This document shows, one piece after another, positions 1 through 64,000 of a DNA stretch of 64,000 nt. Numbering within the stretch: position 1 is the first letter of the stretch; every line of letters starts with the position of its first letter. Under the pieces are notes generated by a model that was not told the DNA's origin, did no database searches, and saw only the letters and a list, made by a program, of their open reading frames with translations. Origin of the DNA: Loxodes magnus (taxonomy: Eukaryota; Ciliophora; Karyorelictea; Loxodida; Loxodidae); the NCBI GenBank assembly GCA_946699065.1, contig CAMPDV010001544.1:26129-90128 (forward strand), in the 5' to 3' direction. Position numbers and translations under genes: made by a program.

Positions 1-2720
1 GTTAATAGCCTTATAATTTTACATTATAATCATAAAAATAACTATTATAGGTAATTTAATTATAGCTTCAAGAAATCCTTGCATAACACTATAGAAGCCG
101 CTCATCATTTCAGAAGTAAAATCCATTAACTTTGATCTATTAACTTTAGAATACTTAAATAGAAAGTAAGCAGGGGTATGAAGCTATTTTCCGATAGAAA
201 GCCTTCATTAAATTAATTATTTTGGAAATCATATAAATATCGGTTTTATACCGAATAAAGGAGGAAAATTATAGAGTTAAATAATTAAAAGAATTGATTA
301 ATAATAAAGGAGGCTGGAATCCTAAAGAAAAGCTTATTGACTATTACAGAAAAGACTAATCATATACTTTCTTTAATAAAGCCATTTAACTAATAAAAAT
401 ATTTGATTTATGGGTTTACTAAAGTAGTTTCAGATAATAATTTGACTATGAAAAATCAATTGAGGAATGTCTTAATGAAAAGAGTTCATTGTTTAAAGGA
501 GATTAAATTGCTTATTGTAATAAATTAGATTTATAGTTTATGCTTAAATTTTCAAGATTACAGTACTGTTGATAAGCTTCCAGAACATATACACTGATAT
601 TCCTGGTATCAATTGATAAAAAATGTTAGCTGATTGCGTTTCTCGTTAGATGCAATAAAAAATGTAAGCATATAATCCTTAAAATTTTTATTGGTAGAAT
701 GGAAATTTCAAGATTATAGTAGTTTTAAGTTGAAAAATTCAAATATTAGAAAAGTTAAATTCCTAGTAATATCATTGAGGAAAAAATTAGAGGGTAGTAA
801 TCTCATCAATAAGAAAAATGAGAAAAGAGTGATTTTTAGCAATTAATAATTAAATAAGTATGTAAAATTAAGGATTCAGGTATTTAAATTAACTTTAGAT
901 ATAATTAAAAGTGTGTGCTTTAATATTTTTAATGGGTAAATAGCTCGAAAATATTTTCTACTAATTTTATGAAAAATTTATTAAACAGAACCAATTGGCT
1001 GATTTAGTAATTAAAGTTCAAAATCGGTTTTTCCCATAATAAATCAAATCTCTTCCTTAATGATTCTTTAATTTGCTTGCCAACGTCATAGACGAATATT
1101 GATATAGTATAGTTAAATATTTGAATAAATCCAGATGGTAATGCTAAGCCAGTTTTAAATTGACTATCTATATTTAAGATATTAAAATCACTCTCAATCA
1201 TAGAATCAAATTTGTTAACCTCTAATCTCTAAATATCTAATTTTAATAATTTAACTTATACTTGATATAATAGAAAGAGTATGCTATTTATTAACTATCT
1301 TAATTCCTTAATTGTTTGGTTCTTAATTATCAATGATAGTTTCTTTATATATGGCTTTCTAAATATATTAGGCAATAAACTATTTATGAGTACATAACTA
1401 TCTTAAAAGCTAAAAAGAAGTATTAAATCTAACAAACTAGCAATAGAATATAGTGCATAAAAGTACTTATTCGAATGTAATTTAAGCTTAATACCTAATA
1501 ATATCTTAAATTAAGAGCTAAGAAGAGTTGATAGTCAACAAGTACTTATAGATCAATCTTAAATAATAAATCTAAAGGACTTTGCTGAATAAGCTTAATT
1601 ACAGAAATGGCAGAAAATGCAAAGCTCTAAAGAGCTAAAACTAATAATTTATAAATAAAAACTCAAACAAAAAAATAATAATATATACCTTTAGCATTAG
1701 TAACTACTATAAAAATAAATTTTCTAAATTAGATTAACTAAGAAGAACTATAAATTACACTTAAAATTATAAAAAAAGATATTCTTAAGCTTTTTTATAA
1801 ATTAAGGTATTTATAGAGCAAATGTGAAATTAAAAATGATTAAGCAAGATTTATCCTTTTTATATAGTTGGTCTTAAAATAAAATACTTTTCGGTTTGGA
1901 AGTAACTAAATTTATAAAGTAGATAAAGGAAATAAATGATCTTAAAAAGAAAAGAACATTTTTTTAAGTAATAGTATGAATAATTTCTGAGTCTAAAATC
2001 ATGGAATATATGAATGAATGAATAAATGAATAAAGTTACTCTTATGTATCTTGAAAAGAAAATATATAAGATGCAATCTCTTATATAAGATTATAAATTT
2101 ATTTAAGTCAATTTCAATTATCTTTTATTAGAAAAATTTTTAGTTTTCAAGCTAGATTAAAAAATTTTCCAAGCATATTAAAATAATCTAAATGCTAGAA
2201 AACATATCTTAAATTTAGATATGGAATTTTAAGAAGCTTATGCAGTAATAAAAAACTTGGACAATAATAATTTTTTATTTACCTTTTTATATGCTTAAGA
2301 CCAAATAACTTTCAATAGATACTTCTTAGGAATTTCTTCTTTAAAGATTATTTGTTGAGTGATCCACCAAAATCTTTCTCGAATTGACACAAATTTTTTG
2401 CCTCCTTAAAAGAAGCAGAAATTTTGATTTATTTTTATTCTTAATGACTGAAAGACAGCAAATCTATTTTTTTGTTTTCTTTATTAGCTTAAAAATTTAA
2501 CAAAAGACCATATATTCTTCGCTCTACTTTTATTTTGAAGGAAGCAGCTTATTTTTATGATTATGAAAAAACTTTTCCTTTAGTTGCCATATAAAATTTT
2601 TTAATTCAAAATTATTTGGCAAAAGAGATAAAATTTGAGAAAATAAGCTTCTAAAATCCTAAAAATTTATTAAAAGTTTATCTTGAACCATTTTTAACTT
2701 TGAATGAAATTTGTTATTAT
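1..2720 (+). CDS. Uncharacterised coding locus, partial, duplicate of the 20.8-24.8 kb locus
   Basis: I do not recognise the product. With TAR = Gln and TGA = Trp, protein-like stretches appear in successive frames: about 288-600 (contains GGWNPKEKLIDYYRKD), 602-1180 (contains PGINWQKMLADCVSRQ and LADLVIKVQNRFFPQ) and about 2220-2720 (contains LDMEFQEAYAVIKNLD and KDYLLSDPPKSFSNWHKFF). The first 1.3 kb aligns by eye with 20,765-22,200. At PGINWQKM the Trp codon is TGA here (612-614) and TGG in the other copy. Frame changes may be tiny introns or decay; I cannot tell which. The 5' end lies outside the window, and the 3' end is set where protein-like composition stops, before the convergent NACHT gene. 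Confidence 0.4.
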
Positions 2721-2830
2721 AAAAAATGTTTTTACTTCTATTTACACTAAATAAGGTGAATACACATAAAATATGGATATATAAACTTTTTTATAATGAT
2801 TAAACTAAGTTTAAAGTATTTATGAGAGTA

Positions 2831-5800
2831 TCAAATTAGTCTCAAAGCTGCTTCATTTACCAACATAATATCTAATCCGGATAATTTTGTTTCTAAAAAG
2901 CTACATTCATGTATAACTAGACCTTATCTTCCAAAAATTTATTTCAACAATCCATTTGACTTCCAATTATCTTAAACAAATTCAAAATCTTCTCGTTCTT
3001 TATCTTAACTTAATCTCAAAACTTATGAGTCTCATACCTTTACTGTTTAATCTCAACTTCCTGATACTATTCACTTATCAGATATCGCTACCGAAGAAAC
3101 TGCATTTTGATGCCCTTTTAGTGTTTACTTTATTTATCCCGTTTACAAATCTCATATATTTACTGTTTTATCTCAACTTCCTGAAATTATTCAGTTGTCA
3201 GATATCGCTATTGAAAAAACTTTACTTTAATGCCCTTTTAGTGTTTACTTTATTTATCCCGTTTACAAGTCTCATACTTTTACTGTTTTATCTCAACTTC
3301 CTGAAATTATTCAGTTATTAAATATCGCCACCGAAGAAACTTCATTTTAATGTCCTTTAAGTGTTTATTTTATTTATCCCGTTTACAAATCTCATATATT
3401 TACTGTTTTATCTCAACTTCCTGAAATTATTCAGTTATTAAATATCGCCACCGAAGAAACTTCCTTTTAATGTCCTTTTAGTGTTTATTTTATTTATCCC
3501 GTTTACAAGTCTCATACTTTTACTGTTTAATCATAACTTCCCGATACTATTCAGTTATTAAATATCGCCACCGAAGAAACTTCCTTTTAATGTCCTTTAA
3601 GTGTTTACTTTATTTATCCCGTTTACAAGTCTCATACCTTTACTGTTTAATCTTAACTTCCCGATACTATTCAGTTATCATATATCGCTACCGATGTAAC
3701 TTCCATTTAATGTCCTTTAAGTGTTTATTTTATTTATCCCGTTTACAAGTCTCATACCTTTACTGTTTAATCTTAACTTCCTGATACTATTCAGTTATTA
3801 GATATTGCTACTGAAAAAACTTTACTTTAATGGCCTTCTTGAGTTTGCTTTATTTAACCTATATGCAAGTCTCATAACTTTACTGTTTTATCTTAACTTC
3901 CTGATACTATTCAGTTATTAGATATTGCAACCGCCAAAACTGCATTCTAATGTCCTTCTAGTGTATGTTTTAAATATCCTGTTTAAAAATCTCAGATCTT
4001 TACTGTTTAATCATAACTTCCAGATACTATTCACTTATCAGTTATCGTAACAGAAAAAACTGCACCTTGATGCCCTTCTAGTGTTTGTTTTATTTATCCC
4101 GTTTACAAATTTCATACTTTTAAAGTTTAATCTTAACTACCCGATACTATTTAATTATTAGATATCGCTACCGATTAAACTGCACTTAGATGCCCTTCTA
4201 GTGAATATTTTAATTATCCCGTTTACAAACCTCATACCTTTACTGTTGTATCAGCACTTCCCGATACTATTCACTTATCCGATATAGCTACCGAATTAAC
4301 TTCCTCTTGATGCTCTTGAAATGTTTTTTATGATTATCCAGTTTTCAAGTCTCATTTTTTTACTGTTTTATCAAGACTCCCCGATACTATTCATTTATCA
4401 TATATCGCAACCGACAAAACTGCACTTAGATGCCCTTTTAGTGTTTATTTTATTTATCCTGTTTACAAGTCTCATACATTTATTGTTTTATCTCAACTTC
4501 CAGATACTATTCATTTATCAGATATCGCTACCGACTTAACTTAATTTTAATGCTGTTAAAGTGTTTTTTTTATTTACCCAGTTTGCAAGTCTCATATCTT
4601 TACTGTTTCATCATCACTTCCCGATACTATTCACTTATCAGATATTGCTACCGATGTAACAAAATCTTAATGTCCTAACAAGGAAGGTTTTTGTCCGAAT
4701 CTTGCTTCTAGCATGTTACAAAAATTGAAATTAACATTTCTTAGTCAAGCCTTATTTAAATTAATTTTTTCTAAATTAGATTCACTCAAATCACAAGAAT
4801 CAATAATTGCATCACTTAAGTCCGCTTCTTTTATTTAAATTCCTTTTAAGTCTAATTTTATAAATTAATAATTCATATAGTTTAAAAAGGTTATAGCATT
4901 AGCCGATGCTTATTCTATTTTATTTTCACCTTTAGAGAGTTCTACTATTCTTAGAAGATTCGTTTTAATTATTTCGATATCAGCCATTTCTTTTACGAAA
5001 TTTATTATTTCATAGTTATTTATAAAGTTAATTTAATTCATCCTGCTTTTCATTACATTTTCTATATTTACATCTAGATTTTTAGTTCAGTTAATTATAT
5101 TCTTAGCTATATAAAAATCCTAAATCGAAGGATGAATAAATTCTATTCTTTTTTCTTTATTCTCTTCTTTGATCGTAATTAAGCATCCTTATTGATTCAG
5201 ATCTTTAAGCAAATTTTTTATTCACTCAATTTCTTTTTTGGTTTCGGTTGTCATTAATACTTTTCCTTTCATTAATGAATAAGCTGCTTCAGTTGAAATT
5301 TTTTCGAATTCTTCTTTTTCAGGCATCAAATCTGCATTTTTATATGATGCAAATTTGTCCAAATTTTTAGTATACCAATTTTCGATAAAAGCTTCATAAA
5401 GCTTGAATTTATTTATTTTCTCTTTAGAATTTAAGAAGGATTTAAGTATATTTTTGTCCTGAATACAAATATAAAGTATAAAAGGGTTATTTAATATTTC
5501 TAATAAGCCTGGAATAGAATAAATGCTTTTTTTTATTTCATCACTTGCTTTTGCTGGTTGTTATGATTCATTTTCAGCTTATTTTATAGTATAAGCATTT
5601 CCTATGTTAGTATTTTGACACATTAGATCTATATATTTTTCTATTTAGCTTTATGTAAAGGGTTTTATATATAATTCTTATAATTATTGAATTTAAGCTT
5701 CTTATCCTATATAAGGAGCGAAGAATTTCTTGTAATCGTTTTATTTTAGTGCATAATTTATCCTGCACGTTATGATATACTTTGCATAAGGATATTTAGA

Positions 5801-7855
5801 TGCGAGATTGTTTGTTGATATTAAAGATAAGAACTGGCAAAGCTCATCATAAGCATCAAAAAGGAACAAAATCTTTCTAAACTTTAGTTTTTCAGAATGC
5901 TAGATTTTGTATTTTTCTAATCCTTACTCTATTAGACTATTTTTAAACTGATCTATCTAAGGAAGATAGACATATATTGGTAAGTATTCGTTCATTTTTG
6001 TTAAAAGATCATGTGCTAAAATTTTCAAGAAAAGTGTTTTTCCTGATCCCGATTCTCCTAAAAGTAAAATGCCAGTTTTCTCATTATCGTCTAAGATTTT
6101 GTAAATGCTTTCTTTGAGATCCTTTTATTATGCCGAATCCGGAGTATCATCACAAAACAAACTCACATATACATCTTTTTTCTGTGATATTTCTTTATCT
6201 AAATCTTTTGTCATTTATTTATAAGTTTTTTCATCAATTCCTGTTAGCGATTGTCAATTTTCCTACAAAGTCTTTAAATCTTATATCACCTATTCCGTTT
6301 CTATAAGATATGTTATTATAATCTACTTTTATTTAGAATTTTTCTCTAGTTCATTTATTTATTACTCAAAGATCTTTTCTTTTAGTTATACGGCATAAGC
6401 TTACTACTTCTCATCAATCGTTAATTCTAGTAGCATTCTAAGCGCGTAAGATTTTATCTTCCATTCTTAATCTGAACATAGTTGTTCTAGAAAGCTATAA
6501 GCCTCATTTGTCAAATCAAGGTTCTAAGATTTTTTTATGATTTCCTTAAGCAAAAAGCAAGCTCTTAGTTTTGTCCTTTGTTAACTCTCAACAAAATCCT
6601 TAAATTTTTTAAATGTTTGTGATTAGAAATCTGACATCAGTTCCAAAAATTTAGCATCTAAAATATGAATCAAAACATGTAGTTTGTTTTTAGAAATATC
6701 AGCTAAATGTTTACATCCTCATTAAAAAAAATCCTTTATATTAACTAGCGCCTCAGGATTGATAGATCCTATTCCAAATGATAAGCTAGCAATGAACTAT
6801 GCTACTTATAGAACTTTCAGACCCATATCAAAATAATCAATTTTTCAATTATTCTATACCTTATCCAATATTATAAGGCTCTATGAAAGAGCAAATTCTA
6901 GCTCAGGTCCTCCAATTCCATCGATTTTGACCAGATTTAAACCGTTTTAAATTTACTAAACAAGATCTTCTTTTGTTTTGCTGCTGATTAGTCGGCAATC
7001 CTTCTCTTAATTTATTAGTAAAATTTCAAGTAATTCAGGTAGATGCCTCACTAAACTCTCTTTTAATAATTGAGGCCAGCTTTCTGCTCTACTATCTGAA
7101 ATAAGTTAAGTAATACTTCAAATGAGAATTTGAGGATCATTTATCTTTTTAAAATCTACCTTTTCAATACATTTAATTCCTTACAGAATTAAAGATTTAT
7201 CCATTTTTTCCAAGCCTTATTTTATATATTATATTCCTTGCCCATATTCTTATTATTATTAAGTGTCCGCAATGCTCAAGTTTGATGAAGTATCTTGCCT
7301 TATTTATGAATCTTTAATTTTTATTTAGTTTTTACAGCAACAGGAACCTCCTCCCTTTAGTCCTAAGTTATAAAATAAAAAGGTGTTTGTATTGTTTAAC
7401 ACAACTAAATTCTTTTTTGAGGGTCAGATGTTTGTTTATACGGGCTTTCCAAACTACTAGATTTCTAGATAGTCTTAATAGTTCAGCTGTTTTGATTCCT
7501 TTTTAGCCAAGTTTAAGTTTGTCTTTATTTAATCAAAGAGATAGCCACTAGAAGAATTTTTAGAGCTCATGAATATACTAAGTTGTATATATAAAAGCTC
7601 TTCTATGTTTGGCCTATTAATAAGGCAAATTTTATTCCTATGTACTGATCTTAAGCTTAATACTTTTTCAAAGCTACTTGAGTTTTTGTAATCATAGAGA
7701 TAAATGCTTGTGCGTTTTTAAGCTAGCTCTCCCGAATACTTTGAAGTTGCCTCCATGTATTAATTTCTCCAATCACAAGTACATTTTTGCTTTGTAGATA
7801 CCATTTAGTTTTTTAAACGGTCTCCGATACAAAGGCATGAGCAGTCTGGTGACAT
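2831..7855 (-). CDS. NACHT (STAND NTPase) - pentapeptide - WD40 protein, 14 WD repeats
   Basis: A signal-transduction NTPase with a beta-propeller sensor region, the architecture of fungal and bacterial NLR-like proteins. One uninterrupted frame of 1,674 codons runs from ATG 7855 to TGA 2833; the Walker A, GGP and WD motifs checked are all in phase. The N-terminus has a Cys cluster (MSPDCSCLCIGDRLK), and a second one (KGGGSCCCK) follows near residue 190. A helical region follows. Walker A is GESGSGKT at residues 600-607, Walker B is LFLFDAYDEL with Asp667, and a sensor-like YIITCRINYA follows. IPGLLEILNNPFIL is typical of NACHT proteins. Pentapeptide-like ADLSDA/CDLSES/SNLEKI repeats lie at about 995-1050, WD repeats at about 1056-1605, and a conserved tail ends LRLI. 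Many Gln are TAA/TAG and many Trp are TGA, including the W of each WD motif. The ligand is unknown; inferred immune or allorecognition sensor. Confidence 0.93.
3029..4680 (-). repeat. 14 tandem WD40 units, 120-bp period
   Basis: The same landmark (GTCTCATA..TTTACTG on the + strand) recurs at about 3033, 3150 and every 120 bp to 4590, with no indel in 14 units. Each unit encodes 40 residues of the form GH..(V)xS(V/I)AISDxWI(I/V)SGSxDxTVxIWDLQTGQIKQTL. Fourteen blades would make two seven-bladed propellers. Units at 3121-3840 are the most alike. Differences cluster just after the GH pair and around SDxW/GSxD, the positions that form the propeller rim. This suggests amplification and exchange among units. 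Confidence 0.93.
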
Positions 7856-10059
7856 TTTTTTAATAAATAGAGTAAAGTAGAATTTAAATAGCTGAATAGA
7901 AAAATTTTAAAGTTAGCATTAATTCTAAGATAACTAAATAACTTTTAATTCAATCAACTCTGCTCATTAAGTACTTTACCCTTAACTCTCTAACTTACCC
8001 TTTTATCTAATCCTTAAAAGCATTAAAGTGTAAAACTTGAATTTAAATCTATTTCTTTCTCTTTACTTAAACTAATGCTTTCTATCTCAAGCTGTAAAAG
8101 TGAGAATATATAAAGTGGTGTAAATAGTAAAAATAAGGAATGTGTTAAATAGTAGACATAGTGTGTATAGTAGTTATAGAAACTATTACAACTATTAAAT
8201 CATTTTTCAAATTCCTTTTTTAATACCTTCAGTCTGTTTTTGTTTGTTACTAGTTTATTTTATCAAGTTAACTCAGGATTAAGCATTAGATACTTAATAT
8301 AATAGTAGAAAATTATTTGATGTCTGCTAATTTGCTGTAAAGAAGTATTTTAGAAAAAATAAATTTAAAGAAAGTAAAGATAAAGAGAGGATAAGCTTAA
8401 GAGTCTTAACTAATAAAAGTATTTTAGAATAGAAAAGATTAGATTTTAATCTAGCAGCTATTATTTTAAAGGTTAGATACTTTAATTAATTTTTCTTAAA
8501 AAAGTAAATAATTTTAGTATTTAGCATAATAATCCTTTTAAGTTGCTAAGGATAAAAGAATTTAATACTTTATCAATAAACTAAATAGAAACTTTAGAGA
8601 CATGAATATGATTAAGTTATGTAATAAAGAATTAACTATTGTATAACTTATAATAAGAATTATCTTAATTTTGATACTTTTAGCAACTTAAAATAAACAT
8701 TCTTAGAATTTAAATTTAACTAGTTTTATTTAGAACTTCGGAGTAAAAAATGCTATAGTGATAGATAAAATAATAGAAAGTCCAATTTAGAATTGATTTT
8801 AGAATCTTGATTGATAATAAATAGAATATAGATGCATGATTCCAATGTATTATTTAGAAAGCTAGTAGTTTATTTAAAGCAGGATTATATTATTTAAATT
8901 AATTGAATAGTAAAATTATATGATTATAGCTGATTTTATTCTTTTATCTTTTTCCTTTCTGTTTGAATAGACAATTTACCTTATATCTTTTTATTAAAAT
9001 AATCTAAAAAAGCTGTAGATTTAACTTGATAAACTTATTCGATTTTACTTATTAAAATAGATGAAAGGATAATTAAAAAATGAGGTTGAAATAAGCTTAA
9101 GAAGCAGATAGATATAGTTCTGTATTTAGATAGCTGATAACTAGAAGTTAGTTAGTTAAAGTGATATAAATAAATGATAGCTAGAAATAATAATTAGTTT
9201 AAAGTAACTTAGATAATTAAATACTTATATAGGATATTTCTAATAGCTACTTTATTTAATTAACTACTCATAACTAATAGCTATTCCTTATTATTTAGAT
9301 GTCTCTAATATAGTTCTAAGAATATAACTAAATTATGAGAAAAATCTAGAAATTCTTTAGAAATAATAGCTTGCTAATGCTAAATTTTTAGTTAAGATGA
9401 TATTATTATTTTATAGCATATTACAGTCATTTAGTTAACACTTAATTTGATGCTTTTTATTTAAAAGAGAATCATACATTTAATACAAGATTTTGATGAA
9501 TAATAAACATGATTAGCAACATTCTATTTTTCTATGAGACTTTCATTATTTAATAACTCTAGAAATATTCTAAAAAGATATATCATTCAAGTATTTGGAA
9601 TACTCTTAAACTTATTTATAAGCAACTATCTTTATATTCCTCTTAGTCTTATTATCCTATAAAGCTTATTTAATACACTTTTATATTTCTAATTATTATA
9701 TTTAGTGTTCTGAAGTATTGCTTATGTTTTAGCTTAATAATATAAAAGAATGAAATTGTATAGGCACTTCTATAATAAACTAAATAGTTAAATATAACTA
9801 AATAGCAGCCTAAATAGTTAACACTTTAATAGCATCATAGTTATAATCTTATTACCTAATTTAAACTATTAACACTAAATAGCTATAACTAATAAAATAT
9901 TAGTAACCTTAAATTAACTTAATAGACAAACTTAAACTCAAAATTAAATAGTCAAACCTTAGTTTAACATTTCTCTACTTTAGAACAAATCAGTCTTAAG
10001 CTTCAAATTGCTTCTCATTTTTAATTTATGCAGTCCTTTATTGCTTCCATAATTATAAT
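7856..10059. other. Intergenic AT-rich stretch
   Basis: I see no protein-like frame or RNA gene. The sequence is low-complexity, rich in TAGTTAG, TAACTAAATAA and TAATAA motifs. It holds the upstream region of the NACHT gene (7856 onward, reading left) and of the + strand gene at 10,060. Confidence 0.5.
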
Positions 10060-11337
10060 ATGTTAACTGCCCATAAATTAAACAAGCCAATCTTGCCTTT
10101 CTAGCAGCTAAAAGCCTGTTGCAAGCCCCAATCATCAGTCAAAATAAGGAGCAAATTGCTCTATGCTTGGTTATAATAATAATTAGTTTAACCTGGAAGT
10201 TTAGAAAAGAATAATAAGATTTAGAGATATTAACTATATGATAAATACTATCTAATTTATCCTAGCTTCAAAACAATCCTCTTGAGTTAGTGCCTTGCTT
10301 TTATAATGGAAGAATCTAATATTAGTGATGAGGGCTTAGCAATAAAATCTAATCAAACCAAAAAATAATTACTATATGAAGGTTTTAAGAATCCTCTTCT
10401 TACAGAAAAGGACAAGAAGTTATTCAGAGAGTTAAAATATAGCTCAGAAGGCTTATTCTCAGCCCGCTGAAATGGGATGAAAATAATATAGTAGATTAGA
10501 GAGGAATTATTTGATATTATAAATCTAAGGAACTTGCAAGAACATTTCAAAAATATCTATAAAGGAATGCTAATAGGCACTCTGAGCTATGAAGCAAGAC
10601 TCCATATAATAAATTCCAATATTAACACCTAAAAATAAAGAAATAATAGAAAAGTCACATATATTTAAAGCTAAAGGTACTTTAAGTAATTAATATCATT
10701 ATGCAAGTAAGCAATTTACTAGCATAATAGCTGATAAATATTTACATTGTATAGTGTTTAACTTCAGCTCAATTCTTTCTTTTTAAGTTACTAGGATTAA
10801 ATTACTTATCTATAAAAAGATGCGAAAGGAGCTTATCTTAACATGCAATATAGAAGTAAAATACAAGAGAAAATACCAGCTGACTGTAAGATATTTTAAA
10901 ATTGGGATATAGACCTTCCATTCAATTGGACAAAGTAAAATATAAAAAGATGCTTAAGTATAAATTTATTTATAAGCTTAAGGATAAGCATACAATATAT
11001 GAGTATCATTTTTAAATGAGAGAGAAATAGCATTAGTATGTCTAATTTTTAAGTTACAGATAATGGAAAAGGGTTTATGAAAAGAAGCAAAAGCACTGTA
11101 TAACTTTGCCAACTAAGTAAGTAATAGAAAATTTTAACTTTTGCAGTTTTTTTTAAATTTTTAAGATATTTCTCATATGATAAAGCTAGATAAATAAATA
11201 GGTATGATTCAAGCTTTTGTTTAGTAAAATAAAAAAGCTTAGCTAACTAAGAAAGATTTTGCATGATTGATAAAATTTTAGTTAGAACAAAAAAACTATA
11301 AAGGTGTATTAAGAAGGAAAGAGAGAATAGAGTTTGA
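10060..11337 (+). CDS. Uncharacterised protein, about 425 aa
   Basis: Not recognised. One frame (codons starting at positions equal to 1 mod 3) stays protein-like from about 10,060 to 11,337. It includes LTAHKLNKPILPFQQLKACC, MEESNISDEGLAIKSN, LLTEKDKKLFRELKYSSEGL, KDAKGAYLNMQYRSKIQEK and ENRV before TGA 11335. Gly/Asp/Glu/Ala codons are frequent, unlike the flanks. Three internal TGAs fall at plausible Trp positions (SARWNGMK, HNSWQIF, FKWERN). The start at ATG 10060 is a choice; ATG 10306 is an alternative, and the frame remains open upstream. No transmembrane segment or catalytic motif is evident. Confidence 0.45.
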
Positions 11338-13035
11338 ATTGAAATAAATAGTATAATAAATATCTTAAATATATATAATAGGTATTTATAATGATTAGTA
11401 CTCTAATTATTTAAAATATTAAGAGATAATAATTAGTTAAGTTGCTTAGAAGCAAATTTATCTAATAATAAACTTAAGTTATTAAATTTAGTTATTAATT
11501 AAACAAAAAGGATTGCAAGTCTCTTATAATGACTAAATTAATAAAATAGTAAGCTATTTTATTATTATAGAGAAGGTTATTATAATTAATAGTTTAAAAG
11601 TATCTTAGTTTAGAACTTATAAATATCTTCTTAATATTACTTATAAAGCAAACATTATATAGAGATAATAACAAGCATCTCAGTATATTAGTAAAAATAG
11701 TTGATCAGTAATAGTTTCTTAATAATTATATAAGCAAATATCATAGATTTCTTAAACAAAAGTGAGAGGATTAATAATAATTAAACTTAGATTACTAAAG
11801 TTGTGTTATAACTAATTATTATGTTAAATAGTGCTTTTACTTTATCTTTATTTAAATTTATTTATCCTTATTAGCTTCTACTTTTTATAAACATTAAATT
11901 AGCGAAACTTAATTTCATAGATTTAGAAATGCTAATTAAGACTGAAGCAGATGTATGTATGTTTATAATAAATACTTGATTATAATTAGATGAGTAAGTA
12001 AACTATGAATACCATATTATTAATTTCTAAATAACACTAAATGTAGATAGTTTGTTGCATTAAAGCTTATTAACTGTTTATTTACATTTTATTAATAAAA
12101 TAAGTTTATCTCTTTATATTATTATTCTTTGTCTCTAATATCTAAATATACCTTTAATCTAAGAGTCTTATTTAGAACCTTTAAATTTATAAAAGCTAAA
12201 ATAATTAGAAAGTTATCTAAAATAAAGTTATTAAATATAAAATATAAAAGTATTAGCTTTGTAAGAGTGTATTCATTAATTTATCTATCAATTATTATTT
12301 AACCTAAATTTACTGTTTAATACAACTGCTATAAACATCCTATTGCTTGAATGATTTAAGAATTTTAGTATGCTAATTAATTATTAGACAGGCTATTATG
12401 TATAATAGACTCTTTATATTTATCAATAGTTATAAACTGCTTAATCTTATTATAATCATTTTGATTTTATTTAACTCTTATAACTTTAAATTTAATTATA
12501 AGCAAATAGATTAAAACCTCATAGTAGTCTCTAGTTATGATTATATTAGTAATGCTATATTAGTTTTTAACTATTTCAATTATTTATCATTATAGTCAAT
12601 GCTTTTATTATTTTAACTTTAGAAGTTTCGTATTTTAGGAAATTTAGTTTATCAAAAATAATTAACTGATGGTTAAGAATTAATTTAATAAAAAGCATAT
12701 CCTTCTTTATGCTTTACTATTTAAATTAATGAAGAGACTAAAATACCCTTAATATAAGCTTATTTGATTTCTTTGTATATTATTTACATTAATTTCAAAA
12801 ATTTGCTATTTTATCCTTTTATCATTCAAAGTTTTCTTAACTATTATAGATGAGTAGTTTACTCTTAAATAAAAGCTTATATTTGATTGTAGTTACTCTA
12901 CTCTTAACACTTTTATTTAAATAAAGAGAAAATTATCAATATCACATATTTATTCTTAATCACTAACTGATTATTTCAAACCTTTATTTAGTGTATTATC
13001 TATTACACTTCTAAAGCTTTAAACCTTCCAAATTA
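11338..13035. other. Intergenic AT-rich stretch
   Basis: Only simple AT-rich sequence with many TAATAA/TTAATT strings. I see no gene in it. It lies between the 3' ends of two convergent genes. Confidence 0.45.
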
Positions 13036-14251
13036 TCAAATTTAACTTCCAAAAACCTAATTATTTTCCTAAAGCTTTTAAAATACTAAGCTTACATTTT
13101 TAAGCATTGTATGATAATTTTTTTAAAAGTGAAGTTTTAAAGACAAAAGATACTAGAAATTTAAATAATTTTAACTAAAATAAGATTAATAAACTTGATA
13201 ATATAGCCTTCTCAATTAGCTTTGGATGATCTAGTTGTTAAAAAATAATTCTACTTCATTAGAAAATTGCTGTATAATAGTAACAGGCAAATTAAGTAAG
13301 CCTTCATTTGCAGAAACGATTCTATAATAATAGCATATTGCTCTTGCACTTAAACTCTCTATAATGTTTTATTAATTGATATGTATATTAATATTCCTGA
13401 AATAAGACTTATTGACTGTTCATCTCACTGTTGCTGATTTTTCTAATTTTATAAATCATTCTATAAGAAATATTTAACTATCTAAGCTTATAAAAGGTTA
13501 TAGTAAAGTAATCAAAAATGCTTACATTTACGTAAAAATCTTTCTTCATTTAAGAATATTTGATGGACATTTTCCTTCTTGCTCTTCAATAGTTTTGAAA
13601 TCCAAAGTTTGATTTTATGAATTAGAATTATATCAAAAACTAGAAATTATTAAGTATAAGGAATAAATATAGCAGAAGTAATTACTCCTACAGTCAGTAG
13701 GTTTTTACTTTAACTCTATGTGCTAGTTGTAACATCATATAACTATATTATATCACGATTGATATTTTAAACTCCAAATATATCCAGCAAATATATATGC
13801 ATGATAATCACATATTTCCACTTCAAAAACATCTACCGTCATCTTTTATTATTAGATACCTATAAATGTATTTAATTACATATCAAATACTTCACCTTCA
13901 GCTATGATTAGACCTTGTTCATTATAGTAGTATTTAGTAGCTCCAGAAAGTATAAATATTCAATATTTTTAATAATGACAGTTCTATGTAAAAATATTAG
14001 CTTCTATATTTGAAATCACATGCATTCATACAACAAAGAATAGTAAACTTTGTTGTCAGTTTATTATTTCTGCCAGATATAATAATTATTTCTTCTTATA
14101 CTTACTCTACTTAAGTATAGTAGCTAAATTAGTATTTTATTCTTCAACTATCTAATTTTTAATATAGTAGGTAGTTAAACCATCTTAATCAGTTTTCAGA
14201 GTTTAAATCTATTTAAGTAACAATTTCATACCAAGTTAGGGTAAAATTCAT
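13036..14251 (-). CDS. Uncharacterised protein with one 16-nt intron
   Basis: Not recognised. ATG 14251 opens MNFTLTWYEIVTQIDLNSE. A 16-nt GT...AG segment at 14004-14019 (GTGATTTCAAATATAG on the - strand) must be removed to keep the protein in frame. The joined sequence then reads AQANIFTQNCHYQKYW, ILSGATKYYYNEQGLIIAEG, EVFDMQLNTFIGI, VDVFEVEICDYHAYIFAGYI and, later, LSARAICYYYRIVSANEGLL. The frame runs to TGA 13038. Several internal TGAs (for example QSWYN, LKWRK, VRWTV) would be Trp if the long model is right; an earlier one could be the true stop. Divergent from the gene starting at 14,525, with about 270 bp between the starts. Confidence 0.5.
14004..14019 (-). other. 16-nt intron
   Basis: GTGATTTCAAATATAG on the - strand. 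Removing it joins two protein-like frames that differ by one base. Introns of about this size are typical of heterotrich and related ciliates. Confidence 0.55.
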
Positions 14252-14524
14252 ATTTAACACTCCAATTCCCAATTTTCCAAAAATACAAATACTACCTAAA
14301 ATTTTTATTTTTCTCAGATATAGTATTTTAATAATAGCACTTAAAGGATTTTTTTACATACTATTACACAATATAACCACACTTTAAATGTATTGTTATG
14401 CTTCATTAAAAAAGTAAATTACCCTTTGCTGAAAAATTCAATAAAGCTAGCTTGATATAAACAGTAAATTGATAACTGATCTATAAGAACTTAATGTTAA
14501 AATCATTGATGAGAAGCTCAGGCC

Positions 14525-16138
14525 ATGAGTTTTGCAATAGATATAAAGTAAACATAATAAAGCTAAATAAATATTTATTTTAGTTAAATTAATTTTTAAT
14601 TAACTTAGATAACTTTAAAATGTTTTATCATATAAATTGAAAAGCATTAGCTAAGTTCTTCAAAGTGGAATCAATTGTATAAAGATAGTAAATTAATAAA
14701 AGCTAAAATTGTAATAATTGAAAAACTTAGGAAAAATGCTTCTTTTATTACACTAAACTACCTAAGTCCATAAGAATAATTATCAAATCTATAGTATAAA
14801 ATATTCACAATTTTCTTATATTACCTCACCAGTTTGTCACAGCTTTAAGAAAAAAAAATTTGCTGGCCAATCATACTTTAAAATAAAGTCAAACTTATAT
14901 AAAAATAGAGGACAAAATTACGAATATAAAGTATTGATTATATACGAAGTTATGAAAAAGCAAATACCTCATTTTAAACTTTAAAGCTTAATAAACTTAT
15001 AATATCAGATATGAAATTGAAAGAAGCATAGTATCAATCAATGCTAATAGTTTTTACTATCTTAATACATAATTTATTAATTTAAATAGTAGCATAATCC
15101 CTATATTAACCCGTTATTTTTCTAAGCTTTTATTATTTTAAAATTTATTAGCTAAAGATTTAAAAATATGAATAATAAGAAACTGAAAACTAATTATTAT
15201 GTTTATACTCTTAAAAAATTTATTTGCATTAGAACATACTTAATAAAAATATAGAAAATTTTAGATATGAGTTTGAGAATTTTAAGCTGAATCTTTGTGT
15301 GACTAGACAAACTTTTTTAATAGGTTTTAAGTGGTCTAATAAAATTTGATTATTCTAGCAAAATATTATTCCTTAAAACTATTAAAGTAGATCTTATAAA
15401 TAAAATAAAATCCAAATTTTTTGTTTAGGCATTACAGAGTTTTTAGACTATACAGTTTAATATTATATAGAATAAGGCTAAGAGATTTAAGGAAGACACT
15501 GTCATTTTTCATATTATAACTGCTTGTATAATAAAGATAAAATAAAATATTGCTATTGTAATAATTTATATCAAACTAAACTTAAATTTAGCAAGCACCT
15601 GATTTATAAGAGATTTGCTTATATCTCTTATACATCTTTATATGTAAAAGAATACCTTTTTAAATTTTAAGCCTATATGTTTATTTAGTTAAAATAGTAA
15701 AAAATATGCCTTTAAGAGATAATCCTAGATATATATGAAAAAAAGCTAAATAAGAGTAATAACCTTAAAATAGAGTTTTTTAATAAAATTATTAAAATTA
15801 GAAACAAAAATTTAATTTATTTTAAAGACTTCTTAGAACCAAACTCTAAATGGTTATTTTTTGAATATCTTTTTTAGTTTTTAATTTTAATTTCTTAGAT
15901 ATCTAACTCCCATTATTAAGCGAAAATATTAATATCTATTTTATAAATCAAATATCTAAAATTTTTGGTAAATTTCACTAAACAAAATTAGATTATCAAC
16001 TCAAATATTTACAAGATATATTCTAACCTGCTTTTGTATTTCTTCCTCTTTATTATAACAAATGATTACTTAGTTCTAAATTTAGTTAACTTTATAATCT
16101 TAAAATTGACTCTAACTATTTCATTTTATCTAGCATGA
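14525..16138 (+). CDS. Uncharacterised protein, about 537 aa
   Basis: Not recognised. The frame from ATG 14525 (MSFAIDIKQTQQSQ) to TGA 16136 contains one internal TGA in about 537 codons, where chance at this composition would give several. Protein-like stretches include SSSKWNQLYKDSKLIK, VIIEKLRKNASFITLNYL, YEFENFKLNLCVTRQ, CLGITEFLDYTVQYYIEQ, YISYTSLYVKEYLFKF and YFKDFLEPNSKWLFFEYL. A hydrophobic run precedes the end. The choice of start is tentative. Confidence 0.5.
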
Positions 16139-16199
16139 TCTTATAATACTTATCTAAAATTGCTTAAATATAGTATTATTAAATTATTTCTTTAAAACC

Positions 16200-16505
16200 G
16201 CCATAGTTGTTCGAAGGTGAACTACAAGGTCATCTTCATCAGAGGTTGGGGAAGTTAAGTACCCATAATCGACTTTATGTCTTCCTCTGCTTTGGTTTGG
16301 CCTCGAGACATAAGATTCTTAGACCTTCGACGTTGGCTTGACTTGGTTGCGTTTATTTTTAATACTGGAACTAAAAAGAAATAATATTGCGAGCTTCATC
16401 AGAGGTGGGGAATTTAAGTACCCATAATTGACACATGTCGTCCTCTGCTTTGGTGATGCAATGAGACACAATCCTGCCATGTCCTTGGACCTCCAGCAAG
16501 TATTA
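16200..16505. repeat. Two degenerate copies of a GC-richer 90-120 bp element
   Basis: Two related blocks, about 16,225-16,330 and 16,385-16,500, share CTTCATCAGAGG, TTAAGTACCCATAAT and TCCTCTGCTTTGG. They are far richer in G+C than their surroundings. The first is bounded by TTCGAAGGT and ACCTTCGA, which could pair. On the - strand the blocks can be read as protein (TKAEDDMCQLWVLKFPTSDE in the second copy), so a decayed coding element is possible. A structured RNA is the alternative. Confidence 0.45.
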
Positions 16506-16527
16506 AAGATTACGAGTATTCTAAAAT

Positions 16528-16642
16528 TATATCAGTATTGAACATTTTTATCAGTACTGAATAATTATACCAGTATTGAACAAGGATTATCAGTATCTGA
16601 TAATTTTATCAGTAACAAACATTCTTGTCAGTATGAAACATT
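16528..16642. repeat. Short tandem repeat, about 22-bp unit
   Basis: Six imperfect copies of a TATCAGTAyTGAAcAwTTwT-like unit follow each other. They contain TATCAGTATTGAACATTTT, TATCAGTACTGAATAATTAT and related variants. They directly precede the dispersed hairpin at 16,650. Confidence 0.6.
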
Positions 16643-16649
16643 TTTTTTA

Positions 16650-16706
16650 AAGAGCTGCGCACCAACGAGAGTGCTACGCGCTCTATAATCAAATTTATTT
16701 ATAAGT
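16650..16706 (+). repeat. Dispersed hairpin element, copy 1
   Basis: AAAGAGCTGCGCACC...GCGCTCTATAAT can fold with AGAGC/GCTCT and GCG/CGC arms. The same 57-bp block recurs inverted at 51,244-51,300. The two copies differ at a few sites, two of them CpG-to-TpG/CpA changes. Function unknown. Confidence 0.6.
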
Positions 16707-17191
16707 GGTCGTTTAAAAGTATTCTATTTTACTATAAAAGATGATTCTAATTTTTTTGGATTTTGGTCTTAGTTTTTTAAAGGGAATTTTCATTAAAGTT
16801 ATATGTTTGCTTTATAAATTGTTGATTACTAGCATGATAAAGCAGACTTACAACTTGTATTTGCTAGTAGATAAAAAGAGAGCATAAAGATATTGTTTAA
16901 ATTTATCCTATCAGTTTATATCATAAACTTACAACAAGCCAAAAAATGATATATTTGATTCATTAGATTAATTATTAAAACTTTTTAATTAAGATAGCAT
17001 AACAAAGCATCAGTTAAAATTAAAGCTAAGTTATAAATCAGAGCATATTATATAAGTATAATAAACCACCATCTAAGATTATAATTCTCATAGTCCTCTT
17101 ATTTTTGCAAGTTGATATAAATTTTTGGTTTTATATAAATTGAGATTTTCTAAGCAAGCAAGAAAAGAAAGATAAACTATAAAAAGATAGC

Positions 17192-18196
17192 ATGCTCATA
17201 TTGAACTTTTTTGATATATTTTCAAATCTTAACCTTCTCCTTGCATGGAAAATAAGTTTAAAATTATTGGGTTAATCATCAGATAAAAAAGTGTAAGCAT
17301 TAGAATTTTAGGTTTCTCTTGAAGCATTTGGTTATTTTAATGATGCCTTATTACTTTAATCTTAAGTTTTCTTTTTTGAATTAGTCATTTAATTCTTAAT
17401 AAAAAATGTGGCTTATTTTTGAGATAGAATATGTATTGGTAGTTATAAGCAAAATGGCTTTATCTTAAATACATAATTTGTTAAGTAAGTTTATATATCT
17501 TTATTATATTGACTCGTATTGTAAGATATGATTCAATTTCTCTTTAAGTTGAAAGTAAATTTAGTGTTAATGATATTTGTATACCAAAGTATTTTATTTT
17601 CAGTCCAAATAAATAAGTTATAACAGTACCATACGTTAAGATCTTAATTAGTATCTTTTTGCAGAACTAAAACTTACCTACTAGTAAAAAGGTATAATGA
17701 ATATACCTTGTAGAAAAAGAAGGATGAATATAAAGAACTTAATCAATACCATATGAAATAGTCATTTCAACTAATTTATAGTACTAAAAAGAAAGCTTAG
17801 TCATTTGCTCAACAGCTTTATCTTACCTTATTAAGAGAACTTATTTAAGCTGCAAGCTTATTGACTATTAACTTAGCATTAAATCTAAGAACAGCTTATG
17901 ATATAACATGCAAGCTTATAAAAGATATAAAATGTAGATAAATCTAGTTAATGCATATCTACCATATCATTCCTATTTATAATAGTAATAAAATTATTAA
18001 TTCATCTTTTATCTAAAATTCCATCTAAAAGCCCAGAAATTGCATAACCATTCTTAGGTTATAATCTAATTTCATTAATATAAATAATCCAGTGAAGAGT
18101 CTATCTGAGTAAATTTAATTTAAAGATTACATATCAAGTACTAAGCTAGAATATTTTGTAAGACATTTGAGATTTGATATAAAAAATACATTTTGA
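17192..18196 (+). CDS. Uncharacterised protein, 334 aa
   Basis: Not recognised. ATG 17192 (MLILNFFDIFSNLNLLLAWK) opens a single frame to TGA 18194. Only two internal TGAs occur, both plausible Trp (AYFWDRI, LLYWLVL). Stretches include GQSSDKKVQALEFQVSLEAF, ALNLRTAYDITCKLIKDIK and SSTKLEYFVRHLRFDIKN. The first half is hydrophobic, with possible membrane segments around residues 5-30 and 90-130. Ends convergently with the - strand gene at 18.6-20.3 kb. Confidence 0.5.
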
Positions 18197-18630
18197 ATTA
18201 ATCTAAAATAGAAGAGGTAAGTGTAAGTTATTATTTTAAGCTATGTAACAAATAAATAATTAGATCTTCAAAAGAGATTAATAATTAAATTTACCACTTC
18301 CTGAGATAATCTTTCTTTATAAATTTAATAATTTATATTTTAGCTTTTAAATATCTACTAATAATCTCATTTGAGTACATCATTAAATAGAAATACAGAA
18401 AGAACATAATTAAGTTATTATACTCTTAATATGCTTTATAAGAGTCATCAACGCTATCAAATAACTTCAAGAAACATAAATATATGAAAAGAAAGATCTC
18501 ATTACCAAGTTTATATACATATATAGAATTTTTTATATTATCATATTTTAGATTATAATCAAATATAACCAATTTAAAATATGGGGAATAATGCAACCAT
18601 TTAATAATCATTCAAATTAACATTTTATTA

Positions 18631-20277
18631 TCATGTGTTTCTATTTTCATTCTATGTAACTACATTTTTTTTAATGTAAGTTTATTTAATATCATTTACT
18701 TGATTACTAACAATCTCCTGGAATGTTATTTAACAATTTTATAAAAGATAGATGCTTTAAATTATTTGATTATTTAAAGTTTATCATAGATTAATAGTCA
18801 TAATGGAAATTATTTTCAACCAATATTGAATTTAGTTTTATATATAATTTTATAGTTGTTTTCCTGCTTATTAATAATATCCTTTATTTATTAAATCTCA
18901 AGCTAAATATATTTATTAGAATTTAATCCTCCATTATCCCCCTTTATTATATTTAATTTGTCTCTCTATCTTAATATAATGCTAATGATAAAATTGTTAT
19001 TTATCTTCTTTCTCTTGTCTTGCTTAATATGATAGGATAATAATTTTCTATCATCTCTACATTAATCCTAGCAGTTTTTAATTTCTGGCTCTAATTTGTT
19101 TCTGATGTTTAATACTTATCAATGACCTTTTAAAAGCTTTCTTTTGTTTAGGATAATTCAATGTTCTGTCTTCAATTTTTCATTATATCTTATTTTGCTT
19201 ATTTAATTCGCTCATCCAAAATTCTCTTGATCTTCCTTCTATCCTATAATTTTTAATTATCTGAATCAAAAGATTTATTAATATATCTTTGATTTAAACT
19301 TATTTATTGGTTATTGTCATTTACTTCTAATAAATCTTATATTAATTTTAACTTAACTTTCTTCATACTTTAATACAGGCATAATACCATTTCGAAAATT
19401 TCTTATTTATTTAATTTAAATGCTTCTAAATCTAAATTTATTAGTTAGCAGTGTAGTTAAAAATTTAAAAGGTTTTAGATGCCTATACTAATATATGCAA
19501 AATTTAAAGTAGCACAATTTTTCCAACATCTACTTCTTTTATTTCTTTCTTCATTTTGTTATTTTATCTCATATTTCCTAATTAATCTTAATTCTATTTA
19601 ATTTATTTTCCCAAGACACTATTGCTTTTCTAGATACTAGATTTCCTTAGAACTTTTTAACTACTTTCACTATATTTTTTGTAAATTCTTGCTAGTAAAG
19701 TATGCTTTATTCAACTGTTTTTTCTTTTAATAAGGGAAAATTTAAAAATCATTCTTTTTGCATCCTTAAGATTTTTCTTTTATGAACTCCACTTTTAAAT
19801 TCCTATTATACTTACTTTTATACCCTTAACTTTGTAAGCATAAAATTAAGTAAAGCTTTTAAATCTTCTTAGTATTGCTTATTTACTCATCTTCATATTC
19901 TTTTATTTTCTATTCTTGAATAATCTTGAAAGAATTTAAATTCTCTTAAGGTTTTATTTTATATATAATTAGGTGAATCAACTTTACTCATAAGAATAAG
20001 ATATTACATTCATACATTTTTAGTTATAAACTGATCTAATTAATATTGACCAATGTTTTCTTTACTAGTAAAGTTGCTTAAAAAAAATTAACCATATTTT
20101 TAATTTTATCTTCACTATGCTTTATTGTTAGTTATTTTCACGTCTCTTTTTATGTCTACTTATGCTTTTCTTTAGTTATGCTTGCTATGCTTTAAATAAT
20201 TTCTTAGACTTGTGAAGCTTAATTTATAAGTGATTTATCTCCTGTTTCTTATAGATAAAATACACCTCTTATAACCT
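18631..20277 (-). CDS. Basic Lys/Gln-rich uncharacterised protein, about 548 aa
   Basis: Not recognised. One continuous frame (anchors at GCA 20190, ATG 19215 and GAT 18897 are in phase) runs to TGA 18633, which is followed at once by TAA TAA. It includes KSISRHKKRRENNQQ, LKDAKRMIFKFSLIKRKNSW, MRQNNKMKKEIKEVDVGKIV, IEGRSREFWMSELNKQNK, WKIEDRTLNYPKQKKAFKRS and NYIQ. The protein is very basic, which would suit nucleic-acid binding, but no domain is recognised. The 5' end is not fixed: no ATG is seen near 20,277, so a first exon may lie upstream. Confidence 0.5.
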
Positions 20278-20760
20278 TTTTAGTGTAAGTAAAGAGAAAA
20301 TTATTTAATACAATGTGAAGAGTATTTAAAGATATCTTTAGCTTCCTAATTAGCTAGAAGCTGAGTATGTATTACGAAAAATAGCTTTAGGGAAGTTAAT
20401 TTTAGATTAAATTAATATAGTTAATAGTTGATCAGTCTGTTTCTTTCTTGTCTTAAATTCTCTTATATGCTAAATCATGTATAGTAGGATCATACAAGCA
20501 ATAATATTTTATAAGCTTTAAATGTATAGTCTATTAATACTGTAGCATCACTTTCAATCCTAAAGGAAATTTCCCTACTAAATTATAGCGATTTAAGTCA
20601 TAATCAAATACTAAAATTAAATCCCCTTTATTCATTCCACTTGGCAACTCTAAAGCTTCTAATAACTAATTCAAGCAGAACTGTTGCTAGGAGTTAGCAG
20701 TAACTTGGAAATTCTAGTATATTTCACATAGAGTAACTTAATGATTTCTCTATATAAGGT
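20278..20760. other. Intergenic stretch between divergent loci
   Basis: AT-rich; no convincing frame. Probably upstream sequence of the - strand basic protein and the + strand locus that follows. Confidence 0.35.
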
Positions 20761-23700
20761 TAACGTCAATAGCCTTATAATTTTCCATTATAAACATAAA
20801 GTAATAATTTATAGGTAAATTAAAAGTTTAAAGGTATCATAAGATAAACCTAAAGAAGCACCTAATAATTTAAGAGTAAAAATAATTAACTTTGATCAAT
20901 TAAATTTAGAATAATTATCCGGAAATTAAATAAATGATTTATAGCAGTTCTGATAGAAAGGATTATAATGAATTTAGTAGAGTCTAGATCAATAAAATTA
21001 TTTTGTAATACTGTCGAAGGAAAAATCGTAAAAGCTAAATTATAGAAGGATATAGTTATCATCACAGAAGGTTGAGATATTTAAAGAAAAATAATTTTTT
21101 CGATTATGAAAAAAGACTAAATCATGTACTTTCTTATTAAAACCATTTAGTTAATATAATATTTGTTTTATGAGGTTAATTAAACATATTTAGTTAATCA
21201 TTTTACTAATAAAATAATTTAATAGCAAGATTCAATTTTTAAAGGAAGCTAAGCAAGCTAAAGGTATTAAATTAGATCATAGTTTATAATAAAATTTTTA
21301 AAATTACAATACTGTGAAATATCAGCATCCAGAACTCCTATTCCTGGTATCAACTGGTAAAAAATGTAAGCTGATTATTTTTTCATAAGATACAGAATTA
21401 AATTTATGCTTCTAGTTCTTAGAATATTAATATTGGTAAATTTAAAAAATTTATATTTCATATCTATTTTAAGTGAGAAAAAGCACAGAAAAGAAAAAAA
21501 ATTCCTAGTACTTGGGTTGAGAAAAAGAGTAGAAAGTGATATTTCCAACCAAGAAAAAGAGAAGAAAGGTTTTTAAGTGATTCATAATTAAAAATAATAT
21601 GAAAAATTAAGTTTTAAAAGAAGTTAAATTGTCTTTAGAAATTATTATACATGTTTGAATATGTTTAGTAGGAAATTATTATAGAACTTTTCTAGTAAAT
21701 TGCTCGAAAAATTTTTAATTTAACCAATAAAGTCAACTTGCTAAATTAAAGACCAGATTTAGGATTCTCATTTGATTAACCCAGTTTCTTTCAAAAATTA
21801 CTTAAGCTACTTACTAAAATTGAATTATAAATAATGACAGAAAGAATTTAAGTATCTGGAATAAATCAAGATGCTTTCGTAGAGTCAGTTTTAAGCTTAA
21901 TACTTGAGTTTAAAAAAATCTTAAAACATATAATAAAAATCTTTATTATTTATGTATCGATATATACTTACACGTGCTAAAAGCAAACAGCAATATGCTT
22001 CTTTATTATCTTAAATATCTAATTATTTGGATCTGAATTATCAATTATAACTTTTTAGATTTATGGTATTAAAAGACATCTTAATATATCTCTAAATATG
22101 TAAGGTAATTAAAATATTAATAGGGCATAACTTGGCCTATAAACCAAAAAGCGATATTAAATCTAACTAACTAATACTTATTTACAATAGAATCAGAGTT
22201 TCAACTTCATATTCAATATCTGTTAATATCAACCTTTCTTATTAAATCCTTGGTATCAGAATATTAATTATAATAAAAATCCTAGACAGAAAAAAATAAA
22301 AAGTGACTATAGATGCTTATGTACCAAACAAAATTAAAATAAAACAAGTAGACTTTAAAGTTAAATACTCTAATGAGAGCTAAATGACTTTATAGGTAAT
22401 AAGTAAACTAATCTTATATAATAAATCTAAATCTTTTGCTTATCTAAATTATTTTACAGAAATAACAGATCATATAGAAGCCTTAAAGGACTTAGATTAT
22501 CTATTTACTAATGGAATTAAAGCAATATAATTGTATATGCATTTAGTATTAAAAGCTGCTTTAACTTAACTTTCGAAATAGGTTTAAGTGGAACTTTTAC
22601 ATAATATAATAAACTTAAGTTGCTATACTGATGGTATGAAGTCTTGAGAATGTAGCGATTATAATAGACAATTAACTTAAATGATTTAAGCTATAAATTA
22701 AAACTTAATATCAAATCATATTCTATCTAATTCCTATTTAAAGCTCTATAATAAGATTTAATAAAGGTATATTTAATAAAGGATCTGAAATAGCCAAACC
22801 TTAGAGTGTCATTCTAAATGAAAATCTATAAAATAGTACACAAATTTTTATCGAAAGTAGCTAATTTTCGCAGTCATATAAAGTATCTTATGAATTTACT
22901 ATAATAGAAATAGCTTTAATGCACCTATAGCAATGATAAAATAAAAGGATGCAATTAAATAGATAGTGAGAAGGATATTAAATATTAGTTATAATTATCA
23001 TTCTTTAAGTAAAAAGCTTAAGTTTATATAATCATTTATATAAATATAACTGATGAGTGAAATTAACTTACTGTAAGGTTTTAAGTAGATAAGCTTAGTA
23101 AATATTTTGGAGAACTTTAAGATTTAAATCAGAGAGAAGTTGCAAAAAAGAATGTAGAAAGCTAAAAGTTTATAAATATTTATAATCTAAAGATCAAACT
23201 AAAGCTTAGGAAAATAATATACTCTTTAATTAAAAGCACATCAATTAATTACATTGCAAAGACTTTCTTAAACTAAGCTAGGCTTAGTTTTATTCCAGTG
23301 CATTTTATAACTATATTTCCATAAAATAGAATAAAAAAGACTGAAAGAAAAGCTAAATAAAGAGGATATGCAAATATAAGATTAAATGGATAAATTATAC
23401 AATTAGGTTTATTGTGAAAATCTATAGGGCTTGATAACCTATAAATATCTTCTAATATTTTAGAAACTCAAGAATAAAGTTAAAAGCTAGCAGTTCTTGC
23501 TTTAACTGTAAAAGAAGGATTAAATGAGAGATATCAGCTAAGAAAGGTATAATAATAGTAATTCCTGTCGAAGTATAAATATTGGAGATATATAGAGTAA
23601 TAGATTTTGATGACAATTAACTTATTAAATAAAATTTCCTAATTTATTCATAAAAAGCTTAAGTTAAATAGTTATTTATTTTATTGGTTATATAAGAAAT

Positions 23701-24791
23701 ATAAAATAGCTAATCACTTAAATAGCATTAAGCTAGTTTAAACTTAAATTTAGATGAGAAAATTTAATATATACGATTATTAAAGCTTAACAAAGGTAAT
23801 TTGGCATAAGTATACTTTTAATGATATTAGTTGCTTTTTTTGCTTTTAGTTCTGCTATTAATTTGATGATTTATCATAACTAACTTTTTCATTTGTAAGA
23901 GTCTTTGTTAAGTTATGTTCTAAAAAGTCTTAGTGTTGTAACTAGCTAACTTTCTGACTAACTAATTTTGATTTTATGTCTCCTAATATAAATATCAAGT
24001 GTGTTCCTTTTAGAGCAATAAGTTTGATAATAATCATCATATCAAGGATTAGAAAGGCAAGTTAGTTCTAAGAAGTTATTTTTAGGAAAGGCAATAAAGA
24101 AAAGGTATTTAAATCTTAACTTAAAAAGATAGCTAAAATAAGGCTAGCACGTGCTCGATGGGCATCTAAGTAGTATGCTTAAAGGGCAACTTCTATATAT
24201 TTACCTACTTAATTTCAAAGCATACAAACTGAGTCATTAAGCTCTAGTAATATTTATATAAACTTAGAAATAAAGAATCAAGGTAAGAAACAAATATCTC
24301 AATTTATTATTTTCAGATAAAATTGCTATTCTGGAAATCTTTTGTTTGTTAAGTCTAGTAAAGCTATAAGGTAAATTAAGTCTTTAATAGCATAAATATA
24401 ATGCTTATAGTTTTTTTATTTTGATCTGAAAAATAGAAGAAAATACAATAACCTTACTTTAAAAAGTCCTTATAGGATGTTTATTAATGAAAGAAGTAAA
24501 AGGATTTATGAATGAGACATCAGTTATGATACACTAAATTTAATTGATTATAGAGAAAAATCAATATTATAATTGAGTTTTAAGTTATATCCTAAATTTA
24601 ATAAATTAACTTAAAAGTTAAGCCTCATTTATTTCTCTTCGTTTTTTACTAAAATAAGCAAAAATTAATTTATTAGAAGCAGTGCTCATTTAGAATTTGA
24701 TGAATCCATATAATGTAAATTTTAAATTTTCCAAAGCTCTAAATTTAAATTAAATAAGATGCTTATAAAACTCAATTAGAAACCTTAATGA
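20761..24791 (+). CDS. Large uncharacterised multi-exon gene
   Basis: Not recognised. The first 1.4 kb resembles 1-1,500 of the window. The best-supported part begins near 22,300 (VTIDAYVPNKIKIKQVDFKV, HIEALKDLDYLFTNGIKAIQ). It passes a 14-nt intron at 22,533-22,546 and then stays in one frame (starts equal to 0 mod 3) from 22,547 to TGA 24789. Stretches include FEIGLSGTFTQYNKLKLLYW, VDKLSKYFGELQDLNQREVA, LAVLALTVKEGLNERYQL, RIYEWDISYDTLNLIDYREK and HLEFDESIQ. Between 23.1 and 24.8 kb about 14 TGAs are in the xxT-GAx phase, 6 in the xTG-Axx phase and only 3 in frame, the bias expected of a real coding frame. The final TGA lies inside the upstream element of the U3 gene; an earlier stop is possible. 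Confidence 0.5.
22533..22546 (+). other. 14-nt intron
   Basis: GTATATGCATTTAG. Removing it joins GIKAIQ to FIKSCFNLTFEIGLSGTF and takes the frame from 1 to 0 mod 3. Confidence 0.5.
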
Positions 24792-24835
24792 AATAAAGAG
24801 ATAATAGAATAAAAGGAGTAAGGAGAGAAAAGAGT
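24780..24835 (+). promoter_or_regulatory. Conserved upstream element of U3 copy 1
   Basis: A purine-rich block (AAACCTTAATGAAATAAAGA, then AAAAGGAGTAAGGAGAG) is nearly identical upstream of all five U3 genes, while the sequence farther upstream differs. It is probably the snRNA-type promoter. Confidence 0.6.
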
Positions 24836-24986
24836 AAGACTGTACTCGTACAGGATCACTTCTATAGGAGATTCTACTCGTTTGCTCCAACAAACGAGAC
24901 TCCAACCCAATCTAGGAAGATGATTAACGCACTTTTCCCAGCAGGAGGTTTCGATGACGCTATTGGAAAAAGTGGTTCTGACTAGA
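24836..24986 (+). ncRNA. U3: U3 small nucleolar RNA, copy 1
   Basis: U3 is the box C/D RNA of the SSU processome; it base-pairs with pre-rRNA to allow 18S maturation. The 5' part AAGACTGTACT...CAGGATCACTTCTATAG matches the conserved 5' domain of U3 as I know it from other eukaryotes. A strong hairpin follows (CTCGTTTG/CAAACGAG inside GGAG/CTCC). Next come box C-like AGATGATTA, a second CGATGAC, and box D in TTCTGACTAGA. A closing stem CACTTTTCC/GGAAAAAGTG is present. At 151 nt it is short compared with the 210-330 nt of animals and yeast. This copy carries the loop variant GCTATTGG. Confidence 0.85.
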
Positions 24987-25148
24987 TCCTCGAAACAACA
25001 AAAAATATCGCAAAATAATTAAAAAATTCATCTTTCTTAGAATTTGCAAAAGAGCACTTGTATCTAATTTACAAAATACTTTAAAATCTTTCAATCTAAA
25101 CATTTTAAATGAGTCTAGAAAGAGAATTCTATATAATCAGTTCCATTC
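24987..25148. other. U3 copy 1 downstream flank
   Basis: Diverges from the other U3 copies after ACTAGAT, so the 3' end of the repeat coincides with the RNA end. Confidence 0.5.
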
Positions 25149-25382
25149 TAAAACTCTAAGCGCTTTAGCAATTTCTAAATTTAATGTAAAATCTATTAAT
25201 TTTAATCTTTTTTAGCATTCTCATTTTCTAGTTCCTGTTTTGCTTCTTTTTTATATTTGTCCATCAAATCCTTAATCAATATTTTAGAAAGCTTAATTTT
25301 ATTAAGTATAAGGAAATTAATTTTACATCCTCCTTAAGATCTTCATCCTTTACTAAAAGTTCGATAGATCACATTCATGAAA
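25149..25382 (-). CDS. Short acidic/charged coding fragment
   Basis: Not recognised. Two protein-like frames meet here: IELLVKDEDLKEDVKLIS near 25,300-25,370 and KDLMDKYKKEAKQELENEN near 25,210-25,275. They are probably joined by a tiny intron. This may be the 3' part of the larger - strand locus upstream. Confidence 0.35.
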
Positions 25383-26227
25383 AATTAGACTAGAAAAAAT
25401 GAAATAATCAGTAAGATAATTCTATAAGATTTGAGGCAACTTTTTAATTGTATTGAAAAGTAGAATCTAAGCAACTAATGCTACTTTGCTCTTAATGAGG
25501 TTAAATTAATAGCTTAGAACATAAATCTTGCCTAGTATTTATTGTCATTTTTAAAAGACGTAGCAAAGATTAAGAACTAGACATTAACGATACTAGATAT
25601 CAAGCTTAACTTTAATAAAATCACTCTTTATAAGTGTTTCAGCAACTTGTTAAATAGAAAAGACAAGCAGCACTAAAAATATTTCTAAAGTTTAAGATTA
25701 CCAGATAAAAATCTTAAAAGTCTTAGGCATAAAAGATCTCTACAAATACTTAAAGTAAAGTATAAATAGATATAAAAGATATATAAAGTAAGCTTGATTT
25801 AACTTATAATAACTAAGCTAAAAAATCATAAATAAACCTTAGCTGATATAATAAGCAGGCTAATAATTTATCTTAATACATTTCTTAAATATAATATTAA
25901 TCTTCAGCTTATGCTACTAAATATCTAAACTTAAAGCTAAAATTACTTATTAAGCTATAACTAGAATGAGAGGTAGAGACTCTAATCTCTCATATATTTA
26001 ATATTTCTTCTTTTCTAATCAAGCTTGGTTTTTTTTAAGTTATGCAGGAATTCTTGAAAAGCTTTTATTCAATCATTTGAAATATAAGATTAGCTTTCAA
26101 GCAAATATCTTAAGTATAATTTACTCTTTGATATAATAGAGATTATAGAAGATTTAGAAATAGATGAAATGAAACTAAATTATTTGGATTGCTATAAGAA
26201 AAAAAATGTTTGGCTGCTTTATTTTGA

Positions 26228-27739
26228 AATCAGCTTGGATTTTCGTTTACAGTTGCGTTTAAATAAGATTATATACTACTGTTGAGTCCTTTAATCTCGT
26301 GAGATAAGGATAGGTAGCTTTAAAAAGTCTCAAGTGCTTTTTAACCTTTTTAAGAGAAAATAAATTTATCAAAGTGACCTCTGAAAGTTCTAAGCAAGAA
26401 ATTTTTACATAGCTGCAAGATCTAGGATAGGATTTCAGTGATAAGATTTTAAGTATTTGGAACATAAAACTAAGAAGAGTATTCTTGCTATTATTCCCTG
26501 AGTCTGATTCCTCGACTTCAATATTTAGCTAAGCTTAATTTAGATAAATCAACTTGAACATTGGCCATTCTTTTGGCTTTCAGTTAATAATTAGCAAATT
26601 CCATAAAAACTATAAAGTTTAACCAGAAATTTCTTCACTTACATCAGGTATTTTTCCATTTGAAGATAGTATTTTACTCCTTGGATTTCATTTAAGAATG
26701 ATAGGTCTTTAACTTAAATTGGTTTAATTACTTTATAATTTTCTTTTTTATCTTTCAATACATGCTTTCATCTCTTTTTTGCTGCTTCTATCCTCCTTTT
26801 TATTCTTTTTTCATATAGAGTGATAGATCAAGGTTTTCGACTTGTCTTTCAGCTAAGATCTCTCAGTTATCTAGCAAATATTAGAGGGATTTAATACTTG
26901 AAAGATTGATTTCTTTTTCTTCAATAGAAAACAAACCATTTTCTTCAATGTACGGATACCTTTTCCTTAGCTCTTTAACTTTGTTGCTTCAATATCGCTA
27001 TTATATATACTCTAGGCTTTTAACATTCAACACATATAGATCTGCTATCCTTCAGAAGACAAATGTCTATTTTCTTCAGCAGCTTCATAATATCAGATTT
27101 CACAATCATCTCTTCGAGTTCTTAGTTATAAGCATTAAATTGGTCTAAATCATATAAATCATCTTAAATACTCTAGAACCCATTTCTCTATTCAATTATT
27201 TGCTTAATTTACCACAAAGTTAGCTTTGACTTTATATCAGCAGATCATTTAGCTTTCTACCTTATAACTTCATCTTATTATTTCCTTTTCTTTACTTTCT
27301 TATTACTCTTCCCATTTCCTTACTATAACAAATAATCCAATATTCTACCTAAAGCAGAACAGAAATTAATACAGCTTAGTCAATTTTTTCTTATAATATA
27401 GCCAATTTATATGATAAGCTCCTTCGAGCATTTTGCAATAAACTGAGTATTTGCTAGACAAGCAGTATAAAAAGAAGCATATAACAGCTCTAAAATTTTC
27501 TTAAAATATGAAATAGACACCAATTAAAAGTGTAAAAGCTACTATGAATAGAAATTTATCTCTAAGTTATGATGTCAGTTATGGAGAGCTTGTATCTTAG
27601 TTGAAGTCCAATGAATAGAATTAAAGCTAAGTTTAAGCATCAGAACTGAAAGATTATAGTGTAGTTTTGCAGAAAGATAAAGTGAACCTCTCTTATATCT
27701 TGATGGACTCTCAGCAGTAAAATTTTTCTTTGTAGCCAT
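26228..27739 (-). CDS. Multi-exon protein with Leu-rich 3' part
   Basis: Not assigned to a family. ATG 27739 opens MATKKNFTAESPSRYKRGSL. The frame holds to about 27,011 (LEEMIVKSDIMKLLKKIDI, CLLKDSRSICVEC). A 13-nt GT...AG segment at 26,998-27,010 joins it to KELRKRYPYIEENGLFSIEE and LLDNWEILAERQVENLDL. Two further frame changes lead to IEVEESDSGNNSKNTLL and FQILKILSLKSYPRSCSYV...LELSEVTLINLFSLKKV, which looks like leucine-rich repeats. It is transcribed away from U3 copy 2, which lies upstream in the opposite orientation. Frame changes without good intron candidates mean it could be decaying. Confidence 0.45.
26998..27010 (-). other. 13-nt intron
   Basis: GTATATATAATAG on the - strand. Its removal joins CVECQKPR to RYWSNKVKELRKRYPYI in one frame. 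GTTAAAAGCCTAG a few bases upstream is an alternative of equal length. Confidence 0.45.
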
Positions 27740-28183
27740 TTGTAAGGAAATAAAATTTAGATTCTTTTTTATAGGAACTTATTTCTTTTTTTTGCTTATG
27801 AAGATATAAAATAGTGAAGAAGGAAATTCATATTTCTGAAATTATGGGGTTGCAGTATCAAGATAACTGTAAAGCTTGTAGCCTAATAATAACACTTTTT
27901 TATTTTTATACATCTTACCGCTTTCCTTTTTCGATTTATTTGTTAAGCTTTGCTGTCTGATATTTTATACAAATAAAAAACTATAAAAAATAAATAAATA
28001 ATGAAAAAAATTAAAAATATATGAATAAAAATTATAGCTTTGTCTCAGTCAATTTTTATATAAAAATAAATATAATAATCCTACTTAAAAAAAATAGTTC
28101 TTTATTTATTTTATAATATTTAATTAATTATTAAAATTAAATAAATATTTCTGTAATTTTTTAACTTTAACATTTTTTCCTTT

Positions 28184-28240
28184 AAAACCTTAATGAAATA
28201 AAGAGATAATAGAATAAAAGGAGTAAGGAGAGAAAAGAGT
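28184..28240 (+). promoter_or_regulatory. Conserved upstream element of U3 copy 2
   Basis: The same purine-rich block as upstream of the other U3 genes, starting AAAACCTTAATG. Confidence 0.6.
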
Positions 28241-28391
28241 AAGACTGTACTCGTACAGGATCACTTCTATAGGAGATTCTACTCGTTTGCTCCAACAAAC
28301 GAGACTCCAACCCAATCTAGGAAGATGATTAACGCACTTTTCCCAGCAGGAGGTTTCGATGACGCTATTGGAAAAAGTGGTTCTGACTAGA
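28241..28391 (+). ncRNA. U3: U3 small nucleolar RNA, copy 2
   Basis: Identical by eye to copy 1 over 151 nt, including the GCTATTGG loop, so the two arose by recent duplication or are kept alike by gene conversion. Followed by TTCTTATAATTAAATAG, which is partly shared with the 60.9-kb copy. Apparent ORFs on the opposite strand are shadows. Confidence 0.85.
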
Positions 28392-30310
28392 TTCTTATAA
28401 TTAAATAGAATTATTCTCAAAAATATCATAAACAAATTCCTTAGCAAATTTGTAATTATCATAGAAACAGTATCAAATATAATTTTTTTTCATCAAAGAC
28501 ACTAGGAAATAAACATCGAAAATAAACCTTTTTTTAATATGCTTAAAGCATAATAATCATTTAATATTTAGATAATATTAAAATAAAAAACTACATTAAA
28601 TATAGCAGATTAGTTATATAGAAAGTCATCGAAATCTAAATAATTATTTTATTTCATTTATTTTAATTGAATAGCACTGCAATATGTTTAAAAAAGTATC
28701 TGAATAGTTTGCCTCTTAAAAATAGTATTTTTAAATTTGAATATTTCAATCTAAAAATTAAGGAATTTATAAAAATAATGCCGAAATTTGTCTGAGGATT
28801 CAACTCAGTAACTCAACAATATTAAACAAAAACTATTATAAAACCAAGAAACACTTATAGAAGAAATTTCCATGAGCTTTCATTCTATTTTTTTAAGTTG
28901 ACTCATAATTAAATGATCCAGAATTAGTTATTCTTCTAGTTAAATTATAAAAAGGATTAACTAAGAAATGGATATATCAATGAAAGCTAAATGGTAGAAC
29001 AATAATTATATTTATCACTATGATAATATCAAAGAAAGATCAAACTAGAAAAAAGAATAGTTAAAGCCTTTTTAATTAAGTCTAAATAAAAAAATATCTT
29101 AATCTTTATCTTCTTCAGTAAAGAAACGTATCAAAAATAATTTCTGCTATAAAACAGAAAAATTATACAATCTTTAATAAAAATTAATAGCGAGTTTCTC
29201 TAAAAAAACTAATTAAAGGAATTAAAACTTTAAAAATATTTATTTACAATAGCTAAAATTTCTAAAATTAAGCTATTCTTTTTATAATATATCCATTATT
29301 TAGTGCTATACTACATCAACTTAATCATAGCCATACTTCTAAAGTTGCTTTTTAAGTTGATTCATAACTTATAATTATATTCTTATACTCTTTTAAAATG
29401 ATGAAATTATTTTACTTTGCTAACAAAATAGAATAAAAAAATAAACACTAGCATTTAAAATAAAAGTTGCTATATAAATAAATCTAATAATTTATACTAG
29501 AAATTAATTTTTATTTGCTCATTAAGAATCTTAGAGCTTATCCTCTATTTTTCTTAACTTTATCTTTAAATTTATTTTTTAAATGAGATACATTTACATC
29601 AAAGTAGCATACATCAAATAAATCATTTTCAATTATTAATCTAACATCTATGTTTAATCCTTAGTTAACTTGATAAAAATACTAGTAGCAATAAAAGATA
29701 GACAGAAGGTATTAAAGAAGAAATTTTAAGAATTATTTGATAGGAGCTGCAAAATTCTATTGCCTTAGTTAAATTTTTAGATAATAGCAATGGATAAAAA
29801 TAACTATAATCTTCATTATTATAAATATTAAAACTTTATCCAATCAATTAGCCACTTTTTTCTCTTTTATAGCAAGTTTTATCTATTTTTAAAACTAAAA
29901 TTGATTTAATTTAATTTAATCACTTATAGAATTTTTTAATTCCTGTATACACTTTAAATATAAAACTTACATTGTTGTATACTAAAAGACCTTATAGCAA
30001 AAAAGTAAAGAGGCGCATTTTAACTAAATAGATTATTTAATATATTTACAGATTTAAGGATAGAAGTAGAAAGGTAAAACTTGTAATTATTTTAAGTAAA
30101 GAGCTAAGAAATTCAGTTTAATTTGAAGTTTATAACTTAATTTTTTAAAGTTCTAGTTAAAAATCTAATTTAGAGATAAGGGTAAATAGTTTAATGAATG
30201 AGTTGATTTAGTTAGCAAATTTAAAGTTATAAAGTTATCTTAGAATATTGCTAAATTTTAAATTTTTCTATTCGGGCATATAAATTATTGTTCTCCTATT
30301 TTTTTATAAA
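28392..30310. other. Intergenic AT-rich stretch
   Basis: No frame I would defend. A short charged stretch near 29,690-29,760 (KDRQKVLKKKFQELFDRSCK) could be a gene remnant. Confidence 0.4.
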
Positions 30311-33300
30311 ATGTCAGAGGCCTGCAAATGCCTTTGTAACGGAAACCGTTTAAAAATCTAAATAGTTCCTACAAAACAAAACTGCATAAGTGGTTAGAGA
30401 AATGATCAATTAGAGATGGCTTCAAATGATTTAGGAGAGCTAACTTGAAAATCCACAAGCACTTAGCCTTATTATGAAAAAAACGGAAAGGGCTTTGGTA
30501 AAGTCTTTAGCTAAAATCCAGTTCATAATAATAAAGCTGATTTTAAGATTTTACAAAATACATAGATTAGTTCTAAAAGTTCTTTAGATGGAAATTAATT
30601 TGGCTAAATAAAAACACTCTTAAACTTTATTAAAAAATAAGAAAAATAACTGAAGTATTAAGACTATGAAGAAATATAGTAATTTGGAAAATTCTAGCAA
30701 ATGTACATCTATTATGCAACAAAGAAATAAATTTAATTTACTAATATGAATCGTTTTCTATTTTATAACTCAGGACTTAAGGGAGGAGGTTGTGGAGCTT
30801 GCAAAAACTAAGAAGAAAAATATTACAACAAGAAAAATAAAAAGCAGGTTCCTGAGAATAAATAATTAAAGAGTATTATAGATACTTAAGAATAGCAAGA
30901 ATATTAGCAAGGAATATAATATATAAAATAAGGTTTGGAATAACTGGATAAATATTTGATACTGTAAGGAATTAAATGCATTGAAAAGATAGATTTTACA
31001 AAGGCAAATAATCCTCATATTCTGATTCTAAGTATCGTTTAACTTATTTCTGATAAGAGAGCAGAAAATTGGTCTCAATTACTAAAAGAGAGCTTAGTGA
31101 GGCACCTACCTGAATTACTTGAAATCTTATTAATAGATTAAGAGAATGGTAACCTACAAAACAGCAGCAAAACAAAAAAAGATCTTGAAGATTAAATTTA
31201 ATCTGGGTTAGATTTGGTCAAAATCGATAGGATTGGAGGACCTGAGCTCCAGTTTACTCTTTCTTAGAGCCATATAATATTAAAAAAGGTGTAGAATAAT
31301 GGAAAGATCGATTATTTTGATATGGGACTGAAAATTCTAAAAGTAGCTTAGTGCATTGCTAGTTTATCATTTGGATTAGGAGTTTTAAATACTAAGACGC
31401 TGGATAACATAAAAGATTTCTTTAAATGGGGGTTTGGAAAGTTAGAGGATATTTCGAACAACAAAGAACATATTTTGATTCATATTTTAGATGCTAAATT
31501 TTTGGAACTGATAAAAGATTTCTAACCACTTACATTCTAAGATTTCAAGGAAATTGCTTGAATTAATACAGAACAAAACTAAGGGTTTGCTTTTTGCTTA
31601 AGGAAATCATATTAAAATAATAGAACCTTGATTTGACTAAAGAGGCTTATAACTTTTTAGAGCAATTATGTTCAGATAAAGAATGAAAGATAAAATCTTA
31701 TGCGCTTAGAATGCTTCTAGAACTAACGATTGATAAGAAGTAGCAAGCTAAGGCTTCATAACTAAAAGAAAATATTTTAAAACAATAAATTAATTGACTA
31801 ACAGAGAATCCTAATTAAGAGTAGATTATAATAACATATCTTACAAAAAATAAAAAGGTGCTAGATTAATTAAAGATTTTGTAATAAAATTGGAATTCAC
31901 TAGCAGGAATTGATGTCAATACTTATAAATATATGAAAAATGGATTAGAAATAGAGGTATCATAGAAAAAAGACGTATATGTGAGTTTGTTTTGCGTAGA
32001 TCCTCCGAATTATTCTTAATAAAAGGATCTCAAAAAAAGCATTTACAAATTCTTGTACGATGATTCAAAAACTGGCCTATTACTCTTAGGAGAATCAGGA
32101 TCAGGAAAAACACTTTTCTTGAAAATTTTAGCTCTTGAGCTCTTATCGTAAATCCATGAATATTTACCAATATATATCTATCTTCCAAAGATAGATCAGT
32201 TCAAAAATGATCTAATAGAGTAAGGACTAGAAAACTACAAAATTAAACATTCAGAAAAATTAAATTTTAGAAAGATTTTGTTCTTGTTTGATGCTTATGA
32301 CGAGCTTTGTGAGTATTTATCTCTAATATCAACTAACAATCTCACAACTAAATACCCTTAAGCAAAATATATCATAACTTGCAGAATTAACTACGCACTA
32401 AAATAAAACGATTACAAAAAATTCTTTGCCCCCTGAATAGGATAGGAAGCTTAAATTAAATAATTATAAGAATTATATATAAAACCTTTTACTAAAGACC
32501 AAATTGAAAGTTATATAGCTCTAAAGTGTAAAAATAACGACAAATAGGATGTTTAAACTATAAAATAAACTGAAAATGAATAATAACAATCTGCAAAAGC
32601 AAGTGAAGAAATAATGAAGAGCATTTATTCTATTCCAGGCTTATTAGAAATTTTAAATAACCCTTTCATACTTTACATTTGCATTTAGGAAGATTTACTA
32701 AAATCCTTCTAAACTTTTAATGAGAAAATAAATAAATCCAAACTATATAAAGCTTTTATCGAAAACTGGTATAATAAAAATTTAGAGAAAATAGCATCAT
32801 TCAAAGAGGCTAATCAAATGCCTCAGAAAGAAATATTTGAAGAAATTTCTACCCAAGCAGCCTATTCATTAATGAAAGAAAAAGTTTCAGTGACAAGTAA
32901 AACAAAAAATGATGTTGATTGATTAAAGAATTTGCTTAAAGATCTTAATCAATAAGGATGTTTACTTACAATCAAAGAAAAAAATGAAAAAGAAAATAAT
33001 GAAGAAAAAAAAAATTAATAATAGAATTTATTCATCCTTCGATTTAGGATTTTTATATAGCTTTGGATATAGTTAATTGAATCTAAAATTTATATGTAAG
33101 TATAGAAAATGCTATCGAAAGCAGGATGAATTAAATTAATTTTATAAATAAATATGAAATAATAAGTTTCGTAAAAGAAATGGCTAATAATGAAAATATT
33201 AAAAAAATCTTCTGAAAGTAGTAGAACTCTCAAAAAAAGAAAATAGAGTAGAGAAAGCATCCGCTAATGCTATAACTCTTTTAAATTATATGGACTATTA

Positions 33301-34246
33301 ATTTATATAATTAGATTTAAAAGGAATTTAAATAAAAGGAGCAAATTTAAGCGAATCAATTATTGATTCTTGTGATTTAAGTGAATCTAATTTAGAAAAA
33401 TAAATCTAAGTCAGTTTGTCTCAGAAATGTTAATTCCAATTAATGCAATATGTAAGAAATCACATTTGGACAAAAGCCTACTTTAAAGGGTATAAAAGTG
33501 CAGTTAAATCTGTAGTGATATCCAATAAATAATAGATAAGGAAATGAAGATAAAACAGTAAAGGCATGAAATTTGCAAATGGGATAAATAAAATATACAT
33601 TAGAAGCATAAAAGTGAAATTTTATCAGTAGCTATATTTGATAAAATAATAGTTTCAAGAAGTTATGATAAAACAGTAAAGATATGAGATATTTAAACGG
33701 GATAAATAAAATAAACACTAGAAGGGCATAGAAGTATATTAAATCTGTAGCTATTTCAATTAATTAAATAGTTTCTGAAAGTGATGATAAGGTAGTAAAA
33801 GTATGAGACTTGCAAACTGGATAAAAAAAATATACTTTAGAAGGGTATGCAGGAGGAATTTTGTTAATAGCGATATCTGATAGATAAATAATATCAGGAA
33901 GTGAAGATAAGATAGTTAAGATATGAGATTTATAAATGGGAAACATAAAATAAACATTAGAAGGGCATAAAAGGGGAGTTTCGTCGGTAGCTATAAGTGA
34001 TAAGTGAATAGTATCAGGAAGTGAAGGTAATACATTTAAATTAAGATATTTATAAAAGTAAAACAGTAGTTACGATGAAAAGAAGAAAATTTATAAATTT
34101 TTTAAAAGAATAGGAAGTCAAATGGATCGCTGAAATAAATTTTTGGAAAATAAGGACTAGTAATACATGGATATAGTCTTAAAGATGCATAGCTAAGTGA
34201 TTTAAATATAAATTTGGTTTATGACGCAACTTTAAGATTAATTTGA
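30311..34246 (+). pseudogene. Decayed paralogue of the NACHT-pentapeptide-WD40 gene
   Basis: Starts MSEACKCLCNGNRLK and follows the intact gene at 2.8-7.9 kb motif by motif: KGGGCGACK, RIGGPELQFTLSQSH, Walker A GESGSGKT at 32,089, Walker B FLFDAYDEL, pentapeptides (GANLSESIIDSCDLSE), WD units and the tail KSNGSLKQIFGKQGL ending LRLI-TGA 34244. Compared with its twin it has lost frame near 31,565 (one base deleted), in the A-run near 33,010, near 33,215 and near 33,400-33,480, and it has about five WD units instead of 14. Trp is TGG in one copy and TGA in the other at several sites (for example QEW/KEW before KIKSYALRML). Truncated products remain possible. Confidence 0.85.
33480..34050 (+). 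repeat. About five WD40 units, 120-bp period
   Basis: Units recur with KIWD-like anchors near 33,560, 33,685, 33,805, 33,925 and 34,045. They are the same family as the 14-unit array but fewer and interrupted. Confidence 0.75.
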
Positions 34247-34501
34247 AATTCTTATAAATAATTTTAATCCAAATTAAATATAAAAAATAAAAATGATTAA
34301 TTATACTTTAATTTCTATAATAGTTAATTTCCCTTAACTAGCAATAAAATTATTATCTATTTTAAATTTACAGACTTTTTGTCGAAAGTTAAAATCAATT
34401 TCCTATTAACTTTAGGAATATAAATATTAAATTCTTTAGATTCTAGTTTTTTCTCAACTAGATTACTTTTGCAATATATTTATAAGTATTAAAAATTTTT
34501 A

Positions 34502-35611
34502 ATGAGCAATAAGCTAAGATTTTTTAAGGTGATAAATGTAATGCTTTAATTAAAAATAAAAGTAGTTTGAATAAATATTAATCATAGTTTTTGCATTCTT
34601 GACTAGGAGTATTTCATATCTGATAAAATATAATAGAAATAATTAAATAGAAAGTAAAAAGGTTTGAGGTAAAAGACTAAATTGGAAACTTATCATTCTC
34701 GAAATAAAAAAGGTTTTTTCAAAGAATCTTGAATAAATATCTCTTTAAATAAAAAATTATGTTGATTTAAACCTCAAAAAGTAATTCCAAATTATTTCGC
34801 ATTATTCTAATATCACACAAACACAACTGAGATAGTTCGATATAAAAATAATATTTTAAGTACGTTTCAGTTGCAAAATGGAATTCATTTGAATTATCTA
34901 AAACTGAAAAATGCAAACTAATTGCTTTATTTCCCTTCTAAAATAAAATTTAAAAATAAAAACATTTATTCTATAGTGAAAAGCTTTAAATTTATCAAAT
35001 TTATCTAAAAGATAAAAGTAAAAAGATAGATATTTAGAGAAAAATTGCAAGAAGGTGATATTGAATTAATATTATTTTATATTTGGAAGAATAAAGAAAA
35101 TCATTTAGAAAGAGAGTGTCGTTACATAATTATATATCGATAAAAATGCTTAAATTCTTTTAAATTATCAAAAATAAGTCTGCTAATATTTGGAAAATTA
35201 TTATTCAATACATTCTTACATTCTTTAAATATTAGTTTTAGTTTTGTATACATTATGACTACAATAGCCTTCATGTTAATAAGTATTATATATCCAACTG
35301 TACTAAGAATAGATTCCTTTTTTGAAATATCAACTTTTGTTTTAATAAATTTTTAATCTATCTGTTTAGTGTTTATAGTGAGATATATTGAATTAAACAT
35401 AAGATAAAACTAGATAATTATACTTACCAAAATAGATCTATTTAACTTGTTTTTAAAACTTATGTAATTAAATTCTATATCTTTATAAAGACTTAATTAT
35501 TTAACTGAAATAGTGGATAACTCAATAAAGTTTATTGCCTTATCTCCTCAAGGCAAAAGTATCACTTCTTCTTATCATATCTAGCATTAATAGAAATCCA
35601 AATGGTTATGA
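34502..35611 (+). CDS. Uncharacterised, possibly membrane protein, 369 aa
   Basis: Not recognised. ATG 34502 (MSNKLRFFKVINVML) and TGA 35609 bound one frame. Internal TGAs (34568, 34730, 34763) lie in the first quarter only. Stretches include ILDQEYFISDKIQQK, QYHTNTTEIVRYKNNILS and REKLQEGDIELILFYIWKNK. A hydrophobic segment around residues 220-290 (FSFVYIMTTIAFMLISIIYP) may span a membrane. Composition is close to that of unselected AT-rich DNA, so the call is weak. An overlapping - strand frame near 35,510-35,670 also looks protein-like. Confidence 0.35.
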
Positions 35612-36275
35612 TCTTCGTACCGTTCTTAATCTAACTTTCTTCCCTTACTAGGATGGTGCGTTTTTTTAGATTTTAGCAGATTTTCATTTTTAGTATTTTT
35701 ACTAGTTTCTTTATTTCTTAAAGGCCATTTTTTATATTAAATACCTTATTTAAAATTCACTTTCTTTAACTCCAAAGGAATTGATTTTATTGATTATTGC
35801 ATAAATAGAAAAAATTTCTTAAAACTTAAAAGGACATTTTATAACGGTAAAAGATTGTGCCAGAGAAATATTAAATAAGCTTTTATAAATAATAAGCAAG
35901 CAAAAATTTAAGCTTAGATTGCTAGAAAAATATTGTGATACCTATATCTGTTAATGTAATATAAATAATTATACCATAAAAAGCATACATGTCTTCCTTA
36001 ATCTTAAACCTTAGGTTTTAATAATCAATTAATAGTATTTAAGCTCTTTAATACTTAAATTAATTTTGAAATTAAGAGCTTTAATTATCGTTTTTTGGAC
36101 TTTGTGTAGCAAATAAATTTTGCTGAATTGATAAATAAAATCTTAATAAGAATATACTTATATTTTCAAAGTAGTATATAGATTTTAGCATTTTATCACT
36201 TAATAATCATGCTTAAAAAATGTAAAGCTCTTCAATTTTAAACCGTAAAAAATGAGAATACCATGAACTATAAAA

Positions 36276-37094
36276 TCAGGAATTAATACATTTAGCACAA
36301 AAGCTCATCTTTACTTGAATAAAGCTAAACTTTGATTATTTATTATTTTATTAATATAAGTTTATATTAAACTAAAGTTAGTATGAATGTATTAAATTAC
36401 CATTAATTTAATCTTTTTGATATAAATTGCTTTCCAATAATTTAAATCAAGTTGCTTTGTTATCTTTTACAAAAATAAAAGATTTTTGGTTTACTAAAAA
36501 ACTAATTCCATATTTTCGATACTTAATTTTTTCTTTATATAAAATTTATCTTTTATGATCTGATTCTCCTTTTTATTTTTTTTGAAAGACTTAGATTCAT
36601 TTTTTTATAAATAAATCTATATTTCTTTTTTAGAATATTTTAGCTTTCATTCTTAAAGGATGAATTTTTTAAAGTTTTCTCTATCTTAAAATTTTGATTT
36701 TAGTTTGATTTAAAGAAGCTAAGCTTTACGATATTTGACTTATAATATTTCTTCTTTTTAAAGGTAGATGCTTTACTTTTGATTAAGCTTAATAATCATT
36801 AATTATCTTTAAGCTTCATATTAACAAATTTTGGATTTACTAGTTTTCTTTACTCTATTCTTTCATCATTGTTATTATATTTTCCAATTAATTGTAAACA
36901 TTAAGTCTTACAGTTTCTCTTTACTTTTTCACCTTTATTAATTATTTTTGTATATTATGGTAAATTGATCTAAAGATAATTAAATCTATTCAATTTCTTT
37001 TTATAAATAATGATCTGAAAATGCATATCAAAACTATATATTCATAAACTTACTTATTCTATCTTTTATTCTTACTTATTAACTCATTTTACAT
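36276..37094 (-). CDS. Basic uncharacterised protein, about 272 aa
   Basis: Not recognised. Frame from ATG 37094 (MQNELISKNKRQNK) to TGA 36278. It contains VKVKKQRETVRLNVYNQLEN, MMKEQSKENQQIQNLL, KGESDHKRQILYKEKIKYRK and FVKDNKATWFKLLESNL. Very Lys-rich. The number of in-frame TGAs is near chance, so confidence is limited. Confidence 0.35.
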
Positions 37095-38169
37095 TCTCTT
37101 ACTTCTCCACTGTTTATTAAGTGATAAATAATGAAGTTCCATAAGAAAATGTGTTATTTTTATTTAATTATATATAATTTATCAATTTTTTGCTATCTTA
37201 CATCACTATTTTTTAGTTACTAGATAAGAAGAAAATAAATTGTGAACATAGTCAGATTAATTATACTCTAAAAGTTTAAAAATATATAGCTTCTATTACT
37301 GTGTTTATTATATTCTTCTACTCCAAAAGGTTTTAAGAGGAGAATTATGATTTTCTTATCTTGTAAACCAGAAAAAATTAAAAGTTAAGCTTCTCTTAAA
37401 TCCATATTTAAGAGCATTATTATCCTTTATTCTCTAATTTAAGCATAACTACTTAAAAAAACAAAATTAAAAGATTCAATATCAAGAAATAATTACTTTA
37501 TTTCATGGCCAGAATTAGATAAGATATACTCATTTAAATAAATCTTTAACTAGATCTCATCATCAGTTTTTTACATTTACTTCTTTAAAATCCCAATAAA
37601 TGTTAACTTTATTCTTACTTTGAGTTCTTACTATAATTTTTTCTTTTGCAATTTAGAAATTTTCAAATGATATTTAATACTTTTAGTTAAATTTTATTAT
37701 GGTTATTTTAAGGAGTTTAATTTGTAAGAAAAGAATGATGTAATAGTCACAGCGAAAAGTGAATAAAAAAAGTTATTAAAGATTTGATAAAAAATAATTG
37801 AATAATATGAAAATTAGATTTTTTCACTATTAAATGTAATAGAAAATCAAAAACTAAGTTAATCCTTTTTTTAAGTCAAACTTAACTGTATATAAAGTGG
37901 TTAGAGATATAAAATCAAAGGTGTGTAGAGCAAATATCTAGAAATTAAATTCAGTGCAGCATTCAATTCTCTTAGTTAAAGATAAAATTAAAAGGGTTTT
38001 TAAGAAAATAAAATATTTCTTAACAAGTATTCTTCTCCTGAGTAGCGAGCATATTACAGATTACCTTGCAAAAAACTAGTTTATTTGCAGAGCTACGCTA
38101 TTTTTTTAGATTGAGATTCTCTTCCTTACTTTTCCATCATATAATGTTCAAAAAGTAGTTAACTTTTTT
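37095..38169. other. Intergenic stretch
   Basis: AT-rich with T-runs; no supported gene. It separates two - strand genes. Confidence 0.35.
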
Positions 38170-38863
38170 TCAAATTTTTATTTGAATTATTTTATCTGAA
38201 ATTTCTCCAAAGATATCTTGTGCTATTACATCTATATCATTTCCTTTTAAAATTTTATATTCTTGTCTGTATTCTTTCCAATAGAATCTCTTAGTTGGTA
38301 GTGTAGATTTGCTTTTATGCCTTATGGTGCAAAACTGTTCCTATTTTTTTCACTCTTACTTGTAAGTCTTTGTTCATCTTTTCTTGCTTTATTGAGTCTT
38401 TTTCACTTTGCTTTTAAAATATCTTTAGATCTCTGTCTAGCTCTTCAATCTTAGTTTCATATTATTCCTTGAAATAATTACAGGATGTATGCACATTTGT
38501 GCCATTAACATGAGTCTCATAATCATTTTGGAGTAATTTCAATTCCTTTTCCAGTTTTATAACAGTCTTACTTAATCGAAAAATCATTTTTTATATTTCT
38601 TATATTCCATTCCAAAGACTATCCTTTTTTTACTCTAGTTGTAGTTTGTAGAGCATTTTTTCACTTATGCTTTCCTCCTTTATTTTTGCTTAGAGTTATT
38701 TCAGTTCAATTAATCAAGATTTACTAGTATTTCCTTGTCTATTTTGATGGAAGAACTATTTTTTTACGTTCTTCTACTCTTCTTTTAATTTTAATGAAAA
38801 AGATTGACCAGGATTAAAAAAAATTCCTTTTAGAAGCTTAAATGAAGATTTTATCTATTTCAT
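38170..38863 (-). CDS. Coiled-coil protein with one tiny intron, about 225 aa
   Basis: ATG 38863 opens MKQIKSSFKLLKG. A long coiled-coil follows (SLKLKEEQKNVKKQ, KIKEESISEKMLYKLQLEQ, VIKLEKELKLLQNDYETHV, KEQYETKIEELDRDLKIFQK). Removing 13 nt at 38,341-38,353 (GTGAAAAAAATAG on the - strand), or a 19-nt alternative starting six bases earlier, joins it to EQFCTIRHKSKSTLPTKRFY, KEYRQEYKILKGNDIDVIAQ and DIFGEISDKIIQIKI before TGA 38172. It resembles in style the coiled-coil/zinc-knuckle locus at 47.4-49.3 kb. No enzymatic motif. Function unknown. Confidence 0.55.
38341..38353 (-). other. 13-nt intron
   Basis: GTGAAAAAAATAG on the - strand; its removal restores the frame between the coiled-coil and the C-terminal domain. 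Confidence 0.4.
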
Positions 38864-39182
38864 TAAAGAATTAATGATTATAATATACCTCATAAAGAAA
38901 GAAAAAGAATATAAAAGATAATAATGACTCAACATAGGAAACAATATTAATCAAGATAGAATATGCAAAGCTAAATAGAACAAATAATAGTTCAAATTTA
39001 ACATTAAATTCAGATAACATCACCCTTTTTAATAAAATCAATCAAAGTATATGGAGATAGAAAATTAAGCCTAAATAAACTAAGCAGTAAATATAATTTA
39101 AAATAATTGGTGAATTTAAATTAAATAAGAGATACATTAATAAAATATTAAAAAATAATAAAATGCTATTTTAACAATTAAT

Positions 39183-39644
39183 CGCACCATCAAAAACAAT
39201 GCTTTTAATTAAAAGTAAATTTAGGAAAAAGCAAACAAGGCTTCTATAAAATTTATATAGAATATATTCACTGTAAAGCTGGTTAACCTATAAAAAAGAT
39301 CTAAAATTAAAATTTTTATTTCTGGGTAGAAAATAATTATGATCTCTATAAGCAGGTGGGATACTATTCAGGATATTAAAAGATGGTGCTCTAATGTAAT
39401 GCGACACCACTACCTAAAATTATATGAACTTTTTACCAAACTAATGGAGAAAACTGATAGAAAAAGTTAGATGTCTGGCAACTAAGGCATTAGCAAAACA
39501 TTTATATAGATTTTATCTTATTCTATAAGATTTTTTTCTAAATAAATAATTATATTTCTTGAGTAAAAATAAGTTATCTTTAAATCTATCTATAATTTAC
39601 TAATTAATCTATTACTCTAAAATATTAAAAATAGGCTATTTTGA
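39183..39644 (+). CDS. P-loop-like fragment with aberrant Walker A
   Basis: One frame includes NAFNQKQIQEKANKASIK, SISRWDTIQDIKRWCSNVMR, HHYLKLYELFTKLMEKTDRK and SQMSGNQGISKTFIQILSYS, then TGA 39642. The spacing and context (charged helix, GNxGIxKTF, helix) are those of P-loop NTPases of the Crinkler/retrotransposon-hotspot type, whose motif is GNPGIGKS/T. Here the sequence is GNQGISKT, so the Gly before Lys is Ser and the Pro is Gln. No Walker B is seen downstream. I regard it as a gene remnant or an inactive domain. Confidence 0.4.
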
Positions 39645-41210
39645 AATATTCCTTAAAATTTAGATAACTACGAATCTATTATAAGCTTATTTATCGAACT
39701 TCTTTTAATTATTTTTTAGTTTCTTTTATGAATATTTTTTTCTTAATTCTTTAAAAATTTTATACTGTTTAAGTATTTTGTCTAAATAAATATATTTTTA
39801 ACTTATTTTTTAACTATAATTTGTTGTGAACATTAGCTTTTTACAGTTTTTAGTATAATAATTGTTCCTAGATATAATTTAAATTGATTTATATTCTTTT
39901 GAATATACTTTATTTTATTAAAATGTATTTATCTTAGTTCATCTTTTTTAAAAAGCTTATTAGTATTTTTCCTCTCTTTTTCTTAATTACTTAATGATTT
40001 TATAAATTGAATCAAATAAAGCTTGCTATCAATTTTGCATCTTAGTTTATCTAGAATAATAATCTTACCATTTCTTAATTTTGCTTAAAAAAATGCTAAA
40101 ATCAATAATCTTCTTTAAATTATTATTTAATAATCTAATTTAGCTAAATTCTTATTAAATATCTAGCCATAGTTTTGTAATCATATCCTTTCTATCTAAA
40201 ATTTTGTCATTTTTTATTTTAAATATATCAGTTCGGAACTGTTTCCTTTAGCAAATAAAGAAAGTTTAATTTAGAAAATTTTGATTTCATAACCTTTCTA
40301 GTAAAGCTAAAGAATAAGAGTATCATATATTATATTATATCTTACTACTATAAAGTAATACTTTTGATTCTTTAAATGTATTAAACTTAACTCCAATGAT
40401 ACTTAATTATCATATCAAAGCAATTCTTTCTTTATTATTTCAATTTTGTATTCTGAGTTATATATTCTAGTTACTTAGCATAGTTGATACTTATATTCCT
40501 TCTTATTATATAACCAAAACTGCGAGACTAACTAACTAACTAAGAATTTGCTTATAAGATATAATTGCTTTTTTACTTTTTTATTTCAAAGCTAGTATAC
40601 TTCGCTTCATTCAAGTAAACTTCTATCAGAAATGAAGAAATATTCTAATGCTAAGGAAAAATAAGTTATTATCTTAGGATTTACTATTAATTAGCTAGAT
40701 AGTTAGTTATTGCTATTAAAGTTGTATACAATTAAAGTAATCAACAACAATGAGGAAAGCAGATAAGAAGAATAATTCTGAAATAATTAAATAAACTATT
40801 AATTAATAAAGAATATGGGAACTGTACCAATAAATAGTATCAAATCATTTCTAAAAATGAAGGTTCAATAAATTTACTAGTTATTTATATAAAACATAGC
40901 AATTTCTATTAAAATATAGATATTTATTTTAATTAGATCATCAAAAGTATATCAAATAGATACATTATTTAATTCAATAAACTATTGTAATTTATAGTAT
41001 CTATATCTTTGAGGTTTCACTTTCAAAAGATTTATACCAAGTTGAAAATTGAAAGCTTAGTAACCTAAGATATAAAAAAGTAATTAAGCTTTTTGAACAT
41101 CGGATTGGTAATTTTTAAGAGGTTATAGCATTATAGTTTAAATATGTCAGATAATTCACTAAGTCTTGATTATAAATAATATAGAATAAATATGTGATAT
41201 TGATTTATTT
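39645..41210. other. Intergenic T-rich stretch
   Basis: Very T-rich and low complexity in the first half. No supported gene. Confidence 0.35.
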
Positions 41211-41860
41211 CTTAGAGCTATAAGAAATTAATAAGAGTAGATTAAATTCGCTTAAATGTAATTTTTTTGTGATTATAAAAATGAAAAATACAAATTTATA
41301 ATATTTGAGATATTTAAAATTACAAGAGAAAAAAATAGACAATAATTGAATGTAGTTTTTTACTAAAAACTCCAAGAACAACTTAATAATTAGAAAATTA
41401 CCCATTTTGAGAAGTTGACGTGATTTATTGGATGATTAGAATTAGGAAAAATTTTTAATGAGAGCACTTATATTAACTCTTATAGTTAATTCGTAATAAA
41501 CCTAACAATGGTAAAAACTTGTTAATTTATTCATTTTTTATATTAAAAATTCAATGAGGATATTAAATTTATAGCTTAAAGTTTTTTTATTAATATATAT
41601 AGTACTAAGTGTCTTGTTTTGGTTAATCAGTATAATCCTTTTTAGGTTTTAAATTGATGTGATTATAATAATTTATAAGAGAAAGATTCTGATCTCAATA
41701 TGTTACTAGCCATTTTTACAAAAGCTCATAAAATTTCAGATAAAACTGAAAGGTAAATAATTTTAATGATTGATGGGAGTGTGATTATTATAATGTTCCT
41801 TATTCATTAAACTTATTTTTACTTTAACTTAATATTAACCTACTTAACATGAAAAGAGAT
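41211..41860 (+). pseudogene. Frameshifted relative of the 57.3-58.0 kb gene
   Basis: The first frame reads LELQEINKSRLNSLKCNFF and NSKNNLIIRKLPIL. One base is then missing (near 41,411) and the next frame continues EKLTWFIGWLELGKIFNEST. The intact relative at 57.6 kb has IPYLEKLMWLIGQLE at this place. The Trp after LT/LM is TGA in both. Later the frame shows CDYNNLQEKDSDLNMLLAIF and TERQIILMIDGS. Function unknown. Confidence 0.45.
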
Positions 41861-43540
41861 AAAATTTAATTAAATATTTCTTTACTAATTTGTTTAATCT
41901 GGATATCTATATTTTAATACATTTTTCTAATATTGGAAACAAGATCATAATATCTTTGTCTTATAATACACTATTCATTATATTATTGTCAACTAAAAGT
42001 ATAATATATATTTACTTCCTTGTAATTCCCACCAACTCCAACTATCCATTTTTATTGTGATTGAATTCCATTACTTTTTTTTATGTGAATGGTTACCACT
42101 TCCCCTCCATCTCATTAGATATATTCTGTATCTAATTTTTTTTGTAGACTCTGAAGTTATTTATAAAAATTCGTGTTATTCTATTCATGTTCTTTATCTT
42201 CTTGTCTTTGCTAGCCAAAGCAGTTCTTTTTATATATGTCGGGAAGAATTACATCTCTGCTCCTCTTTATCTTTTATTTGTTTTCTATTTCGGAAGAATA
42301 AAATACTCAAGTCTTTCCAATATTCTAGCTATCTCAATTCTTTCGGATTATTTTTAATAATTGAATTGATTAGCCATGATATCAGTCTTAGTTTCTTAAG
42401 TAATCATTGAAATTAACTCAATTTAGTTATCTTAGGATTATATCTATAACTATTCTTTAGTTAAGATTATATTTTAACAAGTTATTTCCACAAGTATGCC
42501 GTTTTAAGATAATTTGGCCAATATATGTTATCAATTATCTTATTCAATCTGAAAGATCGTAGATTGCCTGATCCTATTTGCTGATAACTTTTTTCATTTT
42601 GTTATATTATTATGATAAGAATTTGTTTCCTGTTTATTATCAAGAACTATCCTAATTTTACTATAGTCGTTTGACTTGATACGATAAAATAGGCTCAAGT
42701 GATTTTCATTTTTTCTCTTCTAGCCTGACTTATCCCCTTACCTTATTTTGCTTAGTTTTTGATGCTTTGTTATTTTCCACTTGCAGTTTTTTTATTATAC
42801 AACTTATATAAATTTTGCATATTTATTTCTATAAATCCCTAGCTAAAAAAATGTTTTTACATTTCTAGAAATATTTTGTGAGTTAAAATAATTAAATATT
42901 ATGTGTTTAACTTTAAAAAAATGGTATTTGAAATAGTGTCTGTGGTTGTGATTTAATTTTATTGACTTAATTCTTAAATTAGCATTGTAAGATTAATAGA
43001 TAATTTCCAATAAAATTCTATTATCCACTTCTAAGAAATTTAATTATTAATTATTAAAATATAAAAGGAGCAAGATTATTAATTATATATTAATGGATCA
43101 GTAACCTTTTATTAGTTTTATCTTGAGAGATTTAGAAATATCACGTTAACTATTTTCTTTCTCTCTTTTTAACTTTAATCTTACTAAATTTTCTTAAAAT
43201 AAACAAGCTTTTATGTAATTCTAGTCATCATTATTAATAATTATACATTCATATTTACATAGTCATTTATTTAATTCTTTCTAAATGGCTTTTCTATGAA
43301 TTTCTCCTTCTTATTATATATTTTTGGATATAAAACAATTTAAATTTGTTATAGTAAGAAAATATGATAATTTAATTATTTCATTTGTCTTTACTTTAAA
43401 TTAAAGTAGATAAAAAGCAAAAAAATTAAAATTATTAGAATTTTTTCATTTTTTAATTAAATCTTATTTTGATACATTAATATTAAATCATTCTTTTTCT
43501 AATTTTTATCTATCTAAAAATCAAAAAACTTTAAGATTAT
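41861..43540. other. Stretch without a supported gene
   Basis: A standard-code ORF at 42,057-42,410 (+) begins MIEFHYFFLCEWLPLPLHLI and is hydrophobic. I cannot support it as a gene and see no homologous copy in the window. The remainder is low-complexity. Confidence 0.3.
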
Positions 43541-43831
43541 TCAGCAATTAGCACCTCAATGTCACACAGCCACACAGATCTTTTTATAAAGTTTTGAATC
43601 TTTTTTGGAAGTTTTTCCCTGTGATTACATTCCCTCGAGCCATCTTGCCTTCTACAGATATGGTATTTGAAATTTTTTTCCAAGAGACTTAGAGTCTAAG
43701 CATCTTTCAATCTGTTACTACTTGATGTCTTATTTTCGAACTCTCTCTTAGTTCCTGCCAAGATTCTTTAACAATTCTTCACGCCAAGGTACCTTTCCTG
43801 TTACCAAAAATTTTATTGATCTCCATCGCAT
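43541..43831 (-). CDS. Small basic protein, about 96 aa
   Basis: Not recognised. ATG 43831 (MRWRSIKFLVTGKVPWREEL) to TGA 43543. The middle contains ERCLDSKSLGKKFQIPYLQK and ARWLEGMQSQGKTSKKDSKL. G+C is clearly higher than in the flanks. The end ICVAVWHWGANC includes two TGA codons read as Trp. It may be one exon of a larger gene. Confidence 0.45.
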
Positions 43832-44788
43832 GAATATTTTTCTCTATTAAATTATATTATAACATAAAATTACAAAAATTGATGTTTTCGCTTCTTTTAT
43901 TTTTATAATTGATTTTTAATTTTTTATCCTTATTAACTTTTACATATACAATTTATTTAAATAATCTTTATATTAAAGCTTTAACGGAATTATTTTATTT
44001 AAAACATTTTTAAATAATTTCTAGAAAATTTCCATTATTTCCTTTTTAATTTTTACCTTTATTTTTTTCTTTTTTGCATTCAATTATCCTTTTTAAAATT
44101 CTTCTATGTTAAAAAAGCTCAAAATCTTTTAATTTATTTAGCTTTACATACATGATTTCTACTCGTAATTTCCTATTTCAAATTTTTTAACTTCCTTTTT
44201 CTTTCTTCTTTCAAATTTTAAGAATGTTTAATATATTTATTTATTCAGTTTCATTTTTCATTTTTCACTTTTATCCATTTTTTAAATCATAAATACAAAT
44301 TTTTTATTAATAATTCTTACTCTTATCTTAATTCATTCTCTATTTGCTTTTTCAGGATTTTTTCATTATCTAACTTTTAGTATCAATCCCACACTTTATT
44401 TTTATTATATTTATCTTTAACTTTTATTTCTTTTTTTAAGCATATAATATTTTACCCACCTTACTTATTTTTGATACTCTATAAGCTGAGTCATAACATT
44501 TTTACATTTATATTTTAAAATATTTTTCATTTTAGTTTCTTATTATTTACTCTTTATAACTAAAATTAAAAATAAATATTTTTTTGCCTTAGATTTAATA
44601 TATTACTAATTGATTTGCTGATTTGTTTCTACTTACATATTTATTTTTATCATTTTATTATAAAAAATAATTGAAATTAATTTATTCGTAAAACAATTAA
44701 AAGTACTTTTCATCCTATCACCTCTTTAGTAATCTCTATCTGTCTTCTTCATTCATTACTATATTGTTCATACTACAATTTTTGAACT
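43832..44788. other. Intergenic T-rich stretch
   Basis: Long T/TTA-rich low-complexity sequence with no supported frame. It lies downstream of the kinase gene. Confidence 0.45.
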
Positions 44789-47208
44789 TCAAACCATAAT
44801 CATTATATACCTCATTCCAATCAATCTATTATATTACCTTGGTCTTAAAATAATACTTACTTGATCTTATTCCCCATTAGCATCATTGTTGTTGTCTTAA
44901 TTTAATACTCTCTAGATATTCCATCTTTTCACATCATAATCTTTGCTTCAAATATTAAACCCTCAATGGCCAATACTTGATATCAACCATTTATTATCCA
45001 TACTTAATGCTATACTACCCACAAATCCTGTATTTCCAAGTAAAGTACATATGCACTATCCTGTTAAAATATTCCAAATTTTTATTTACTAGTCATAACC
45101 CCCCGATATTATATGCCTATTATTTTAAGTTATTTTAATACAATATACAAACTATCAATGCCCTTAAAGAGTTTTAATACACTAATTACTTTCAAAATCC
45201 CATATTTTATAGTATTATCTTAACTTCCTGATGCTATAAATCTACTATCATTTGATATTTCTACTGATTATACTGAATAATTATGACCTCTCATTGTTCT
45301 TTTTAATTAATTAAACTATATGTCTCATATCTTTATTGTTCTGTCACAACTTCCTGATACTATTCATTTATTATTATTTGATATTGCTACAGACATTACA
45401 CCAGATTCATGATATCTCAATGTACTTCTTAATTGATTAGACTAAAAGTCTCATATTTTTATTGTTTTATCATTACTTCCTGAAACAATTAATCTATTGT
45501 CACTTGATATTGCTACTGAATTTACATAATCTGTATGACCAATCAATTAACTCTTTAACTATCTTTTTTGTATATCTCATATCTTTATATTATTATCAAA
45601 ACCTCCTGATATTATTCACCTATTATCACTTGATATTGCTAAAGACTTTACACCAATATAGTGACCTGGTAATTTATTACTTAACTAATTATTTTGGAAA
45701 TCCCATATTCTTATTGTTCAATCCATACTACCTGATATTATTCATTTGTTGTCATTTGATATTGCAACGGATCATACAGATTGAGTATGACCATGAAAGA
45801 TATGAGGGTGTTCCGTTATGATGTTAGAGAGATTTGCTTTATCAAGATTACAATTGATAAACTTTGAATTACGGAGATTGCAACTTTATAAGTTAGCATT
45901 CTAAAAATTACAACTGATAAATGTTGTGTCAGATAAGTCAGCGCTAGATATTTGTATATTCTGAAAATCTTAAAATTCAAAGCGATAATTCATATAATTC
46001 AAAATTGATATCGCATTCGCCGCTGCTTATTGTAATCCTCTTTAGCATTTTGATATTTTTAAAATTTTAAGCAATTTCTGCTCTAGTATTTAGTCTTTTA
46101 TTTGGTTTAATTGATATAAATTATCTACTTGTTATGCAAAGTTCTGCTTGTTTATTAGACTTTAATATAAAAACTCAAATTATATTTCTTATTCTTTTAA
46201 TTGCATTAAGAACCCCTTTATCTATTAAAAACTTGTAAGTTCATCTTCTTGAGGTTAATACTATAATTGAGATACCTCTAAAGTTTTTGTTTAAATTTGC
46301 TCATTTTAATTTTATTCTTCAAATCTATTTAAAGTTTACTTAAGACTCTTTAATTTTTGTTTTAGTTATGAAGTATTGTATGGTATTGCTACTTTTATTT
46401 CCATGTCTTAATTACTCAACATTTGTATTATATTTTCAATTTCTAACCTTTTTTATGGATCCTATTCCCAACATCCTTTTATTATGTATGCCAAATTTTA
46501 TGGACAGTCCTCAGGTATATCCTCCCTTATTGATTTTTATATGTTTTATATTATAAAAGCATCTTCTAAATCTCCAAACGGTATTCTCCTTGATGCTATT
46601 TCTCATAAAACCATACCCAACGCGTAGATATCCGATTGTCTACTGTACTAAGGTCTACTACTAATCAACTCCGGAGCCATTCAACGAAAACCTCACACTT
46701 TTGATACTGTAATCATAGCCTTTGATTCCGTTTTAATCTTTGGCATTCCAAAGTCAGTAATTTTAGCTACAAAATTAGTATCCAATAGTACATTGCTACT
46801 CTTAAGATCTCTATGAATTATATTTAACTTATGAATATATTCTAAACCTAACGCTATATGCAACCCTATTTAGTATCTTAGCTTCCACGGTATTTCTTAC
46901 TTGCTTTTTAAGAGATCATATAAAGATTGTTACATCAGTTCCATTACTAATCTAAATGGTGAATGCTAGTAGCCGTACATTACTATTACATTAGGATGTC
47001 TTAGCTTTTTAAATAATTATAGCTCTTATATAAACTCATCGTTGCTATTTTAATCTAAACCCTTTATAAACAACTATTTTATAGCTACTTAAATACTTCC
47101 AAGTCACTATCCTTTAAACACTCTTCCAAAGCTTCCCCTCTTAATTTCTTAACTTATCCTAAGTTCCTAACTTGTAATAACTAAATCTGAAAGAGTATTA
47201 GATAGCAT
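44789..47208 (-). CDS. TKL-type protein kinase - pentapeptide - WD40 protein (one frameshift)
   Basis: Phosphorylates Ser/Thr (or Tyr) residues; the WD propeller probably binds the trigger or partner. ATG 47208 opens [15 protein letters not shown]. The kinase is complete: GSFGRVFKG loop, VAIKQL Lys, HRDLKSSN (His132), DFG, GFRWMAPE (W176 is TGA), [12 protein letters not shown] and a C-lobe Arg. Next come a coiled-coil (about 250-400), the linker [14 protein letters not shown], pentapeptides ([22 protein letters not shown]) and seven WD units with 40-codon spacing. In the fifth blade, NTIKIWD lacks one base (near 45,205). Adding it gives exactly 806 codons before TGA 44791. The shift may be real decay, an assembly error, or absent in the living copy. 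Confidence 0.88.
44830..45815 (-). repeat. Seven WD40 units of the kinase gene
   Basis: Anchors of the IWD motif lie near 45,700, 45,576, 45,450, 45,330, 45,205, 45,080 and 44,960, about 120 bp apart. Sequences are more diverged from each other than in the NACHT gene. Seven units fit one closed propeller. Confidence 0.75.
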
Positions 47209-47402
47209 TTATAAGCTTAATGAAAACGAAGCATTTAATCAAAATATAGCAGAATTAAATAAAATCTAAATGCTTAATCAAACTTTTAATATACTATTGC
47301 ACTTATATTTACTTTCTTATCTATATTATACTAATACCTTATATTACCATTAATTTATTTAAATATTTAAGAACATATTTTATATTAATTAGCTATAATA
47401 GA

Positions 47403-49271
47403 TCATATAACACAAATATTACTATTATTTAAGTATATATCAGCTAACACTAGACAGAAAAATATATAGTAATACCTTATATAGATATCATTATGTTTAT
47501 AAATAAATAAAAATACAAAATTAAATGTTATGTGTTCTTGGAGATATATCAACCTCTTTCCTGCCAACCTCTAGATTGTTCTAGAGGCTAAAATAATTGT
47601 CTGAAAATCTCTACAACTCTTCTCCTTGTCATGCATATTATCCTTTAATTCTTCTTTCAACTAGATGCTAGATGTATTTTTTCTTGTAAATTTATCCAAA
47701 TTTGTTGCAATATAGCCTTTCTCTTTCTCATAAGTTAAGATAAGGTAAATCAGTTAACGTGATAACTACCTTCAATAGGCTGATCACGGTTGATTAAAAA
47801 ATTATTGGTAGTTATCCCCATATTCTTGAAGTTCTTCTTCAGAATCAATTTCATCTATTACATACCTTTCGGTGACACTTAACCCTTTTTTACTATTGGA
47901 ATCTTGTTCCAATCTCAGCCTTTGCCGAATATTAGTCCGGTTCTTCTCTCCTATGCATTAGCAATATCTTCCAGAAGCTGGTCTCCATTGTACAATTTTC
48001 TTCTAAATATTTTTCCATTTGCATTGCAGTAAAATTTAGTCATTTTTTTCCAAATTTTCTAGTTTTATAATTTTTTAAAATTGGAATTTTCTGCAGTTTT
48101 TATATAAATGTCCTATTTTAAAACAGTAGAAACATCTTGAATTGCAGTTTTTTGTATCGTGTCCTCATTTTCAACATTTTTGCATTAAAAATAAATTTTC
48201 TGATTAGAAAAAAGTTTGTAATTCAGTTATTCCACAATCATAGGATCATTATGAAGGAAAAGAAGCTATTACTAATTATTTTGTCTATTATTTTATTTTA
48301 GTTTAAACTCCGTTTTTTCCAGTTCTTCGCTAAGTTGAGAGTTTGACCTTGTTTCTTAGCCCCATTTTCGTCGTTTATTTTAACTTTATTTTGTACATTA
48401 AAAGTCAAAGATTCAATCCGTTAATTCAGGTCAAATAATAACAGTTGCATCTTTTTACTTTCCGTTTCTAAGGAGTATACTTCAATGAGAGAATTTTATT
48501 AGTCGATGTTCTGCAAATTTTTAGAGAATTATTTCTTAGGAGCCATTTTTTATATAATAATTTTGTTGTTATTGCCTTTTCTTTTTTTTCCAACTACTTC
48601 TACTAGTTTTAATATTCTTACTTGAAATTGAGAAATTTTTGGCACCTTTTCTATAGATACTTTTGAGAGTTAAAATAATAACATCTTCTTGCTTGTTATT
48701 TAGATTGAAATATTGGGTTATTTTCACCTTCAATTATTATTGGTTCATTCTTTTATTCTTTCAGTTCCATTTAACGGTGCAATTTGTACTCGTTTTCTTC
48801 AATTTTTTCTAATTTTGAATTAGTTATTTCTATTTCTATTGCTAGTTTTGAGATTAACTTCTCTAATCTTGTGAAATATATCAAAATGCGTTAAGGTCTC
48901 TTTTATTGGTCATGAGTCTCGATTCTATTTTCCAGTATTTTAAAGTTTTTCCATCAGTCTCTTATTATCTTTCTTCAGATTTTGACCTCTTCCTGGAGGT
49001 CCAGCACCACTTTAATCAGCTAATCATAGCTATTTACAATTATGTAGTGAGATTCGAGACTTCCGAACGCATTATATTTTTAGCCTATTTCCTAGGTTTT
49101 TCTTTCAGAGATGAGAGGGGTGACTTTTTTAGTAGCCTTTTTCTGGTCCTAGCCTTTCTAGGATGTTGTTAACTCCTGCTTTTTTAGGGCCGCAAAGAAT
49201 TCTGGTTTGAATTCTCAAATCTATTTTATCTGTAGTTAAAACTATTGAAAAAAATTTTTAAGTTAAGGCAT
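47403..49271 (-). CDS. Coiled-coil protein with CCHC zinc knuckles (Gag-like), frame-broken
   Basis: CCHC knuckles bind nucleic acid; in this layout they recall retroelement Gag or cellular zinc-knuckle proteins. From ATG 49271 the first frame has VTPLISERKTQEIGQKYNAF, VLDLQEEVKIWRKIIRDWW, ISKLAIEIEITNSKLEKIEE and RQMELKEQKNEPIIIEGEN. Three frame changes of the same size follow (near 48,550, 48,340 and 48,180). They lead through MAPKKQFSKNLQNIDQQNSL and SEELEKTEFKLK to two knuckles. The second, CFYCFKIGHLYKNC, is perfect; the first, CWKWGHDTKNC, lacks its first Cys in this frame. The C-terminal part contains VTERYVIDEIDSEEELQEY, and TGA is at 47405. The three shifts sum to zero, so small introns are possible, but I found no convincing ones. 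No protease or polymerase follows. Confidence 0.6.
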
Positions 49272-49444
49272 TAAGATAGTTTCAAAATATGATAGAGAAA
49301 GCTAACGTTTAGCATTTTCCAAAATGAAAATAATTAAAATAAAATTCTACATTTTATCAAATGAGATATTTGTGCATTGGTAAAGATCGAGAGAGAACAA
49401 ATTAAAAATTAAAGAATTAATTAATTTTATAATCTGATTTCATA

Positions 49445-50152
49445 TCACTCTTAATATATATTTTGATAAAAGGTTATTTAACTTAAATCATGTGATAAAA
49501 GAAAATAATTTAACTTCAATATTCTTTTGTGTTAGTATTCACATTTGATAACTTTCTTTATTCATTTTTTCTTCAGGGCTATACTGTTATGGGTATTCTT
49601 CTAGAAAAGTTGCAAAAGAGGTGTTGATTGTTGTAGAATTACCAGTCTTTTTCTTTTTTCCTTTATTTCTGTAACCTTAACTTTTTGCCTATATCTTTCG
49701 TCAGTATTCTCTTTACTTCGCGTTAGTTGTATGTAGTCATATAGAGATATTGTCCAGTATCGCAGTAAGAGTATTGTTTCTTAGGATAATTTTACTTAAT
49801 TTTTGATAAGCTGATGGGATTATAGGAAAATGTGCATATAATCCAAGTTATTGATGTACCAAATTACAATTAATTGGAGGAAATTATCATTTTAGACCAT
49901 TCTTGTGCCGCAAGATCTTATATCTCTTACACAAGATTGCTACTAAGAGACTCAATAGGTCTCCTGGTTATGAAACTCCTCTCGTAATTTATTTATTTTT
50001 CTTGAAAATTAATTTTGACAAGATGTAAATCCGATTTCAAATAGATGCTTTTTTCTTCGTGTATAGGAGTTTTCAGACTTTAGCAATTACATTTCTTGCT
50101 TCAACTCATCTAACTTTAAGCAAGTTATTTCTCAAACTAAGAAGTTGAACAT
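49445..50152 (-). CDS. Uncharacterised protein, 235 aa
   Basis: Not recognised. ATG 50152 (MFNFLVWEITCLKLDELKQE) to TGA 49447 in one frame. Contains RRKKHLFEIGFTSCQNQFS, REEFHNQETYWVSQQQSCV, LSQETILLLRYWTISLYDYI and KENTDERYRQKVKVTEIKEK. Frame-related sequence continues upstream to about 50,300, probably another exon. The 5' side is followed by U3 copy 3 about 500 bp away. The same order, orientation and spacing occur at 27.7-28.4 kb. Confidence 0.5.
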
Positions 50153-50609
50153 GAGAATTTCCTCATACTAGGTATTGTCTATTTCTAAAACTTTAGTGTT
50201 CCAGTATCAAGGTAACTCTTTGGTACCCTTATAATAATTAATTTTTAGTTTTTATATTTATTTAAACTTCCTGCCGCATCCTTCTTCGACTTATTTTGTA
50301 TCCTTAGGCTGCAACGAAAAATCTTTATTAATGTCTGATAATTTAAAAATATTAAAACTGAAAAAATTAAAAAAAATGAAGTAAGATTAAAAATATAATA
50401 ATAAAAATTATTACTTTGTAAAGTTAATAATTTACTAAAAGTAAATATAGTAAAACCAATTAAAAAAGGGATTATCTATTTAATAACTTTTAAATACTTT
50501 TATTAAATATTATAAAATTAAATAAATATCTCTGTAAGTTACTAGCTTTAAAAACTTATAATCATAAAATTTAGAGAAAAATATGATATTTTAAGAATTT
50601 TTTTATTAA
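50153..50609. other. Shared upstream flank between a - strand gene and U3 copy 3
   Basis: Contains GTATCAAGGTAACT near 50,212 and TAAATAAATATCTCTGTAA near 50,518. Both have close matches near 27,857 and 28,138, so flank and U3 were duplicated together. Confidence 0.45.
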
Positions 50610-50666
50610 AAAACCTTAATGAAATAAAGAGATAAAAGAATAAAAGGAGTAAGGAGAGAAATGAGT
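50610..50666 (+). promoter_or_regulatory. Conserved upstream element of U3 copy 3
   Basis: Same purine-rich block with two base changes (GATAAAAGAA and GAGAAATGAGT). Confidence 0.6.
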
Positions 50667-50817
50667 AAGACTGTACTCGTACAGGATCACTTCTATAGGA
50701 GATTCTACTCGTTTGCTCCAACAAACGAGACTCCAACCCAATCTAGGAAGATGATTAACGCACTTTTCCCAGCAGGAGGTTTCGATGACGCTTGTGGAAA
50801 AAGTGGTTCTGACTAGA
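50667..50817 (+). ncRNA. U3: U3 small nucleolar RNA, copy 3
   Basis: Same 151-nt RNA as copy 1, but with the loop variant GCTTGTGG before the closing stem, shared with copies 4 and 5. Boxes C and D and all hairpins are unchanged. Confidence 0.85.
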
Positions 50818-51243
50818 TTCTTATAATTTTTAAACAATAAAAAATAAAAATTTATTGCATTAAAGTTATACTTCGATAAAATAATTTAAAATAGGATATT
50901 TTAAATTGATAAGATAATCTACAATAGTAAAATATATAAAAAATAGAAATTAACTCACAAAGAATAATTATTTTTAATTTAAATATTTATTTTGTTCAAA
51001 TATTCATTAATCTAAATTTATAGAAATAAAATAATATAAAACCAAAAAAAATTAATTTATAATTGGATATATCTGAGAAATCAAAATATAGATTTTATAA
51101 GATTAAAATTAACAAATATTTAAATGTTCACTATGCATATCTATAATTATAAGACTCTGTTTTTAACTTTTTATTCCAAAAATATTAATATTTTATTATT
51201 AAAATTTACTTTAATTTCAGATATTTAGATATTTTAAAAGTAT
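50818..51243. other. Intergenic AT-rich stretch
   Basis: No gene seen. Followed by the dispersed hairpin element. Confidence 0.4.
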
Positions 51244-51300
51244 TAAATAAATAAATTGGGTTATAGAGCGCATAGCACTCTCGTTGGTGTGCAGCTCTTT
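51244..51300 (-). repeat. Dispersed hairpin element, copy 2
   Basis: Inverted copy of the 57-bp block at 16,650: AAAGAGCTGCACACC and GCTATGCGCTCTATAAC on the - strand. Two differences from copy 1 are CpG transitions. Confidence 0.6.
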
Positions 51301-51640
51301 AAATTAATTTTATTTAATGTCGAAAAATAAAATTTTATGGGTATCTCTATCCTTGCTTTCTCTTCCTGCAGTATGTTCCTGTAATTTTTCCTTCCTAAGC
51401 ATAGGATAAAATAAGCGATTACGGGTACATTTTTTTCCGAACTATGATGAAGAAAGTTTTCTCCTGGCATTCAGAGTTCTCCAACTTGTCGAATCTTCCT
51501 TCTCTTGTTATTGGCTTCTCTTTCTCCAATTTATCCTCCGTCCGCGCTCCTTTTTTAGTTGCCTTGCTGGGCCTCCAAGCAGCATCTAAAGGAAATGGCT
51601 TTCCACCCTATTCAAAATGATATAATAATAGAAATTAAGA
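51301..51640 (-). CDS. GC-richer coding fragment
   Basis: Not recognised. G+C is near 40%, far above the window average. One - strand frame reads HFEQGGKPFPLDAAWRPSK, KKGARTEDKLEKEKPITREG and RFDKLENSECQEKTFFIIV. A second frame is also open (RRKLSSSQFGKKCTRN). It abuts the dispersed hairpin, so element and fragment may belong to one mobile or repeated unit. Confidence 0.4.
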
Positions 51641-52717
51641 GAAATAAGATTTTAAATAAATGTTTTATTTAATGATTATTGCAAACTAATACTTTTTAAA
51701 TTAAGATATATATGCTTATAATTTTAATACTAGCAAATAACTTAAATAGTCTTTATTACTATAATATAATATAATATACTTTCTTAAGTTAAATTATAAT
51801 TCTTTCTTACATATCTAATAATGAATTAGATTAATCATTTAAAACTATTCCCATTTATATGATAAAACATATTTGATACAGTAAATCTAATTATTACTAA
51901 AATAAATTACTACTACTTATATCAGCATCCTTTACCTGAAAGTTGTTAATTTTATTACTTTATTAATATATTAATATCATTATTTTACTTAATCAACCTT
52001 TAAGTAATTAAACTTTAATGTAATTAAACCTTAATGTAATAAAAAGTTATTAATATAAATTGTCTTTCTCACATAATCTTCATTCAGAAAACAAACCTTC
52101 ACTTCCTTTCTGTGTCTAAATCAGCGTAGCTGGTTACCAATTCCGCTTCTGACCTTGTTTCATTAAATGAAAAATATATAAATACTGGTAAAAGACTAAA
52201 TGATAATGTTTTATGATTAAACCTTTAATATAAATGCTTAATATTTAATTATCTTATGAATAAAATAAACATATTACATTCTACTTGTTTAGAGTATCAC
52301 TTTAAAATAATCCTAACTATTATTGCTAATATATTTAATTTTCTTTAATTAGCTTTTAGAAAATGTTTTTGATGTTTTTTAATTATAACCTTGATCTCAT
52401 CAATTTGAATTACTCTTGTTATAATCTAGACTTTTATTTCTTCCTTTTTTGCTTTTTCCATTTCTAATAATTCTGTCTTCTTGACATAAGTTTCTTGTGA
52501 AATCTTTTTATTTATAAATCTAAATATCCTAAATAAGACTTTGGAAAGGAGTTTATAAGTCCTTAATCATATAATAGTATTATGATATAATGAATAAAGT
52601 ATTAATGCTTATATAAGATAGACTAATAGTAATCTTAATAATAGATTTGTAGTCATAATAATATTATTTAAATATATTTATTTTTAGTTATTTTTCCTTA
52701 TTTTATTATTATAAGAA
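51641..52717. other. Mostly intergenic; short coding remnant at 52,330-52,520 (-)
   Basis: A - strand stretch near 52,420-52,500 reads CQEDRIIRNGKSKKGRNKSL and may be part of a gene. The remainder shows nothing I can support. Confidence 0.3.
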
Positions 52718-52868
52718 TCTAGTCAGAACCATTTTTTCCACAAGCGTCATCGAAACCTCCTGCTGGGAAAAGTGCGTTAATCATCTTCCTAGATTGGGTT
52801 GGAGTCTCGTTTGTTGGAGCAAACGAGTAGAATCTCCTATAGAAGTGATCCTGTACGAGTACAGTCTT
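52718..52868 (-). ncRNA. U3: U3 small nucleolar RNA, copy 4
   Basis: Reverse-orientation copy, 151 nt, with the GCTTGTGG loop variant. Together with copy 3 it forms an inverted pair about 2 kb apart, a possible source of local rearrangement. Confidence 0.85.
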
Positions 52869-52925
52869 ACTCTTTTCTCTCCTTACTCCTTTTATTCAAT
52901 TATCTCTTTATTTCATTAAGGTTTT
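52869..52925 (-). promoter_or_regulatory. Conserved upstream element of U3 copy 4
   Basis: Same block in reverse orientation, ending AAAACCTTAATG at 52,925. Confidence 0.6.
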
Positions 52926-53200
52926 TTAGTGGGATTAAAATAAAAATATATGATAAAAATAAATAGTTTTTAATATCTAAATAAATGATTTAATATTAGT
53001 TTAATGCTTTGTATAAATTAACCTTAGAAAACTTTAATTAATTATGTAGTTTTTTATTTTTATTTAGCAATTATTCTATTTAATATAGATATTATTTAAA
53101 ATTAGTACTAGCTAGATACCTATTTTTTAAGTACTTCAAATTAATAAATTTTATAAATTAATTCTTTTAAAACTAAAAATTATTAAAATTCTAGTTTCTT

Positions 53201-54950
53201 TCATTTCGCTAATATATTGAAATTAAGGTCATTTTCTTCGTAACTGTTGTATATTATTTTTATTCTCTTAAACTTCTCTTTTAGTTGGTAAATTTATTAG
53301 CTATTTATGTTCACCTTGAACATACTCAACACTTTGAGTTTACTATAAATTCTATATGCTTAACCTTTCTATTCTTCAGTTATGAAGCCTTCTTATGTGA
53401 TTCTTCCGTTAAACTTCAAATTCAAAAAGTGTAGATTATCACAATTCTTAATAACTTCTTTTTTAATCCTCATCAGTCACATCACGTTCAGAAAGTTACA
53501 TAATTTTCAATTATTGTAGTCTAACAATTTCATTTATTCAGATTTTATCTTAAAACTTTTATTAAGATAAATCTAAATGCATGATTACTAAAGTTGTCTT
53601 AAATTGTTCTGAATGTCTAAGTGTGAATCTAACCTATATCAATAAGTTCTAAAGCTTATAGATTTTTAGAATATTTGACTTAATGATTGGTTTTTAATTG
53701 GTTTAGGATCTACTAGTCTTATTTATTATATAACTATCCACCTAATTACTTAAAACCGATACCTTAGATTTTAGTTAACTAAGATAAAGTTAATTATTTT
53801 AGTTTAGGTAAACTTTATATCAGTTATTTCAAATTTAAGTCACTAAAATGCTAGTAACCATTTACCTCTACCTATTCTAAATCTGCAAACTAGCGAGATA
53901 AAACATTTGAAATTTTTTAGGTTTGATTTTGTAATAGTTAAGAGTCTTAGATTGAAGCTTGAAGCTTTCTTGAGTATCTAGCGATGACTATTTAAGAACA
54001 GTTCCACTTTAGTAAAGTTTGGACAAAAGTCTGTAATTTAAGCGATTGATTAGTTGCTGTTAATATTTATTTCTTCAATGTATTTTCCATAAACTTGTAA
54101 ACATTTCCTTGTAAAGTCATAATTTATCAACTTTCTACTTTCAGAATTTTCAATCCTTTACAATAATTACTAACAAAACTTCCTGTTATTTTGTTATGAA
54201 AATGATCATTTTTTTCTATTTTCACTAACTTCTCTAACGACTTAATAAAAGATAAATCTTAATCATAGATACACATGTATTTTAGTAATAACTTTCTCAA
54301 GTTTAAGCAGATGGATAAATTTGGTAATAGGTTTCCATTTTGAATTTCATAATATAATCTATAATTATTCTAGTTTAAGAAGAATCTTTTTTATATAGTT
54401 CTTCTATTTCATTTCACTGGCAAAATATTTTCTAGATTTATTCGCAAACTAATCTGACATGTTAAAGGTATTTATAACTAAACTACTTAAATCTAATTTT
54501 TCTATTTACTTAATAATTCTCTTCATTTTATGTTCTACGTAGACTTCATTTGAAGAATATTGACTTACCTTTATTAAACCAAAATGATAGACAAGATAAT
54601 TAAGTCATTTATTAACCATTTGTAATTTACATAAATCTCTACATTTTAGATATTAAGCTATTTCCTGAACAATGTACTCGTTTTATCATATTTACGCTAA
54701 TAATTACTCTAATCTCTCTATTATTAGTTCTAACTACAACCTTATCTATAAAACTTATTATTCTTCTCTTTTATATCTCTTAAATCAACTTCTTATTATA
54801 AACTATTAATCACACTTTTAAAGTCAGAAAGAACTTATTTATCTAAAAAGACTAATTTTCTTACTTTTATTGGTTCTAACTAGAGAAGCTCAAAGAAGTA
54901 TTTTTAATTGTATTTGATATATTTGAGGTTGAATAAATAGACTGATAAGG
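53201..54950 (-). CDS. Leucine-rich-repeat protein
   Basis: LRR proteins bind other proteins; F-box/LRR members select ubiquitination targets, but I see no F-box here. The main frame includes VRKLVFLDKQVLSDFKSVIN, LPNLSICLNLRKLLLKYM, SFIKSLEKLVKIEKNDHF, YCKGLKILKVESWQIMTLQG, FADLEQVEVNGYQHFSDLNL, SLPKLKQLTLSQLTKIQG and NLQALELIDIGQIHTQTF. A 17-nt intron at 53,469-53,485 restores the frame to IKKEVIKNCDNLHFLNLKFN and SKLKVLSMFKVNINSQQIYQ, ending at TGA 53203. Repeats are irregular, about 25-30 residues. The 5' end is open, with no ATG seen near 54,950. Confidence 0.6.
53469..53485 (-). other. 17-nt intron
   Basis: GTGATGTGACTGATGAG on the - strand. Removing it continues the leucine-rich repeats in frame. 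Confidence 0.45.
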
Positions 54951-55738
54951 TTAAATAGATATATGGTAAGTTGTTTTGTATAAGTTTCTTGTATTTACTT
55001 GTAAGCTATTTAATTATTAGTCTATTATAAGCTTCTAATTATTATTAACTAACTACTAAATAATTAGTTATAAGCTTTATTAAGAATTATATTTATTGCT
55101 ATATCTTTTAGTTTGGAAGCAGTTAGCTTTTAGTCTTTATTAATATATAAGCAGATTAAATTTCTAGATTTTAATGCTAAGAGCAATATATTTAATATAG
55201 AATAGAAGATTGTAATATTAAAGCCTTTCTTTAAAGTTATTAATTAATCTAAATTTAATATTTTAGATTTATGTTTATTAAATCTCTTACAACTTCACTA
55301 ATTAATAGCTTCGCTAGGAACTTATTATATCTATCTTTTTTCATTAAGCTTTTTCCTTTCTTAACAACAGTTATAAGCATAATATTTAATCATCTATATC
55401 ACTTTCTATTTACTAACTACCATCTAATTAACCAAAGGGAAACTTTTTTAATTAGTTAATCATTATATTTTTATTTATTAAAGAAAATAACTTTAATTTT
55501 CTTTTTCTATTACTCTATTTCTTCTTTATCTTTTAATCTAAGTATATTAAGATAAGCTACTAATAATTAGCTATCATATTTCAAAGATTAGACTTAAATA
55601 TTAAGATATAGTTATTTTCTCCTTACTAATTATAATTTATTGGATATAGTGACTTTTATTTTATTATGATATTAGATTCTTTATTATATTTATATATTTA
55701 GATTTTTAACCTAAATTTATCTAAGTATATTTCCTTTT
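54951..55738. other. Intergenic AT-rich stretch
   Basis: Low-complexity, with a standard-code ORF at 55,271 (+) that I do not support. No gene seen. Confidence 0.35.
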
Positions 55739-57100
55739 TCAGTCTTCGCAGGAATATGGAATTCTGCTTTTAAGATCTCTATTTAGACTCCTGATTTACT
55801 CAAAGTGATACCAGTGTAAATTTTAATTTTAGAGAATGGGATGTTTCTATAAGATACTCTTAACTTTTAATTTCCTAATTTAAATTTCAGCTAGTAACCT
55901 AAAGTAGTCTACATTAGAATTTCTTCATCTAATTTTATCTTTTAGGTATAATGTTAATGTAATCATTGTCGTTAAACAATTATCTTGTTCTTATTTAAAA
56001 ACCATAGCCATATATGTGGCTTTCAAAATTAGTTTCCTCTCTTCATTTTTTTAATGGCTATCATTTGTTCCTATATAAATATCTGAATTATTTTCTTTTT
56101 AGTTAGCTCTTAATGCTATTTGTAAATATGATCTCATTTAATTAGATTATCAATAATTACATTCTATACATATGAATGCTAGTTGATAAAGTTAGATCAG
56201 AAACAATACACTCATCATTTATTTATGTGATGTAATACTCTATATTTTGGTAAAGCAAGTCACTTGCTTGTCTTTTTTAAGCTAGTTATATTACTATATG
56301 TTTTCCCCTTTTTAACTAAATTAATTTAATCTCCTATATAACTCATTGAAATAGCAGGATAATAATTATCTGTTACACATTTATTTAGAAGCAGTAACTA
56401 AGATGTTTTGATCTTCATTATGATTAAAAATATTTCCTAATATGTGTATCTATTTCCATAACAACTATTTTAGTAGCTTGAGATATATTAAATAAAGTTA
56501 TCATGATTCACTTTCTTTCCATTTAATAAGTATAAGCTATGACCATTCTCATCATCTGTAAATCATTACTCATGATTCTTCCAGTTTCTTTAGAATTACT
56601 AATACTTTGCCATGATAGATGGAGTAAGATACCAATTTAATTAGAAATAAAACTTGTAAATATAGTAAGGGCTAAATAAGATATCTCATAAGACTATTTT
56701 CTTTATATGATCTTCGTCAATTTTTATAGCTAAAATAATTTATTAGTAAAGAGTTGCGAGAATCTTCATTAAAACTCTATCTCTGAGCGTATTATTCATA
56801 AAGAGTATTTTTTTAATCTTCTTCAACATTTTTAAAAACCTAATAAGGTTCTATTCTTGCTATTCTCTTTGCATTATTAAGGAAACTTAAAATAAGTAAG
56901 GATTTAATTAAGATTAGTTTGTAAAAATCATTTTATTCTCTAATAAGCAACTCTTAGAATATTCAATTTTTGCTATAATTTTCTACTTTAAATCTCTATT
57001 AACCTGTTTTGCTCCTTAATTTAGTTTATTGTTTCAAAAAGTTTAATCTTCGTATCCTTCAATGATACCTCATATCATCTAGTTACTTTTATATAATTAT
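55739..57100 (-). CDS. Uncharacterised multi-exon protein
   Basis: Not recognised. The 5' part is coiled-coil-like (SLKDTKIKLFETINQIKEQN, RLIEIQSRKLQQKLNILRVA, 56,930-57,090). A second frame follows (ARIEPYQVFKNVEEDQKNTL, QYAQRQSFNEDSRNSLLI). Downstream of about 56,560 two frames compete. One has FTDDENGHSLYLLNGKKVN, QNSCYGNRYTYQEIF and, near the end, ITLSKSGVQIEILKAEFHIP. The other has QNILVTASKQMCNRQLL and RKLILKATYMAMVFKQEQDN. Small introns probably switch between them. TGA 55741 closes one frame. Strand is confident; exon structure is not. Confidence 0.45.
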
Positions 57101-57265
57101 AGTTGTACTAAATTAGTTTAAGTTAGGTTATAGACATTACAAGTAATCCCTATTGCTATTGCTATTACTACTATAACTATAAATATCTAAATTATATTTA
57201 TTTTTTATCTTATATAACATCTTTCTATTTACTATCTAACTATTAATACTGTATACTGTATATTG

Positions 57266-58009
57266 ATGCTTATGAATAAGAAATTATGCTTTATCTACTT
57301 AGGAAAATAAATAATAGTAATTAGATAATTAAATCCTAAGTATAATAATAAATAATAAGCAAATTTAGTTTTTATATCAAATATTGATGTCTGTCATGGT
57401 CGGGAGAATTAGTAGGTAATCTAGCGTAGTGCATATTACATTGTGAGAAATTTCGCATTAAATTCCATCACGGAGAAGAGTGGGCAAGCTTTGAAGAGAC
57501 TAGCTTAATTTACTCAAGGGTTCTTGCTAGCAGTATGAACATTTGACTGAATGGTCCATTTCCTTAATTACTAATTCTTATTTGGATCTTATTCAAGAAG
57601 ACTGGAGAATTTAGTTAAAAAATCGAAAATAATTTTAAATAAGTAGATTCCCTATTTAGAGAAGCTGATGTGACTCATTGGACAGTTAGAGTAACAACAT
57701 GAATACGAATAAAGTTATTTTAATATTAATATTAGTATTGAAAGATCTAAGTATCAACGAGATGTTATGCACTCTTTAATAAAATTTATTGATTATATAT
57801 AAGGAATGAATTAATCTTATATGCTTATCTAATTACATTCTTTATACTATACATATCTATATATATTAATTATTTACTTTTAACATTTTATTAAGCTTTT
57901 TATATTCTTTTACATGATAAAGAAACAAAATAGTTAGAGATAAATAATTAATGAGGAATGCTTGAAATATACAGAAGAAGTGATAGTTAGTAAATATAAA
58001 AAATGCTGA
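57266..58009 (+). CDS. Uncharacterised protein, 247 aa
   Basis: Not recognised. ATG 57266 (MLMNKKLCFIYLGKQ) to TGA 58007 in one frame. Stretches include YYIVRNFALNSITEKSGQA, LKRLAQFTQGFLLAVWTFDW, YSRRLENLVKKSKIILNKQ, IPYLEKLMWLIGQLEQQ and ECLKYTEEVIVSKYKKC. Three internal TGAs are Trp (AVWTF, FDWMVH, LMWLIG). The block around IPYLEKLMWLIG recurs in the broken copy at 41.4 kb, so this is the better-preserved member of a small family. Confidence 0.55.
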
Positions 58010-58630
58010 ATATAATAATAAAGATAGATATTAAAGAATACTAACTAGATAACTTTTAGTTATTTAGATAAGAATAGAAATATATAAAGCTTATATATAG
58101 CACTAAGATATTATCACTATATTATATTTATTAATATTATGTAATTATTGCTTATAATAGCATTGTAACTATTAACTATTATTATATTATAAAATTTATT
58201 AAATCTTTAAATAAAAGCTATTCAAACTACTTTATGATAGATAATTTAGGATATTGATATTTATTATGATAAATTACATTGGAATAACTAGCATCATAGC
58301 TTATTTAATTGTTAGTCTAGAATTAGTGTTCTAATTATTTTCTTTATACATATAAGAATAAATTCTAAAATCAAAATATAAATTTAGCTTTATCTATTTA
58401 TGTATTTGATTTAATTAAAACCTTATAAATTATATAGCTTCTTTTACTAATTCTCATTAAAGGACTACTTCTGTATAATAGACTTTACACTGTCTTTTAA
58501 TTTAGTTAAGCTGCTATATCTATCTATGGAATGTCAGTTGCTTATTTCTACTTAGCTAGATTTGCTATAGTGTTATTTGCATAAATAGGATTTGTTTAGA
58601 AATGATTTGATTTATAATAAAGCTTTAAAA

Positions 58631-60211
58631 ATGAACCTAAACACTTTTCTTTTAATTTGTCCTGAACACTAGATTTAAAGATCTTTGATATGTATCTTCT
58701 GCCTTTAGCAAAGTAGTAATACTTAGAATTCTAATTACTTCTTTTGTGAGATTTGCTTAAAGAGTAATTAGCATTCTACACATAAGTATTTAGACTTCGA
58801 AAACTCCTTTAGATTGTTTGTTTCTTACATTTAATCTTTTAGATAAGGATTCCTCTAACATATTCAGAACATTGATAGCTTGATATCTACTTATGACTCA
58901 AATACTAAAAATGTAGACTCTTATTATAGAAAATAATAATAAACTAACTAGACCCAGTAAGAATGAGTTACAATCTACACCTAGATCCAGTTTTGCACGC
59001 AAAGACTGCTGAACCTAAAAAGCCATCTATTTAGCTTAGCTAACTAATAGAATCCTTAAACTTTCTCTTCATTAGTGATTTATGAATAATGAAGCTAAAC
59101 TTATAAGTAGATACTAGATAACTTGGCTATTATCTCTTTCCTTCCCCTTAACTCTAATACTTTATAGCTATTCCTTCTAAGCGACAAGCAGCCTTAAAAC
59201 TTATTTATCCCTAATATTCTTATTTGAAAGTCAAACTAATAAAAATACAGTATATAAGCTTAAAATGCTTTATAAAGAGCTGACTAATTACGTAGAGCAG
59301 CAGAAGTAAAAGTATGAGCTTAATGTAGATTTAAATGACTTAAATAACTAAACAAAAGATATGAAATTTATTAAATCAGCGCAATTTTCTTATATTTCAA
59401 TGCCAGTAATAACTAACTGATCTAAAGTAAAAGACCAGTCCCTTTAGCAAGATATTAGAAATCATAAAATAGTTCAAGTCATTAAAGACAAATAATTAAG
59501 AAACTTAAGGAAGAACTTTTTCCTTTAGAACTTTATGTAGATAATTTAACCTAAAATAATCATAAGATGGCTTCTAGACATGCATAATAATGAGAAATTA
59601 GTTTACTGAAATACTATAAATTTAAAGAAATAGTTTAGATTTTCGCTTAATTTACTTCTATATTTGATAATAAAGATTCAGAATGCAATTTCTGTAAAGT
59701 AAAGTAGGAAAATGGTATACTGAAATGTAAGCATCTATTTTGCATATATGTATTTAATCTGCTCTAGCAGCCCAATAAACGAGAATAAGGAGATGATCCA
59801 AAAATTCAGATTTTACTTAATTAAGGGTAGGATGTAAGCAAGAAATTTAACTTTTATTGTCCCACATGCCATGCTGAAGTTCCAGCATAGAAATCTCAGA
59901 AACCTTATAATCCAAAGTAAGGAAAAAAAAGAAAACAAAAACTTGGAAGGAGAATTTTTGAAAAACTCATAATAAATAGCTTTATTCAGTATTAAAATTT
60001 GCTAATTGTTTATCTAATTTTTATAGTAATGATAACTTTAATAGAGTTATCTTCTAGCAATGAAATTTAATTTTTCATATAGTAAATAATTATATTTATA
60101 AAATATTAGTAAGTTCGAAAGAAAGAGTATTAGATAGTAAGAAAAGGATATTATAAGTTTGGAAACATTAGAGCAAAAAATAGATTTTTTCGTTTAATTA
60201 TAAGATTTTGA
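58631..60211 (+). CDS. B-box zinc finger / coiled-coil (TRIM-like) protein with C-terminal Cys-rich domain
   Basis: B-box proteins of the TRIM type are often ubiquitin ligases or scaffolds; no classic N-terminal RING is present. ATG 58631 opens MNLNTFLLICPEHQIQRSLI. The zinc ligands follow the B-box order: CPEH, CIFC, FFCEIC, then HSTH and YLDFE. Next come long helices (QHIQNIDSLISTYDSN, YRKQQQTNQTQQEW, MLYKELTNYVEQQKQKYELN). A Cys/His cluster, ECNFCK...LKCKHLFC...YCPTC, sits near the end with a Lys-rich tail. The helical part changes frame near 59,240 and 59,480, consistent with two small introns. TGA 60209 closes the frame, but AT content rises after 59,950, so the real end may be earlier. 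Confidence 0.65.
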
Positions 60212-60823
60212 AGCAAAGTAGTGAATTATTAATTATAAGCTCTTTGTATATTAAAAAATTATAAAAAGTTCAAAAGATTTAACTTATAAAGTGAAATGAA
60301 CTTGATTAAGTAAAATTTAATTGATTTGATCTCATCGTTTTATCTTTTTTTTTCTTAGTGTTTTTGGGTACTTTTGTCTACCACTTGATGACATTGGCAA
60401 TTTAACTAAATATGCTCACTTTTGAAGAAATGTACTTTTTAAGTTCCTTTTTATTTCCTTGAGGCTATAAAAATGAAATTAATTTTTAAAATACATGAAT
60501 TTAATAAAATTTGTATCTTCATCAACTAATTAGCAAAAGGCGAATTTGACCATTAACCCCCTCACATTTACTTTCTATAATCATATCTTTAAAGAAAAAA
60601 TGAGAATGCTAGAAGAGTTGGTATAAAAAATAGATAATGTTAAATTATGAATTTTCTTAAACTTCTTTGACTTAGCTTTGCTATATCTCATAAAGAACCT
60701 TTAAACTTTTTTCTTTTAATATGTTTTATTGATAAATGCTATACTAAAGTTAATCATGCTTAATGCTATTTAGAGATGTATTTTAAATATTTGATTAATA
60801 AATCTTTATTTAATTAAATTTAT
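60212..60823. other. Intergenic stretch
   Basis: AT-rich; no gene seen. Upstream region of U3 copy 5. Confidence 0.4.
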
Positions 60824-60881
60824 AAAACCTTAATTGAAATAAAGAGATAATAGAATAAAAGGAGTAAGGAGAGAAAAGAGT
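60824..60881 (+). promoter_or_regulatory. Conserved upstream element of U3 copy 5
   Basis: Same block with one inserted T (TTAATTGAAAT). Confidence 0.6.
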
Positions 60882-61031
60882 AAGACTGTACTCGTACAGG
60901 ATCACTTCTATAGGAGATTCTACTCGTTTGCTCCACAAACGAGACTCCAACCCAATCTAGGAAGATGATTAACGCACTTTTCCCAGCAGGAGGTTTCGAT
61001 GACGCTTGTGGAAAAAGTGGTTCTGACTAGA
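60882..61031 (+). ncRNA. U3: U3 small nucleolar RNA, copy 5
   Basis: 150 nt. One A is missing from the loop of the main hairpin (CTCCA instead of CTCCAA) while the 8-bp stem CTCGTTTG/CAAACGAG is intact. Loop variant GCTTGTGG. Confidence 0.85.
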
Positions 61032-62229
61032 TTTGTATAATTAAATAGAATTATTCTCAAAACTTGCAATTTTAATTAAATCTCAATAAAAGTTGTAGTT
61101 AAAATTTGAATTACATCTAATAAAACAGTTTAAGATTAAAACTAAATTTATAATGATTAAAGATACTATGCTTAAAACATCAAAAATAAACTCCTTTCTT
61201 ATAAATAAAAGACTTATACAGTTTTACTTATTTAACTCATAACCATTTTTCATAATAAAGGGATTTTGATTTGTCTCGATCGTTATAAATAAAATAACTT
61301 TCTCATTTTAATTTAGTTTATTTAAGTAATCTTCTAGAATTATTTAAAATAGCATTAAAAAGTTTGTTTCTTTTAATGTCTATTTAGTTATATAACTTTG
61401 CGATATAATCTCTACAAAGTATAAGAACTAAGGAATATACTGCTTTATTTTAAATTTAGACATTTCGAATTCTTTTACAGCAATAAATCAGTCTTAATAT
61501 TTATTATCCACTCACATAATCTTATCTATTACTATAAAAAATAGATTTTAGCTAAGTATGAAAAATAGAAAGCAACTAAAATAAACTTGAAAGCTTTAAT
61601 TCTTTTAATCCATTTAATTCTCACTTTTCTCATCTCATTCGATATTGCAAACTGATTAAAAAATCTACTCTCTTTATTAACCATTTTCTAAAAAGGATCT
61701 TCTACTAAGTTAATAAAATCCTGGAAGACAAAATCTTTTGAAGGTGTAAATGATTTTACTAAAAGTATCGCAAAAAGTGAAATGAAAGTTATAAAGCCTT
61801 CTCATGTAAATTGCTTATAGGTATATTACTATAATATCAATGTATATACATTAAGTTAGTAATTTGTTTAAGTCATTTATTATAAGAGATGTATGTTAGA
61901 AATTATAAGTAAGAGATAGGGATTTATTCCAGTTACTAGAGAATATTAGGCAATTAAGGAAAGACACTATTTAAACTTGGAACTAAGTTATCAATAATAA
62001 TAAACTGAATAAGAGCTTTATCTCATATAAGGAAACTAAAACTTATTTTTCTAGCTCTAAAAAATAACTTCGAGTTGCTTCTAAATTTCCTTCTTAGATT
62101 GTCCAGAGATTACTTTACTTTTTTGAGTTAAAAAGAAAAGAGATGAAAACTAAAATATAGACATTAGCTAGTAATAATTTATATGGATGTGGGAACTTAT
62201 TATTTCACTGAGGTTATTCCATCTATTTA
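61032..62229. other. Stretch with possible upstream exons only
   Basis: A weak + strand frame near 61,680-61,800 (FYQVNKILEDKIF) could belong to the following gene. Otherwise nothing supported. Confidence 0.3.
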
Positions 62230-64000
62230 AACTAAGACTAACTATTCATAGAATTTGGAAATTATGAGTAATGCTAAACTCTTAACATCACTTCAAACTT
62301 TGTACCTTAAACCATCTTGCAATAGCTTTTACAGCATTAGGATGATGTTTTACTAAAAAATATATTGTTAGATTCTATAATAATGGAAAGCTGGTTTATT
62401 AAAAAGGAAATTTAAACAGGCTAGTATAAGGAGGTCAAGCTTTAAGGCTAGAAAGCTGAATAGTATCTAAAGAGACTGCTAACAGAAATTATAAAGAAGT
62501 AGTTGGATATCCCTTTACAGGCTGATTTGATAAGTTCATTCTTATTGATTAATCTCTAAGCATTTATTAAATTATTAGACTTGTGATAAGAATGTGGTCG
62601 AAACTAGGAAAGCTTTTTATACTAATTTTGAAGTAGAAAATGTAACTACTTTAGATTTATGACCTTATGGTATTTTTTACTATCATGATAAAAATCTCTA
62701 ACAGCAGCATAAGTAAAAAACAATTTATTTGGGTACAAAAAAATCCATGAATCATCAATCTAACAACCGAAAATTCGTTTTAGTTGGCAAAAGAAAATAT
62801 TTTATTGAAAGGGAAAAAGAGAGTGTATGGAATACTACAGTTCTTAAAATAGAGAAACTTAAAATATTACTAATTTTTGAGATCTTGATCCTATTCCTAT
62901 CTACTAGCAGTATTAAAAAAATATCTAAAAATTGCTGAGAGACTACCTAAGTTTTTTATTCCAATATGCATGATAGTCTATAAAAGAACCTACTTCATTA
63001 CCTAAGTTCTTGGATCCTTGATAAAAATGAGAGAAATAAATTAAACTTTGATTGTAATATCACAACAGGGAAGCTCAAGCGAGATGACAGAAACTATTAA
63101 GAAATATTCCTAAAAATTGAACATCGTGAATTTATATTACCCAGATATCCAGATCATAAGTTTATAAAAACTGCTTGATGGAAAATATTTTATTAATTAC
63201 TGCATAGAATAATCAGACACTAAGTATTTCTGCTTAACTCTACAAATAGATATGTGAAAGCACCTGTTGCACTTTATACTGAAGTTGATTGAGTTTTTTC
63301 TCAAGACGCTTATGAATATATGGATTATACTTATAGGTTTTGATTGTAAAATCCTTATCTAGGTAAAATAGTTGCCTTTGCTTCTTTGGGTTCAGAATAT
63401 TTAAAAAAAATGCTAAGGGAAGAATTGAGACTTAAACAGAAGATGAAATTGCTTTAGCTTAGGTTGGTCTGCAGCTACATATTTGCTTCCTAAATATTCT
63501 TTTGACACATTTTTGCTGAACTACTAATGAGAAGATCATTCTCAGTGATTTTTTCAAGTTTTACATTTTACTTACAACAAGTTCATCAAAGTCAGCTTTC
63601 TTGAAAATTAGTTAATTTAGCTCTTAACTCTACCTAAAGACATGAGGTAATAGCGAAATTTTACAGTCAAATTTAAACAAAAAAAGCGAATAAAAGAAGA
63701 TGAACAGACAAATAGACAAAAGAAAATGCTAAATGTCCAACTTCCTTCCTTTAAATTTTACGATATACAGAAAGTTAAAAAAAGGAAACTTTCAAAGGAT
63801 TCCCAACTCCATTTATCTCATTCAACTCTATTAACTGTGACAGAATAGTAGACAAAAGAAGAAATTTTCAAATGGATAAAATAGACTTTTCTCCATAAGT
63901 AATGAAGAGTTAAGGAATCAAACCATAAGGATTTGAATCTAATTTTAGTATTAATTTGATATATTATAGCTATATTTAATTAAAACTGCTATATCTAGAT
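62230..64000 (+). CDS. Uncharacterised protein, 3' end outside window
   Basis: Not recognised. The first frame (to about 62,560) reads LQHQDDVLLKNILLDSIIM, IKKEIQTGQYKEVKLQGQKA and EQYLKRLLTEIIKKQLDIPL. After a frame change near 62,540-62,580 the second reads KNVVETRKAFYTNFEVENVT, MNHQSNNRKFVLVGKRKYFI, CNITTGKLKRDDRNYQEIF, IEHREFILPRYPDHKFIKTA and VALYTEVDWVFSQDAYEYMD. It stays open to the window edge (QGIKPQGFESNFS). Several TGAs are read as Trp. No motif identified. Confidence 0.5.

Follow-up and report, generated by a model that had tools for sequence, protein, structure and literature searches.

The closest described counterparts of the Loxodes magnus gene reported here (gene A) are the HNWD proteins of Podospora anserina (HET-D, HET-E and HET-R). 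As in the ciliate gene, a NACHT domain is followed in these proteins by WD40 units that are homogenised within each gene and change in copy number by recombination, with variation focused at codons equivalent to fungal 7, 9, 25 and 27. Apaf-1 is likewise a STAND NTPase, has two WD40 propellers at its C-terminus and was matched by the gene A array in Foldseek (E=3.1e-30); Apaf-1 is, however, of the NB-ARC type and its repeats are not near-identical, whereas gene A is of the NACHT type and CARD was not found in it. The animal NLRs NLRC4, NLRP3 and NOD2 carry leucine-rich repeats where gene A has WD40 units, and the highly repetitive WD40 protein 2ymu (a solved chain of 577 residues, presumably from a bacterium) is without NACHT. 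Two scans of GTDB contigs with the short patterns A2 and A3 gave 231 and 251 matches, among which tblastn gave no bacterial relative of the gene A body.

NACHT has reportedly been found in nearly all eukaryotes (PMC3499355, text available in part), so that finding the domain in a ciliate is not in itself new. In filamentous fungi, NLR repertoires have been described whose repeats are exchangeable and under positive selection, and NLRs there have been linked to multicellularity (available text of PMC4986451). Similar behaviour at equivalent codons in an organism that lives free as one cell would be remarkable as convergence, and one could then test directly what is recognised by such receptors where there is no tissue to guard. 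The view of the first-pass annotation that such a system is not described for ciliates was uncontradicted: no description of a diversifying NLR system in ciliates was found in the part of the literature covered, which includes few subscription papers, and neither NACHT nor WD40 is named in the body text of the genome paper on Loxodes magnus.

Reading frame and domains of gene A

The window analysed is a stretch of 64,000 nucleotides. An intact gene of 1,674 codons had been proposed within it; the coordinates are right, and the minus strand encodes 1,674 residues with no frame break (Table 1). Translation was carried out with TAA and TAG as Gln, internal TGA as Trp and terminal TGA as stop, the karyorelict code (NCBI table 27) described in section 9 of PMC11441545. 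The frame contains 105 TAA, 15 TAG and 40 internal TGA codons, the last of these being codon 1608 and the stop codon 1675, so that no TGA lies just upstream of the stop, as table 27 would have it. With table 11 the gene A frame is closed and the 64-kb window holds no ORF of 150 or more amino acids, and with table 6 the frame is broken at each TGA. Codons 1-95 give a pN/pS of 0.99-1.18 against the copies L039 and L042 (which are themselves approximately 99% alike there) but codons 96-1057 give 0.20-0.59 against the copy L040, and so the true start may lie within the open frame, downstream of the first codon. The order of domains is a helical N-terminus, NACHT, pentapeptide repeats, 14 WD40 blades and a conserved tail.

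Table 1. Positions in the window of gene A, its parts and two related genes
Feature	Position	Strand	Remarks
Gene A, full open frame	2831..7855	minus	1,674 codons + TGA stop; start codon unproven
GLKGGGSCCC motif	7334..7363	minus	alignment of 16 members
Helical, weakly HEAT-like N-terminal region, ~aa 193-522	6290..7279	minus	
NACHT domain, Pfam stretch aa 596-743	5627..6070	minus	PF05729
Walker A, GESGSGKT, aa 600-607	6035..6058	minus	Gly, Ser, Gly, Ser, Gly, Lys invariant 16/16
Walker B, KILFLFDAYDEL, aa 661-672	5840..5875	minus	both Asp + Glu invariant 16/16
Sensor-like AKYIITCR (IITCR within aa 691-698)	5762..5785	minus	
Winged-helix-type motif EFIHPSIQDFY, aa 905-915	5111..5143	minus	His, Ser, Ile, Asp, Tyr invariant 16/16
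Pentapeptide repeats	4694..4855	minus	PF00805, E=8.6e-7
14 WD40 blades, 14 x 120 bp, strict register	2996..4675	minus	TRF, PF00400
Conserved C-terminal tail, start (GRQGLVIHECSF...)	2897..2932	minus	
Gene B, pseudogene paralogue of gene A	~30264..34433	plus	many 1-2 bp frame breaks
Gene C, protein kinase + same linker-pentapeptide-WD40 cassette	~44500..48102	minus	frame shifts within array

The proposal of a NACHT domain was upheld by profile search. The Pfam NACHT profile was matched by gene A with E=1.4e-7 and 32.0 bits, above the Pfam cut-off of 26.7, and by all 16 aligned members of the family (E up to 0.1). Motifs of Walker A, Walker B, sensor-like and winged-helix type were recognised in gene A, and the first three, which had been claimed for it, were all located in its frame (GESGSGKT, KILFLFDAYDEL and IITCR). 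Walker A and Walker B are both intact, the core of the latter reading FDAYDEL. In a structure search with model residues of approximately 600-920, a part modelled at low confidence, NLRC4, NLRP and NOD2 chains were among the matches. When PDB sequences were searched with the NACHT profile, no NLR was recovered and there were two weak matches, the better of them (E=0.0059) to DnaI, while NCBIfam matched nothing above cut-off and weakly only TsaE and families of pentapeptide repeats. The NACHT assignment rests on Pfam and more weakly on the structure comparison.

The N-terminal region gave no Pfam family over aa 1-518 (E up to 1), and no known effector domain was found there. Neither PYD nor CARD was found in gene A; CARD and NB-ARC are absent both from its 11 Pfam families (E up to 0.1) and from the aa 1-518 scan, and a HET domain was found neither in that scan nor among all 11 families shown for the whole member. 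Weak HEAT matches were obtained in 14 of the 16 aligned members (Pfam, E up to 0.1). The KGGG core of the glycine- and cysteine-rich motif is invariant in all 16 and is followed directly by Cys in at least 90%; in gene A it is followed by Ser and then three Cys. The motif is possibly a lipid-anchor site.

The 14 blades in unbroken 120-bp register reported by the first-pass annotation were recovered without indels. The WD40 profile matched 14 stretches (E=1.5e-120), while TRF found 13.6 copies with 83% matches, 0% indels and a score of 1836, against 597 for the second-best array in the window. The units share a mean identity of 79.3% in nucleotides and 68.7% in amino acids, with a maximum of 95.0% in nucleotides. 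An in-frame scan of another segment of gene A matched solely the closing part of the final WD unit. Modelling predicts a double beta-propeller, and HET-E has been modelled as a double 7-blade propeller (available text of PMC12222747). A PADLOC match to HEAT-ARM_XIII (E=8e-34) spans the WD40 region and for this reason was rejected as a defence call.

Gene A differs from HNWD in several respects. The N-terminus is a HET domain in HNWD and helical and weakly HEAT-like in gene A, a pentapeptide module absent from HNWD lies between NACHT and WD40, and unit identity in amino acids is 69% as against >80%. Fungal repeats of high internal conservation are those of >85% identity (PMC4986451, text available in part), and the best of the 26 ciliate arrays listed (5 blades) reaches 90.4% in nucleotides and 84.3% in amino acids, the latter below the fungal value. 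With HET undetected in the Pfam scans and repeats less than 85% identical, gene A was rejected as a member of HNWD.

Copies of the gene and the length of their arrays

The NACHT region was found at at least 113 places in the Loxodes magnus genome, a single-celled ciliate, as compared with 10 fungal genes, and the sequences indicate a large NACHT-WD40 family with recent duplication. Full arrays from 23 of the best-scoring places, from which the wider family may differ, have an open frame throughout in 23/23 and exactly 14 blades in 20/23, whereas HNWD has 11 conserved and three cryptic repeats. The conserved tail is in frame in all 23 arrays followed that far. Outside this sample stand L039, which has 13 blades and a frame break in NACHT, L041, which has 4 blades and lacks its 5' part, the broken copies gene B and L042, and L020, L023 and L024, which were read without their downstream part. 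Blades were counted by a dynamic-programming walk, the counts being consistent with array spans in the HMM domain table.

Repeat number is polymorphic within this one genome, with exchange of units. Six copies whose bodies are at least 99.86% identical have 14, 14, 14, 14, 7 and 18 blades, and a haplotype-like pair with 14 and 13 blades displays a unit fusion and a conversion tract. The array changes fall on unit boundaries. Blades mostly resemble other blades of their own gene and not those at the equal position in another gene, and the units appear homogenised within genes. Of 40 pairs of closely related copies, 38 have arrays less alike than their bodies (L036/L037, for example, 89.3% and 98.9%), the exceptions being L019/L020 and L030/L032. 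The proposed comparison of repeat number and sequence between strains was therefore answered in part: both differ among near-identical copies, and the comparison covers copies or haplotypes of one genome. Neither of the two observations that, according to the first-pass annotation, would have refuted its reading was made. Sensing repeats that differ between near-identical copies are the pattern expected of a recognition system creating new specificities. Copies with 7, 14, 15 and 18 blades provide a natural series for work on propeller closure and specificity.

Variation at four propeller positions and its interpretation

The codons that match the selected sites of fungal HET-D/E are four of the five positions most variable non-synonymously in the ciliate arrays. 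This agrees with the likeness to HET-D/E that had been noted, as does the apparent exchange and homogenisation of units within genes. Eleven near-identical copies among 26 arrays were excluded to prevent double counting, leaving 127 blades from 15 arrays that were mostly incomplete (5-14 blades each) because the loci as then delimited stopped short of the array end and blades of non-canonical form went undetected. Pooled over these arrays, the four positions gave a pN/pS of 2.20-3.86 against 0.46-0.55 elsewhere (by a counting method, not a codon model); pS was 0.227, 0.160 and 0.119 at the four positions and 0.271, 0.168 and 0.090 elsewhere at three thresholds. Gene A alone gave 2.23 against 0.43. 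In the proposed test for positive selection, pN exceeded pS in the pooled arrays and in gene A, and not in the array of L040 alone (0.92 at the four positions); the pattern may reflect diversifying selection. Blades without the SGSxDx pattern were dropped from four-position scoring, so that 183 of 211 were scorable in the dynamic-programming walk (148 of 211 in another pass), and the 183 carry 161 distinct four-residue combinations.

In our reading gene A is probably an NLR-like STAND receptor; its propeller sensor would be diversifying, and its likeness to fungal HNWD would be a convergence. The top-face residues of the two propellers would bind a protein or other cue, with one set of residues per blade, and the NACHT domain would act as a nucleotide switch to which the pentapeptide and winged-helix regions couple the sensor. 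Binding of the cue would open the protein and lead to oligomerisation, and the helical N-terminus would relay the signal, perhaps at a membrane via the Gly/Cys-rich motif. New specificities would arise as WD units recombine unequally and undergo gene conversion, within one array as well as between copies, and selection would favour amino-acid change at binding positions. We infer the nucleotide cycle, the oligomerisation, the ligand binding and a role in defence or self/non-self recognition.

An ordinary cellular STAND NTPase regulator, of development, trafficking or signalling, might show routine concerted evolution and a top face that varies because the remainder is structurally fixed. The Pfam scans of gene A, in which no effector or immune marker was found, agree with this, as do the value for L040 alone and the nature of propellers as general scaffolds, whose best single matches here include F-box and ribosome-assembly proteins. 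Such a regulator is nevertheless unlikely given a large, recently duplicating family, the greater divergence of arrays than bodies in close pairs, and pN 2.2-3.9-fold above pS at the four positions of 15 arrays where pS is near that elsewhere. A selfish or drifting family, with copies multiplying, arrays expanding and contracting neutrally and most copies becoming pseudogenes, appears less probable still. The genome is rich in repeats (available text of PMC11441545), four copies besides gene A are broken (L039, L041, L042 and gene B) and changes at unit boundaries are as expected from slippage or unequal crossing-over; yet the open frames of the 23 arrays from best-scoring places, the number of 14 blades kept by 20 of them, and the constraint on the body between gene A and L040, speak against drift, and an excess of pN at four fixed positions is not produced by neutral change. 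Strict allorecognition by a heterokaryon-type or mating-type self-recognition receptor, as opposed to pathogen defence, seems to us the most improbable of these readings. Ciliates of this kind are not known to undergo hypha-like fusion, which counts against it. In evolutionary behaviour the fungal het-d/het-e repeats do come nearest (PMC1805685, PMC2873952 and PMC12222747, each in its available text), but the ciliate family is far bigger than the ten NWD genes of the fungus (PMC2873952).

The same cassette with kinase and RING-like domains

At further loci, gene C among them, the pentapeptide-WD40 cassette was unexpectedly joined to protein kinases or RING-like domains. It is conceivable, though we would put it at somewhat under an even chance, that these genes and the NACHT family form a combinatorial, fast-diversifying receptor superfamily. 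One sensor cassette, composed of a helical linker, pentapeptide repeats, a hypervariable WD40 propeller and the conserved tail, would then occur at some hundreds or even thousands of sites with swappable outputs (NACHT switch, protein kinase or RING-like domain), its blades recombining to re-specify it. If true, a ciliate would have evolved independently a repertoire for innate immunity or self-recognition comparable in scale to the NLRs and receptor kinases of plants. In blades obtained from 7 of 8 kinase/RING-type loci the pN/pS was 1.37 for the four positions and 0.49 for the others, a weaker contrast than in the NACHT family, and the four positions rank 5, 2, 4 and 12 of 42. A similar tail, as judged by eye, is present at 7 of the 8 loci.

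Open frame, genetic code and family of gene A

The first-pass annotation described an intact NLR-like gene encoding NACHT, pentapeptide and WD40 domains, and this is borne out by a single open frame on the minus strand (gene A, see table below) when TAA and TAG are read as glutamine and TGA as tryptophan. Translated with table 11, the window has not a single open frame that reaches 150 aa. The frame of 1,675 codons, including the stop, runs from an ATG at 7855, which can be regarded only as a putative start codon, to a TGA at 2833-2831. It contains 105 TAA, 15 TAG and 40 internal TGA codons, and within the WD40 array tryptophan is encoded 32 times, always by TGA and never by TGG. The final internal TGA is codon 1608 and the stop, codon 1675, lies well downstream. 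Karyorelicts are described as having this very pattern, TGA terminating translation only where it stands close to the 3' end (PMC11441545).

Positions of features and of U3 snoRNA matches in the window
Feature	Position	Strand	Description
Gene A	2831-7855	minus	NACHT-pentapeptide-WD40 gene
WD40 array of gene A	2996-4675	minus	14 blades (120-bp units)
Gene B	30264-34433	plus	pseudogene paralogue of gene A (approximate bounds)
Gene C	44500-48102	minus	protein kinase fused to linker-pentapeptide-WD40 cassette (approximate bounds)
U3 snoRNA (RF01848)	24836-24987	plus	
U3 snoRNA (RF01848)	28241-28392	plus	
U3 snoRNA (RF01848)	50667-50818	plus	
U3 snoRNA (RF01848)	52717-52868	minus	
U3 snoRNA (RF01848)	60882-61032	plus	

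Comparison with the paralogue L040 gave pN/pS values of 0.20-0.59 over codons 96-1057 and 0.88 in the conserved tail that follows the array; the body of gene A is under constraint. Codons 1-95 gave 0.99-1.18 against the copies L039 and L042, which are ~99% alike over this stretch and therefore amount to nearly one comparison.

The genome (705,730,643 bases) was searched with the NACHT regions of gene A and of a paralogue, L026, as protein queries. With the former 94 of 911 first-look candidates were scored (all E < 1e-95) and with the latter 91 of 1,122 (all E < 1e-161). Together these give at least 113 places on 83 contigs, a figure that is not a gene count, since haplotypes that have diverged could stand on separate contigs; the assembly consists of Falcon primary contigs made at a 96% identity threshold (PMC11441545). 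Bacterial and archaeal contigs, scanned twice by pattern, yielded no relative. Other STAND genes are present, with CHAT upstream of NACHT in L004 and L008 and NB-ARC in L007 (E=3.6e-14). Genome searches for CHAT and NB-ARC found two places each; neither CHAT place is L004 or L008, and the CHAT search therefore misses some.

Turnover and homogenisation of the WD40 arrays

The clearest case of array change is provided by six copies on three contigs (L027-L032, on C203, C270 and C1107), in which the frame is open across the whole stretch read. Their bodies show 0-4 base differences over about 2.8 kb and their blade counts are 14, 14, 14, 14, 7 and 18; L027 and L031 have no body difference at all and carry 14 and 7 blades respectively. 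In L028 a unit-10 type has taken the place of unit 9. Fourteen blades were found in 20 of the 23 arrays read to the conserved tail, the remaining three having 7, 15 and 18. The first ~1.3 kb of the array was set against the body in 40 pairs drawn from five groups of close copies and proved the less alike in 38 (the exceptions being L019/L020 and L030/L032), and in 13 pairs with bodies 95.4-98.9% identical the arrays were 82.6-91.5% identical. Change is faster in the arrays than in the genes that carry them.

Similar changes are seen between the window's own contig and C888, which are collinear across three family genes; gene C also has an equal-scoring match on each. The pairs may be either haplotypes or a segmental duplication. 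The first pair, L039 and L040, aligns at 94.6-99.8%; what sets the two apart is a fusion of units 9 and 10 (13 vs 14 blades) and a tract in a later unit matching unit 2, and a deletion in the NACHT region of L039 breaks the frame. The counterpart of gene A (L041) retains four blades and lacks the 5' part, and many small frame-shifting gaps break the last of the three pairs (gene B with L042). Over its first 1.56 kb L042 matches the 5' part of L039 at 99.0% identity, suggesting that neighbouring copies have recently undergone conversion or duplication.

The bodies of gene A and L040 share about 72% protein identity. For 25 of their 28 blades the nearest neighbour is another blade of the same array, and for none is it the blade of equal index in the other gene; identity between blades of equal index (0.780) is barely above that between blades of different index (0.764). 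Across seven arrays of different subfamilies the nearest neighbour is at home for 83 of 98 blades (13, 12, 10, 9, 14, 12 and 13 out of 14 per array). This argues that blades are homogenised inside each gene.

Blade variation and likeness to known receptors

In the fungal HET-D/E proteins, WD-unit codons 7, 9, 25 and 27 are under diversifying selection and flank the conserved codons 8 and 26 (Paoletti et al., PMC1805685; Chevanne et al., PMC2873952). Aligned by eye on conserved residues, these correspond to positions 5, 7 and both neighbours of the Asp in the Loxodes unit, and the four were chosen before counting. Among 127 blades of 15 arrays they rank first, second, fourth and fifth of 40 positions in non-synonymous variation, position 4 being third; random position sets ranked as high in 5 of 100,000 trials. 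With every pair included, pooled pN/pS at the four positions was 2.20; a threshold of 80% identity gave 2.90 and one of 88% gave 3.86, vs 0.46, 0.47 and 0.55 elsewhere in the unit. These values come from a counting method, not a codon model, and the pairs are non-independent; a bootstrap over arrays at 80% gave 1.71-5.01 for the four positions vs 0.39-0.59 elsewhere. Gene A alone gave 2.23 vs 0.43, and 13 distinct four-residue combinations occur among its 14 blades. L040 alone showed no excess, with 0.92 for all pairs, 0.69 at 80% and 0.00 at 88%. The pooled values point to an excess of amino-acid change at the four positions, short of proof of selection.

The domains, open frame, family and array dynamics of gene A, together with the excess of amino-acid change, pooled over arrays, on the top face of the blades, are observed. 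STAND proteins open and oligomerise in a nucleotide-dependent manner. In the gene A protein such a switch would probably be joined by a pentapeptide collar, with a double propeller as the sensor; the protein may bind a ligand, signal through its helical N-terminus and serve in defence or self-recognition. The likeness to HET-D/E drawn in the first-pass annotation holds for the proposed manner of working, which would be that of the fungal HNWD receptors, but does not extend to membership of the class: a HET domain was looked for in gene A and not found, and its units fall below the 85% repeat identity used as the HNWD criterion (PMC4986451). The two predicted propellers on a STAND NTPase recall Apaf-1. 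The NACHT domain occurs in almost all eukaryotes (PMC3499355). No such family in ciliates was found in the literature searched, which leaves most subscription journals outside. None is described in passages of PMC7159879, PMC3710099, PMC4083563, PMC11631190, PMC9485055 and PMC3499355; in PMC11631190 and PMC9485055 the string 'nacht' occurs only as part of an author's name. The main text of the L. magnus genome paper gave no match for NACHT or WD40 (PMC11441545).

A sensor cassette shared with a kinase

Gene C joins a kinase (PF07714, E=9.2e-58) to WD40 repeats through a linker and a pentapeptide-like stretch. Its linker, pentapeptide-like stretch and first blades together match gene A at 44% identity (337 residues), and the sensor module is therefore common to a NACHT protein and a kinase. 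A genome search with the 178-residue linker-pentapeptide region of gene C scored 150 of 8,123 first-look candidates, all with E <= 3.6e-35. Eight loci were looked at. Four (L063, L066, L068 and L072) have a kinase, L063 being a near-identical copy of gene C with an equal score, and the other four (L067, L069, L070 and L071) begin with a Cys-rich stretch that is RING-like by eye and matches no Pfam model above cut-off. A tail like that of gene A was recognised by eye in seven of the eight; in five of these seven it lies in a different frame from the N-terminal part, and introns or frame breaks must therefore lie between. In this sample a single sensor cassette appears to serve at least three outputs.

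On contigs C1-C31, 8 of the 14 scored cassette matches are found in the first 50 kb of their contig (hand count; chance 9e-9 under a uniform model). These contig ends may be telomeres or mere assembly breaks at cassette repeats. The 64 kb also hold five matches to U3 snoRNA above the gathering score.
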